Positions 1 to 38,401 of a stretch of DNA of 38,401 nucleotides are shown in pieces. Source of the stretch: a virus; IMG/VR virus record IMGVR_UViG_3300049793_000034, positions 1 through 38,401 of that record; one strand, given 5' to 3'. Both the position numbers and the translations under genes were made by a program. The notes beneath the pieces were generated by a model. It ran no database searches and was not told the origin of the DNA. It saw only the letters and a program-made list of their open reading frames with translations. Position 1 is the stretch's first letter, and each line of letters opens with the position of its first letter.

Positions 1-127
1 TGCTTGATAAAGCCCTTGGGAAAGTGATTCCATCGGCTGAAGAGGTCCAGACGCCTCTACGAGCTGCGCAGGAATCCGCTGTAGCCACTCCAGAGGCTCC
101 GGTAGTGCAGACGCCCACCACAGTCGT
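1..127. repeat. Terminal direct repeat (assembly overlap of a circular genome), left copy
   Basis: Bases 1-127 are identical to bases 38275-38401. The repeat lies inside one open reading frame that reads unbroken across the junction, and 127 is a common assembler k-mer size. I therefore read it as the overlap left when a circular (or circularly permuted) genome is cut at an arbitrary point, not as a biological terminal repeat. The unique length is then 38,274 bp. Confidence 0.93.
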
Positions 128-1679
128 TCAAGCGCCTGCGGCGCTTCCAGAAGCCCAATTGAGTGATCTCATCAAAAAGGCAACTTCTACCAGCTCCAGC
201 AGCGTGAAGGCACGCGAACAACTCGCTTCGATGGCTAAGGTCAATCCAGAAGCCAAGGCTGCGGCTGATCGGCTTGGTCTGGATCTTCCTGCGGATGTCT
301 TTAGCGATAATCCACAGATTCGATCCGCGATTGGTTTGACTCGCTCAGTTGCAGGATCAGAAGCGGAGGCCGGTTGGCGCAATACAGTTTCCAAGGCAGT
401 GGATAAAGCTGACGACGCCATCAAGACCTTTGATGCTCAGTTCGTGGAAGGCTCTCCCAGTTTGGGCTCTGTTTCCCAGACCGTGCGCGATACATTGGCG
501 AAGACGCGCGCAGACCTGAGTGAGAAAGCCGGGAAGATCTATACCCAAGTCGATGATGCGATCCCCAAGCAGACCAATGTGGAATTGCCAACGCTGACTG
601 GCGTACTCAACACGATCAAATCAGAAGTAGGCGCTGGGGGCCTATCCAGTGCAGAGCGCAAACTCTCAGCCATGATCGATAGCAGCGAAACGACCTATGG
701 CCGTCTGCTGCGCGAAAAGAGTCTGATCGGAAAAGCGATTGCCGGCCAAGATTCGCCCTACGGCAATATGGAAGCTGGCGCACTCAAACGGCTTTATGGT
801 GCTTTATCAGAAGATCAGCTCGGCAATGTCCAGAGAATCGGCGGCGATGATCTAGGCCAACAGCTACGCGGGGCAAATCTGATTTATGCGCAGGAACGTG
901 CATTAGGTGATCGCATCGTTAATGCTTTTGGTGAGGATGCAGACGGGTCTATTGCCAATTTGATGCGCAATGCTATCACTTCAGCCTCGAAGGGCGATTC
1001 CGCACAGTTCACGAAGTTGATGAAGGTGGTTCCTGATGATCTCAAAAAACCAGTGGTGGCTACAGCCCTTGCTTCAATCACTCGTTCTGCTCGTGGCGCT
1101 GAGCGTGGCGGCTTTGGCTTCGATGAATTCGCTAAGACGTATCGAGGCCTTCGTGCGAATCCATCGGTATATGCAGAGATTGTTAAACATCTTGGTCCGA
1201 CATCAAACGCGGTCCTGCGGGATCTCTACGAAGTCTCCAAGCGTATAACGGATGCTCGCGCACAAGTGCTGAATACCGGCAAAGCCAATCAGGGGCTCTT
1301 ACAGGAACTGCGCGCTGAGAATCTGGTGAGCAAGATTCTGCAAAGCACAGCCGCCAAGGGAATCGTTACAGGCGCTTCTGCGGTCGGCGGTGGTCCAGCG
1401 GGCGCAATTGCGGCCTCTGTGCTGACTCACGCACTTTCTAAAGGCGGGAAAGATGCTGTTTCCGAAGCCGGGAAACTCTTTGCAAGTCCTGAATTCCAGA
1501 AACTCGCTATTCAAGCGGCCACCAAGCCTCAAGTTGATCAGGCTCTAATCAAAAAAGTGGCAATGTCACAACAATTCAAAAAATATGCTGACGCAATCAA
1601 ATTGAACCGCGAGCCTAGCGTGAGAGAACGCTGGTTAATCGGCGCTATTGAATCATCTAACCAAGGTAAAACCCCATGA
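1..1679 (+). CDS. Large DNA-ejection/internal virion protein, C-terminal part (gene continues from 37611 across the join)
   Basis: The open frame has no true start here. A GTG at position 24 is internal, because the frame continues upstream through the terminal repeat to an ATG at 37611. The joined gene is 2,343 nt and encodes 780 residues. This part is Ala-, Ser- and Lys-rich and mostly helical, with a hydrophobic Gly/Ala stretch near 1360-1430 that could be membrane-active. The gene lies after gp7-like and gp20-like genes and directly before the tailspike, where P22 places its third ejection protein, gp16. It stops at TGA 1677-1679, overlapping the tailspike ATG by 4 bases. No lysozyme or transglycosylase motif is visible. 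The role (leaving the virion to help DNA cross the envelope) is inferred from position and composition, not from a recognised domain. Confidence 0.7.
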   Translation, partial: LDKALGKVIPSAEEVQTPLRAAQESAVATPEAPVVQTPTTVVQAPAALPEAQLSDLIKKATSTSSSSVKAREQLASMAKVNPEAKAAADRLGLDLPADVFSDNPQIRSAIGLTRSVAGSEAEAGWRNTVSKAVDKADDAIKTFDAQFVEGSPSLGSVSQTVRDTLAKTRADLSEKAGKIYTQVDDAIPKQTNVELPTLTGVLNTIKSEVGAGGLSSAERKLSAMIDSSETTYGRLLREKSLIGKAIAGQDSPYGNMEAGALKRLYGALSEDQLGNVQRIGGDDLGQQLRGANLIYAQERALGDRIVNAFGEDADGSIANLMRNAITSASKGDSAQFTKLMKVVPDDLKKPVVATALASITRSARGAERGGFGFDEFAKTYRGLRANPSVYAEIVKHLGPTSNAVLRDLYEVSKRITDARAQVLNTGKANQGLLQELRAENLVSKILQSTAAKGIVTGASAVGGGPAGAIAASVLTHALSKGGKDAVSEAGKLFASPEFQKLAIQAATKPQVDQALIKKVAMSQQFKKYADAIKLNREPSVRERWLIGAIESSNQGKTP

Positions 1680-3895
1680 CGACCGCGCTGATCTCTAATT
1701 TCATCCAATTCTTTGATAAAGATGGCGATCCATTGGATGACGGTTCTATTTTCATTGGCGAAGTGAATCAGAATCCTGAAACGCATCCTCAACTCATTTA
1801 TTGGGATGAAGATGCTACTCAGCCAATTGCCCAGCCATTAAAAACCACCAATGGATATATTTATCGGGCTGGAACGCCGGCGCAAGTATTTGTGACTGGC
1901 GAATATTCAATGACGATTCGCAATAAGCAAAGCGAAGTGGTCATTTATGCGCCGAAGTGCAATATTTTCCCGAGCAGTGCGGATGCCAGCAAGAAGCCTA
2001 CGACAATTGCCAATATTGCAGATCTACGAGCTGCTACTGCAGTTACACTTTCTTCTTCGTGCGCCCAAGTTGTAGGTTATTACTCGCCCACTATTTATTC
2101 AGAGCCAGATCAGGGTGGCGGTTTTTTCATTTACGATTCGACAGATACATTATCAACGGATAATGGCGGCACGATTATTGTTGATGCTGATGGTCGCCGC
2201 TGGAAGCGCCAGGTTTCTGGGAGATTCAACGCCGCATGGTTTGGTTTAAGTAGTGCGCTGTCGGATAATGCGCCAGCTCTCAATGCAGCTATCAAGGCAT
2301 CTCTAGTTGGGTCTGAGCCTTACTATTTCTCGAATCCATCCGTCTATATCCCATTCTCACAAGACCCTTATTTATTCCTCAGCACTATTGAGCTAACCAA
2401 CCTCGTCATAATTTATGGTGATGGTACGGGCGCTGGATTCTCGCGTGCGCCAATCCTCTCTTGGCCTATAGCCGGTCAAACAGGCTTTCATATTGTTCCA
2501 TTCAATGCCGGCCATACTGGCTCCGGCTCGATGATCAGTGGTTTGCATCTTCAGGGCACAAATGGAACCCCTGATGTTTATGGTGGTCACGGCATTCATG
2601 CACAGGGACTCATCCGCATTAGAGATTTCCAGATCTTTAATTTCCAAGGTGCGCAGGTTTCCATTCAAGCAGACACTGCTAGCAATACTGGCAATGCGAA
2701 TGGTTGGGAAATTAACAATGGCATTTTAGGTGGTGGCGATTACGGCATGTATTTGGCAGGTGGTGATGTCAATGCAGGAACAGCGCGCATGGTTGGCGTT
2801 GAAGGTTGCCGCAAGTGGGGCATCTACGAAAATAGTTTCTTAGGCAATACTTATGTTGCCTGCAATATTGCTTCTGCTGGCAGTCAATCAATCGTTACTT
2901 TTGGCGGCAATTCTTATTATTGTTTAAGTGATTCTCTTGGAGGTTCAACGACTCCAGGCACTGATGCAACCGTATGGAAATTAATGGCCAATGGCGCTTA
3001 TCCAGCTTGGGTCAGTGGTGGAACTTATAATCAGGGTGGGGCTTATTGGTCCGCAAATCCTAGCAGCCGAAATGTGTTTCTTGGTTGCTACTCTGAGTCC
3101 GGTCAACCACCATCACTAATAAATGCAACATCGCTTGTTCTTGGCGGCCTTCATGCCGCAGGGTTTAGAGATTCTTCCTCCACGCCACAGCTTCAGGCAA
3201 TTAATAGCGCGCTAACTTCTAGCAAATTCGTTACTGGGACTCTTTCATTTGGCGATACCCATCTCGATAGTTCGCAAGGGCTAACGAGTGGAGATGGTCA
3301 ATTTTTTAATGACACACAGCTCAATGGGTACTGGTGGACTTTTTCAAAACAAGTCGGTTCATGGGGATATCAATGGGCGGGACTAGGTACTCCGCATTAT
3401 TTATTGTTCATGGATCGATCAGCTACTCCAGCTAATGGGTATAAAAGAAATATTTCGTCGGCATTTAATCCCAATGGATCTAATGGCACCTTGGCTTTAG
3501 ACGGCCATTATGCAGGAAGCAAAACAGAAAATTTCTGGCGTGGATTTGCATCAGCCATACCGAATTCTGGATCATGGTTTGCTGGCGATGAATTGAAAGA
3601 TACTACTCCAACTTCTGGCGGCTCTATTGGGTGGGTTTGCACGACTAATGGAACGCAAGGAACGCTTGTAGGAGTCACAGCAACCACCATCAACGGATCT
3701 CCGACCTTCACTGTCAGCACAACAGCAGGATTGGATGTGGATGTCTTCATTTCTATCGCAGGCGCATTCACGCGAGCAAAAATTATAAGTATTATTGGCA
3801 CTTCAGTTACGGTAGATGCGAATGCATCTGGTGGCGTCAGCGCGGCAGTAACTTATGCGAATGCAGTATTCAAAACATACGGCAACATTTCATAA
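1676..3895 (+). CDS. Tailspike protein with P22-like head-binding domain
   Basis: A 739-residue protein (P22 tailspike is 666). Residues about 5-100 resemble the P22 tailspike head-binding domain, with the pattern GSIFIGEVNQNP, then IAQPLKTTNGYIYRAG, then a short SMTIRN strand. This part would attach the trimer to the virion neck. A linker follows, then a segment with GGGFFIYDSTDT and FNAAWFGL, typical at the entrance of a pectate-lyase-like beta-helix. The long Gly/Ser/Asn-rich middle fits a parallel beta-helix that binds and probably cleaves surface polysaccharide. The last ~90 residues are a beta-rich cap ending FKTYGNIS. The start ATG overlaps the preceding stop as ATGA. The receptor and any catalytic residues cannot be deduced from sequence alone. 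Confidence 0.88.
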   Translation: MTTALISNFIQFFDKDGDPLDDGSIFIGEVNQNPETHPQLIYWDEDATQPIAQPLKTTNGYIYRAGTPAQVFVTGEYSMTIRNKQSEVVIYAPKCNIFPSSADASKKPTTIANIADLRAATAVTLSSSCAQVVGYYSPTIYSEPDQGGGFFIYDSTDTLSTDNGGTIIVDADGRRWKRQVSGRFNAAWFGLSSALSDNAPALNAAIKASLVGSEPYYFSNPSVYIPFSQDPYLFLSTIELTNLVIIYGDGTGAGFSRAPILSWPIAGQTGFHIVPFNAGHTGSGSMISGLHLQGTNGTPDVYGGHGIHAQGLIRIRDFQIFNFQGAQVSIQADTASNTGNANGWEINNGILGGGDYGMYLAGGDVNAGTARMVGVEGCRKWGIYENSFLGNTYVACNIASAGSQSIVTFGGNSYYCLSDSLGGSTTPGTDATVWKLMANGAYPAWVSGGTYNQGGAYWSANPSSRNVFLGCYSESGQPPSLINATSLVLGGLHAAGFRDSSSTPQLQAINSALTSSKFVTGTLSFGDTHLDSSQGLTSGDGQFFNDTQLNGYWWTFSKQVGSWGYQWAGLGTPHYLLFMDRSATPANGYKRNISSAFNPNGSNGTLALDGHYAGSKTENFWRGFASAIPNSGSWFAGDELKDTTPTSGGSIGWVCTTNGTQGTLVGVTATTINGSPTFTVSTTAGLDVDVFISIAGAFTRAKIISIIGTSVTVDANASGGVSAAVTYANAVFKTYGNIS

Positions 3896-3908
3896 AGAGG
3901 CTTCAATC

Positions 3909-4436
3909 ATGAAAAAGTTATTTATCGGTATTTTTCTTTCTGCTCTGGCTTTTTCAGCCTCAGCGCAAACGGTAACTGGGCGCGTTTATTCAACCTGCGG
4001 AACTGCTGCTTATAGTGGCGCTGTGGGGCAATACGGCGCTATTACACTAGATGCAACTGGCAATCTATGTTCATCTTCTGGAGGCGGAGGTGGATCAACA
4101 ACTGCTAATCAAGGAACTGCAAACACTGCAGCTAATGCGTGGCCCGCCATCGGTGCAGCATCGGCAACTACGAACATCTCCGGGGCCATCACTTTGGGCG
4201 GCACATTTCAAACCATCTCAGCTTCCAGCACGACCCGCAAGAGCTTCGAGTTTCAGAACAATAGTGCTGACCCTTGTTATCTCTATTTTGGTGTGCTGGG
4301 CGCTGCTACGTTGAATAACTCGCTGAAGGTGATTGCAGGTGGATCATACCTTCGATCCAGTGGGGCACTCCCTTCGGATGCCGTCAATTTGACGTGCACC
4401 ACTACGGCTGATGTTTTCTTCGCCGCCGTGCAATAG
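3909..4436 (+). CDS. Secreted beta-rich protein with Sec signal peptide (phage structural-like domain)
   Basis: The start ATG 3909 is chosen because AAAGAGG lies just upstream and because it begins a classical Sec signal peptide: MKK, a hydrophobic core LFIGIFLSALAF, and a likely cut after SASA (residue 19). An upstream in-frame start overlapping the tailspike would bury this signal. The product has 175 residues. The mature part has a Gly-rich linker (GGGGGS) and a C-terminal beta domain with FEFQNNSADPCYLYFG and a GGSYLRSSGALP loop, a pattern I associate with small virion-associated beta-sandwich proteins. A signal peptide on such a protein suggests export to the periplasm or cell surface of the infected cell. 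Function is unknown. The next gene has the same architecture. Confidence 0.8.
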   Translation: MKKLFIGIFLSALAFSASAQTVTGRVYSTCGTAAYSGAVGQYGAITLDATGNLCSSSGGGGGSTTANQGTANTAANAWPAIGAASATTNISGAITLGGTFQTISASSTTRKSFEFQNNSADPCYLYFGVLGAATLNNSLKVIAGGSYLRSSGALPSDAVNLTCTTTADVFFAAVQ

Positions 4437-4445
4437 GGGTAGACC

Positions 4446-5405
4446 ATGAAAAAATATCTGCTATTAATTCTTGGATTGGTCTTTAGCGCAGCCTCTTTTG
4501 CTGACGGTCTTTCAACGCCAGTCGGCACGCTTGGTCTGCAGAACGCCAACGCAGTCGCCATCACCGGCGGATCAGCTACCTTCACGGGCTTGGTGAATAA
4601 CTACGGCCACAATGCACTCAGCACAAATTCGGTTTACGGTGGCGTCCTCTCTGCCATTACAACTGGGGATCGAAACACGGTTGTCGGTATTGAAGCTTTG
4701 AGAGATACAACCTCTGGCGTCGGGAATACGTCCATTGGCTATCGGGCGCTTGTGTTAAATGCAGATGGCGCTGCAAATACGGTGGTTGGATTCAACTCGG
4801 GGTTTAATAATTCATCTGGGTCGAATAACACCGTTTTAGGAGAGCAAGCCTTTTATGAGAACACTACTGGTAGCAACAACACTGCAATTGGTGGGACAGC
4901 GGGAAGTGATGGCACTACGCTCACAACGAATAGCAATTGCACCTTCATAGGCTATCAGGCAATTTCCACGGTCAATAATTTGACCAATTGCACTGCACTA
5001 GGAAATGGCGCGCAAGCTACGGCGAGCAACCAAGTTGTCATCGGGAATGCGTCTGTCACTCAGACTAGAATCAGGGGACTCCAGACGACAACTGCGGAAG
5101 CAGATTCCAGCTATAGCATTCAAACGCCATCTACGGGTTTCTCCATCACGATTGGCAATACCGTTGGACGGCTGCTGCTCAATCCGGCAGGAACGCTTGC
5201 AACGGGCACTATCACGCTACCTGCGTCACCAGCCAATGACGGCCAGATTGCTCGGGCTTGTACCACGCAGATCATCACTGCGCTAACGGTATCGCCAAGC
5301 GGGGGACAAACGATTGCAGGAACAGCGCCAACAACATTGACCGCTAACGGCTGTATTACCTATCTGTGGAATCTGTCTGGAACCCAGTGGTATCCCGCTA
5401 ATTGA
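4446..5405 (+). CDS. Secreted YadA-head-like repeat protein with Sec signal peptide
   Basis: A 319-residue protein that begins with a Sec signal peptide (MKKYLLLILGLVFSAASFA, probable cut after residue 19). Residues about 77-200 hold repeats of the form NTxxGxxAL at residues 77, 94, 111, 128 and 145, an exact 17-residue period. Decayed copies follow near 165 and 182 and around 195. This resembles the left-handed beta-roll of trimeric adhesin (YadA) heads and some tail-fibre shafts. The last ~95 residues match the C-terminus of the protein at 29983-30435 (shared TGFS, a GTxxLP strand, then APTTLxAN). It starts 10 nt after the preceding secreted protein, with AGGGGTAG as ribosome-binding site. 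It is likely a trimeric exported fibre; whether it joins the virion or stays on the host envelope is unknown. Confidence 0.78.
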   Translation: MKKYLLLILGLVFSAASFADGLSTPVGTLGLQNANAVAITGGSATFTGLVNNYGHNALSTNSVYGGVLSAITTGDRNTVVGIEALRDTTSGVGNTSIGYRALVLNADGAANTVVGFNSGFNNSSGSNNTVLGEQAFYENTTGSNNTAIGGTAGSDGTTLTTNSNCTFIGYQAISTVNNLTNCTALGNGAQATASNQVVIGNASVTQTRIRGLQTTTAEADSSYSIQTPSTGFSITIGNTVGRLLLNPAGTLATGTITLPASPANDGQIARACTTQIITALTVSPSGGQTIAGTAPTTLTANGCITYLWNLSGTQWYPAN

Positions 5406-5406
5406 T

Positions 5407-5832
5407 ATGATCCTTGCCTATGTTCCCAAGTATTTTAAGCTGGAGGAATTTCTCCCTAAGGAGATTTTCTCCAAACTTATGCCGGAGACAATGTGGAAAG
5501 GCTACATGATGCTCGATGAGCGAATGCTTCGCCATGCCGATCATTGCCGAGAGGCTTTCGGGCCGCTGACAATCAATAATTGGTCAACGGGTGGATCTCG
5601 TAACGAATCTGGTCTGCGTGTTCCTGGTATGAAGAATTATTCACAGTACAGCCAGCACAGTTTTGGACGTGCATTCGATTGCGTCAGCTCAACCAAAACA
5701 GGTGAGCAGATGCGCCAATTCATCCTCGCAAACAAAAAAGACTTCCCCTACGTCACTCGGATGGAGATCGGCACAAGCTGGCTCCATTCTGACTGTGGAA
5801 ATGCTGAACCGATTACGATGGTCAACGCTTAA
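5407..5832 (+). CDS. Endolysin, peptidase M15-like (D-Ala-D-Ala carboxypeptidase/endopeptidase fold)
   Basis: A 141-residue protein with the metal-ligand pattern of peptidase M15 proteins: His84 and Asp91 in SQHSFGRAFD, Glu120, and His127 in SWLHSD. NNWSTGGSRNESGLR upstream fits the substrate-side loop. Proteins of this family cut peptidoglycan cross-links or stem peptides. The length fits a single catalytic domain with no separate wall-binding domain. It has no signal peptide, so release through a holin is expected, and candidate holin genes follow within 1 kb. It starts 1 nt after the preceding stop. Confidence 0.85.
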   Translation: MILAYVPKYFKLEEFLPKEIFSKLMPETMWKGYMMLDERMLRHADHCREAFGPLTINNWSTGGSRNESGLRVPGMKNYSQYSQHSFGRAFDCVSSTKTGEQMRQFILANKKDFPYVTRMEIGTSWLHSDCGNAEPITMVNA

Positions 5833-5844
5833 AAGGAGATGATG

Positions 5845-6030
5845 ATGGACGCTAAAAAGAAGTCGCTATGGCTTAAAATCTTGGCAGGTATCGGACTTGC
5901 GCTCGGTATCGCTGGAACTATCGTTACTGGCGGCTCTGCTGCGCCATTCATCGCTGCTGGCAAGGTTCTTGTAGGTCAGGCCACAGCCGTAGTCAATGCT
6001 CAGCCAGAAACAACTGAGGAGAACAAGTAA
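5845..6030 (+). CDS. Small glycine-rich membrane protein (holin candidate)
   Basis: Three ATG codons stand in a row (5839, 5842, 5845). AAGGAG at 5833-5838 touches the first and has a proper 6-nt gap to the third, so I start at 5845, giving 61 residues. After a basic start (MDAKKK), residues 8-28 (LWLKILAGIGLALGIAGTIV) form one membrane segment. A second, weaker one follows (APFIAAGKVLVGQATAVV), with a polar acidic tail. The gene sits between the endolysin and further membrane-protein genes, which supports a role in lysis as holin or accessory. The family is not recognised. Confidence 0.7.
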   Translation: MDAKKKSLWLKILAGIGLALGIAGTIVTGGSAAPFIAAGKVLVGQATAVVNAQPETTEENK

Positions 6031-6089
6031 TGGCTAAGAAATCGAATGGCAAAGGGCGCGCTGGGGGGCCAGGGCCGATCAAAAAGTGA
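6030..6089 (+). CDS. Possible 19-residue basic microprotein
   Basis: ATG at 6030 overlaps the preceding stop as TAATG, and the frame ends at TGA 6087-6089, which overlaps the next gene's GTG as GTGA. The peptide is MAKKSNGKGRAGGPGPIKK, strongly basic and rich in Gly and Pro. The preceding stop and the next start both overlap it, so it fits exactly in a translationally coupled chain, and GAGGAGAAC lies just upstream. It may be a real microprotein or only a coupling device that carries ribosomes to the next start. There is no homology argument. Confidence 0.4.
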   Translation: MAKKSNGKGRAGGPGPIKK

Positions 6090-6466
6090 GATCAATAGCC
6101 GCTCTCTTTGCTGTGCTACTCGGTCACTACGGGTACGAATTTGCAGCATTGTTGAGCGGTGGTGATTTAGAGAAAGGCTCCTCAATCTGGTTTTATTGTT
6201 TTCGCGGGATTGAAGGCGTGATTCTTTGCTACCTGCTTTTGCCTGTATTCCAAAAGCACAAGGACTGGCTTGGGAGTGTTGGCGTATTCGCTGTTCTGCT
6301 TGGAATGCTTGAAGAGGGCCAGACAGCAGTTTGCGGTGCAGTAGGGGCCGGAATTAGAGTCCCATTTTGGTCTACATTATGTTTGGAGGAATTTGGGCCA
6401 TTGCCGTATCTGATGCTCACGGCCCTGGCGCTTACTTTAGTGGTGAAGGGAATAAAAAACAGATGA
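6086..6466 (+). CDS. Multi-spanning membrane protein in the lysis region
   Basis: A 126-residue protein starting with GTG at 6086 (GTGA overlap with the microprotein stop). It has about four hydrophobic segments: near residues 3-22, 34-55, 61-85 and 105-120. Glu and Asp lie in the loops and the end is basic (KGIKNR). It overlaps the next membrane-protein gene by ATGA. I do not recognise the family. Position after the endolysin, with no soluble domain, suggests a role in lysis or envelope alteration. Confidence 0.65.
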   Translation: MRSIAALFAVLLGHYGYEFAALLSGGDLEKGSSIWFYCFRGIEGVILCYLLLPVFQKHKDWLGSVGVFAVLLGMLEEGQTAVCGAVGAGIRVPFWSTLCLEEFGPLPYLMLTALALTLVVKGIKNR

Positions 6467-6816
6467 AAAACATCGACCCGTCAGCAAGCGTTACGGCGCT
6501 CCTAATGGCCTCTGCAAGCCCTTTGCTGGCTCAGTACGCCCTGATTCTTGTGGCGGCTATCTTCGGCGCTCTGGTGGCCTTGTCTCGTGCGGATAGCCCG
6601 AAAGGCTCACAGGCCATTGGATTCATGTTTCGCGCTGTCTGCTTTTCGGTCTTTTTGACCGGCGCGTGTGCAAGCTGGCTGGCACCTCACGTCGGTTTAG
6701 AGGTCTATCAATTAATCTCTGTCGTCTCCTTTGGGATTGCAGTGGTCGGAGACGGATTTTTTGCTGCTAAGGAACGGTTTATTGCGTTCCTGCAAAAAGG
6801 TAAAACCGATGCTTAA
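6463..6816 (+). CDS. Holin-like membrane protein, three predicted membrane segments
   Basis: ATG 6463 overlaps the preceding stop as ATGA and begins MKNIDPSASV. A longer frame start exists upstream but would overlap the previous gene deeply. The 117-residue product has three hydrophobic segments (near 20-42, 50-71 and 78-100) and a charged C-terminus (AKERFIAFLQKGKTDA). This is the layout of class I holins, and it fits the location behind the M15 endolysin. It overlaps the next gene by 8 bases. No specific Pfam family is recognised with certainty. Confidence 0.7.
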   Translation: MKNIDPSASVTALLMASASPLLAQYALILVAAIFGALVALSRADSPKGSQAIGFMFRAVCFSVFLTGACASWLAPHVGLEVYQLISVVSFGIAVVGDGFFAAKERFIAFLQKGKTDA

Positions 6817-7078
6817 CTATCTGCAAGTCATCATCTGTCTATTCATCTTCGTCACATCGTTTTGCCGTGCTAAAAAGATGGATAAAACGACACGTCCTGA
6901 GATTCGATGGAGCATGGCGGCTTTGGGCGCTCTGTCCTTTGGTGTAGCAATGTCGCCTTGGGCCTGGGGATTGGAAGCTAATGGCCCTGTAATCGCATTT
7001 GAGGCCTGCGTAGCTCTGGTTCAATACGTGACAGGCCGATTATGGTCGCAGGGTGTTCCGGCGCAATTCAGGCGCTGA
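6809..7078 (+). CDS. Small membrane protein, last gene of the lysis group
   Basis: ATG 6809 lies inside the end of the preceding gene. The 89-residue product starts with a membrane helix (LNYLQVIICLFIFVTSFC), then has a polar loop KKMDKTTRPEIRW and two further hydrophobic segments (about 37-57 and 62-80). RPEIRWSMAALG resembles small membrane proteins seen beside holins in other phages, from memory. It could be a holin, an antiholin or an accessory. It is the last rightward gene, 8 nt before a hairpin terminator. Confidence 0.65.
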   Translation: MLNYLQVIICLFIFVTSFCRAKKMDKTTRPEIRWSMAALGALSFGVAMSPWAWGLEANGPVIAFEACVALVQYVTGRLWSQGVPAQFRR

Positions 7079-7086
7079 AGTAGAAA

Positions 7087-7109
7087 CGCCCCTCGGTTCA
7101 GGAGGGGCG
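7087..7109. terminator. Hairpin terminator between convergent operons
   Basis: CGCCCCTC (7087-7094) pairs perfectly with GAGGGGCG (7102-7109) around a 7-nt loop. The U-tract after the hairpin is weak on the plus strand (CTTGGTT). On the minus strand it is TTTCT, so the element could act on both converging transcription units. Confidence 0.65.
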
Positions 7110-7185
7110 CTTGGTTACGAGCTTTGCCGGTTTAGCAGCACCTTGTCGGACGCGTTTGGCCGGAGTGCGTGCCAATATGCTGCAT

Positions 7186-7359
7186 TTATTGACAATATTT
7201 GTCAACTTTGATCGGCTTATCACAAAATTCACACTCACAAAGCGTAATCACCCTCCCTGTGTAGCTCTCCCAATCGTAGAGCAGGGGCTTGTGGCGTCCT
7301 GTCAGGCAGAGGATGGATTGCCACAGATAGGCGAGTAGGTCGGTTAGAAAGGTGTGCAT
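7186..7359 (-). CDS. Small CxC/CxxC protein, last gene of the leftward operon
   Basis: A 57-residue frame whose ATG (7357-7359) overlaps the end of the preceding gene by 16 nt. The N-terminal half is hydrophobic (FLTDLLAYLWQSILCL). RHKPLLYDWESYTGRVITL follows, then a Cys cluster CECEFC and a final Cys in KYCQ that could bind zinc. The residue pattern looks like real protein, not a chance frame. Function is unknown. The 3' end contains a 17-bp perfect palindrome (7189-7205). Confidence 0.6.
   Translation of the reverse strand: MHTFLTDLLAYLWQSILCLTGRHKPLLYDWESYTGRVITLCECEFCDKPIKVDKYCQ
7189..7205. promoter_or_regulatory. 17-bp perfect palindrome TTGACAA-TAT-TTGTCAA
   Basis: TTGACAA (7189-7195) and TTGTCAA (7199-7205) are perfect inverted repeats with a 3-nt centre, placed just before the stop codon of the last leftward gene. 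It may be an operator, part of a 3' RNA structure, or chance constrained by coding. TTGACA occurs on both strands, but I see no good -10 at the right distance. Confidence 0.35.
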
Positions 7360-7607
7360 TCTGAGTGATTTCCGTAGCGTTTATGGCAGTCTCTACAAGG
7401 CTTCGGAATCCATTTTCTGAATAGCCAGAAGTGTAGCCATTCCTTGAATGTATTGTGCCGCGTCATGCCAGCCAGATGCTCATAGCTCACATCGGGATTG
7501 TCACATCGCCAACACGGATAAGCATCTGAAAACCGATAGCGGGCCATGCTCGACTGGCACCCAAACCACCAACAAGTAAGTCGCGCAAGCTTTAACTTAA
7601 TGCTCAT
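7344..7607 (-). CDS. Cys/His-rich hypothetical protein
   Basis: An 87-residue protein with many Trp, Cys and His residues. The patterns CWRC (about residues 32-35) and CRDCHKRYGNH near the C-terminus could form a zinc site, with a His-containing helix (HLAGMTRHNTFKEWLHFW) between. ATG 7607 overlaps the preceding stop as ATGA. The start lies inside the 38-bp repeat copy at 7601-7638. The family is not recognised. Confidence 0.65.
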   Translation of the reverse strand: MSIKLKLARLTCWWFGCQSSMARYRFSDAYPCWRCDNPDVSYEHLAGMTRHNTFKEWLHFWLFRKWIPKPCRDCHKRYGNHSECTPF

Positions 7608-7638
7608 GCTTCATCCTTTCCTTTAGTGGGTGTGCGTC
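7601..7638. repeat. 38-bp direct repeat, copy A (gene-boundary repeat)
   Basis: Bases 7601-7638 are identical to 8199-8236. On the minus strand the repeat encodes the C-terminal tail RRTPTKGKDEA, the stop codon and the ATGAGC start of the next gene. In both places the same gene boundary has been copied between otherwise different genes. Confidence 0.9.
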
Positions 7639-7960
7639 GGCCAATCTGTGCGGCGACTTTAACGATTGCTCTACGGGTAGCGGCGTCCTCGTCATCTCCG
7701 TAAATTTCCACTTCTTCAATCGTCGCGTCCGGTTCGCCTCTGTATGATTTCACGCTTTCCGAATATTGCTTGGCGATAACCGAGTGCTTGGGTCTGGAAT
7801 AGATTGGGTATGGAATGACTGCAATGCCAAGGTCAAGGGCCAACTTAAAAGCAGTGCCGTTGTCTTTTAGCGGGTTCCAGTTTGAGCCTTCCAGCGAGAA
7901 TCCTTTATTGAGCGCGGCGAGTGCAAGCCTCGTTAATTCTCTGTCGCTATCGTTCATCAT
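7604..7960 (-). CDS. Phage accessory protein, NPLKDNGTAF-type
   Basis: The start is set at 7960 because that ATG overlaps the preceding stop as ATGA; a second ATG follows directly. The 118-residue protein has a helical N-terminus, a core GSNWNPLKDNGTAFKLALDL, and a C-terminal segment AATRRAIVKVAAQIG. These motifs recur in small accessory phage proteins described as WNPLxDDGDA-type (from memory). The tail RRTPTKGKDEA is shared with the zinc ribbon at 8202-8381 through a 38-bp DNA repeat. Function is unknown. Confidence 0.65.
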   Translation of the reverse strand: MMNDSDRELTRLALAALNKGFSLEGSNWNPLKDNGTAFKLALDLGIAVIPYPIYSRPKHSVIAKQYSESVKSYRGEPDATIEEVEIYGDDEDAATRRAIVKVAAQIGRRTPTKGKDEA

Positions 7961-8205
7961 TTTCTTGGCGCTCCGTCGATTGATACAGCGAAGATGGGAT
8001 TCTGTGGCTTGGCCTCGCCAAGTTCGATCTGCTCTCTGAGCAACTGCGCAGCCTTCACCAAACGGTTGTAAGCCTCGATTGTGCCAAGTTGGGCCTCCAG
8101 CGCATTTACAGCCAATCTCAGACTGTAATCGCAAGGGCGCACGATCTGCCTAGGCTGCTTTACCGGCCTGCCAGTTGCAAGCGGCCATGCCTTGACGTTG
8201 CTCAT
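7957..8205 (-). CDS. Hypothetical protein, helical
   Basis: An 82-residue protein, ATG 8205, overlapping its upstream and downstream neighbours by ATGA. A basic N-terminus (GRPVKQPRQIVRP) is followed by two helices (residues 28-64, LAVNALEAQLGTIEAYNRLVKAA and LLREQIELGEA). No family is recognised. It lies between the two genes that share the 38-bp boundary repeat, so it may be part of a shuffled cassette. Confidence 0.6.
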   Translation of the reverse strand: MSNVKAWPLATGRPVKQPRQIVRPCDYSLRLAVNALEAQLGTIEAYNRLVKAAQLLREQIELGEAKPQNPIFAVSIDGAPRK

Positions 8206-8236
8206 GCTTCATCCTTTCCTTTAGTGGGTGTGCGTC
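8199..8236. repeat. 38-bp direct repeat, copy B (gene-boundary repeat)
   Basis: Identical to 7601-7638. It covers the C-terminal tail and stop of the zinc-ribbon gene at 8202-8381 and the ATGAGC start of the next gene. The two copies bracket a cassette of about 600 bp that could be gained or lost by homologous recombination. Confidence 0.9.
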
Positions 8237-8381
8237 TGTTCCAAATGGCTGCGAGCATTGTTTCTGGCGCTTTCATGTATCCGACCCAAACATTACAGGT
8301 CTCGCAATAGACACCGATCCTAGGATCGAATTTTACTTTATTGCCCCCGCAAAATGGGCACGGCTTTAGCTCAACGCTCAT
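8202..8381 (-). CDS. Lar-like restriction-alleviation zinc ribbon
   Basis: The start is set at ATG 8381 (ATGA overlap with the upstream gene), giving 59 residues. It begins MSVELKPCPFCGG, has CPFC near residue 8 and CETC near residue 27, and ends with a WNRR motif. This is the typical layout of Lar-family proteins, small zinc ribbons named for alleviating restriction by host systems. The C-terminal tail TPTKGKDEA comes from the shared 38-bp repeat. A second, diverged Lar-like gene lies at 20015-20218. The activity is inferred from family resemblance only. Confidence 0.75.
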   Translation of the reverse strand: MSVELKPCPFCGGNKVKFDPRIGVYCETCNVWVGYMKAPETMLAAIWNRRTPTKGKDEA

Positions 8382-9109
8382 CCTTTCTCCCCCTTGCTTA
8401 ATCCATGCACAAGAGATGCGCGGGCTTGCCATGCGAACCATGCGTGCTGCACAAACGGTCTGCTGTACTGCCACTTACCGTCCCTGACATACATGCCTGC
8501 CGCTGAAAACTGGCCGACATTAAATTGTGCGTACCTTTCAAACTCCGCCCTCTCATCCACTTGATCTGTCTGCTGGTGTCCTTGCTGTTCATGCGCAAAC
8601 CAAGAAGTTCTATTCGCTTGCCGCAGCTCTAGGAACGCTTCAACTTCTTCGGCACATTCACGCAGTACCATGGTGCTGATACTCATTTTGCACTTCTCGA
8701 ATTCCATAGCGCGTAATTTCCATCCAGCGCAGATAGAGCGAAGTTTTGATGAGTCTGTCTGCTGGTGTGCGGAAACCTGTATTTCTCGGATGACTTCGAT
8801 GGCCTCATTCATAGCAGCCTGAACAGGCACGCGTCGAAGATCGCCATCTTTGACTGCGATCCAGCCTTGCAGAACACGAATCAACTTGTCTGCCCTTGTT
8901 TTATCGGGCACAGGGGGTTTATCCATGTTTGGCAATGGCGCGGCGTCGATCATTGAGCAATACAATTCATCCGGATGCGCAGCTTTGCCGTAGTTGTGAA
9001 TGTAGGATTGATCGTTAAGATCATCGGCTGCTTTCAGCATTTCCTTCGTCGGCTCCCTCGGCACAACCACTTGCGTATCTGCATCAATCGTTATGGTGAT
9101 GAGGTTCAT
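8378..9109 (-). CDS. Mosaic accessory protein (PTKEML / AWQARA modules)
   Basis: A 243-residue protein, ATG 9109. It has an N-terminal PTKEMLKAADDL...MIDAAP module, a helical middle, and a C-terminal module EFERYAQF ... WFAWQARASL. Both modules occur in varied combinations in accessory proteins of temperate and lytic enteric-type phages. The linker motif HQQTD occurs twice (DNA repeat TCTGTCTGCTGGTGT around 8565 and 8754), which marks the join points of shuffled segments. Function is unknown. Confidence 0.65.
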   Translation of the reverse strand: MNLITITIDADTQVVVPREPTKEMLKAADDLNDQSYIHNYGKAAHPDELYCSMIDAAPLPNMDKPPVPDKTRADKLIRVLQGWIAVKDGDLRRVPVQAAMNEAIEVIREIQVSAHQQTDSSKLRSICAGWKLRAMEFEKCKMSISTMVLRECAEEVEAFLELRQANRTSWFAHEQQGHQQTDQVDERAEFERYAQFNVGQFSAAGMYVRDGKWQYSRPFVQHAWFAWQARASLVHGLSKGEKG

Positions 9110-9111
9110 GG

Positions 9112-9375
9112 TTAATCCAGTCCTGTTTCTGGCGGCGCGTCTCGGATCATCTCGGCCATGCGCTCAAGCGCGTCTGCGAACTCGTCACGGCGGTGCCCGG
9201 ACTTCGGTAGCCAGAACGTCACCGCGCTACGATCATCATCTGCCGGTGGGTGGTGAAGCATCGGTGACGAGTGCAGCATCAACTGCACCGCGTGATACGT
9301 CAGTCCGGTGTTGCTAACTTTCGACACTAGATTGACTTCGCTCGTCAGTTCTTGGCTATAGACATTAATTCTCAT
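9112..9375 (-). CDS. Hypothetical protein
   Basis: The start ATG 9375 is chosen for its ATGA overlap with the preceding stop, giving 87 residues (MRINVYSQELTSEVNLVSK...). A strand-rich first half is followed by HHPPADDDRSAVTFWLPKS and a C-terminal helix (DEFADALERMAEMIRD). The family is not named; similar proteins in other phages sit in early accessory operons. Evidence rests on the overlap, codon pattern and placement. Confidence 0.6.
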   Translation of the reverse strand: MRINVYSQELTSEVNLVSKVSNTGLTYHAVQLMLHSSPMLHHPPADDDRSAVTFWLPKSGHRRDEFADALERMAEMIRDAPPETGLD

Positions 9376-10049
9376 CCTTGCTCTCCAGACTGCTTTATGG
9401 GGTTTGATGGGGCTGCGACTTTCAAAGAGGCAGTGCAGGTCTTTTGATGCCCGCACCATTTCTTACAACGCTGCCCTGTTTTCATCTCATGAGCGCAAGA
9501 CCACGCGGAGATGTTTTTATTCGCCCAGTCTGCGTGCTGATTAAGATTTTCCATGCCGCGCGGAATTAAACCATCACTAGCCCATGTGATACTCCCGCAT
9601 AATTTGCACCAAGCCACGTCATAGCCGCCTTGATAGCCTGTTTGTATTTGCAGAATTCCACCAAGCTTATGATCACAAGGCGTGAATCTTGGCTCATCCT
9701 TGGAAGATTGCAATGCATCCGGCACGCTCAAAGCCTGCTTAGAGGTGTAGAGAGGAATGCTGAAAATATCCGTCTGGCCTTCTGATATTTGCCCGCATAA
9801 GGAATCAGGATGCAAGTCTGGTCGGATAGTTGCTCTGATTTCACGATGCGAAGCCAGCGACCTGATCGTACTTTCGGCAACATACCCCACAGGCTCCGCC
9901 TCTCGGCTCTCCTGCGCTTGTAGGCGGTCAAGGATTGCGAGAGCTTCCGGTGCCTTGCCAATCCAGTAGCTTCCACAGTTTGTATTTCTTGCGTCGTCCA
10001 GTAAGCCTTCAAAAGCCTCGCGTAGTGTCGCTAGATCGTTCTTAGTCAT
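9372..10049 (-). CDS. Hypothetical accessory protein with C-terminal Cys cluster
   Basis: A 225-residue protein with ATG 10049 overlapping the preceding stop as ATGA. The N-terminal ~100 residues resemble Ea22-like accessory proteins (helical start, EPVGYVAESTIRSL, then IPLYTSKQAL). The second half holds potential metal-binding Cys/His: CDHKLGG, WCKLCG, SCAHEMKTGQRCKKWCGHQKTC. The protein looks like a fusion of a variable Ea22-type head with a zinc-binding tail. Function is unknown. Confidence 0.6.
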   Translation of the reverse strand: MTKNDLATLREAFEGLLDDARNTNCGSYWIGKAPEALAILDRLQAQESREAEPVGYVAESTIRSLASHREIRATIRPDLHPDSLCGQISEGQTDIFSIPLYTSKQALSVPDALQSSKDEPRFTPCDHKLGGILQIQTGYQGGYDVAWCKLCGSITWASDGLIPRGMENLNQHADWANKNISAWSCAHEMKTGQRCKKWCGHQKTCTASLKVAAPSNPIKQSGEQG

Positions 10050-10219
10050 TGGTTGGTTCCTTTAAGATTTCGTGCCGCTGTGTCCCACGCCCACTGAGTT
10101 TTGTATTCGGCAGAAAGTTCGCCCCACTCTGGGTCTATGATGCAATACAGATGCCGATCTTCGGAGTGCACGCACTTTGCGTTCGGGTGCACTTGTTTAA
10201 CCTGTTCTTTGGAAGTCAT
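10046..10219 (-). CDS. Small hypothetical protein
   Basis: A 57-residue frame starting MTSKEQVKQVHPNAKCV at 10219. An alternative ATG at 10231 adds MGNK, and neither has a clear ribosome-binding site. It ends with an ATGA overlap into the next gene. The pattern EQVKxxxPNA...WGELSAEYKTQWAWDTAARNL is compact, with a C-terminal helix. Similar short proteins are frequent in phage accessory operons. Function is unknown. Confidence 0.6.
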   Translation of the reverse strand: MTSKEQVKQVHPNAKCVHSEDRHLYCIIDPEWGELSAEYKTQWAWDTAARNLKGTNQ

Positions 10220-10220
10220 T

Positions 10221-10400
10221 TTATTGCCCATTACATTGTTTAATGAAAATGAATGCGCGCACTCGGGTTAAATAATTCGTGTAATCCGCGTCACTCATTG
10301 CGTCCTTTTCTTCCTTGGCCCAATTGAGCTGGAAACACTGAATGCGCTCCCAATGGAGAATCGTCTTTAGTCGTGACTTAGCTATCTGTGCGCTAGTCAT
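10221..10400 (-). CDS. Small hypothetical helical protein
   Basis: The start ATG 10400 is preceded by GAAGGAAATTAGAG, a clear ribosome-binding site, and gives 59 residues (MTSAQIAKSRLKTILHWERI...). It is largely helical and charged. Frames reading further upstream would run into the preceding gene. No family is recognised. Confidence 0.6.
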   Translation of the reverse strand: MTSAQIAKSRLKTILHWERIQCFQLNWAKEEKDAMSDADYTNYLTRVRAFIFIKQCNGQ

Positions 10401-10402
10401 CT

Positions 10403-10744
10403 CTAATTTCCTTCTGGTGGTGTGGGTAGCTTGAAATGGGTAGGTGTAAAATCGATATTGGTTATCGGCTTCCAAGTTCCGCAAACGTAGTAGAGCCATT
10501 CCCCTTGTTTGAATTCACAATCGACCAGACGAATTTCGGTCATGTCATAGGGAATCCACCCCCATAGGTCAACGTCAGTGCCATCCTTCGGCGCATTCTC
10601 GATTGACTGCCACTCGCGCCGCTTCAATTCTGCAATACAACGTTGCAAGAAGTTCTCCTGAACGTCGATATAAGCGCCAACATCTCCATTCCAAGAAGAA
10701 TTCAGAAATCCTTCAATATCCGCCACCAGCGTCTTATCGTTCAT
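10403..10744 (-). CDS. DUF551-type accessory protein
   Basis: The start ATG 10744 overlaps the preceding stop as ATGA, giving 113 residues. The C-terminal two-thirds match the DUF551 layout: WQSIENAPKDGTDVDLWG, a central YYVCGTWKPI, and the closing PTHFKLPTPPEG. The N-terminus (MNDKTLVADIEGF) is an unrelated helix. DUF551 proteins are widespread in phages and have no proven function. Confidence 0.7.
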   Translation of the reverse strand: MNDKTLVADIEGFLNSSWNGDVGAYIDVQENFLQRCIAELKRREWQSIENAPKDGTDVDLWGWIPYDMTEIRLVDCEFKQGEWLYYVCGTWKPITNIDFTPTHFKLPTPPEGN

Positions 10745-11034
10745 TTCTTCGTCTCGCTGTTGTTGAGGATGGCGGCGTCTGTATAGCGCATGCACTTAAA
10801 GCAATATGGACGATGTGGCTGTCCGTTATCCTGATGAATTGGCGTAGGAATATGGCCGACAATCGGGCAGCGAAATATTCTGTTAAGTCTTGCGCCAAAA
10901 GTGTCATGCCAGATTAGATCGCGATTGTACTTCCAGAAATTCTTTCGGAATAATTCCTTGATGCGAAACTGCTTGCCGGGATAGCGGCCCCAAATATAAA
11001 AGAAAATATCCTTTGTCTGTCGTCCTGCGCTCAT
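10741..11034 (-). CDS. Hypothetical basic protein with CxxC
   Basis: The start ATG 11034 overlaps the preceding stop (ATGA) and gives 97 residues. It is rich in aromatic and basic residues (KQFRIKELFRKNFWKYNRDLIWHDTFGARLNRIF), with CFKC near residue 77 that could bind metal. No family is recognised. A 17-bp stretch at 10772-10788 recurs in another gene at 14558-14574 in a different frame. Confidence 0.58.
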   Translation of the reverse strand: MSAGRQTKDIFFYIWGRYPGKQFRIKELFRKNFWKYNRDLIWHDTFGARLNRIFRCPIVGHIPTPIHQDNGQPHRPYCFKCMRYTDAAILNNSETKK

Positions 11035-11399
11035 TGATGTTCTCTCCAAAATCGTTGTAATACTGCTAACTCTGTCGGGCAACCATCGGCTTCCGTGCAA
11101 CGCGGTTCGGCTTCTTGAGCTTTGTCAGCCTGAATACGCTCAACGCACTCACGCAATAGAGCGGCTATCGTGGGGGCTGCGGCGATAAAGGCAGCATCTG
11201 AACTTCTGCGATTAATGCTGGAAGCCGGATCAAACGAAGCTAGCGGCCCTATGGTTATTTCGCCGTAAACATTTGCCTTGTTAAACGAAACGTGGGCTAA
11301 TTGTCCTGCATGCGCTGGTTTTGCCTGCCACTCACCCTGCGTGCGCTTCTCGTCCAGTAGCAACACTTCCTTGCAGCGTTCAATCAGTTCGGCTGTCAT
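11031..11399 (-). CDS. Ea22-like accessory protein
   Basis: The start ATG 11399 overlaps the stop of the J-domain gene (ATGA), giving 122 residues. It has the features of Ea22-like phage proteins: a start such as TAELIERCKEVLLLDEKRT, a middle ending DAAFIAAAPTIAALLRECVERI (where Ea22 proteins have FIAxxxP plus a helix), and a variable tail. The function of the family is unknown; members sit in early accessory regions. Confidence 0.62.
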   Translation of the reverse strand: MTAELIERCKEVLLLDEKRTQGEWQAKPAHAGQLAHVSFNKANVYGEITIGPLASFDPASSINRRSSDAAFIAAAPTIAALLRECVERIQADKAQEAEPRCTEADGCPTELAVLQRFWREHQ

Positions 11400-11998
11400 G
11401 ACTGTAGCTCCTGTTCGGCTTGTGCCCATGCTGCATTGATCGCGTGGAACTGTTCCGAGGTTCCGCCATTATCGGGATGCGCCTTTGAACGTGCGCGCTT
11501 GTAAGCGTCATTCGCATCTTCCAGCGTTATAGCGTCAGGACAGCCCAGAACTTCGCGCCAGTCGAGTGGCGTGACGATTGATGACGGCAGGGCAGCAAAG
11601 CCAGTGAAAGCACGATCAAGGATGTCTGAGACGCCCCAACGATCAAGGCCGCGCATGGCTCCAACGCTCAGGGCAATGGCGTATAGGTTCTCGTGAATCT
11701 TTGACCACGTATCGCAGGCCAGAACTTGGGGCTTGCCCTTTCGCGTGAAGTAGACCGCGACGCCCACATCGTCTGGCTGTTTGCCATTGGCCCAAGTCGC
11801 ATAGATTCCGCCATCCTGACGCAGCGGAACATTGGTACTGATGATCAGATCACGAGCGCCCAGCAGCGATAATTCACGGCGCAGATTTCGTTGCGCCGCA
11901 TCCAGCGTCTGCTTGAATTTTGAACCCGTTCTGAGATGGCGCGCAGTTCTTTTAAAGCCAGCAGGCCAGCACAATGGAAAAGCAGTTTTCTCTGTCAC
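11396..11998 (-). CDS. J-domain (DnaJ-like) protein
   Basis: A 200-residue protein that starts with GTG 11998. The C-terminal ~55 residues form a J-domain: WREVLGCPDAITLEDANDAYKR, the signature HPD at residues 174-176, then a Gly-Gly turn and FHAINAAWAQ. HPD is the contact for stimulating the Hsp70 (DnaK) ATPase. The N-terminal ~140 residues (basic, with SKFKQTLDAAQRNLRREL and a strand region VGVAVYFTRKGKP) are unlike DnaJ and may bind a client or a nucleoprotein complex. Recruiting host DnaK to phage replication is a reasonable inference, since lambda uses host DnaJ/DnaK. Confidence 0.8.
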   Translation of the reverse strand: MTEKTAFPLCWPAGFKRTARHLRTGSKFKQTLDAAQRNLRRELSLLGARDLIISTNVPLRQDGGIYATWANGKQPDDVGVAVYFTRKGKPQVLACDTWSKIHENLYAIALSVGAMRGLDRWGVSDILDRAFTGFAALPSSIVTPLDWREVLGCPDAITLEDANDAYKRARSKAHPDNGGTSEQFHAINAAWAQAEQELQS

Positions 11999-12072
11999 AT
12001 CGTCTCTCCAAATAAATAACCCAAATACCCAATCGAGATAAATCCAGCCAAGCCGATAGCGAGGTAGATCAC
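11995..12072 (-). CDS. Possible 25-residue membrane microprotein
   Basis: GTG at 12072 overlaps the preceding stop as GTGA, and the frame ends at TGA 11995-11997, overlapping the GTG start of the J-domain gene. The peptide reads M(V)IYLAIGLAGFISIGYLGYLF and ends GETM, so nearly all of it is one membrane helix. It fills the only gap in this stretch of overlapping genes and carries the GGAGAG that serves the next start. It may be a real membrane microprotein; the coding evidence is overlap and hydrophobic pattern only. Confidence 0.45.
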   Translation of the reverse strand: MIYLAIGLAGFISIGYLGYLFGETM

Positions 12073-12311
12073 GTATTATCCGGTCTAGGCTTGCGATCCC
12101 TGGCTGTCACAAAACCAATCGTAATAAGCAGCATCGGGATAGCGCCAAGCGTTACGGCTATAGCCACAGGCGCTCCGTAGGCCTTCTGGCAGGCATAGAT
12201 AGCGGCGATCAGCCCAAACGCAGCCAGAGCGATTACAGCGCGGATTGTGAACCAGTCCATTAGGGCGGCTAGTTCTCGCGAATCTTCGTCAGTGTGCTTG
12301 TTTGCTGGCAT
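12069..12311 (-). CDS. Small membrane protein, two predicted segments
   Basis: An 80-residue protein. ATG 12311 is preceded by AGGAGG at good spacing. A charged N-terminus (NKHTDEDSREL) is followed by two hydrophobic segments, about residues 22-42 (IRAVIALAAFGLIAAIYAC) and 48-69 (VAIAVTLGAIPMLLITIGF), and a basic tail. No family is recognised. It lies in an otherwise soluble-protein operon next to the 25-residue membrane peptide. Confidence 0.65.
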   Translation of the reverse strand: MPANKHTDEDSRELAALMDWFTIRAVIALAAFGLIAAIYACQKAYGAPVAIAVTLGAIPMLLITIGFVTARDRKPRPDNT

Positions 12312-12624
12312 GTGCCTTATCCTCCTTAAGTTTCCTGCGGTAGATGCAAAGCCAGTTCTTCGCGGCTGACTCGGTGACGTAGACGCCCATCTCTCTAAAG
12401 ATCATGCCAACAGCTTCCTTCGGCCCTTTCTTCTGAACTACAATCAAGTTCAGCGTTCTCTGCTTAACCTTGTCGGAATAGCCCGCTCTGGTTCTCTGCT
12501 CTGTGATGGGCTGGCGTGGGTCGCGGTTTTTGCTTGGAGCCGGTTCGCCACGTAAATCTTTATCGGCGTTGATACACCAAGCCTTGTGCTCATCGCTACC
12601 TAACAGAGGCAATCTTTCGCTCAT
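12289..12624 (-). CDS. Hypothetical basic protein, possible DNA-binding
   Basis: ATG 12624 starts MSERLPLLGSDEHKAWC, giving 111 residues; a TTG 9 nt upstream is also possible. The middle is basic and polar. Residues about 65-105 (IVVQKKGPKEAVGMIFREMG, then TESAAKNWLCIYRRKLKED) look like a helix-turn-helix-type pair of helices, so a regulatory or DNA-binding role is possible but unproven. It overlaps the upstream zinc-finger gene by 29 nt and the downstream membrane-protein gene by 23. Confidence 0.6.
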   Translation of the reverse strand: MSERLPLLGSDEHKAWCINADKDLRGEPAPSKNRDPRQPITEQRTRAGYSDKVKQRTLNLIVVQKKGPKEAVGMIFREMGVYVTESAAKNWLCIYRRKLKEDKAHASKQAH

Positions 12625-12826
12625 TTCTCGCAATCCTCCTTTGCACTCGTTTGATAGCCGCTGCCAGTAACTTCGGGTACTCGTCCGATCCCTCTATTTT
12701 GGCCGCTGTGATGGTCTTCCTGAATTCGATGGGCAGGCATCGCCAGTGCCTTGCACAGAGCGACATTCGAGCAGTTAGGCGGCATTGTGGGCAGTTGGGT
12801 ATGGGGCACTGATAGCGTTCCTTCAC
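12596..12826 (-). CDS. Zinc-finger-like CxxC/CARHW protein
   Basis: A 76-residue protein with a GTG start at 12826 that overlaps the exonuclease stop (GTGA). The N-terminal half has Cys at CPIPNCPQC and CARHWRCLP, a small metal-binding-like motif seen in phage proteins beside recombination genes. The C-terminal half is a basic helix (AAAIKRVQRRIARNERKI), suited to nucleic-acid contact. Function is unknown. Confidence 0.62.
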   Translation of the reverse strand: MKERYQCPIPNCPQCRLTARMSLCARHWRCLPIEFRKTITAAKIEGSDEYPKLLAAAIKRVQRRIARNERKIASVR

Positions 12827-13449
12827 GACTTAACGCCAGTGATCTGGCCTTGCACTTCCTTGACCAGTTCCAGAAACAAAGCACGCCTGGCTTGTAGGCG
12901 CTGAATTTCATCAGCGAAATCAGCCTTGGTGACGCGGTGAATGAATAGCTGTGAATCTTCTGGAAAGTCTGAGCAATAACTGACGAAATCTACCCAATCG
13001 CGCCCGGTGCAATCCAGATGCCCTACAAGCTGCCAGCGGTAGGCCGGATCAAAGCTATTGCGCTCAATCGTGGCAAAGTGCGTTGAGGCAATCACGGACT
13101 TGATTTCGACAACGCCATCATTTCTGACAAGACCGTCTGGAGAGTCGCCATATTCTCCGCAATCGAAGAATCCGCCATTGGTTACATCGGTGAATGTCTC
13201 CTCCTCGTACAGCATGCGCGCTATAGGCTCCTGTGCGTGTCCACGGTCTGTATCGTCATTACTAAAGGAGAACTCGGCCTTCTTGCCTGTGATGCGTTCT
13301 AACGCGATCTGGAGGGCATAGCGGCGCGCAGGTTCACCAAAGGCTTTGCCATCGTTTGCCATGAACGTGCCAAAGCGTGAACTGGTCGCCTTGCCCATAC
13401 GCAGATCATCCCAGACAGGCGTGTTCTGCTGAATGTCGTGGAAGATCAT
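12823..13449 (-). CDS. YqaJ/lambda-Exo-type recombination exonuclease
   Basis: The start ATG 13449 overlaps the preceding stop (ATGA), giving 208 residues. Motifs of the RecB-like/YqaJ nuclease fold are visible in order: RGHAQEPIA (residues 69-77), GDSPDGLV with Asp102 and Asp105, VEIKS with Glu115 and Lys117, and YRWQLVGHL with Gln140. These make up the metal centre of lambda exonuclease-like 5'-3' exonucleases that feed single-strand annealing. The next upstream gene is the likely ssDNA-binding partner. No obvious annealase (Beta, RecT, Erf) is seen elsewhere in the genome. Confidence 0.85.
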   Translation of the reverse strand: MIFHDIQQNTPVWDDLRMGKATSSRFGTFMANDGKAFGEPARRYALQIALERITGKKAEFSFSNDDTDRGHAQEPIARMLYEEETFTDVTNGGFFDCGEYGDSPDGLVRNDGVVEIKSVIASTHFATIERNSFDPAYRWQLVGHLDCTGRDWVDFVSYCSDFPEDSQLFIHRVTKADFADEIQRLQARRALFLELVKEVQGQITGVKS

Positions 13450-13964
13450 TCGCCGTGAACTCCGCATTCGTCCAGAAGTTGCAGCCGGTCATCGTTGGTC
13501 ATCTCGACCTTTGCCAGCACAGAATCAAGGCTACCGTCACGCTGGAAGGCCGCTTTAGCGTTCGTCCATGCCTGAGTCATGGCAGGGGTCAGGCGCTTCT
13601 TGGCAACGCTCTTAGGGCTTATACGCAAGCCTTCCAGCGTCTCTTTGCCGAAGCGCACGTTATTGTCCACGTAGACCGTAACCTGTAATCCGTGCCAATC
13701 TTCAAGGAACGCAGAGCCGGTCAGGTTCTTCATCGTCTTGCTGTTGGTCGCATTGAGAATCATCGGCTTGAGTTTCTCGCCCACGCGGATTTCCTTCTCA
13801 ACGAAATAGGCCGTGTTGAAGTGATCCTTAGTTTTCTTGGTCTTGTCCAATTCCAGGGCCACGCGGCCAATCGTCAGAACTGTAGGCTCAACGATATCAG
13901 CGCTCGACAGATACGGAGAATCGAATGCTTTGCGGAAATGGGTCTTGCGTTCTTGCTCAGTCAC
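13446..13964 (-). CDS. Candidate ssDNA-binding partner of the exonuclease
   Basis: TAGGAG touches an ATG at 13970 but has a proper 6-nt gap to a GTG at 13964, so I start at the GTG (172 residues); ATG 13970 would add two residues. The protein begins MTEQERKTHFRKAFDSPYLSS. It has a basic core (KLKPMILNATNSKTMKNLTG), a WHGLQVTVYVDNNVRFG segment typical of beta-strands, and GLRISPK. The same protein type pairs with YqaJ-family exonucleases in other phages (from memory), where an OB-fold ssDNA-binding role is suspected. That role is an inference here. Confidence 0.6.
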   Translation of the reverse strand: MTEQERKTHFRKAFDSPYLSSADIVEPTVLTIGRVALELDKTKKTKDHFNTAYFVEKEIRVGEKLKPMILNATNSKTMKNLTGSAFLEDWHGLQVTVYVDNNVRFGKETLEGLRISPKSVAKKRLTPAMTQAWTNAKAAFQRDGSLDSVLAKVEMTNDDRLQLLDECGVHGE

Positions 13965-13973
13965 GTTCATCTC

Positions 13974-14147
13974 CTACAGGTTAAAGTTAGGCGGCTGCAC
14001 ATGCATGAAGTGCATCAGCATGTGAGCGGCGATATAGGTCATCATGGCGAGAACGGCGAAGGTTACGCAGCCGATCCAGATATTTCCTAAAGTGGTCGGC
14101 GGCTCTTTGCGCACGATCTTATAAACGTAGTCTTTCTGAATCGTCAT
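13974..14147 (-). CDS. Small single-pass membrane protein
   Basis: ATG at 14145-14147 is preceded by AGAGAGAAC, and the frame ends with TAG at 13974, 10 nt before the next start. The 57-residue product has a basic N-terminus (KDYVYKIVRKEPP), one membrane segment (IWIGCVTFAVLAMMTYIAA), and a Met/His-rich tail (HMLMHFMHV) that could hold metal. It fills what would otherwise be a 200-bp gap. No family is recognised. Confidence 0.65.
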   Translation of the reverse strand: MTIQKDYVYKIVRKEPPTTLGNIWIGCVTFAVLAMMTYIAAHMLMHFMHVQPPNFNL

Positions 14148-14177
14148 GTTGTTCTCTCTATTTGTGGTTGGTTAGGC

Positions 14178-14513
14178 TTAAATCTTGGAAGCGATCATGC
14201 GAAGATCATCAAGAGAAATCTTTGCTCCTGAGCCGTAACGAAAATATTCACTGATCTGGCGTATCAGCTCTACGCGCTCCTTGGATTCTTCGTATTCTTG
14301 GCGAGACAGATATAGGGCATGATCTGGTGAATATTGCGTTTTCTGAGTCCAACTCCCAAGATGGAATTTAGTCTCCGACCATGCAACGCCATCCATCCAG
14401 ACCGAGAAATATTTACGCCCAACGGATTTCACGATGACATCGGCCATCTTCGGAGTGCGATTCTGGCTATACACCATAAAAAGTTTCTGGCCTACAACTG
14501 GATTCGCGCTCAT
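14178..14513 (-). CDS. Small beta-rich accessory protein
   Basis: A 111-residue protein, ATG 14513, overlapping the upstream stop by ATGA. The first 55 residues are strand-rich with VGQKLFMVYSQNR, then VIVKSVGRKYFSVW, a small beta-barrel-like pattern found in phage accessory proteins. The C-terminal half is helical (RQEYEESKERVELIRQISEYF). Function is unknown. Confidence 0.65.
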   Translation of the reverse strand: MSANPVVGQKLFMVYSQNRTPKMADVIVKSVGRKYFSVWMDGVAWSETKFHLGSWTQKTQYSPDHALYLSRQEYEESKERVELIRQISEYFRYGSGAKISLDDLRMIASKI

Positions 14514-14986
14514 GCTTTCGGCTCCTGTTTATCGGCGCTGTGCTTGGCTATCAGAGCGCGGCGTCTGTATAGCGGAATGGTGTATTTGGCGGCTTTGGCT
14601 GGCGTTGCTTTTTTCAGCAAGTCATAGACCTTTGCTCCAGCGGCCATCAAGCCGTCCTCGCACATGTAGGCTGCCGGTTCATCTTCATAGACGCTGTGTC
14701 CAGCCAATACCGCACGCAGCTTGCTAACGCCTGCATCACGAATGACGCCATCGACTGCATCGTCAAGCGCCCACTGAATCGCCTCCAGCATCTCCGCATT
14801 AACCTCACGCAGCCTGTCGCGCTCGGCTGTGATTTCATCAAGCTCTGGCTTCATCGTGGCCTTGCAAATATTGTAGGCCTCATCCTGAGCCAGCTTGAAC
14901 TCGTCATCAATCAGGCCATTCAGTCGGTTTGTGCTTCTGTGCCATAGCTCAGTCAGCAGATTCAAATCTTTTTGCGGGATGGTCAT
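14510..14986 (-). CDS. Coiled-coil accessory protein with Ea22-like tail
   Basis: A 158-residue protein, ATG 14986. Residues about 25-80 form a long charged helix (ELDEITAERDRLREVNAEMLEAIQ in pieces), likely a coiled coil. The C-terminus has EPAAYMCEDG and IPLYRRRAL, an ending often found on Ea22-like proteins. It contains the second copy of a 17-bp sequence (14558-14574) that also occurs at 10772-10788. Function is unknown. Confidence 0.62.
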   Translation of the reverse strand: MTIPQKDLNLLTELWHRSTNRLNGLIDDEFKLAQDEAYNICKATMKPELDEITAERDRLREVNAEMLEAIQWALDDAVDGVIRDAGVSKLRAVLAGHSVYEDEPAAYMCEDGLMAAGAKVYDLLKKATPAKAAKYTIPLYRRRALIAKHSADKQEPKA

Positions 14987-14998
14987 GTTGGGTTCCGG

Positions 14999-15400
14999 TT
15001 AGGCTGATGGAGCTGGCGGATATTTCGCTGTGTGGGCGGCGATAGCGGCGTTCAGTCCATCATGTGTAGGGCAATCAGCGTGACCAACAAAGTCCATTCG
15101 GTAGCCATCTGGGTAATGCTTCTTGAAGGTTTCGTGACGATCTTCGCGGGTGCCTTCCAAAATCCCAAGGTCTGCGCGCATGTATCCTTCGGATGAGCAA
15201 AGATGAGAGCCGAGGGCTTCGCCATCTGCCGAGATCAACTGAGCGTGCATGAAGCCAGTTGAGCCGCCATTGTTGAATCCGTAGATCACTGGCAATTCGT
15301 TCACTGGCTTATTGTGCGGATTGAACTCGGCATAACCGCGCCCGCGATGAGCCGCGAGAAATTCCGCTTCGTATTGTGCTGCCGCTGCTGCTGTAGTCAT
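14999..15400 (-). CDS. Hypothetical protein
   Basis: A 133-residue protein, ATG 15400, preceded by GAGAAGGATAAAC. It starts with an Ala-rich helix (TTAAAAAQYEAEFLAAHRG), then has a mixed alpha/beta core (LPVIYGFNNGGSTGFMHAQL, then CSSEGYMRADLGI) and ends with HPD-unrelated HADCPTHDGLNAAIAAH. I do not recognise a named family. Spacing of 13 nt to the next gene fits the operon. Confidence 0.65.
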   Translation of the reverse strand: MTTAAAAAQYEAEFLAAHRGRGYAEFNPHNKPVNELPVIYGFNNGGSTGFMHAQLISADGEALGSHLCSSEGYMRADLGILEGTREDRHETFKKHYPDGYRMDFVGHADCPTHDGLNAAIAAHTAKYPPAPSA

Positions 15401-15434
15401 GTTTATCCTTCTCGTTGTTTGTAGTGGGTTGGGG

Positions 15435-15695
15435 TTAGGACTCGGATTCGAGAACGTTGTGCGTCATGCTTTCGATGATCTGCGTCGTCAGCTCCGTCGT
15501 CAGCGCTTTGGTGTGCGTCACCATGCTTTCAGCCACTACTTTCAGGATTGCGTCAACGTGATGAGGTTGCAGCACAACTTCCACCGTGCCGCCAGTGCCG
15601 CTAAATTTGATCTTGCCGCCTACTGACTTGGGCGCAATGCCACTGGATACGAAATCATAGGAATTGCGGCGGATTAAAAGTTCTTCGAGTTGCAT
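15435..15695 (-). CDS. Hypothetical protein
   Basis: An 86-residue protein with ATG 15695 behind a good GGGAG site. The N-terminal half is strand-like (LIRRNSYDFVSSGIAPKSVGGKI), and the C-terminal half is a Thr/Val-rich helix ending in acidic residues. No family is recognised. Confidence 0.63.
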   Translation of the reverse strand: MQLEELLIRRNSYDFVSSGIAPKSVGGKIKFSGTGGTVEVVLQPHHVDAILKVVAESMVTHTKALTTELTTQIIESMTHNVLESES

Positions 15696-15721
15696 GTTTG
15701 TATCTCCCGTTGATAAATAGA

Positions 15722-15919
15722 TTAATTGCCGCGAGGCTCAACACCTGAGCCACGGCAATCAATGCAGCGCGAATCCTCGACCGGCCCATACAAGCCAGCG
15801 CCAGAGCCGCGACAAGTGCCGCAAATCGCATCGTCCTGCATTTCCTCGCCTTCCTCCTCCTCATGCTCATGAAGGGATTTGATGTAGAGGCTGCGCTTGT
15901 GGGGTCTGTAGAGAGGCAT
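15722..15919 (-). CDS. DnaJ-type zinc-ribbon (CxxCxGxG) small protein
   Basis: A 65-residue protein, ATG 15919 after a GGAGG site. Two CxxCxGxG motifs (CGTCRGSG about residue 33, CIDCRGSG about residue 52) form one complete zinc site as in the DnaJ Cys-rich domain. The N-terminus is His/Glu-rich (HEHEEEEGEE). The same operon encodes a J-domain protein at 11396-11998, so a J-domain and a DnaJ-like zinc ribbon exist as separate polypeptides. A joint role is speculative. Confidence 0.72.
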   Translation of the reverse strand: MPLYRPHKRSLYIKSLHEHEEEEGEEMQDDAICGTCRGSGAGLYGPVEDSRCIDCRGSGVEPRGN

Positions 15920-15922
15920 GAT

Positions 15923-16099
15923 TTAGGCCTCCGCACTTTGAGCAATGCGGAAAGCTTCTTCGCTGAAAAGAGCCGCGCTATGACGATCCGCTGCGATGAA
16001 ATCCTCGCTGTCTGCCATTTTCTGACCACTGGCAAAACTCATAAACAGCTCGCAAGATTCCGCCATGCCGATAATTGCAAGCTTCTGTTCTTCAGTCAT
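15923..16099 (-). CDS. Small helical hypothetical protein
   Basis: ATG 16099 with AAGGGGC upstream gives 58 residues, starting MTEEQKLAIIGMAESCELF. It is entirely helical by pattern, with acidic ends. The gene ends inside the ribosome-binding site of the next one. No family is recognised. Confidence 0.62.
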   Translation of the reverse strand: MTEEQKLAIIGMAESCELFMSFASGQKMADSEDFIAADRHSAALFSEEAFRIAQSAEA

Positions 16100-16101
16100 G
16101 A

Positions 16102-16230
16102 TTAGCGCCCCTTGCAAAATGGGAGGATCAGCAGATCGGGGTAAGTCGCTTGAAGGTAGCTCTTGTCGTCGCTGATTTCGACGATGCGGCCTGACTTGGA
16201 GTAGGCGGCATATTGGCGGTTAAAACTCAT
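16102..16230 (-). CDS. First gene of the leftward operon, 42-residue protein
   Basis: ATG at 16228-16230 is preceded by AGGAGATCC, a strong site, about 50 nt downstream of the leftward promoter. The 42-residue product reads MSFNRQYAAYSKSGRIVEIS, continues with a Lys/Tyr segment, and ends LLILPFCKGR. It is probably a real small gene because of its strong initiation site and position. Function is unknown. Confidence 0.62.
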   Translation of the reverse strand: MSFNRQYAAYSKSGRIVEISDDKSYLQATYPDLLILPFCKGR

Positions 16231-16287
16231 GGTGGATCTCCTGAATGCCTTGTGGGGCGGGAACCGATCAAAGTGACCGTGAGACAG

Positions 16288-16316
16288 ATGCTACTCGCAT
16301 GTTTTGGCCGTGTCAA
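16288..16316 (-). promoter_or_regulatory. Leftward early promoter
   Basis: On the minus strand, consensus TTGACA (16311-16316) is followed by a 17-nt spacer and TAGCAT (16288-16293). Transcription would start near 16281 and read into the 42-residue gene at 16230. This is the only strong minus-strand promoter I see for the 9-kb operon. Confidence 0.7.
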
Positions 16317-16338
16317 ACATTATTTGCAGTTGCGCAAC
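16299..16338. promoter_or_regulatory. Candidate operators in the divergent control region
   Basis: Two inverted repeats lie between the divergent promoters. ATGTTT (16299-16304) and AAACAT (16315-16320) flank 10 nt and cover the leftward -35. GTTGCGCAAC (16329-16338) is a perfect 10-bp palindrome over the rightward -35. They are natural binding sites for the ribbon-helix-helix protein encoded just to the right, but this is an inference. Confidence 0.45.
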
Positions 16339-16358
16339 AATGAAGCCGTCTGTACACT
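16330..16358 (+). promoter_or_regulatory. Rightward early promoter
   Basis: TTGCGC (16330-16335), a 17-nt spacer, then TACACT (16353-16358). The -35 is weak and overlaps the palindrome 16329-16338, so the promoter looks made to be controlled. The predicted start is just upstream of the ribosome-binding site AGGAG (16371-16375) of the regulator gene. Confidence 0.5.
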
Positions 16359-16381
16359 ATGCCGACACATAGGAGTGATGT

Positions 16382-16552
16382 ATGCCAAAAACCAAAAAGC
16401 TAGTGCCAACACGCAAAGCCGCGCCTCGTCAGATGGTGGCATTGCGACTAGACCTAAAGACGCTGCAATTCATCGACGCAATCGCCTTGGAAGAAGATCG
16501 CAGCCGGTCTAGTGTGATCGCGCGTATTCTCAAGGCTGAGATGCCTAAGTAA
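16382..16552 (+). CDS. Ribbon-helix-helix (Arc/CopG-type) regulator
   Basis: A 56-residue protein with ATG 16382 behind TAGGAG. After a basic N-terminal arm (PKTKKLVPTRKAAPRQ), a short strand (MVALRLDL) leads into helix A (KTLQFIDAIALEE), a turn (DRSRS), and helix B (SVIARILKAEM). This is the RHH dimer fold of Arc, Mnt and CopG, which binds DNA with paired strands. It is the first rightward gene and faces the leftward operon, with palindromes in between, so it is the best candidate for the early-gene switch or autorepressor of this phage. Confidence 0.75.
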   Translation: MPKTKKLVPTRKAAPRQMVALRLDLKTLQFIDAIALEEDRSRSSVIARILKAEMPK

Positions 16553-16576
16553 TTTTCGTAACCAAAGGAGCGGGAA

Positions 16577-16900
16577 ATGGACAAATATTCAGGTGGCGCT
16601 ATTGGCGGTGGAATTGCATATCAGGGAAATGCATCGCAACCATGCCCAGCAGAGCGCCAATCCCACGTTCGCCAATCTCTCAGTGATTTAGAGGAAATCG
16701 TAACGCGCAACCAGAGTTTGATCGAACGTCTCGCTGGTCGCCTTTCGAGTGTTCTTGCCAATCGTCCTTTAGATGCGACTGCTAACAAGCAAACAGAAAG
16801 CTATAAAGTTGGTCTTGCTTCGGAAATCAGTGCTTCGGTTGCGCGCCTCAGTGCGCAATCTGTGCAGCTCAATGAACTTCTGGAAACGCTCGAACTGTAA
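16577..16900 (+). CDS. Hypothetical protein with helical core
   Basis: A 107-residue protein, ATG 16577 behind AAGGAGCGGG. The Gly-rich N-terminus (YSGGAIGGGIAYQGN) precedes helices with heptad-like Leu spacing (LIERLAGRLSSVLANRP, then LASEISASVARLSAQSVQL). It is likely a small oligomer. It lies just behind the RHH gene and just before a terminator. Function is unknown. Confidence 0.66.
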   Translation: MDKYSGGAIGGGIAYQGNASQPCPAERQSHVRQSLSDLEEIVTRNQSLIERLAGRLSSVLANRPLDATANKQTESYKVGLASEISASVARLSAQSVQLNELLETLEL

Positions 16901-16946
16901 TCCCTCCCCCGCCGCCTACATGCTCCATAGCGTAGACGGCATTCAA

Positions 16947-16975
16947 CCCGCAGTGTCAAAGCTGCGGGCCTTTTT
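16947..16975 (+). terminator. Rho-independent terminator after the first rightward genes
   Basis: CCCGCAG (16947-16953) and CTGCGGG (16962-16968) form a 7-bp stem, followed by CC and five T residues. It separates the regulator pair from the replication genes, so it may attenuate or time their expression. Confidence 0.75.
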
Positions 16976-16987
16976 ATGGAGATGAAT

Positions 16988-17251
16988 ATGGCTAACCGTT
17001 ATGGCCGGAATCAGAAGCGTAAGCATAGGGCCGAGATTGAATCTTTGCGTCGGATTCTTGATTACGAGCGCAATTATGCTGATGGTCTTGAGCGCCGCGT
17101 ATATGCTGAGGCCAGAGAGCGTTTCCACATGGAGACGGACATCATGCGAGAACAGTTGAATAAATGCTTTGAGATCATCGCTAATTTTAAAGCTATTACT
17201 CAGCCTCACATGATTATATCCAATCATAAACTGCAAGAGCTGCTCGGATGA
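16988..17251 (+). CDS. Basic helical hypothetical protein
   Basis: ATG codons occur at 16976, 16982 and 16988. GGAG at 16978-16981 is correctly spaced only for 16988, giving 87 residues. It starts MANRYGRNQKRKHRAEI, strongly basic, then has a long charged helix that may form a coiled coil. Similar RYGRNQKR-type starts occur on small early phage proteins (from memory). It begins 13 nt after the terminator, so read-through or antitermination would be needed unless a promoter is hidden. Confidence 0.62.
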   Translation: MANRYGRNQKRKHRAEIESLRRILDYERNYADGLERRVYAEARERFHMETDIMREQLNKCFEIIANFKAITQPHMIISNHKLQELLG

Positions 17252-17406
17252 AAGAACAGCCACACGATGACATTCCTGGCTTCGGCCCATTAAGCCCCGA
17301 ACACAAGGCACAAGGCTGGCTAACTGGCCTCGATCTACTTCCGCTGCTTGAACAAATAGCGCGCCAGAAGTCCGACAATCGCAAGAAGGAGAGGTTTGAG
17401 CGCTAG
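17248..17406 (+). CDS. Small hypothetical protein
   Basis: A 52-residue frame with ATG 17248 overlapping the preceding stop as ATGA. It reads MKEQPHDDIPGFGPLSPEHK, then a helix WLTGLDLLPLLEQIARQ, and a basic end. The 4-base overlap and protein-like composition support coding. No family is recognised. Confidence 0.58.
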   Translation: MKEQPHDDIPGFGPLSPEHKAQGWLTGLDLLPLLEQIARQKSDNRKKERFER

Positions 17407-17530
17407 ACAATAAGAAGATTCAGTTTTAACATTGCAACAGGTTGGGATTAATTACCCCCGATGGCAAAGTCTACCCGTGCCGCATCACGGAATAGAGCCG
17501 CCACCTACTAACTTGTGCGGAGGTTTTAAA

Positions 17531-17650
17531 ATGTCAGATTATGCGCGTTACGAGTCTCTCAAGGCTCAATGGATTCGCCAGAATCCAAAAGCATCGCCAT
17601 CCCAATACGAAGCAGCCATGCGCGCCATTGCCAAGCAGTGTGGCGTATGA
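17531..17650 (+). CDS. Small conserved-type phage protein (39 residues)
   Basis: ATG 17531 is preceded by GCGGAGG at good spacing. The 39-residue product (SDYARYESLKAQWIRQNPKA, then SPSQYEAAMRAIAKQCGV) is a two-helix protein of a kind seen beside replication genes in many tailed phages. It overlaps the helicase-loader gene by ATGA. The region 17407-17530 before it holds no convincing gene. Confidence 0.65.
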   Translation: MSDYARYESLKAQWIRQNPKASPSQYEAAMRAIAKQCGV

Positions 17651-18363
17651 GCGGCGATTGGATGAAGGTCGAACTAGACCTGCCGGATAAGCCGGAAGTA
17701 TTCCGCATCGCCTCAATCTTGTCACTAGACCCCGATTCCGTTGTTGGGAAGCTCGTTCGCGTCTGGTCTTGGTTCGATAAACACACAGAAGATGGTAACG
17801 CTCACAGCGTTACCTTTGCGTTAGTAGATCGTATAACTGGCGTTACCGGATTCGCGGAAGCGATGACGTTTGCTGGCTGGCTTGAGCAGGAAGGGAGCAT
17901 CCTGAGAATCCCAAAGTTTGAGCGCCATAATGGGAAAACCGCGAAGAATCGCGCACTTACAGCAAAAAGGGTAGCTTCGCACAAGGTCAAAACTAACGCT
18001 GATGGTAACGATAAAGGTAACGCTGCCATCGTTAGCGATGCGTTACCTAGAGAAGAGAAGAGAAGAGAAGATATAAAAGAAAAGAATACGCGCAAGCGCG
18101 TTGTGTCTATTCAGACTTTACTCCCTCCTGATTTCTCAATCAGCGAAAGAGTCCGCAAATGGGCAACTGATAAAGGTCACACAAAGCTCGAAGCACACCT
18201 TGAACACTTTGCGGGAACTGCTAGAGCTAAGGGCTACAAATACACCGATTGGGACGAAGCGTTTATGAACGCCATCCGATCGAACTGGGCGCAGGTCGGC
18301 GGGAATTCCCGTTCGCCTAGTTCCGAGCCGCCCACAAATTACTGGAAAGCGGGAGAGATGTAA
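17647..18363 (+). CDS. Replication initiation / helicase loader-type protein
   Basis: The start ATG 17647 overlaps the preceding stop (ATGA), giving 238 residues. The N-terminal ~110 residues match a conserved phage replication domain: DWMKVELDLPDKPEVFRIA, VGKLVRVWSWFDKHTEDGNA, VTGFAEAMTFAGWL, FERHNGKTAKNRALTAKR. A Lys/Arg/Glu-rich linker follows. The C-terminal ~60 residues (VRKWATDKGHTKLEAHLEHF, then YTDWDEAFMNAIRSNWAQ) look like the DnaT/lambda-P-type domain that contacts ssDNA and loads helicase. The DnaB helicase gene follows directly, overlapping by one base. Confidence 0.8.
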   Translation: MSGDWMKVELDLPDKPEVFRIASILSLDPDSVVGKLVRVWSWFDKHTEDGNAHSVTFALVDRITGVTGFAEAMTFAGWLEQEGSILRIPKFERHNGKTAKNRALTAKRVASHKVKTNADGNDKGNAAIVSDALPREEKRREDIKEKNTRKRVVSIQTLLPPDFSISERVRKWATDKGHTKLEAHLEHFAGTARAKGYKYTDWDEAFMNAIRSNWAQVGGNSRSPSSEPPTNYWKAGEM

Positions 18364-19667
18364 TGCAAGCCAAACTCCCCCCGCACAACATCGAAGCCGA
18401 GCAAACCGTACTTGGCGCGCTTCTTTTGGACGATGCCCGATTTATCGAAGTGGCTGCGATCGTCTCGCCGAATGATTTCTACCGGCAAGACCACGGAACC
18501 ATATTTGCGGCCATGATCGAGCTTCACCGTAAATCCAAGCGGCTAGACTTCATCACGCTGACAAGCTTCCTCAGTGACGCAGGAACGCTGGAAGATGTTG
18601 GGGGTATGTCCTACGTCGGAACCCTGTCAAACGACACTGGCAGCGCCGTTGGCGTTGTCCTGCACGCGGAAATTGTGCGCGATCGGGCAAAGCGGCGTGA
18701 GGCCATCCGAATCTGCTCAGAGATCAGCGTAGCGGCTTATGGCTCGGATGCTGACGAGCTAGCTTCCATGTTGTCGATCGCCGTTGATTCTCTCAATAAA
18801 AAGACACAAGCTAAGGCGATCAAGTTTCAGGCATCCGTGGATCTTGCGATCGTAGCAATGCAGGCCAATGCCGATCGGCGTCGGGCTGGCGGTGTTATCG
18901 GCGTGCCTACTGGTATTCCGTCGATCGATCAGCGCCTAGGCGGTCTTTACGGCCCTCGCCTGATTGTTCTGGCAGCGCGTCCAGGAGGCGGAAAGTCGGC
19001 GCTAATTAATCAGATCGGCCTCTATGCGGCTAATCGCGGCCGCGCCGGTCTAATCGTCAGCCTTGAGATGGGAACCGAAGAATTGGCAATGCGCGGCATG
19101 GCGAATCTGAGCGGCGAGAACCTAACCAAAATCACGCATGGATACGATGACGAGGGCCAAAGAGCTTGCGACAAAACTTCTACGATCGGCGACGTTCCTT
19201 TATGGTTCGACACTGAAAGCCTAACGCTTAACGCCATCTGCGCACAGATTTCTGCAATGAAGGTTAAGCATGGCATCCAATGGGCCGCAGTCGATCACAT
19301 AGGCCTTGTGGAAACGAAGCAATACAGCACGCGCAATGATCAGATAGGGGCGATTACGCGAACGCTAAAGCAGCTTGCCAAGCGCCTCAATATTCCGATC
19401 ATCGCCCTATCACAGATGAACCGAGGCACTGACGAAACTGCCAAGCCATCCCTGCGATCGCTTAGGGATAGCGGAAACGTAGAGCAAGACGCTGACGTAG
19501 TGATATTCCTCCACGTTGATCCCGCGCAGAAGAATCAGCCCATAAAGCGCGTGGAAGTTGGCTTTGAAAAGAACCGAAACGGGCGTGTCGGCTGGCTAAG
19601 TGAGGAATTCCAGTTTGACGGTGCTTGCCAGACATTTCGCGAAATAGCGCCGAGCGCATATCCCTGA
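18363..19667 (+). CDS. dnaB: Replicative DNA helicase, DnaB family
   Basis: A 434-residue protein with the full DnaB layout. The N-terminal domain starts PPHNIEAEQTVLGALLLDD. The linker helix follows, then the RecA-like motor with Walker A ARPGGGKS (205-212), the SLEMG motif near 233, Walker B around Asp311 (AAVDHIGLV), and the LSQMNRG and LRDSGNVEQDAD motifs (about 349 and 367). It unwinds the fork 5'-3' and recruits primase. The phage carries no polymerase or primase of its own that I can see, so it must use the host replisome. The gene is unusually rich in GATC (18 by eye) and CGATCG (8). Confidence 0.95.
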   Translation: MQAKLPPHNIEAEQTVLGALLLDDARFIEVAAIVSPNDFYRQDHGTIFAAMIELHRKSKRLDFITLTSFLSDAGTLEDVGGMSYVGTLSNDTGSAVGVVLHAEIVRDRAKRREAIRICSEISVAAYGSDADELASMLSIAVDSLNKKTQAKAIKFQASVDLAIVAMQANADRRRAGGVIGVPTGIPSIDQRLGGLYGPRLIVLAARPGGGKSALINQIGLYAANRGRAGLIVSLEMGTEELAMRGMANLSGENLTKITHGYDDEGQRACDKTSTIGDVPLWFDTESLTLNAICAQISAMKVKHGIQWAAVDHIGLVETKQYSTRNDQIGAITRTLKQLAKRLNIPIIALSQMNRGTDETAKPSLRSLRDSGNVEQDADVVIFLHVDPAQKNQPIKRVEVGFEKNRNGRVGWLSEEFQFDGACQTFREIAPSAYP

Positions 19668-19711
19668 AAATTGATAATTCCGGTCAATCGTACAATCCTT
19701 AATTAAAATAT

Positions 19712-19739
19712 TTGACATATTATTTAAACCCTGTATTCT
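19712..19739 (+). promoter_or_regulatory. Promoter after the helicase gene
   Basis: TTGACA (19712-19717), a 16-nt spacer, then TATTCT (19734-19739), in a markedly AT-rich stretch that also holds the palindrome TTAATTAA (19699-19706). It would drive the genes from 19785 to about 22929. Confidence 0.6.
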
Positions 19740-19784
19740 AGGCACATCGGCTCAGGCCAACACGCAGAAAGGGGGAGAAGGAAA

Positions 19785-20018
19785 GTGAACAACCCGCATC
19801 AACTCGACAACAGCCATCTGAAAGCATTGCAGCTCAATCTTTCAAATGAGCGCAGCCGTCTTGATTCCGCGAAAACGAAACAGGAGCGCGAATTGCGCAC
19901 AGTTTGGGTTCGTCAGATCGAACGCGAAATCGAAGCAGAACGTTCCTTTCTCGGCTTCTTGGCAGATCCTGAAATCAACTTGTCTGACGATGAATTGCTT
20001 GCCGAGTTGCAAGCATGA
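19785..20018 (+). CDS. Small charged helical protein
   Basis: A 77-residue protein starting with GTG 19785 behind GGGGGAGAAGG. It is a long charged helix (KALQLNLSNERSRLDSAKTKQERELR) with an acidic end (DDELLAELQA), likely a coiled coil. It overlaps the next gene by ATGA. No family is recognised. Confidence 0.65.
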   Translation: MNNPHQLDNSHLKALQLNLSNERSRLDSAKTKQERELRTVWVRQIEREIEAERSFLGFLADPEINLSDDELLAELQA

Positions 20019-20218
20019 ACGTGCAAGGACTGACCTATCTGGAATTATGCCCCTTTTGCGGAGGCGTTCCAAGATTTAATCAAGCGGGCTTGACTGGTTG
20101 CTGCTATGTCGAATGCACTGGATGTTTCGCGCATTCTAAAGTCGAATCTCCGCATGACACACCTAGCGATAAGATGGCACAAGTTCTAGCAGATCGCTGG
20201 AATAAACGCGTCGCCTAA
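20015..20218 (+). CDS. Lar-like zinc-ribbon protein (second copy)
   Basis: A 67-residue protein with LCPFCGGVPRF (Cys at about 12 and 15), CCYVECTGC, and a C-terminal ADRWNKRV, matching the Lar-type layout. It is diverged from the copy at 8202-8381 and sits in the rightward operon just upstream of the Dam methylase cluster. Having one Lar-like gene in each early operon suggests different partners or timing. Confidence 0.72.
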   Translation: MNVQGLTYLELCPFCGGVPRFNQAGLTGCCYVECTGCFAHSKVESPHDTPSDKMAQVLADRWNKRVA

Positions 20219-20250
20219 CCCCATCACTTCAACACACAGGGAGAGTAGAG

Positions 20251-20463
20251 ATGACCTGCAACTTCACTCAGAAGATACTTTCAGAGCTTAAGCGCGGCCG
20301 CAAAGTCAGTGCATTGACCTGCGCGCGCTGGACTGACTTCCCGTCAAGTAAGGCGACTTCCAGAATTAGTGACCTTCGTCGATTGGGCCACAAGATCAAG
20401 GGCGTCTGGATCAAGAGCAAGACAGGCCGTAGGTTTATGCAATATTCGATGGCCTCCAAATGA
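20251..20463 (+). CDS. Small winged-helix-type DNA-binding protein
   Basis: A 70-residue protein, ATG 20251 behind AGGGAGAG. The pattern TQKILSELKRGRKVSALTCARW, then SSKATSRISDLRRLGHKIKG, then a beta wing (VWIKSKTGRRFMQYSM), fits the small HTH family found in phage early regions. It probably binds DNA; the target is unknown. It overlaps the next gene by ATGA. Confidence 0.7.
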   Translation: MTCNFTQKILSELKRGRKVSALTCARWTDFPSSKATSRISDLRRLGHKIKGVWIKSKTGRRFMQYSMASK

Positions 20464-20633
20464 CCGAGAAGCAAAAGAAGCGCAAGCCGGGTAATCCACG
20501 CACCGAAACCCGCTACATCGGCAACACAGCGACCCTGGAGCGCCATCACTGGCAGAAAGCCGAGCTGATTGGCGACGGGAACAGCAGCAAGGGGATTCGG
20601 CGGGCTTTGGATAAGTATGAGCAAGATAAATGA
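20460..20633 (+). CDS. Small RHH-like basic protein
   Basis: A 57-residue frame with ATG 20460 (ATGA overlap) and a stop overlapping the next ATG. A basic arm (TEKQKKRKPGNPRTETRYIG) leads to a strand and helix region (TLERHHWQKAELIG) and then GNSSKGIRRALDKYE, like the second helix of ribbon-helix-helix proteins. It is a likely DNA-binding protein, and its position between the HTH gene and the methylase gene fits a regulatory role. Confidence 0.62.
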   Translation: MTEKQKKRKPGNPRTETRYIGNTATLERHHWQKAELIGDGNSSKGIRRALDKYEQDK

Positions 20634-21112
20634 GCCTTTCATCGCATCAATCCGCAAAGATGAAGAACGACGAATGGCTTACGCCTCCTGAAATCCTCAA
20701 GGCATTAGGATCTTTCGATCTCTATCCCTGCGCCCCAGTGATTAGAGCATGGCCAACTGCGGATAATCATTTCTGTAAACGCGATAATGGCCTTGTTCAG
20801 CCTTGGTCTGGCCGCGTCTGGCTAAATCCACCTTTTGGTGTGGAAGCTGTAAAATGGATGCGGCGCATGGTTGAACACGGGAATGGCGTGGCTCTAATTC
20901 CCGCTCGGACTGAGACTCGCATGTTTTATGAAACAGTCTGGAACCATGCCGACGCAGTTTTGTTTATAAAGGGGAGGCCGCACTTCCATTACGTCGACGG
21001 AAGAAAGGCCAAAGCTAATAGCGGAGCGCCAATCTGCCTTATCGCTTACGGTTTTGATAACGCCAAATCGCTAAAGAATAGCGGTCTTGGATTCGTGGCT
21101 AACGCACGATGA
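20630..21112 (+). CDS. dam: Phage DNA N6-adenine methyltransferase (Dam-type)
   Basis: A 160-residue protein with the features of the compact phage Dam family: DEWLTPPEILKALGSFDLYP, GRVWLNPPFG with the catalytic NPPF (66-69), HGNGVALIPARTETRMFYE, and ADAVLFIKGRPHF. It transfers a methyl group from S-adenosylmethionine to adenine, in the usual case within GATC. Methylation could protect phage DNA from host restriction or mark replicated DNA. It overlaps its neighbours by 4 bases on both sides. Confidence 0.85.
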   Translation: MSLSSHQSAKMKNDEWLTPPEILKALGSFDLYPCAPVIRAWPTADNHFCKRDNGLVQPWSGRVWLNPPFGVEAVKWMRRMVEHGNGVALIPARTETRMFYETVWNHADAVLFIKGRPHFHYVDGRKAKANSGAPICLIAYGFDNAKSLKNSGLGFVANAR

Positions 21113-21669
21113 AGCTCAAGAAATGCCAGAACGATTCATGCGGCAAGAAGTTCGAACCGCGCCAGATCGGGCAGAGAGCATGTTCAACCGCCTGCGCCTT
21201 GCTCTATATTCACGCGCATCCTGAGATCATGGAGCGCATTGGGAAGCGATCAGCGGCACTTCAGAGGGCTAAGGCGAGGAAGGAGAGGAGAGACGGGCTG
21301 GAAAAGCTCAAGAGCCGGAGCGCATGGCTTAAGGATTGCCAGCGGGCATTTAACGCGATGATCAATCGGCGTGACCTGGGGAAGCCTTGCATTGCCTGCA
21401 ATCTACCGATTGTAACTGTGGTTCACGCCTCCCATTATCGGACAGTCGCCAGTTCTCCGCATTTGCGCTATGACGAAAGAAACTGCCATTCCGGCTGCGT
21501 TAAATGCAATGTTTTTTTAGTAGGCAACGTGATAAACTATAGATCGAATCTAATTAAAAGGATTGGACTGAAAGAGGTCGAATGCCTTGAATCTGATTCA
21601 TCGGTAAAAAAATGGACAATCACGGAGATAAAAGAAATGGAATCCAATTTTAGGCGGAATTACTTATGA
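21109..21669 (+). CDS. ninG: NinG/Rap-type recombination protein
   Basis: A 186-residue protein. The N-terminal zinc part has C6/C11 and CSTAC near 25-29. A basic helix follows, then the NinG core WLKDCQRAFNAMINRRDLG, KPCIACN, a HASHYRTV segment, LRYDERNCHSGCVKCN and an N-rich helix. Lambda NinG (Rap) acts at recombination junctions in the Red pathway, which fits the YqaJ-type exonuclease of this phage. The 3' part is AT-richer than the 5' part. It overlaps the HNH gene by ATGA. Confidence 0.85.
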   Translation: MKLKKCQNDSCGKKFEPRQIGQRACSTACALLYIHAHPEIMERIGKRSAALQRAKARKERRDGLEKLKSRSAWLKDCQRAFNAMINRRDLGKPCIACNLPIVTVVHASHYRTVASSPHLRYDERNCHSGCVKCNVFLVGNVINYRSNLIKRIGLKEVECLESDSSVKKWTITEIKEMESNFRRNYL

Positions 21670-22193
21670 CTGAAATTTGGAAGCCGATAGAAGGATACGA
21701 AGGAAAATACGAAATTAGCGATCATGGACGTGTTCGCGCTCTTTATCGTGAAGGTGAATATTTGGCTCGATGGGGAATTGCAAAAATGAACTTCCCTGCA
21801 AAGATGATGAAAATTTGCAGAACGCCGACTGGCTACAACTATGTAGCGCTCTCAAGGGATTCAGTTTCGATTAAATATCTAATACATCGCTTGGTTTTGG
21901 CTAATTTTATCGGCCATGACGAACGTCAATGCAACCATAAAGATGGAGACAAGGATAATAATCATATTGATAACTTGGAATACTGCACGCCACTCCAAAA
22001 TCTTCGTCATTGCATAGATGTTCTTGGCAAGAAACGCGGGGAAAGAATGGCCGCTGCAAAGCTAAAAGAAGCCGATATCCCGAATATCCGCAGTGACAAA
22101 AGGTCTCTGAGATTAATAGCCGCAGACTACGGTGTAAGTTTGCAGCAAATTCACCACATAAAAACTCGGAAACAGTGGGGCTGGCTGGCCTAA
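21666..22193 (+). CDS. HNH endonuclease with NUMOD4 domain (homing-type)
   Basis: A 175-residue protein. NUMOD4 is at residues 4-25 (IWKPIEGYEGKYEISDHGRV). The HNH core runs from IHRLVLANFIG through CNHKDGDKDNNHIDNLEYCT and NLRHC, and a C-terminal helix-turn-helix-like segment (RLIAADYGVSLQQIHHIKTRK) would bind DNA. This is the layout of free-standing homing nucleases such as I-HmuI relatives. It lies between NinG and NinB-like genes with overlapping ends and is AT-richer than the neighbours, as expected for a mobile gene. No intron is evident. Confidence 0.85.
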   Translation: MTEIWKPIEGYEGKYEISDHGRVRALYREGEYLARWGIAKMNFPAKMMKICRTPTGYNYVALSRDSVSIKYLIHRLVLANFIGHDERQCNHKDGDKDNNHIDNLEYCTPLQNLRHCIDVLGKKRGERMAAAKLKEADIPNIRSDKRSLRLIAADYGVSLQQIHHIKTRKQWGWLA

Positions 22194-22645
22194 TGCAATC
22201 CTTCATCCTCCCCACTACCAACCGCGAGATGATGGCCGCAAGGGTTCACAACTTCCTGCTGACGGCCTTGCCAGGGAATCGGCTAGAGGTCGTCGTAGGT
22301 CGCTACGTCAAGAAGCGCACCAATCCTCAGTGCCGGTGGCTCAATGGCGTGGCTTACAAGGCTCTGATGGATTTGACTGGATACGAGCGTGACGATATTT
22401 CAGAGTGGGCCAATGGGACGTTCTGGGGCTGGAAAACGATCAAATGCCCGAAGTCACCGAATAATCCAGAGGGCTGCAAAGATGTTCCGATTCGCACGAC
22501 GACGACTGACGAGAACGGCAAACGGTGCGTGATGACGACATTGCAGTTTCAGGACTTCAAGGAATTCATTCAAAGGCATGGGGCTAAGCTGGGAATCCAC
22601 ATTGCCGACCCGAACCAAGATGAGTTGACCGATTGGCAAGAATAG
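22193..22645 (+). CDS. NinB-like recombination protein (tentative)
   Basis: The start ATG 22193 overlaps the preceding stop (TAATG), giving 150 residues. It has TNREMMAARVHNFLLTALP, then RTNPQCRWLNGVAYKALMDL (where NinB-like proteins have a basic xNPQNxxxW segment), GYERDDISEW, RTTTTDENGKRCVMTT, and DFKEFIQRHGAKLGIHI. This order resembles NinB/Orf-type or related proteins that help load recombinases on ssDNA. The match is from memory, so the family call is moderate. Confidence 0.5.
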   Translation: MQSFILPTTNREMMAARVHNFLLTALPGNRLEVVVGRYVKKRTNPQCRWLNGVAYKALMDLTGYERDDISEWANGTFWGWKTIKCPKSPNNPEGCKDVPIRTTTTDENGKRCVMTTLQFQDFKEFIQRHGAKLGIHIADPNQDELTDWQE

Positions 22646-22724
22646 CGTAGCATCGCGGCGAGATGCAGTTAGGAGAAAGCCATGTACTCAGGTCTTTTGG
22701 GATTTCCTTAGTAGATCAATGATG

Positions 22725-22752
22725 TTGTGAACGGTTTGGCGCGAACCATAAT
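22725..22752 (+). promoter_or_regulatory. Possible promoter before the 48-residue gene
   Basis: TTGTGA (22725-22730), 16 nt, then CATAAT (22747-22752). It lies in the short non-coding interval 22646-22782, which otherwise holds only an unsupported 9-codon frame. It would read the small gene at 22783 and then the terminase genes. Confidence 0.4.
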
Positions 22753-22782
22753 CGCGTCCTGATAAATTGGAGCTAGAACCCA

Positions 22783-22929
22783 ATGGACAAAAGCATTAAA
22801 GAAGCAATCGAATGTCTCGCTAAGAGAATTAACAAAGACAGCACCCCGGACGAAGCGCTTAAGTTCACGCAAGCGGCATGCAATTTGGCAAACACTTTGG
22901 CTACTCTAGCCCACGGCAAGTTAATGTAA
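22783..22929 (+). CDS. Small helical phage protein (48 residues)
   Basis: ATG 22783 with GGAGCTAG upstream (long spacing). The product (DKSIKEAIECLAKRINKD, then STPDEALKFTQAACNLANTL) is a compact two-helix protein. Short proteins with a SxxDAxxxTQAACNLAN segment occur before terminase genes in other phages (from memory). Function is unknown. Confidence 0.62.
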   Translation: MDKSIKEAIECLAKRINKDSTPDEALKFTQAACNLANTLATLAHGKLM

Positions 22930-22996
22930 ATTCATGCATTTTGTGGCGGAGTGCGAGCTGGCAACGCAGGGCCGGAAGGCTGAAGCCAGTAGAACA

Positions 22997-23025
22997 TTGA
23001 CACCAATCAAAGTAAGTTATATAAA
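22997..23025 (+). promoter_or_regulatory. Strong late promoter before the terminase genes
   Basis: Consensus TTGACA (22997-23002), a 17-nt spacer, and TATAAA (23020-23025). It is the best promoter match in the window and lies 55 nt before the small-terminase start, so it probably drives packaging and head genes with the host sigma-70 polymerase. Confidence 0.75.
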
Positions 23026-23080
23026 ACATAACAGACGGCTACGAATGTGCCGATTCATCAAACATTTAGGATTGAAAATA

Positions 23081-23359
23081 ATGGCTGGCGCACCCAAAGG
23101 CAATGCCAATGCAGTTAAGAGCAATCATCTGGTCACAGATATGCTCAGACTAGTGGTTACTCAGGACCAGAAGAAGCTTAGAGCGGGCCTAGAGAAAATC
23201 CTAGATGAAGCTGAAAAAGGCAATTTATTCGCCATATCTTTCATTGCTGACAGATTGGAAGGAAAGCCAAAACAAGCAACTGAGATCACTGGCAAGAACG
23301 GATCTGATCTCCTTGGGTCAATCAAGCGAGTAATCATTGACCCGCGAATTACTGATTAA
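23081..23359 (+). CDS. Putative terminase small subunit
   Basis: The start ATG 23081 (MAGAPKGNANAVKSNHLVTD) is chosen because frames extending further upstream run through the promoter. The product is 92 residues. GAPKGNANA and the basic helices that follow, with KNGSDLLGSIKRVIID at the end, fit small DNA-recognition subunits of headful-packaging terminases. The position is directly upstream of the large subunit with a 23-nt overlap. It is shorter than P22 gp3 (162). Confidence 0.65.
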   Translation: MAGAPKGNANAVKSNHLVTDMLRLVVTQDQKKLRAGLEKILDEAEKGNLFAISFIADRLEGKPKQATEITGKNGSDLLGSIKRVIIDPRITD

Positions 23360-24560
23360 TACGCCCAGAGTCTTTGTTCCGCTGCTACAACCAGCTAGGT
23401 ACAAGGGCGCATGGGGCGGTCGAGGCTCAGCTAAGAGCCACTTCTTCGCAGAATCCTTAGTGGAACGCTGTGTAATGCAATCAGGGCTCAGGTGGGCCTG
23501 CTTACGTGAAGTGCAGAAGTCTCTACGTCTTTCGGTCAAACAGCTCATCGAAGACAAGATAGAGGCCTTTGGACTCGAATCCGAGTTTGAATCCAAGCGG
23601 GATGAGATCGTAACGCCTGGTAACGGCATCCTGATCTTTCAGGGTATGCAGGATCACACGGCAGACAGCATCAAATCGCTTGAAGGGTTTGATGGCGCTT
23701 TGTTTGAAGAGGCCCAGAGTGCCAGCCAGCGGAGTTTAGACTTGCTTCGTCCCACAATCCGCAAGGAAGAGTCCGAACTTTGGTTCGCTTGGAATCCGCT
23801 TAATGACACAGACCCAGTCGATGTGCTGCTGCGTGGTGAAAATCCGCCTCCCCGCTCAATCGTGGTTGAATCTAACTATGAAGACAATCCGTGGTTCCCG
23901 GATGTGCTTAGGGAGGAAATGGAGTACGACAAGCGCCGCGATCCCGACAAGTATGCCCACGTTTGGTTGGGGAAATACCGCAAGAACAGTGAAGCCAGAG
24001 TTTTCAAGAACTGGAAGATCGAAGAGTTTGAGGTAGGGCATGATTGGGTTAGGCGGCAGGGAGCTGACTGGGGCTTTAGTGTCGATCCCTCGGTTTTAAT
24101 CAGTTGCTATCTGCGCGGACGCACACTCTTTGTTGATCAGGAAGCCTATATGGTGGGCTGCGAGATCATCGATCTGCCTGAGTTATTTGATGGAGTGACG
24201 GATTCGCGTAAGTGGTTCACGACTGCAGATAGCGCCAGGCCAGAGACAATCAGCCATATGCGCAAGCATTGGAGCCAAAAGATCAATGCTGCGATCAAGG
24301 GGCCAAAGAGCTTAGATGAAGGGGTGGAATGGCTGAAGTCATTCGACATCGTGGTTCACCCGCGTTGCAAGCATTTGATCGATGAATTGAGCCTTTATAG
24401 CTACAAGGTTGATCCCAAGACACAGCAGGTCCTGCCAGAACTGGCCGACAAGGATAACCACATCATTGATGCCTTGAGATATGCCTGCGAAGGCGTAAGG
24501 CGCGCTGAAGTGGCCGAACCAGCAAAGGTTGTTGCATTGCCAATTGCGAACAGATGGTGA
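23337..24560 (+). CDS. Terminase large subunit (PBSX/Terminase_3 type)
   Basis: A 407-residue protein. The only start after the in-frame stop is TTG 23337; the first ATG lies well inside the ATPase domain. Walker A is GGRGSAKS (27-34), Walker B is FDGALFEEA (118-126) with the catalytic Glu pair, and a coupling motif follows (AWNPL). The nuclease domain has acidic residues at ADWGFSVD (Asp244), TADSA (Asp298) and NHIIDALRY (Asp378), the RNase H-like metal centre that cuts concatemers. It powers DNA packaging into the prohead through the portal. With a P22-like head, headful packaging is expected. Confidence 0.93.
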   Translation: MTRELLINTPRVFVPLLQPARYKGAWGGRGSAKSHFFAESLVERCVMQSGLRWACLREVQKSLRLSVKQLIEDKIEAFGLESEFESKRDEIVTPGNGILIFQGMQDHTADSIKSLEGFDGALFEEAQSASQRSLDLLRPTIRKEESELWFAWNPLNDTDPVDVLLRGENPPPRSIVVESNYEDNPWFPDVLREEMEYDKRRDPDKYAHVWLGKYRKNSEARVFKNWKIEEFEVGHDWVRRQGADWGFSVDPSVLISCYLRGRTLFVDQEAYMVGCEIIDLPELFDGVTDSRKWFTTADSARPETISHMRKHWSQKINAAIKGPKSLDEGVEWLKSFDIVVHPRCKHLIDELSLYSYKVDPKTQQVLPELADKDNHIIDALRYACEGVRRAEVAEPAKVVALPIANRW

Positions 24561-24588
24561 ATGATTCATCATCTTTGAGGGATTCAGC

Positions 24589-26688
24589 ATGAGAATGACA
24601 CAGCGCCTAACCGACATTCACGCCAGCGCATTGGCTGAGTTCGACAAGATTCAGTCGGCAGTTTACCCAGAGCGCATGCTCTGCTTAGAAGATCGCCGAT
24701 TTTACTCTATCGCAGGCGCGCAGTGGGAAGGACAGCTTGGGGAGCAGTTCAGCAACAAGCCAAAGTTTGAATTTAATAAGGTCCATCTCGCGGTCATTCG
24801 CATCATCAATGAATACCGTAACAATCGTATCACCGTGGATTTCCTGCCCAAAGCAGGCTTCGAAGACCAGAAGCTGGCGGACACTTGTGACGATCTATTC
24901 CGCGCAGACGAGCAGGATTCGGTAGCCCAAGAAGCCTACGACAACGCCTTTGAGGAAGCTTGCGCCGGCGGCTTCGGAGCTTTCCGTCTCTGCTCAGAAT
25001 ACGAGAATCCAGAAGACGAAGAGGATGAACGCCAGCGCATTCGGTTTGAGCCGATTGTGGATGCTGATAGCTCCGTGTTCTTCAGCCTCTCATCTAAGCG
25101 CCAGGACAAGCGCGATGCTAAGCGATGCTACGTCATCGTCAGCATGTCGACGCAAGCCTACCGTGATGAATACAACGATGATCCGGCAGCATGGCCTAAA
25201 GAGATACTTCAGACCCAGTTCGATTGGTATACCCCAGAAGTTACCTACATTGCTGAACTCTATGATGTAGAGAAGACCAAGAAGAAGATTCAGGTCTGGA
25301 AAGGGCTTGACGGCGAAGAAACCCAATACACCGATGAAGATTTTGAAGCTGACGAAGGCTTAGAGAATGAGTTGAAAGTCACGGGAAGTCAGTTGATCAA
25401 GACCAAGACGATCCAGACTCAGCGCGTCCGCAAATACATCATGTCGGGCGGCAAGATTCTAGAAGATTGTGGTTATATTGCAGGCAAGAACATCCCGATT
25501 GTTCCGGTTTACGGCAAACGTTGGTTTGTGGATAACGTTGAACGTTGCATGGGCCACGTACGTCTTGCTAAAGACCCTCAGCGCCTGAAGAACATGCAGC
25601 TCAGCAAATTGGGTGAGATCAGTGCGCTCTCAAGCGTGCAGAAGCCCATGATGACGCCTGAGCAGATTGCCGGGCACCAGCAGATGTGGGCTGATGACAA
25701 CATCAAGAACTATCCCTACCTGCTGATTAACAAGACCACAACGGCAGACGGTCAAAGCGTCATTGCTCCACCTGTCGGTTATACCCAAGTCCCCAATGTG
25801 CCTCCGGCTATGGCTGCACTGCTGCAGCTCACTGAACAGGACATGAAGGAGATTCTCGGTAGTCAGCAGGCCGCAGAGCAGATTGTTTCCGGTGTTAGCG
25901 GTAAAGCCGTAGAGATGATCCAGACGCGTCTCGATATGCAGACCTTCATCTACATGTCTAACTTCGCCAAAGCCATGAAACGTGCGGGTGAGATTTGGCT
26001 CAGCATGGCCAAAGAGCTTTATGTTGAAGAAGATCGCAAGATGAAGACGATCAATCAGCAGGGTGATGCTGGCACAGCAACCTTGATGAAGCCGATGATG
26101 GACAAGGAATCCGGCGCTATCAAAGCTGAAAATGATATGAGCAACGCTGAACTTGAAGTCTCAGTCGATGTCGGCCCTTCCTCAAGCAGCAAGCGTGCGG
26201 CAACCGTCAGAGCTTTGACTGGCATGATGCAGATCGCCAACCAAGACCCTGAGACGATGAATGTCCTCACTTCGATGGCCATGATGAACATGGAAGGTGA
26301 AGGCATTGGCGATGTCCGCGATTACTTCCATGCCAAATTGGTGAACATGGGTGTTGTCAAGCCGACTCCTGAAGAAGCCCAGCAGCTGGAAGCGGCTAGA
26401 GCCAATCAGAAGCCCGACGCACAGACGAACTACCTCAATGCTGCTGCTGAAGAAGCCACGGCCGGCGCAGCCAACAAGCGGGCCGATACGGTCTACAAGA
26501 TTGCAGGAGCTGAAGAGCGCCGCGCATCTGCCGTCAAACAGATTTCCAGCATTCCCATTGCTGAGCGTAATCAGACTCTGCAAGAGATTCAAGCCGCTGG
26601 AGAGTTACAAGCCCAGCAGTCGCAACAAGTTGTTTCAGAGCCCGCAAATCCTGAAGCAGCGCCGGTCCCCACTCAGCCGGTCCCATGA
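24589..26688 (+). CDS. Portal protein, P22 gp1-like
   Basis: A 699-residue protein (P22 gp1 is 725), ATG 24589. Conserved P22-type blocks are visible: FEFNKVHLAVIRIINEYRNN, NAFEEACAGGFGAFRL, IVSMSTQAYRDEY, then the motif GKNIPIVPVYGKRWFVDN (P22 has GEHIPIVPVFGEWGF) and RLAKDPQRLKNMQLS. The C-terminal ~100 residues are Gln/Ala/Glu-rich helices, like the P22 barrel. Twelve copies form the ring for DNA entry and exit and hold the tail. Confidence 0.93.
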   Translation: MRMTQRLTDIHASALAEFDKIQSAVYPERMLCLEDRRFYSIAGAQWEGQLGEQFSNKPKFEFNKVHLAVIRIINEYRNNRITVDFLPKAGFEDQKLADTCDDLFRADEQDSVAQEAYDNAFEEACAGGFGAFRLCSEYENPEDEEDERQRIRFEPIVDADSSVFFSLSSKRQDKRDAKRCYVIVSMSTQAYRDEYNDDPAAWPKEILQTQFDWYTPEVTYIAELYDVEKTKKKIQVWKGLDGEETQYTDEDFEADEGLENELKVTGSQLIKTKTIQTQRVRKYIMSGGKILEDCGYIAGKNIPIVPVYGKRWFVDNVERCMGHVRLAKDPQRLKNMQLSKLGEISALSSVQKPMMTPEQIAGHQQMWADDNIKNYPYLLINKTTTADGQSVIAPPVGYTQVPNVPPAMAALLQLTEQDMKEILGSQQAAEQIVSGVSGKAVEMIQTRLDMQTFIYMSNFAKAMKRAGEIWLSMAKELYVEEDRKMKTINQQGDAGTATLMKPMMDKESGAIKAENDMSNAELEVSVDVGPSSSSKRAATVRALTGMMQIANQDPETMNVLTSMAMMNMEGEGIGDVRDYFHAKLVNMGVVKPTPEEAQQLEAARANQKPDAQTNYLNAAAEEATAGAANKRADTVYKIAGAEERRASAVKQISSIPIAERNQTLQEIQAAGELQAQQSQQVVSEPANPEAAPVPTQPVP

Positions 26689-26706
26689 GTGAGCAAGGAG
26701 TAGAGC

Positions 26707-27603
26707 ATGCCTAAGATTGAAGTGATTGATGGAAAGACGCCGGAAGAACTCGCCGCAGAAGCTGCAGCATTAGCTGAATCCGGTGAAGAGGAAGAGCAGG
26801 AAGAGGAAGAAGAACTTGATCCTGAGCAGCCAGCCGAAGGCGCTGAAGCTGAACAGGAAGAAGAAACGATTGTCTCTATCGGTGAAGAATCTGTAGAGGA
26901 GGCTGCCGAGCGTCATACGCCGGCCCCGCAATGGATCAAGGAACTTCGCCAGAAGACCCGCGACCAAGCACGACAGATCAGGGAATTGACTGAACGGGCC
27001 AATGGGGCAGCCGGTGTGGTCCAGAAGATTCAAGTGGGCAAGAAGCCCACGCTAGAAGCCTGTGACTTCGATGCTGAACGCTTTGAGCGTGAGCTGGATA
27101 CTTGGCATGACACCAAGCGTAAGGCCGATCAGCAGGAAGCACAGGAGAAGGAACAGGCAGACGCCCAAGGCAAGCAGTGGCAAGAGCGCATGCAGGGCTA
27201 TGAGAAGAGCAAAGCAATCCTGAAGGTGATTGACTTCGAAGATGCTGAATCTGCTGTGCAAGAAGCGCTGACGGTCACGCAGCAGGGCATTATTGTCTCG
27301 GGCGTGGATAATTCAGCCTTGATGATCTACGCCTTGGGCAAGAATCCTGCCAAACTCAAAGAACTCGCTGCGATCAAAGATCCAGTCAAGTTCACTTTTG
27401 CCATCGCTAAGTTGGAGCCTCAATTGAAAACCACCACACGCAACAAAGCCCCGGCCCCAGAACGTCGTCTCGATAGCTCGGGATCAACCTCTGGCGTCGT
27501 GAACAACGAACTGGAAAAGCTTCGCGCCGAAGCTGAAAAGACCGGCGATTACACGAAGGTCGTCGCTTACCGTAAACGCATGAAAGAGAAAGCGCGTGCA
27601 TAA
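26707..27603 (+). CDS. Scaffolding protein, P22 gp8-like
   Basis: A 298-residue protein (P22 gp8 is 303), ATG 26707 behind AAGGAGTAG. Residues 24-56 are extremely acidic (runs of Glu). The middle is helical with heptads, and the C-terminus is basic (residues about 265-298, NNELEKLRAEAEKTGDYTK then RKRMKEKARA), matching the coat-binding helix-turn-helix at the end of P22 scaffold. It directs coat assembly and is then released. It sits between portal and coat as in P22. Confidence 0.87.
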   Translation: MPKIEVIDGKTPEELAAEAAALAESGEEEEQEEEEELDPEQPAEGAEAEQEEETIVSIGEESVEEAAERHTPAPQWIKELRQKTRDQARQIRELTERANGAAGVVQKIQVGKKPTLEACDFDAERFERELDTWHDTKRKADQQEAQEKEQADAQGKQWQERMQGYEKSKAILKVIDFEDAESAVQEALTVTQQGIIVSGVDNSALMIYALGKNPAKLKELAAIKDPVKFTFAIAKLEPQLKTTTRNKAPAPERRLDSSGSTSGVVNNELEKLRAEAEKTGDYTKVVAYRKRMKEKARA

Positions 27604-27606
27604 ATG

Positions 27607-27636
27607 TTGTAATCCCTGATTCATTGGGGGTATATT
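27607..27636 (+). promoter_or_regulatory. Candidate promoter for the coat gene
   Basis: TTGTAA (27607-27612), 18-nt spacer, TATATT (27631-27636). It begins just after the scaffold stop and would give a leader of about 100 nt before the coat ATG. A coat-only promoter followed by a terminator after coat would allow extra coat synthesis. Confidence 0.5.
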
Positions 27637-27668
27637 CAGCGCACTAGTTCCGGTTCTATCTAACCGAG

Positions 27669-27748
27669 CATGATCGGCTCCGCCTCCGAATGGTGAGTAA
27701 GCAGCAAATGCGAACTCAATTCCAATCATTCAACAGGAGCCGATCATG
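27669..27748 (+). promoter_or_regulatory. Leader hairpin that sequesters the coat ribosome-binding site and AUG
   Basis: CATGATCGGCTCC (27669-27681) is the exact reverse complement of GGAGCCGATCATG (27736-27748). The right arm contains the GGAG ribosome-binding site and the whole coat ATG. Inside the 54-nt interval, GAATGGT (27688-27694) can pair with ATCATTC (27725-27731, one G-U), so the structure is a 13-bp stem, a 6x4 internal loop and a 7-bp stem. As mRNA it would block initiation on coat until opened. Confidence 0.7.
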
Positions 27749-29017
27749 GCTAATAGTTTCAACAAAGAAGAGCGCGTTGCTTTCGAGCAACTCCTAGAGG
27801 GATTCAACGACCAGCTCGTTTTGTCCCGCAATGTCAAGATTTACAACACCGACTCGCTGACTATGGAGCGTGCGCAGGACACCATCTGGCGTCCAGTGCC
27901 GTACATCCAGACCAGCCTTGACGGTTCGCCTGGTACGGACATCTCGGCCAGCTTCATCGGTAAGACCGAGCTGGCTGTGCCCGCAACCCTCGGCTTCTCC
28001 CGAGCTTCGCCTTGGACGATGAACGCCAAGGAACTCCGTGATGCACTGCAGGAAAAGCGTTTGGGTGATGCGGCCAAGCAGAAGCTGGCTTCGGACATCA
28101 ACGTCAATCTGATGAACCTCGCCGCAGTCCAAGGCACGCTGTTTGTGAAGCGTCCTCTGGCTGCGTCTGGTTTCGATGATGTGGCGGCTGCTGAAGCCAT
28201 CATGAACGAGCAGGGCGTTCCGTCCAATGATCGCGTCATGGCACTCTCAACCCGCGACTACAACGGCATGGCCAGCAACTTGGCAGGCCGTCAGAACGTC
28301 ACTGATCTTCCTCTGGAAGCCTATCGCCGCGCCTATGTCGGCATGATCGCCAGCTTTGATACTTACAAGCTCGATTACGCCAATCGTCAGGCCGCTGCTG
28401 CAGGTTCTGGTTTGACGATCAGCACGGCAGATGCAGGCGTGAACTTCTACAACCCACGCGCAACCAGCACGTCAGTAGGTGGCAAGATCAACGTGGATAA
28501 CCGCTACCAGACTGTAACGGTATCGGCCACCACAGGTATCGTAGCCGGTGACGCCTTCACCATTGCGAACGTGAACTCGGTCCATCACATCACCAAGGGT
28601 GATACGGGCCAGCTCAAGACCTTCCGCGTGATCTCGGTCACTGACGGCACGCACATGGTGATCAGCCCTCCGATCATCAGCAACCAGGTTGCAGACAATG
28701 CAGCCGCTCAGTATCAGAATTGCGTTGTGACGGCTAAGTCCGCCACTGCCGCAATTGTGTTCCTGAACACGGTGGCTGGTTATCTCAATCCGTTCTGGCA
28801 GAAGGATGCCATCGAACTCCTGCCGGGCCGCTATGCGGTGCCTACGGACTCGGGTGCAGCCATCATGCGCGGCACTACGGATCAGGGGATTGAGGTCGTG
28901 ATGCAGAAGTTCTACGACATCAACACGATGATCACCAAGTATCGTCTCGATACCCTGTTTGGTGTGGTCATGACCAATCCGGAAATGTGCGGTGTTGAGA
29001 TGTTCGCGCAGACTTAA
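27746..29017 (+). CDS. Major coat protein, P22 gp5-like with I-domain
   Basis: A 423-residue protein (P22 gp5 is 430). The N-terminal part has TIWRPVPYIQ (P22: TIWMPVEQ), then the HK97-fold body (SPWTMNAKELRDALQEKRLG). Residues about 220-345 match the telokin-like I-domain of P22: GKINVDNRYQTVTVSATTG and KTFRVISVTDGTHMVISPP. The C-terminal part has the MxxFWQKDAIELLPGRY region, with FWQKDAI matching P22 FWADDAI. It forms the icosahedral shell. The ATG is held in a predicted leader hairpin. Confidence 0.94.
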   Translation: MANSFNKEERVAFEQLLEGFNDQLVLSRNVKIYNTDSLTMERAQDTIWRPVPYIQTSLDGSPGTDISASFIGKTELAVPATLGFSRASPWTMNAKELRDALQEKRLGDAAKQKLASDINVNLMNLAAVQGTLFVKRPLAASGFDDVAAAEAIMNEQGVPSNDRVMALSTRDYNGMASNLAGRQNVTDLPLEAYRRAYVGMIASFDTYKLDYANRQAAAAGSGLTISTADAGVNFYNPRATSTSVGGKINVDNRYQTVTVSATTGIVAGDAFTIANVNSVHHITKGDTGQLKTFRVISVTDGTHMVISPPIISNQVADNAAAQYQNCVVTAKSATAAIVFLNTVAGYLNPFWQKDAIELLPGRYAVPTDSGAAIMRGTTDQGIEVVMQKFYDINTMITKYRLDTLFGVVMTNPEMCGVEMFAQT

Positions 29018-29029
29018 AACGGCAACCTT

Positions 29030-29053
29030 AAGGGGGCTTCGGCCCCCTTTTTT
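29030..29053 (+). terminator. Strong rho-independent terminator after the coat gene
   Basis: AAGGGGGC (29030-29037), loop TTCG (29038-29041), GCCCCCTT (29042-29049) and a run of T to 29053. The UUCG-type tetraloop and G/C stem make it very stable. It lies 12 nt after the coat stop and would cut most transcripts before the head-tail genes. Confidence 0.9.
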
Positions 29054-29067
29054 CTATGGAGAAAGTT

Positions 29068-29208
29068 ATGCCGCTGAAGAAAGGTTCAAGCAAGAAAGTC
29101 ATTTCAAGCAATATCCGGCGTGAAGTAGCTGCCGGAAAACCAGTGAAGCAAGCCGTAGCGATTGCTTATTCCAAAGCAGGCAAGTCCCGCAAGCGGAGCA
29201 AGAAGTGA
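29068..29208 (+). CDS. Small basic phage protein ([10 protein letters not shown] type)
   Basis: A 46-residue frame, ATG 29068 behind GGAGAAAG. It has the wide-spread pattern [20 protein letters not shown], then [16 protein letters not shown], and a Lys/Arg-rich end. Small proteins of this type are common in phage genomes and may bind nucleic acid; their function is unknown to me. It overlaps the next gene by GTGA. Confidence 0.75.
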
Positions 29209-29501
29209 TCGAATTCTCAGAGATTGTTTATCGTGGCTTTGGGCCACATCATCGTAAGGGCGGCTCGTTCAATTCCATCGGGGTCAAGAGCCCTGAAGAG
29301 ATGAAAGCCAAACTTGCCGATGGCTGGTATGCCACGCTCCATGAGGCGATTGAGGCTCATGACAACCCAACCAAGGTTGATGAGGCTCCTGCAACTCGCG
29401 GCGAGCTTGAAGTTAAAGCCAAAGAATTGAAGCTCACCTTTGACGGCCGCACGTCTGATGCGAAGCTGTTGAAGATGATTGACGAGGCGTTGAAGGCCTA
29501 G
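29205..29501 (+). CDS. Small protein with HeH/LEM-SAP-like C-terminus
   Basis: A 98-residue protein starting with GTG 29205 (overlap with the preceding stop). Residues 26-52 hold the phage motif [21 protein letters not shown]. The C-terminal ~35 residues ([19 protein letters not shown], then [12 protein letters not shown]) form a helix-extended-loop-helix like SAP/HeH domains, which often bind DNA. In other phages this type sits between coat and head-completion genes. Role unknown. Confidence 0.68.
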
Positions 29502-29502
29502 C

Positions 29503-29973
29503 ATGGGCTGGACTAAGCGCCAATTTATCGAGCAGGCCTTTGATGAAATTGGCCTCGCAAGCTATGTATTTGATCTTCCTCCTGAGCAGCTCAATAGTGC
29601 CTTGAGAAAAATGGACACCATGATTGCCACTTGGAACACAGCGGGTGTGCGATTGGGTTATCCATTGCCTAGCGCTGCGGATGGTTCCGATCTGGATCAA
29701 GACTCCGGTGTTCCTGATTCTGCCAATGAAGCGATTTATCTGAATCTGGCAATTCGACTAGGTCCTAGCCTTGGTAAAGCTATTGCGATGGAAACCAAGG
29801 TCAACGCCAAAAATGCCTACGATACGTTGCTTGGCTTGAGCGCTATGCCCGTTGAAATGCAACTGCCTGTCATGCCTACGGGTGCTGGCAATAAGCCCAT
29901 TCTGCGCCGTTATACGCCCTCCCCTATTGATCCCATTCTTGCCGGGCAAGATGGCCCGATTGAATTTGACTGA
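29503..29973 (+). CDS. Head completion / tail accessory factor, P22 gp4-like
   Basis: A 156-residue protein (P22 gp4 is 166). It has KRQFIEQAFDEIGLASYVFDL, LNSALRKMDTMIATWNTAGVR, and a MPTGAGNKP segment near residue 125 (P22: MPTGSGN). gp4 binds below the portal and starts tail assembly; P22 gp4 also has peptidoglycan hydrolase activity, which cannot be judged here. Position between coat and gp10 fits. Confidence 0.88.
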   Translation: MGWTKRQFIEQAFDEIGLASYVFDLPPEQLNSALRKMDTMIATWNTAGVRLGYPLPSAADGSDLDQDSGVPDSANEAIYLNLAIRLGPSLGKAIAMETKVNAKNAYDTLLGLSAMPVEMQLPVMPTGAGNKPILRRYTPSPIDPILAGQDGPIEFD

Positions 29974-29982
29974 GTATCCACG

Positions 29983-30435
29983 ATGCCAACCATTAACAAA
30001 TTATCACGCGTCGATGTCATCAAGGCAGGAACCTTATTCCCTGTCTATGACCAGGATGCTGGTGATGCAAGGGCGGCTGCAGCTTCTGTCCTACTGGCCT
30101 ATATCCAAGCCAATCTTGGCATTCAAGATAACAAGATAACCCAATACGCAGCGCCCAGTGCAACAGGTTTCAGCGTTCAGATTCGGGATAGTAATTCAAG
30201 CATCTGGCTATTGCTGACACCGACAGCGGGCTATGCAGCGGGAACGCTGGTTCTTCCTCAGCTCGCCAACTGTGCGGACAAACAAGAAATCCTTGTGAAT
30301 TGCACGCAAGCCGTCACGACCTTGACCATCAATGGCAATGGCGCAACGGTTACGGGCGCACCTACAACGCTTGCCGCCAATGCGTTCTTCACTCTCCGTT
30401 TCGATGCAGTGACTTCGGCGTGGTATCGCGTCTAA
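29983..30435 (+). CDS. Virion-associated beta protein with shared C-terminal domain
   Basis: A 150-residue protein, ATG 29983. The N-terminal ~45 residues (LSRVDVIKAGTLFPVYDQDAG) resemble attachment segments of phage fibres. Residues about 60-150 match the C-terminal domain of the secreted repeat protein at 4446-5405: TGFSVQI, LLLTPTAGYAAGTLVLP, and TVTGAPTTLAANAFF before the end. It sits between gp4- and gp10-like genes, so it may decorate the neck. Function is unknown. Confidence 0.68.
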   Translation: MPTINKLSRVDVIKAGTLFPVYDQDAGDARAAAASVLLAYIQANLGIQDNKITQYAAPSATGFSVQIRDSNSSIWLLLTPTAGYAAGTLVLPQLANCADKQEILVNCTQAVTTLTINGNGATVTGAPTTLAANAFFTLRFDAVTSAWYRV

Positions 30436-30436
30436 C

Positions 30437-31837
30437 GTGCAGCTCTCTATCCTCTCAGGAATTTATTCAGATGCAGCGCCAGACTTTCGCTCTTCGCTGC
30501 CTCGGAACATGGTTCCTGTCCCCAAAAATACCGGCATCAATTCAGGCTATCTTCGCCCAGGAGATGGCATTGTCCAATTTGGAACTGGCCCAGGCGTAGA
30601 TCGTGGAGGCATCAATTGGCGCGGTATTTATTACCGCGTTATGGGAACCAAATTAGTCAGCATTAGCGATATTGGAGCGACTACGATTCTTGGTGATGTG
30701 GGCTCAGGAGGAGAGGTTACTTTCGATTATTCGTTTGATCGTTTAGGCATTGCTGCTGGTGGGCGGCTCTATTATTGGAATGGCATTGCTCTAACGCAAG
30801 TCACAGATAGCGATCTTGGTGTAGTCATTGATATGGTCTGGGTCGATGGCTATTTCATGACCACGGATGGCACATTCCTGATTGTGACGGAATTGAACGA
30901 TCCTTACTCGGTCAACCCTCTGAAATACGGTTCATCTGAAGCAAATCCTGATCCCGTTGTCGGGCTTCTGAAGGTCCGCAACGAAGTCTATGCACTCAAC
31001 CGCAATACCATCGAGGTATTCAACAATGTGGGTGGTGATAACTTTCCCTTCGCTCGGATCGAAGGCGCTCAGATTCAACGTGGGCCGATGGGGACGTATG
31101 CTGCTTGTGTATTCTTGGATAGCATTGCTTTTGTGGGCAGCGGTTTCAATGAGGCTCCTGCAATCTGGCTAGGTAGCAATGGCCAGACCATCAAACTCTC
31201 AAGCCGTGAGATTGATCAACAGCTTCTGGAATATACAGAGGCACAGCTTGCCAAGGTGATTGTTGAGCAGAGAATTTATCGCAATCACCAAGCCCTTTAT
31301 GTCCATCTGCCTGATCAAACGATTGTCTATGATGCAGCTAGTAGTGCGCAACTTGGCCAGCCGGTCTGGTTTCAATTGACCTCAAGCTTAGTTGGCAGAT
31401 CCCTTTATCGGGCCCGAAATATTATCTGGGTTTACGATGATTGGTATTGCGGAGATCCTGCATCTAATGTGCATGGGCGGCTCGTTGATCACATCAGCAC
31501 CCACTACGATCAAACGATTGGATGGGATTTTGGAACAGAAATTGTTTATAACGCTGGTCAAGGGGCAATTTTCCACGATCTGGAATTGGTATGTCTGACA
31601 GGCCGAGTTGCGCCCAATACTGATCCGGTGATCTGGACTTCCTATACGATTGATGGCGTAACCTGGAGCCAAGAACGATCATTCAAAGCCGGGAAACTAG
31701 GGGATAGAAATCGCCGCATTAAATGGCTCTCTCAGGGCTATATGCGCAACTGGCGCGCTCAGAAGTTCAGAGGCACCAGTGATGCCCATATTTCAATAGC
31801 TCGTCTGGAAGCGAACCTAGAGGGTCTCACAGCATGA
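30437..31837 (+). CDS. Tail stabilisation protein, P22 gp10-like
   Basis: A 466-residue protein (P22 gp10 is 472), GTG 30437. A strand-rich start (LSGIYSDAAPDFRSSLPRN) is followed by a beta-propeller-like series: DRLGIAAGGRLYYWNG, DMVWVDGYFMTTDGTFL, DPVVGLLKVRNEVYALNRN, IEVFNNVGGDNFPF, and IAFVGSG. These match the gp10 type that forms the hexameric tail hub under gp4 and carries the tail tip. Confidence 0.9.
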   Translation: MQLSILSGIYSDAAPDFRSSLPRNMVPVPKNTGINSGYLRPGDGIVQFGTGPGVDRGGINWRGIYYRVMGTKLVSISDIGATTILGDVGSGGEVTFDYSFDRLGIAAGGRLYYWNGIALTQVTDSDLGVVIDMVWVDGYFMTTDGTFLIVTELNDPYSVNPLKYGSSEANPDPVVGLLKVRNEVYALNRNTIEVFNNVGGDNFPFARIEGAQIQRGPMGTYAACVFLDSIAFVGSGFNEAPAIWLGSNGQTIKLSSREIDQQLLEYTEAQLAKVIVEQRIYRNHQALYVHLPDQTIVYDAASSAQLGQPVWFQLTSSLVGRSLYRARNIIWVYDDWYCGDPASNVHGRLVDHISTHYDQTIGWDFGTEIVYNAGQGAIFHDLELVCLTGRVAPNTDPVIWTSYTIDGVTWSQERSFKAGKLGDRNRRIKWLSQGYMRNWRAQKFRGTSDAHISIARLEANLEGLTA

Positions 31838-32217
31838 GTACGCTAGATCCACAGCGCCCTCTTAGCCGTAATCAATTAGCAGCTTTTCTGCCAACGCCAG
31901 AGGCGATTAAAGCCTTTGAGCGATTAATGCAGAATTCATTTGTATTGACGCCGGCGCAGATCACGGTGATCTTGCAGCTTATCGATCAAGTGATTGTGGA
32001 GTCAGGGAATGCATTATCTGCAGCGCATGTGAATGCCAGCTTGATTCAAGCTTTAGAAAGTTTGACCGCAGCGTTAATAACAGCCCCGCAAGATCAAGCA
32101 AAAGGATTAATAGATGCTTTCGGCAAAGAGCTGCAAGCTCTGAAAATATCTCCGAAGAGTATCCAGTTGAATCCTCTAGTTGATTATGCGACGGCCTTTT
32201 TATTGATGGGTGGATAA
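31834..32217 (+). CDS. Head-tail region protein of unknown function
   Basis: A 127-residue protein, ATG 31834 overlapping the gp10 stop (ATGA). It is largely helical: LPTPEAIKAFERLMQNSF, TPAQITVILQLIDQVIVE, then long helices of Ala, Leu and Glu. PTPEAIKAFE-type starts recur in structural genes of other podophages (from memory). It takes the place of gp26/gp14 in the P22 order but has no needle repeat. Confidence 0.62.
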   Translation: MSTLDPQRPLSRNQLAAFLPTPEAIKAFERLMQNSFVLTPAQITVILQLIDQVIVESGNALSAAHVNASLIQALESLTAALITAPQDQAKGLIDAFGKELQALKISPKSIQLNPLVDYATAFLLMGG

Positions 32218-32537
32218 TGTCACAAACTAGCAAAATATTAGGACAAGTAGCGCCAGCGGCGAATACGCTAACGGCGCTTTATACCGTTCCCAGAAGTGCC
32301 ATTATTTCCACGGTGCGCGTCTGTAACCGGAATGCGGTAGCGGACACTGTGCGAATTTCAGTAGCGATTGCAGGGGCGGCGGATGCAACAGCGCAATATG
32401 TTATCGATGAAGTTCTGCCAGGTTTATCCAGCATTGGAATTACTGAAGGCTGGGCATTAAATGCAACAGATGTTATCCGTTGCTTTTCCTTGAATGGAAC
32501 AACTTCTTTTAATGTTTTTGGCGTTGAGATTGCATGA
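32217..32537 (+). CDS. Small beta-sandwich virion protein
   Basis: A 106-residue protein starting one base inside the preceding stop (TAATG). It has alternating strands (LYTVPRSAIISTVRVCNRN, then DTVRISVAIAG) and ends FNVFGVEIA. The same pattern (LTALYTVPxxxxxxVxVCN) is found in small tail- or head-decorating proteins. Two more proteins of similar build lie at 33348 and 34304. Confidence 0.66.
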   Translation: MSQTSKILGQVAPAANTLTALYTVPRSAIISTVRVCNRNAVADTVRISVAIAGAADATAQYVIDEVLPGLSSIGITEGWALNATDVIRCFSLNGTTSFNVFGVEIA

Positions 32538-33157
32538 GTACGGGCCGCACTATTCAGAAAACGACTCTGGATTCCAGTTCATTAACTGGGATTAAAGGTG
32601 CTGATGGTGCGACGATTGCAACGGGTGCGAATCCCCTTCCGGTTAGCGGATCAATTTCGGTCACAGGTGGTGCAACTGAAGCCACACTCTTAACCCGGCT
32701 CAGTGAATCTGATTTCGATACGAAAACGGGCTCTTTAACCGAAACGGCTCCTGCGACTGATACGGCAAGTTCTGGGCTCAACGGGCGACTCCAGCGGATT
32801 GCACAGCGGTTAAGCAGCCTGATTGCGCTACTTCCTACTGCTTTAGGGGCTGGCGGCGGTCTAAAGGTCGATGGATCAGGTACGGCATTGCCTGTCTCTG
32901 GGTCTGTCTCTATCACTGGAACTCCACCATTGCCTACAGGTGCGTCCACGGCCACAAAGCAGGACGCTCAGACCGCGCAATTACAAGTGCTAAATTCGCT
33001 CGCCCCGACGCTCTACGATTACATGAGCCTAGGATATACCGGCTCTGATTTAACGACCGTGACTTACAAGTCTGGTGGCAGTGGTGGCACAACCGTTTCC
33101 ACGCTAACCATGACATACAGTGCTGGCATCCTTCAGACCGTCACGAGGACTCCATAA
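32534..33157 (+). CDS. Virion protein with PVSGSVSIT-type repeats
   Basis: A 207-residue protein. It has two copies of a LPVSGSxSxTG motif (about residues 35 and 118), TEATLLTRLSESDFDT, and a LPTGASTATKQDAQTAQL segment. This LP(V/T)SG-plus-TKQD layout recurs in appendage or baseplate proteins of many phages. A beta-rich C-terminus (TVTYKSGGSGGTTV) ends the protein. The likely role is adhesion or decoration. Confidence 0.65.
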   Translation: MSTGRTIQKTTLDSSSLTGIKGADGATIATGANPLPVSGSISVTGGATEATLLTRLSESDFDTKTGSLTETAPATDTASSGLNGRLQRIAQRLSSLIALLPTALGAGGGLKVDGSGTALPVSGSVSITGTPPLPTGASTATKQDAQTAQLQVLNSLAPTLYDYMSLGYTGSDLTTVTYKSGGSGGTTVSTLTMTYSAGILQTVTRTP

Positions 33158-33348
33158 TGGCCCTGAAATTAGTATTCAATCCTGCATCTGGAAAGTTCGA
33201 TTACATCGATCCTGCGCTCGTCTATGTGGCCGGAACGGGCATCACGATTGACTCGACAAATCCGTTAGCGCCAGTCATCAATTCCACAGCCATTGCGAAC
33301 AGCAATAATCTGAACCTATTTTTTAGTCCTGCTGGAGGTCTGATGTAA
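33157..33348 (+). CDS. Short beta-rich structural protein
   Basis: A 63-residue protein with TAATG overlaps at both ends. It reads KLVFNPASGKFDYIDP, then VYVAGTGITIDSTNPLAPVI, which looks like the N-terminal strand region of a fibre protein. Possibly an adaptor that pairs with neighbouring beta proteins. No family is named. Confidence 0.6.
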   Translation: MALKLVFNPASGKFDYIDPALVYVAGTGITIDSTNPLAPVINSTAIANSNNLNLFFSPAGGLM

Positions 33349-33773
33349 TGGCCAAGACAACTACAGCACCATTCTTACAAAACACTAACAACGCTGACGG
33401 GACAATCCTGCCAGCCGATACGACGACCAAGAAGACGATCTTTACCGCAGGCGCAAATGACTCTGTGGTCAAGAGCCTGATGCTGGCTAGCACGGACACG
33501 GCAGCGATGAACGTACAGCTCTTCGTTAACGTCGGCGGGGCGGGAACTGATCGTTTGCTGGCGACAATTCCGGTTCCGGCTAACTCAGGCAACCTCGGGA
33601 CGGTTCCTTCGGTGGATGTTTTGCGCAGTTCTCTGTTCCCTGCTTTAAGTTTTGATGCCTTCGGAAATAAAATAATCAACCTTAAAGCGGGCAGTCTCCT
33701 TAAAGCTGCGGTACTTGTGACAGTTACAGCGGCTAAGCAGATTGACATCTTTGGCGAAGCGGGTGACTTCTAA
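33348..33773 (+). CDS. Small beta-sandwich virion protein
   Basis: A 141-residue protein. It reads TTTKKTIFTAGANDSVVKSL, then NVQLFVNVGGAGTDRLLATI and VLVTVTAAKQIDIFGEAGDF at the end, the strand order of small tail-decoration proteins. It is the same build as 32217 and 34304 by eye, though pairwise similarity is low. Confidence 0.64.
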   Translation: MAKTTTAPFLQNTNNADGTILPADTTTKKTIFTAGANDSVVKSLMLASTDTAAMNVQLFVNVGGAGTDRLLATIPVPANSGNLGTVPSVDVLRSSLFPALSFDAFGNKIINLKAGSLLKAAVLVTVTAAKQIDIFGEAGDF

Positions 33774-34204
33774 TGATGGGAGAAATGAATCCGCGCATAT
33801 TGGCTCTTAGAGGGTCAATCGCTTATTTGGAAATGCGATTATCGACAAATACCGCAAGAGCGGGAAGCTTTAACACTACTCCGATTCCGTGGGATGTTGT
33901 AGCCATAGACAGTCAAGGACTATGGGAGCCTTCATCTAATATGGTGCGGGTGAAAAAATCTGGAATTTATATTGTCAGTTCTTCGATTTTAATACTCACC
34001 AATGTAACGGGCTATGTGACGCTTCATAAAAGCTCGTTGCCTTTCGTAGTTACGTCAGACGCGATCAGCTCCTTTAAAGGTGGTTCTACCCCGATATACC
34101 TTAAAGCAGGCGATGGCGTTTACTCAACGCTAGAATGCAGCGCCGCCACGACAATGCGTTCTGACTTTTCCAATTTCACACTAGCTGGGCCATTAGGCGG
34201 ATGA
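33773..34204 (+). CDS. C1q/TNF-like jelly-roll virion protein
   Basis: A 143-residue protein. NTTPIPWDVVAIDSQGLWEP, then MVRVKKSGIYIVSSSILI, then VTLHKSSLPF and DGVYSTLEC, follow the strand order of C1q/TNF-like trimeric jelly rolls (VxFDTVxxDxxGxWx...xxxVxxxGxYxVS). Such domains form knobs of phage fibres and decorate virions. It starts at the stop of the preceding gene (TAATG). Confidence 0.7.
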   Translation: MMGEMNPRILALRGSIAYLEMRLSTNTARAGSFNTTPIPWDVVAIDSQGLWEPSSNMVRVKKSGIYIVSSSILILTNVTGYVTLHKSSLPFVVTSDAISSFKGGSTPIYLKAGDGVYSTLECSAATTMRSDFSNFTLAGPLGG

Positions 34205-34303
34205 ACATCATGTATCGTTTGTCACGTTAGTGGATTGAAGCCTACGTTGGACTTATTTCAGAAAGTTAGCGCATAATTTATTTATTGTTATAGGATTTAA
34301 AAA

Positions 34304-34645
34304 ATGACTGTTCTAGCCAAAGTTCTGATTGAATCCAAACAGGCCGCAAATGCGGTTGCAACTGAATATACTTCACCAGCCAGCGTTAAAACGCTGATTG
34401 ATTCCTTTACGGGCACCAATGTCACGACTGGCTTTGTATCACTGACGATTTATCTTGTCCCTATTTCGGGATCGCCTGATGCTACAAATTCCATCACCTT
34501 TTCCAAAACATTAGCACCCGGAGAGGTTTATACCTTTCCTGAGATATCGGGTCAGACATTGGAGCCCGGAGATTTTATTGCGGTTCTTGCTAGCGCTGCA
34601 GCTTCAGTCGTCATCCGCTCTAGTGGCAGACAGATCAGTTCTTAA
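34304..34645 (+). CDS. Small beta-sandwich virion protein
   Basis: A 113-residue protein, ATG 34304 behind ATAGGA. It reads VATEYTSPASVKTLIDSFTG, VSLTIYLVPISGSPD, APGEVYTFPEISGQTLEPGD, then a short IAVLAS strand and VVIRSSGRQI, the same general strand pattern as 32217 and 33348. The 99-nt interval before it is AT-rich and may hold a weak promoter (TTGGAC at 34247, CATAAT at 34272, 19-nt gap), so this could start a separate transcript for the next genes. Confidence 0.66.
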   Translation: MTVLAKVLIESKQAANAVATEYTSPASVKTLIDSFTGTNVTTGFVSLTIYLVPISGSPDATNSITFSKTLAPGEVYTFPEISGQTLEPGDFIAVLASAAASVVIRSSGRQISS

Positions 34646-34663
34646 ATTGGAGATTGATAGATT

Positions 34664-35245
34664 ATGCAAAACTTCCTCAAAATTGATTCTTCCATGAATG
34701 TTATGCCTTTGTTATTGGCTATTTACCGGCATGCCAAAGTTAGCGACATTTGGAAAGAAGATACTTATTTGAGGGATTATGCACAAGGCCCGTTTGGAGA
34801 TTGCGAGTCCATCATCTTGCGCTTTCCGCCACGCTCGGTCCACGAAACTGAAGAGACATTGAAGAATCATCTGGCCTCGATTGACCAACATGAGAATGTC
34901 GATCAACCTGTATATAAATTATTGCCAGAAGCTAGAAGTCTAGTTTCTCCTTTGATGGCCTATGTTCATGGGGAGCGATTGGGCCGCGTGATGATCAACA
35001 AGATCAAGCCAGGCGGCCAGATTTTCCCTCATGCTGATACGCCTGTCCATGCTGAATATTGGGATCGTTTCCATATTGTTCTGCAATCTTCTCCAGGCGT
35101 TTTATTCCGTTGCGGAGATGAACAGGTTTATATGGAAACCGGCTCTTGCTGGTGGTTCAACAATAAATTAGAGCATGAGGTGATTAACAATTCTGCGACG
35201 GATCGCATTCACATGATTGTTGATATTCGGACGAATAAGTCATGA
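34664..35245 (+). CDS. Aspartyl/asparaginyl beta-hydroxylase-like Fe(II)/2-oxoglutarate dioxygenase
   Basis: A 193-residue protein with the catalytic facial triad visible: His123 and Asp125 in FPHAD, and the distal His171 in KLEHEV, with Arg181 as the probable 2-oxoglutarate ligand. The aspartyl/asparaginyl hydroxylase pattern GGQIFPHAD ... RFHIVLQSSPGVLF ... WWFNNKLEHEVINNS is present. It would hydroxylate a side chain using O2 and 2-oxoglutarate; the substrate is unknown. The gene is embedded in the virion operon and overlaps the GNAT gene by ATGA, so a virion protein or a host surface protein is a plausible target. Confidence 0.82.
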   Translation: MQNFLKIDSSMNVMPLLLAIYRHAKVSDIWKEDTYLRDYAQGPFGDCESIILRFPPRSVHETEETLKNHLASIDQHENVDQPVYKLLPEARSLVSPLMAYVHGERLGRVMINKIKPGGQIFPHADTPVHAEYWDRFHIVLQSSPGVLFRCGDEQVYMETGSCWWFNNKLEHEVINNSATDRIHMIVDIRTNKS

Positions 35246-35697
35246 TCACTTGTCATGTTGAATCTTTTATTGAAATGCTGCCGGAGCTTCAGCCTTTGTT
35301 GCCTCTTCATTATGAAGAGTTGGCACTGGATCAGGATAAAGTTCCTCTTGATCCGCAATATGAATTGTACTTTGAACGTGAAAGAAACGGGCAATTAATT
35401 TTTGTAACCCTTCGAGAAGCGGGAGTCTTGATTGGATATTTCATTGGCTTTATCGCACCAGGGTTACATTATAAAACTTGCCTGACTTGTCATATGGACA
35501 TCTTTTATGTGCATCCCGAAAAGCGTGGTGGTCGAGCTGGGATTAAATTGTTTAAGTTTGTTGAGGCAGAACTTAAAAGACGCGGTGTAGATCGCTGGTT
35601 TGTCGGTTCAAAATGCCACATGGATGCAAGTTGGTTATTTCGCTATCTTGGCTTTGAACAGATAGAGATTTATTTCAGTAAATGGATTGGAGAATGA
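35242..35697 (+). CDS. GNAT-family acetyltransferase
   Basis: A 151-residue protein. The central strands (FVTLREAGVLIGYFIGFI), the MDIFYVHPEKRGGRAG segment containing motif A (RGGRAG, 95-100, for acetyl-CoA pyrophosphate), and a helix with FKFVEAELKRRGVDRW are typical of GNAT enzymes. The last part (WLFRYLGFEQIEIYFSKWIG) is the usual motif B end. It transfers acetyl (or another acyl) to an amine; the target is unknown. Coupled by ATGA to the dioxygenase. Confidence 0.82.
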   Translation: MITCHVESFIEMLPELQPLLPLHYEELALDQDKVPLDPQYELYFERERNGQLIFVTLREAGVLIGYFIGFIAPGLHYKTCLTCHMDIFYVHPEKRGGRAGIKLFKFVEAELKRRGVDRWFVGSKCHMDASWLFRYLGFEQIEIYFSKWIGE

Positions 35698-35698
35698 C

Positions 35699-36340
35699 AT
35701 GGTCGTAGCAGCCGTAGCTGTTGGCGCAGCAGTGGTTGGAGGCGTTGCAAGCAGCGTCATTCAATCTGATTCCGCAAGAAGAGCGGCCCATGCCCAAGGA
35801 GATGCTGCTCTCGCCGGAATTGATGAGCAGAGGTATCAATTTGATAAATTGCAAGAACTTTATAAGCCTTATATTGATGCTGGGACTGGTGCGTTAACGG
35901 GACAGCAAGACATCTTGGGGACTAATGGAAATACCGCGCAGCAATCAGCGATTAGCCAATTGCAAAATAGTCCTCAATTTGCCGCACTTACTCAGCAGGG
36001 TGAGAATTCTATTCTGCAGAATGCTTCTGCTACTGGTGGTTTGCGTGGTGGCAATACACAAGCTGCTTTGGCTCAATTCAGGCCGCAGCTTTTGTCTGAA
36101 TTGATCAACCAGCAATATAGTCGGCTTGGCGGCCTTACTTCATTAGGCCAAGCATCGGCTGCTGGCCAGGCTGCTGCCGGACAAAATACAGCGAATAGTA
36201 TTTCTGATCTTTTGGCTCAACGAGGAGCGGCACAAGCGGGAAATGCTATTGCTCAAGGACAAGCATGGTCTAATGGTATTAATTCCGTTACCAGTGCTAT
36301 TGGTTCATATGCAGGAATGGGTGGAGGGGGTAAATTCTAA
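35699..36340 (+). CDS. DNA transfer/ejection protein, P22 gp7-like
   Basis: ATG 35699 is chosen because GGAG (35689-35692) lies 6 nt before it; an in-frame TTG upstream overlaps the GNAT end. The 213-residue product starts with a hydrophobic Ala/Val/Gly segment (VVAAVAVGAAVVGGVASSVI), then DKLQELYKPYIDAGTGAL, ISQLQNSPQFAALTQQGEN, and ASATGGLRGGNTQAALAQF, the strongly conserved core of gp7-type ejection proteins. It leaves the virion and forms part of the DNA channel in the host envelope. Confidence 0.9.
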   Translation: MVVAAVAVGAAVVGGVASSVIQSDSARRAAHAQGDAALAGIDEQRYQFDKLQELYKPYIDAGTGALTGQQDILGTNGNTAQQSAISQLQNSPQFAALTQQGENSILQNASATGGLRGGNTQAALAQFRPQLLSELINQQYSRLGGLTSLGQASAAGQAAAGQNTANSISDLLAQRGAAQAGNAIAQGQAWSNGINSVTSAIGSYAGMGGGGKF

Positions 36341-37611
36341 TGCCAGCGCCATATAACTACATGCCGGCTAATCCGGTAGATCCTACGCAATCATTTTTCA
36401 ATTCTTATCAGCAAGGATTGGCATTGCATGATCGGCAGATTGCTCAGCAGGCCGCACAGCAACAAGCGCAGGCTCAAGCTGAGCGGCAGAAGGCATTGCA
36501 ACAAGATCTGGCTAATATTAATGCGAGCCCATCGCCTTCAAAGATCGCTTCGCTGTCCGTCAAATATCCTGAGCTAAGTGAGCAGTTCAAGCGGTCATTC
36601 GACATGATGACAACAGATCAGCGCGATCAGAAGACTAAGCAATTACTTCCTATTTATGCGGCTATTCTGAATGGAGACAACCAGACGGCTGCGGATAGTC
36701 TTCGAACGATTGCAGAAGCTCAAAAGAATTCAGGGATGGATAAGGACGCTGAAGGAACTTTGACCTTTGCCCAGACAGTTGAGCAGCATCCTGAGCAGGC
36801 CAAGACGCTTGGTGGGTTGACACTTGCTAATCTGATGGGACCTGACAAGTTCACGGAGACTTTCACCAAGCTTCAGACCGAACAACGAGATGCTGCGGAA
36901 GAGCCTGCAAAACTGAGTGAGGCCGAGTCCAAGGCAAAGAGCGCAGCCGTGACTGCTAAGTTCGCTGAATCAAATGCGGCAATGGATCTTCAAAAGAAAG
37001 GCTGGGATATCACCAAGATTCGCAGTGATATCGATATTGCCAAGAAGAATGCCAATATCGCCGCACTTAATGCTCAGATTGCCCGCGAGACGAACGGGCT
37101 TAAACGGCAGGAGTTGGGGATGCAGCTCACGAAGATGCAGTTGGATCGTGACAATACCTTGAATGCTAAAACGGCAGACTTGGAAAGCGCACGCAACGGC
37201 ATCGATAATATGCTTTCGACTGCTGACAAGGTTCTCAAGACGCCCATGGGAACCGTTGGAAGTGCGGCAGGCCCGATTAGTTCTCGCGCGCCCACATTCA
37301 GCCAAGATACGGCCGACTTTGAAGAGCTGATTAATACATTGGGGTCACAAGCCTTTATTGCTCAAGTGCCCGCCATGAAAGGCTTGGGTGCCTTATCGGA
37401 TGCAGAAGGTAAAAAGCTAACGTCTGCTTTGCAGAATTTCAGTTTGCGCCAATCGCCTGAGCGGCTGATGCAAAACGTGCAGGAAGCTCAGCGGCTGATG
37501 CTCAAGGCTCGTGAAAACATCGCCAAGAAGAACGGCATGCCTGATACATTGCCGGATCGACCTCAGGCCCCAGTGCAAGGGATGCCGGCTGGTTTCTCCG
37601 TGGTGCGCTAA
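36340..37611 (+). CDS. DNA ejection protein, P22 gp20-like
   Basis: A 423-residue protein (P22 gp20 is 471) with a one-base overlap to the gp7-like gene. It begins PAPYNYMPANPVDPTQSFFN. Residues 30-60 form a Gln/Ala-rich helix (HDRQIAQQAAQQQAQAQAER), followed by SPSPSKIASLSVKYPELSEQ. The C-terminal 100 residues are helical with LGALSDAEGKKLTSALQNF. This matches the second ejection protein of P22-like phages in order and composition. It travels through the tail into the periplasm. Confidence 0.82.
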   Translation: MPAPYNYMPANPVDPTQSFFNSYQQGLALHDRQIAQQAAQQQAQAQAERQKALQQDLANINASPSPSKIASLSVKYPELSEQFKRSFDMMTTDQRDQKTKQLLPIYAAILNGDNQTAADSLRTIAEAQKNSGMDKDAEGTLTFAQTVEQHPEQAKTLGGLTLANLMGPDKFTETFTKLQTEQRDAAEEPAKLSEAESKAKSAAVTAKFAESNAAMDLQKKGWDITKIRSDIDIAKKNANIAALNAQIARETNGLKRQELGMQLTKMQLDRDNTLNAKTADLESARNGIDNMLSTADKVLKTPMGTVGSAAGPISSRAPTFSQDTADFEELINTLGSQAFIAQVPAMKGLGALSDAEGKKLTSALQNFSLRQSPERLMQNVQEAQRLMLKARENIAKKNGMPDTLPDRPQAPVQGMPAGFSVVR

Positions 37612-38401
37612 TGGTAATCTACAACGTCAAAACGCCTGATGGTTCCATGATTAAGATTCAGGGGCCGGATAACGCCACGGATGCTCAACTGGCGCAGGCG
37701 GTGACGGCGTATGCCAACTCAGTTTCTACTCCATCGCCCACGCCTGCTCCTGAGCGCGGCTTTCTCGGTTCGATCAAAGAAGCCGTAACGGGTGCTGAAC
37801 GCGCTACGCCTGAAACGCAGAGCTTGCCTGATTGGGCAACGATGCCTGAGCTGAATCAATTGAGCCTTGCAAGTGCCAAGACTGGCTTGGGTACGCTTCT
37901 GAGCAATCCGGCTGAAACTGCACAGATCATCAAGGCTAATTTCCCAGATACTGAGATTACGCAGGACGCCAAAGGCAATTATCTGCTGAAATCATCGATT
38001 GATGGGAAGCAATACGCGATCCCGCCTGGATTCAAAACCAGCGATATTCCGCGCGCGGCGGGCGCATTAGCTGCATTCACGCCAGCGGGCAAAGCTGCAA
38101 CGATTCCCGGCATGATGCTTGGAGCGGGCGCTACACAGGCAGCTATTGAGACGTCACAAGCTGCAACGGGCGGTGAATTCAATCCTGGTGAGGTCGGGGC
38201 CGCTGCTTTGTTGGCTGGCGCAGTTCCCGTTGTCGGCCAAGCCGCTGCCGCATTGAAGACCCCAGCAAAGGCGTTGCTTGATAAAGCCCTTGGGAAAGTG
38301 ATTCCATCGGCTGAAGAGGTCCAGACGCCTCTACGAGCTGCGCAGGAATCCGCTGTAGCCACTCCAGAGGCTCCGGTAGTGCAGACGCCCACCACAGTCG
38401 T
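37611..38401 (+). CDS. Large DNA-ejection/internal virion protein, N-terminal part (continues at position 1)
   Basis: ATG 37611 overlaps the preceding stop (TAATG). The window ends inside the gene. The frame continues through the 127-bp repeat to TGA at 1677-1679 for a total of 780 residues. The N-terminus (VIYNVKTPDGSMIKIQGPDN, then ATDAQLAQAVTAYAN) is a small domain often seen at the start of phage internal virion proteins. It is followed by a Pro-rich linker and a hydrophobic Gly/Ala segment (GALAAFTPAGKAATIPGMML). It takes the place of P22 gp16. Confidence 0.72.
   Translation, partial: MVIYNVKTPDGSMIKIQGPDNATDAQLAQAVTAYANSVSTPSPTPAPERGFLGSIKEAVTGAERATPETQSLPDWATMPELNQLSLASAKTGLGTLLSNPAETAQIIKANFPDTEITQDAKGNYLLKSSIDGKQYAIPPGFKTSDIPRAAGALAAFTPAGKAATIPGMMLGAGATQAAIETSQAATGGEFNPGEVGAAALLAGAVPVVGQAAAALKTPAKALLDKALGKVIPSAEEVQTPLRAAQESAVATPEAPVVQTPTTV
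38275..38401. repeat. Terminal direct repeat (assembly overlap), right copy
   Basis: Identical to bases 1-127. It lies within the ejection-protein gene, whose frame is preserved when the two copies are merged. Confidence 0.93.

Follow-up and report, generated by a model that had tools for sequence, protein, structure and literature searches.

A small H-type RNA pseudoknot lies just 5' of the scaffold gene in most of the P22-type relatives examined, and two such units stand in tandem in the long leaders of the coat gene, where the second of them competes with a stem that hides the Shine-Dalgarno sequence (SD). This strongly conserved unit is an RNA element not previously described, and its structure is well supported by sequence comparison. 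It is probably, at a little better than even confidence, a translational operator that serves both scaffold and coat in P22-type phages.

Features of the window

The window is the whole stretch of DNA analysed (38,401 nucleotides). The coat leader stem is surrounded by genes for a portal of P22 type, a scaffold (phrog_648) and a coat protein (PF11651) (Table 1).

Table 1. Features around the scaffold and coat leaders of the window.
Feature	Position	Strand	Basis
Scaffold-leader pseudoknot	26661..26691	+	descriptor score 27.7; homologues in most scaffold leaders
Scaffold protein gene	26707..27603	+	phrog_648 head scaffolding protein, E = 8.5e-52
Candidate sigma-70 coat promoter TTGTAA-18-TATATT	27607..27636	+	scan; 8 nt 5' of PK1
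Candidate pseudoknot PK1, UAG-UUC-CGGUU-CUA-UCU-AACCG, then AG	27645..27666	+	score 19.4; position as in relatives' PK1
5' arm of SD-sequestering stem	27669..27681	+	inverted repeat and fold; overlaps PK2 Sa and L1
Coat-leader pseudoknot PK2	27674..27695	+	score 18.6; homologous position in relatives
Inner stem-loop	27688..27731	+	minimum-energy fold; GAATGGT/ATCATTC, TGAGT/ACTCA, GCA/TGC tip
3' arm of SD-sequestering stem	27736..27748	+	spans SD GGAG to coat ATG
P22-type major coat protein gene	27746..29017	+	PF11651, E = 2.1e-87
Intrinsic terminator directly 3' of coat gene	29030..29050	+	predicted; Sf6 and HK620 annotations likewise

The pseudoknot of the scaffold leaders

The pseudoknot was first spotted through the weaker matches of a covariance model (R1) about 1 kb upstream of the coat leader, at the portal/scaffold junction. 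The unit runs from Sa through about 3 nt, the last of them C, to Sb and Sa', and from there through a short A/U linker to Sb' and AG(U). Sa has 3-6 bp and Sb 4-7 bp (C...G); Sa' follows immediately and the linker has 2-9 nt. The conserved loop nucleotides are the C before Sb and the AG after Sb'. In the window the copy reads Sa GCCGGU (26661-26666), L1 CCC, Sb CACUCA (26670-26675), Sa' GCCGGU (26676-26681), L3 CCCA and Sb' UGAGUG (26686-26691), then AG. Between its end and the scaffold ATG (26707) there are 15 nt, and the portal stop TGA (26686-26688) falls within Sb'.

With a descriptor of this unit, devised after examples had been seen, 90 of 123 unique scaffold leaders (a set that, like the others used here, includes relatives) score above the 99th percentile of their own shuffles; in several of those below, the start codon was mis-assigned. 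When 64 distinct scaffold pseudoknots are aligned (MAFFT), 88.4% of the cells are paired versus 28-42% with slid partners, the former value being inflated, because the descriptor with which the 64 were selected requires both stems. Nevertheless, this selection cannot account for the counts, since shuffled scaffold leaders attain the required score only about 3-5% of the time. The covariation score is 0.506, against 0.05-0.12 for slid partners, and 10 of the 11 pairs have two-sided changes, the remaining pair being an invariant C-G. Both stems covary, in the 64 scaffold leaders as well as in 37 coat leaders.

The median distance between the end of the pseudoknot and the scaffold start codon is 17 nt (15-19 in the middle half), so that the pseudoknot abuts the SD. 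Its spacing from the portal stop is loose (5-95% range -33 to 161 nt). A frameshift or read-through pseudoknot of the portal gene was rejected on this basis, i.e., a widely varying distance to the portal stop and a tight one to the scaffold start. The pseudoknot overlaps the portal gene, and thus lies inside the operon, in 23 of 80 cases, the window included. Where scaffold leaders have good matches to a promoter, 6-9 nt in most cases separate the end of the predicted -10 box from the pseudoknot, which hence begins approximately at the predicted transcription start. Pairing of the scaffold pseudoknot with its own SD gives -7.3 versus -7.9 with the SDs of others, i.e., no own-SD excess.

Genome-wide ranking and reference phages

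When both strands of the window are scanned with the descriptor, the scaffold-leader copy comes first (27.7; according to shuffles, 0.0 matches should score at least 26). PK1 (19.4) is second and PK2 (18.6) fourth, about two matches of at least 18 being expected by chance in the entire window. The scores of PK1 and PK2 in the window are thus not significant alone; the case for them is that PK1 and PK2 of relatives occupy the same positions. The scaffold leader is also the top match genome-wide in the annotated complete genomes MW202867, PfAn1 and MW202475.

Among reference phages the pseudoknot is present in Sf6, HK620, APSE-7, phiSG1, CUS-3, Kapi1 and PfAn1. It reads AGUC-NC-CGGCA-GACU-UAA-UGCCG-AG in Sf6 and HK620, and AGUC-AC-CUGCG-GACU-UCC-CGCAG-AG in APSE-7. 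Copies with a CG tail, which was admitted to the descriptor after the first such cases had been seen, are found in Lumpael, IME_EC2, C130_2, Skarpretter and VSN-002. In each reference phage with the pseudoknot, the copy outscores 299 or more of 300 shuffles; Sf6, HK620, CUS-3, APSE-7, phiSG1, Lumpael, IME_EC2 and others stood outside the definition of the descriptor. It must be noted that in C130_2, Skarpretter, IME_EC2 and Lumpael (loci L475, L476, L483 and L649) CGU replaces AGU and the start codon is farther than usual; these copies possibly form a subtype.

By the same comparison of descriptor scores with shuffles, no convincing copy was found in AH02, Vibrio phage 1.275 or Aeromonas phage 4_4512. 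The scaffold (gene 8) leader of P22 and P22-like prophages likewise has no canonical or convincing copy. The P22 candidate CGGC-A-GUGU-A-GCCG-AG-ACAC was discarded, being weak and broken in a 91% relative (L643). A different type of scaffold does not explain this absence, the P22 scaffold belonging likewise to phrog_648.

The window and 20 relatives have no match in Rfam 15 at the gathering score. With a permissive threshold (E up to 10) a single match was obtained, to a snoRNA, at chance level (14.6 bits for a gathering score of 39).

The stem over the coat SD and start codon

The initial annotation had described a perfect 13-bp inverted repeat with the SD and start codon of the coat gene in its right arm. 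Both are borne out: the arms are CATGATCGGCTCC (27669-27681) and GGAGCCGATCATG (27736-27748), and the latter contains both the coat ATG (27746-27748) and the SD, GGAG (27736-27739). This repeat exceeds in length all other perfect inverted repeats of the 38 kb window (loop of at most 80 nt), and none of 13 bp or more occurs in 6 dinucleotide shuffles of the window. The runner-up has 12 bp and a loop of 78 (13539-13550 / 13629-13640). The nested 7-bp stem is also as described, i.e., GAATGGT (27688-27694) with ATCATTC (27725-27731), including one G-U pair. A second helix of the inner stem-loop joins TGAGT (27694-27698) to ACTCA (27714-27718); the GGUG of this stem-loop is common to PK2, and its UGAG...CUCA is conserved in relatives.

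The predicted fold of 27660-27760 reaches -38.9 kcal/mol (z = -5.5, none of 200 shuffles as good), and that of 27600-27800, the folding proposed at the outset, has z = -3.9. Keeping the SD and AUG unpaired would cost about 22 kcal/mol (-43.8 vs. -22.0). The window coat leader thus has its SD and AUG paired in a stable hairpin, as in SD hairpins of the RNA-phage type.

Among the openings suggested earlier, a ribosome translating the upstream scaffold gene is unlikely, the stop codon at 27603 being already 66 nt away from the stem, and the cost of about 22 kcal/mol argues against a simple thermometer. The promoter candidate at 27607-27636 was recovered by our scan, though near the chance rate (1.5 expected in that stretch); the promoter score directly upstream of PK1 exceeds the 95th percentile of shuffles in 19 of 48 long coat leaders, which is modest support.

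Tandem pseudoknots of the long coat leaders

Long coat leaders carry two tandem pseudoknots, one at roughly -100 to -125, the other at -70 to -90. PK1 of relatives reads GGU-UUC-GCC-A-GCC-...-GGC-AG; its pair count was left out, since displacements in the 3' part of the MAFFT alignment would have distorted it. For PK2, 83.2% of the cells are paired versus 23-43% with slid partners, with covariation scores of 0.380 and 0.02-0.14, respectively. PK2 of the window consists of Sa UCGG (27674-27677), CUC, Sb CGCC (27681-27684), U, Sa' CCGA (27686-27689), AU and Sb' GGUG (27692-27695), then AG. A variable stem-loop, the UGAG...CUCA of which overlaps Sb' nucleotides, separates PK2 from the SD.

The compensatory changes that the initial annotation proposed to look for in the coat leaders of relatives were found in the pairing with the SD. 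The PK2 segment pairs with its own SD at a mean of -11.3 kcal/mol versus -8.97 (sd 0.28) when SDs are permuted (none of 5000 permutations as good). Kinship among the rows should weaken and not create this own-SD excess. The strand that pairs with the SD is usually Sa' plus the linker (Sa'/L3), while in the window it is Sa, L1 and the preceding bases. Since the SD pairs with strands of PK2 or with nucleotides adjacent to them, the pseudoknot and the full SD-hiding stem exclude each other, in the window as in relatives. Judging by sequence alone, the window stem appears to have been rebuilt with Sa/L1 as anti-SD arm, the mutual exclusion being kept.

These comparisons lead to the conclusions that: (i) an SD/AUG-sequestering structure does exist in a P22-type coat leader, as annotated, probably with a promoter of its own and a regulatory role; (ii) the earlier interpretation has to be revised, the conserved core being the pseudoknot that competes with the hairpin and not the hairpin itself.

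Three coat leaders have an arrangement of their own. In L163 two near-identical units of PK2 type (CGCC-U-CCG...GGUG) are found at -102 and -71, and L205 and L233 have near-identical tandem pseudoknots of PK2 type as well, which suggests local duplication.

Distribution of the long coat leader

Coat relatives were drawn from IMG/VR, GTDB genomes and phage records. In most of them the gap between scaffold and coat is below 45 nt, which leaves no room for the hairpin; a leader of 80-360 nt is found in about one in six of 281 loci (some contigs being counted more than once). It had been stated that the absence of pairing in relatives with the same coat gene would speak against the proposal. This holds for the closest coat relatives (79% identity; L001-L005, L007), which have no long leader at all, and not for others, whose leaders are homologous and contain an SD pairing of their own.

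All IMG/VR contigs were also scanned twice by pattern, independently of the coat protein; both scans recover the same leader, with a P22-type coat gene downstream where checked. The covariance model R1 gives matches of 36-99 bits in about 70 loci, and matches the window leader at 27652-27748 with 17.8 bits (E = 5e-4). L294, which seemed to have a different gene behind the leader, encodes in fact a coat protein with an N-terminal extension, apparently hydrophobic (MKRVILHILAALAWFIEPLL...), ahead of the usual QFSKEERVAFE. In L403 the pseudoknot leader of coat type (upstream of 2390, minus strand) is followed, in place of the coat start, by an apparent HNH endonuclease-like ORF (VASSEAKEKQRVRMKAWRESNKDRIAEY...), possibly an endonuclease insertion between the leader and the coat gene.

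On the coat tree the long leader requires 19 gains or losses, at least 12 of them by well-supported branches, and thus behaves as a module that comes and goes. Given this patchiness, assembly in general does not depend on it.

Two other explanations of the long leader were discarded. A coat unit delimited by promoter and terminator does not account for it, terminators after coat being found in 60 of 128 short-leader and 12 of 34 long-leader loci. A small basic ORF after coat, considered as regulator, occurs in 1 of 34 long-leader loci versus 33 of 128 short-leader ones. The window has such a short, highly basic ORF at 29068-29208, directly 3' of the coat terminator; the ORFs resembling it in the short-leader relatives are of the KQAVAIAY type.

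A possible mechanism and its alternatives

If the pseudoknot is an operator, a trans factor would bind or stabilise it. In the scaffold leader the bound pseudoknot would abut the SD without hiding it and block ribosomes. In the coat leader the pseudoknot would occupy the anti-SD strand, so that binding of the factor, or early folding during transcription, would leave the SD free; once the pseudoknot is lost, the long stem would close on it. According to the folding model, hardly any coat would be made from a leader settled in the 13-bp stem. A ligand or the order of folding during transcription would then have to hold the leader open during coat synthesis; the stem may also simply win at equilibrium. 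The trans factor would most likely be a structural protein of the phage. Unassembled scaffold comes first among the suspects, since nowhere is the element better conserved than in the scaffold's own leader and since scaffold of P22 reportedly regulates itself post-transcriptionally. That one single protein, most simply unassembled scaffold, acts both as a repressor of scaffold, beside its SD, and as an activator of coat, where it would retain the anti-SD strand in the pseudoknot, is a conjecture that we regard as rather doubtful.

A ligand-free element at the 5' end, which would slow end-dependent decay or aid ribosome loading, is unlikely. Scaffold and coat are abundant late proteins, as such a role would want, and the pseudoknot begins approximately at the predicted transcription start in the scaffold leaders with strong promoters, as does PK1 in many coat leaders; however, copies also lie inside operons and overlap portal, the scaffold start codon lies at a narrowly constrained distance, and the covarying SD pairing of the coat leaders would be superfluous for pure stability. 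The location just 3' of predicted promoters in part of the phages would also suit a put-like antitermination element of the nascent RNA acting on RNA polymerase. This is very improbable, the copies inside operons having no nearby promoter and both the constant distance from the scaffold start and the SD pairing pointing to translation.

Mutually exclusive strands are equally what is expected of a self-contained folding timer, in which the pseudoknots fold first, the SD is briefly free and then the long stem closes, no ligand being involved. Opening the stem would cost about 22 kcal/mol and PK2 can hold the 5' arm as long as the SD has not been transcribed; a timer would nevertheless leave unexplained why the pseudoknot also precedes scaffold, where there is no sign of an SD stem, and this possibility appears improbable. 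The idea of an SD-sequestering hairpin alone, with incidental pseudoknots, draws on the long hairpin being the nested minimum-energy structure. It conflicts with the covariation of both pseudoknot stems, including in scaffold leaders that have no hairpin, and with the absence of the hairpin from the nearest coat relatives; we give it very little credit. Known small pseudoknot aptamers resemble the element in size, loop conservation and tandem layout, and a compact H-type aptamer, in tandem before coat, might accordingly be a riboswitch for a small molecule. There is no Rfam match, however, the conserved loop nucleotides are few and a metabolite signal is poorly motivated for capsid genes, which makes a riboswitch hardly credible. 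A translational operator shared by scaffold and coat is the reading that we retain.

Comparison with known systems

The pseudoknot in the gene 32 leader of T4, T2 and RB69 is the autogenous operator of gp32 and nucleates the binding of the repressor over the SD (PMC3014915, PMC535899). In 2010 it was viewed as possibly the only viral pseudoknot in translational autoregulation (PMC3014915). The likeness lies in an H-type pseudoknot in a phage mRNA leader, with coaxial stems and short loops, upstream of the start. The differences are the gene class (SSB there, scaffold and coat here), the distance to the start (67 nt versus about 17 nt, with no sequence kinship shown), and, here, the two genes, the tandem copies and the competing SD stem before coat. 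In the gene 32 leader an unstructured, A+U-rich stretch of UUAA(A) repeats separates the pseudoknot from the SD; in many scaffold leaders the pseudoknot is followed by a short AGUUAA/AGUUU tail that lacks repeats. At most, the element would work like an operator of the gene 32 type; membership is not claimed.

The post-transcriptional autoregulation of the P22 scaffolding protein is said to have been established by King, Hall and Casjens, Casjens and Adams, and Wyckoff and Casjens. It concerns the same gene as is preceded by the pseudoknot here, with homologous scaffolds (phrog_648). P22 itself differs in having no convincing copy, which counts against directly identifying the element with the site of P22 autoregulation. 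Our literature search found no RNA target for this autoregulation and nothing on the present scaffold and coat leaders, the search covering only a minority of the subscription papers.

The pseudoknot of E. coli rpsO (S15) competes with an alternative hairpin. It is likewise an operator (PMC3014915). The resemblance comprises a pseudoknot at the ribosome-binding site, a competing hairpin and translational control; rpsO encodes a cellular ribosomal protein, and no relation is shown. In RNA phages of the MS2 type, the coat/replicase operator hairpins are SD/AUG structures controlled by the capsid protein. They share with the coat leader a structure over SD/AUG, and differ from it as simple hairpins of RNA phages, devoid of a pseudoknot.

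Significance

The element would be the second candidate for a viral pseudoknot of translational autoregulation, apparently far more widespread than that of T4 gene 32. This candidate is absent from Rfam and occurs in tractable laboratory phages (Sf6, HK620, CUS-3). The coat leader may represent a natural pseudoknot-versus-stem switch. If one protein did act in opposite ways on the two leaders, the scaffold:coat ratio would correct itself during capsid assembly. With the element, the balance between scaffold and coat synthesis in P22-type phages would become directly testable at the RNA level.
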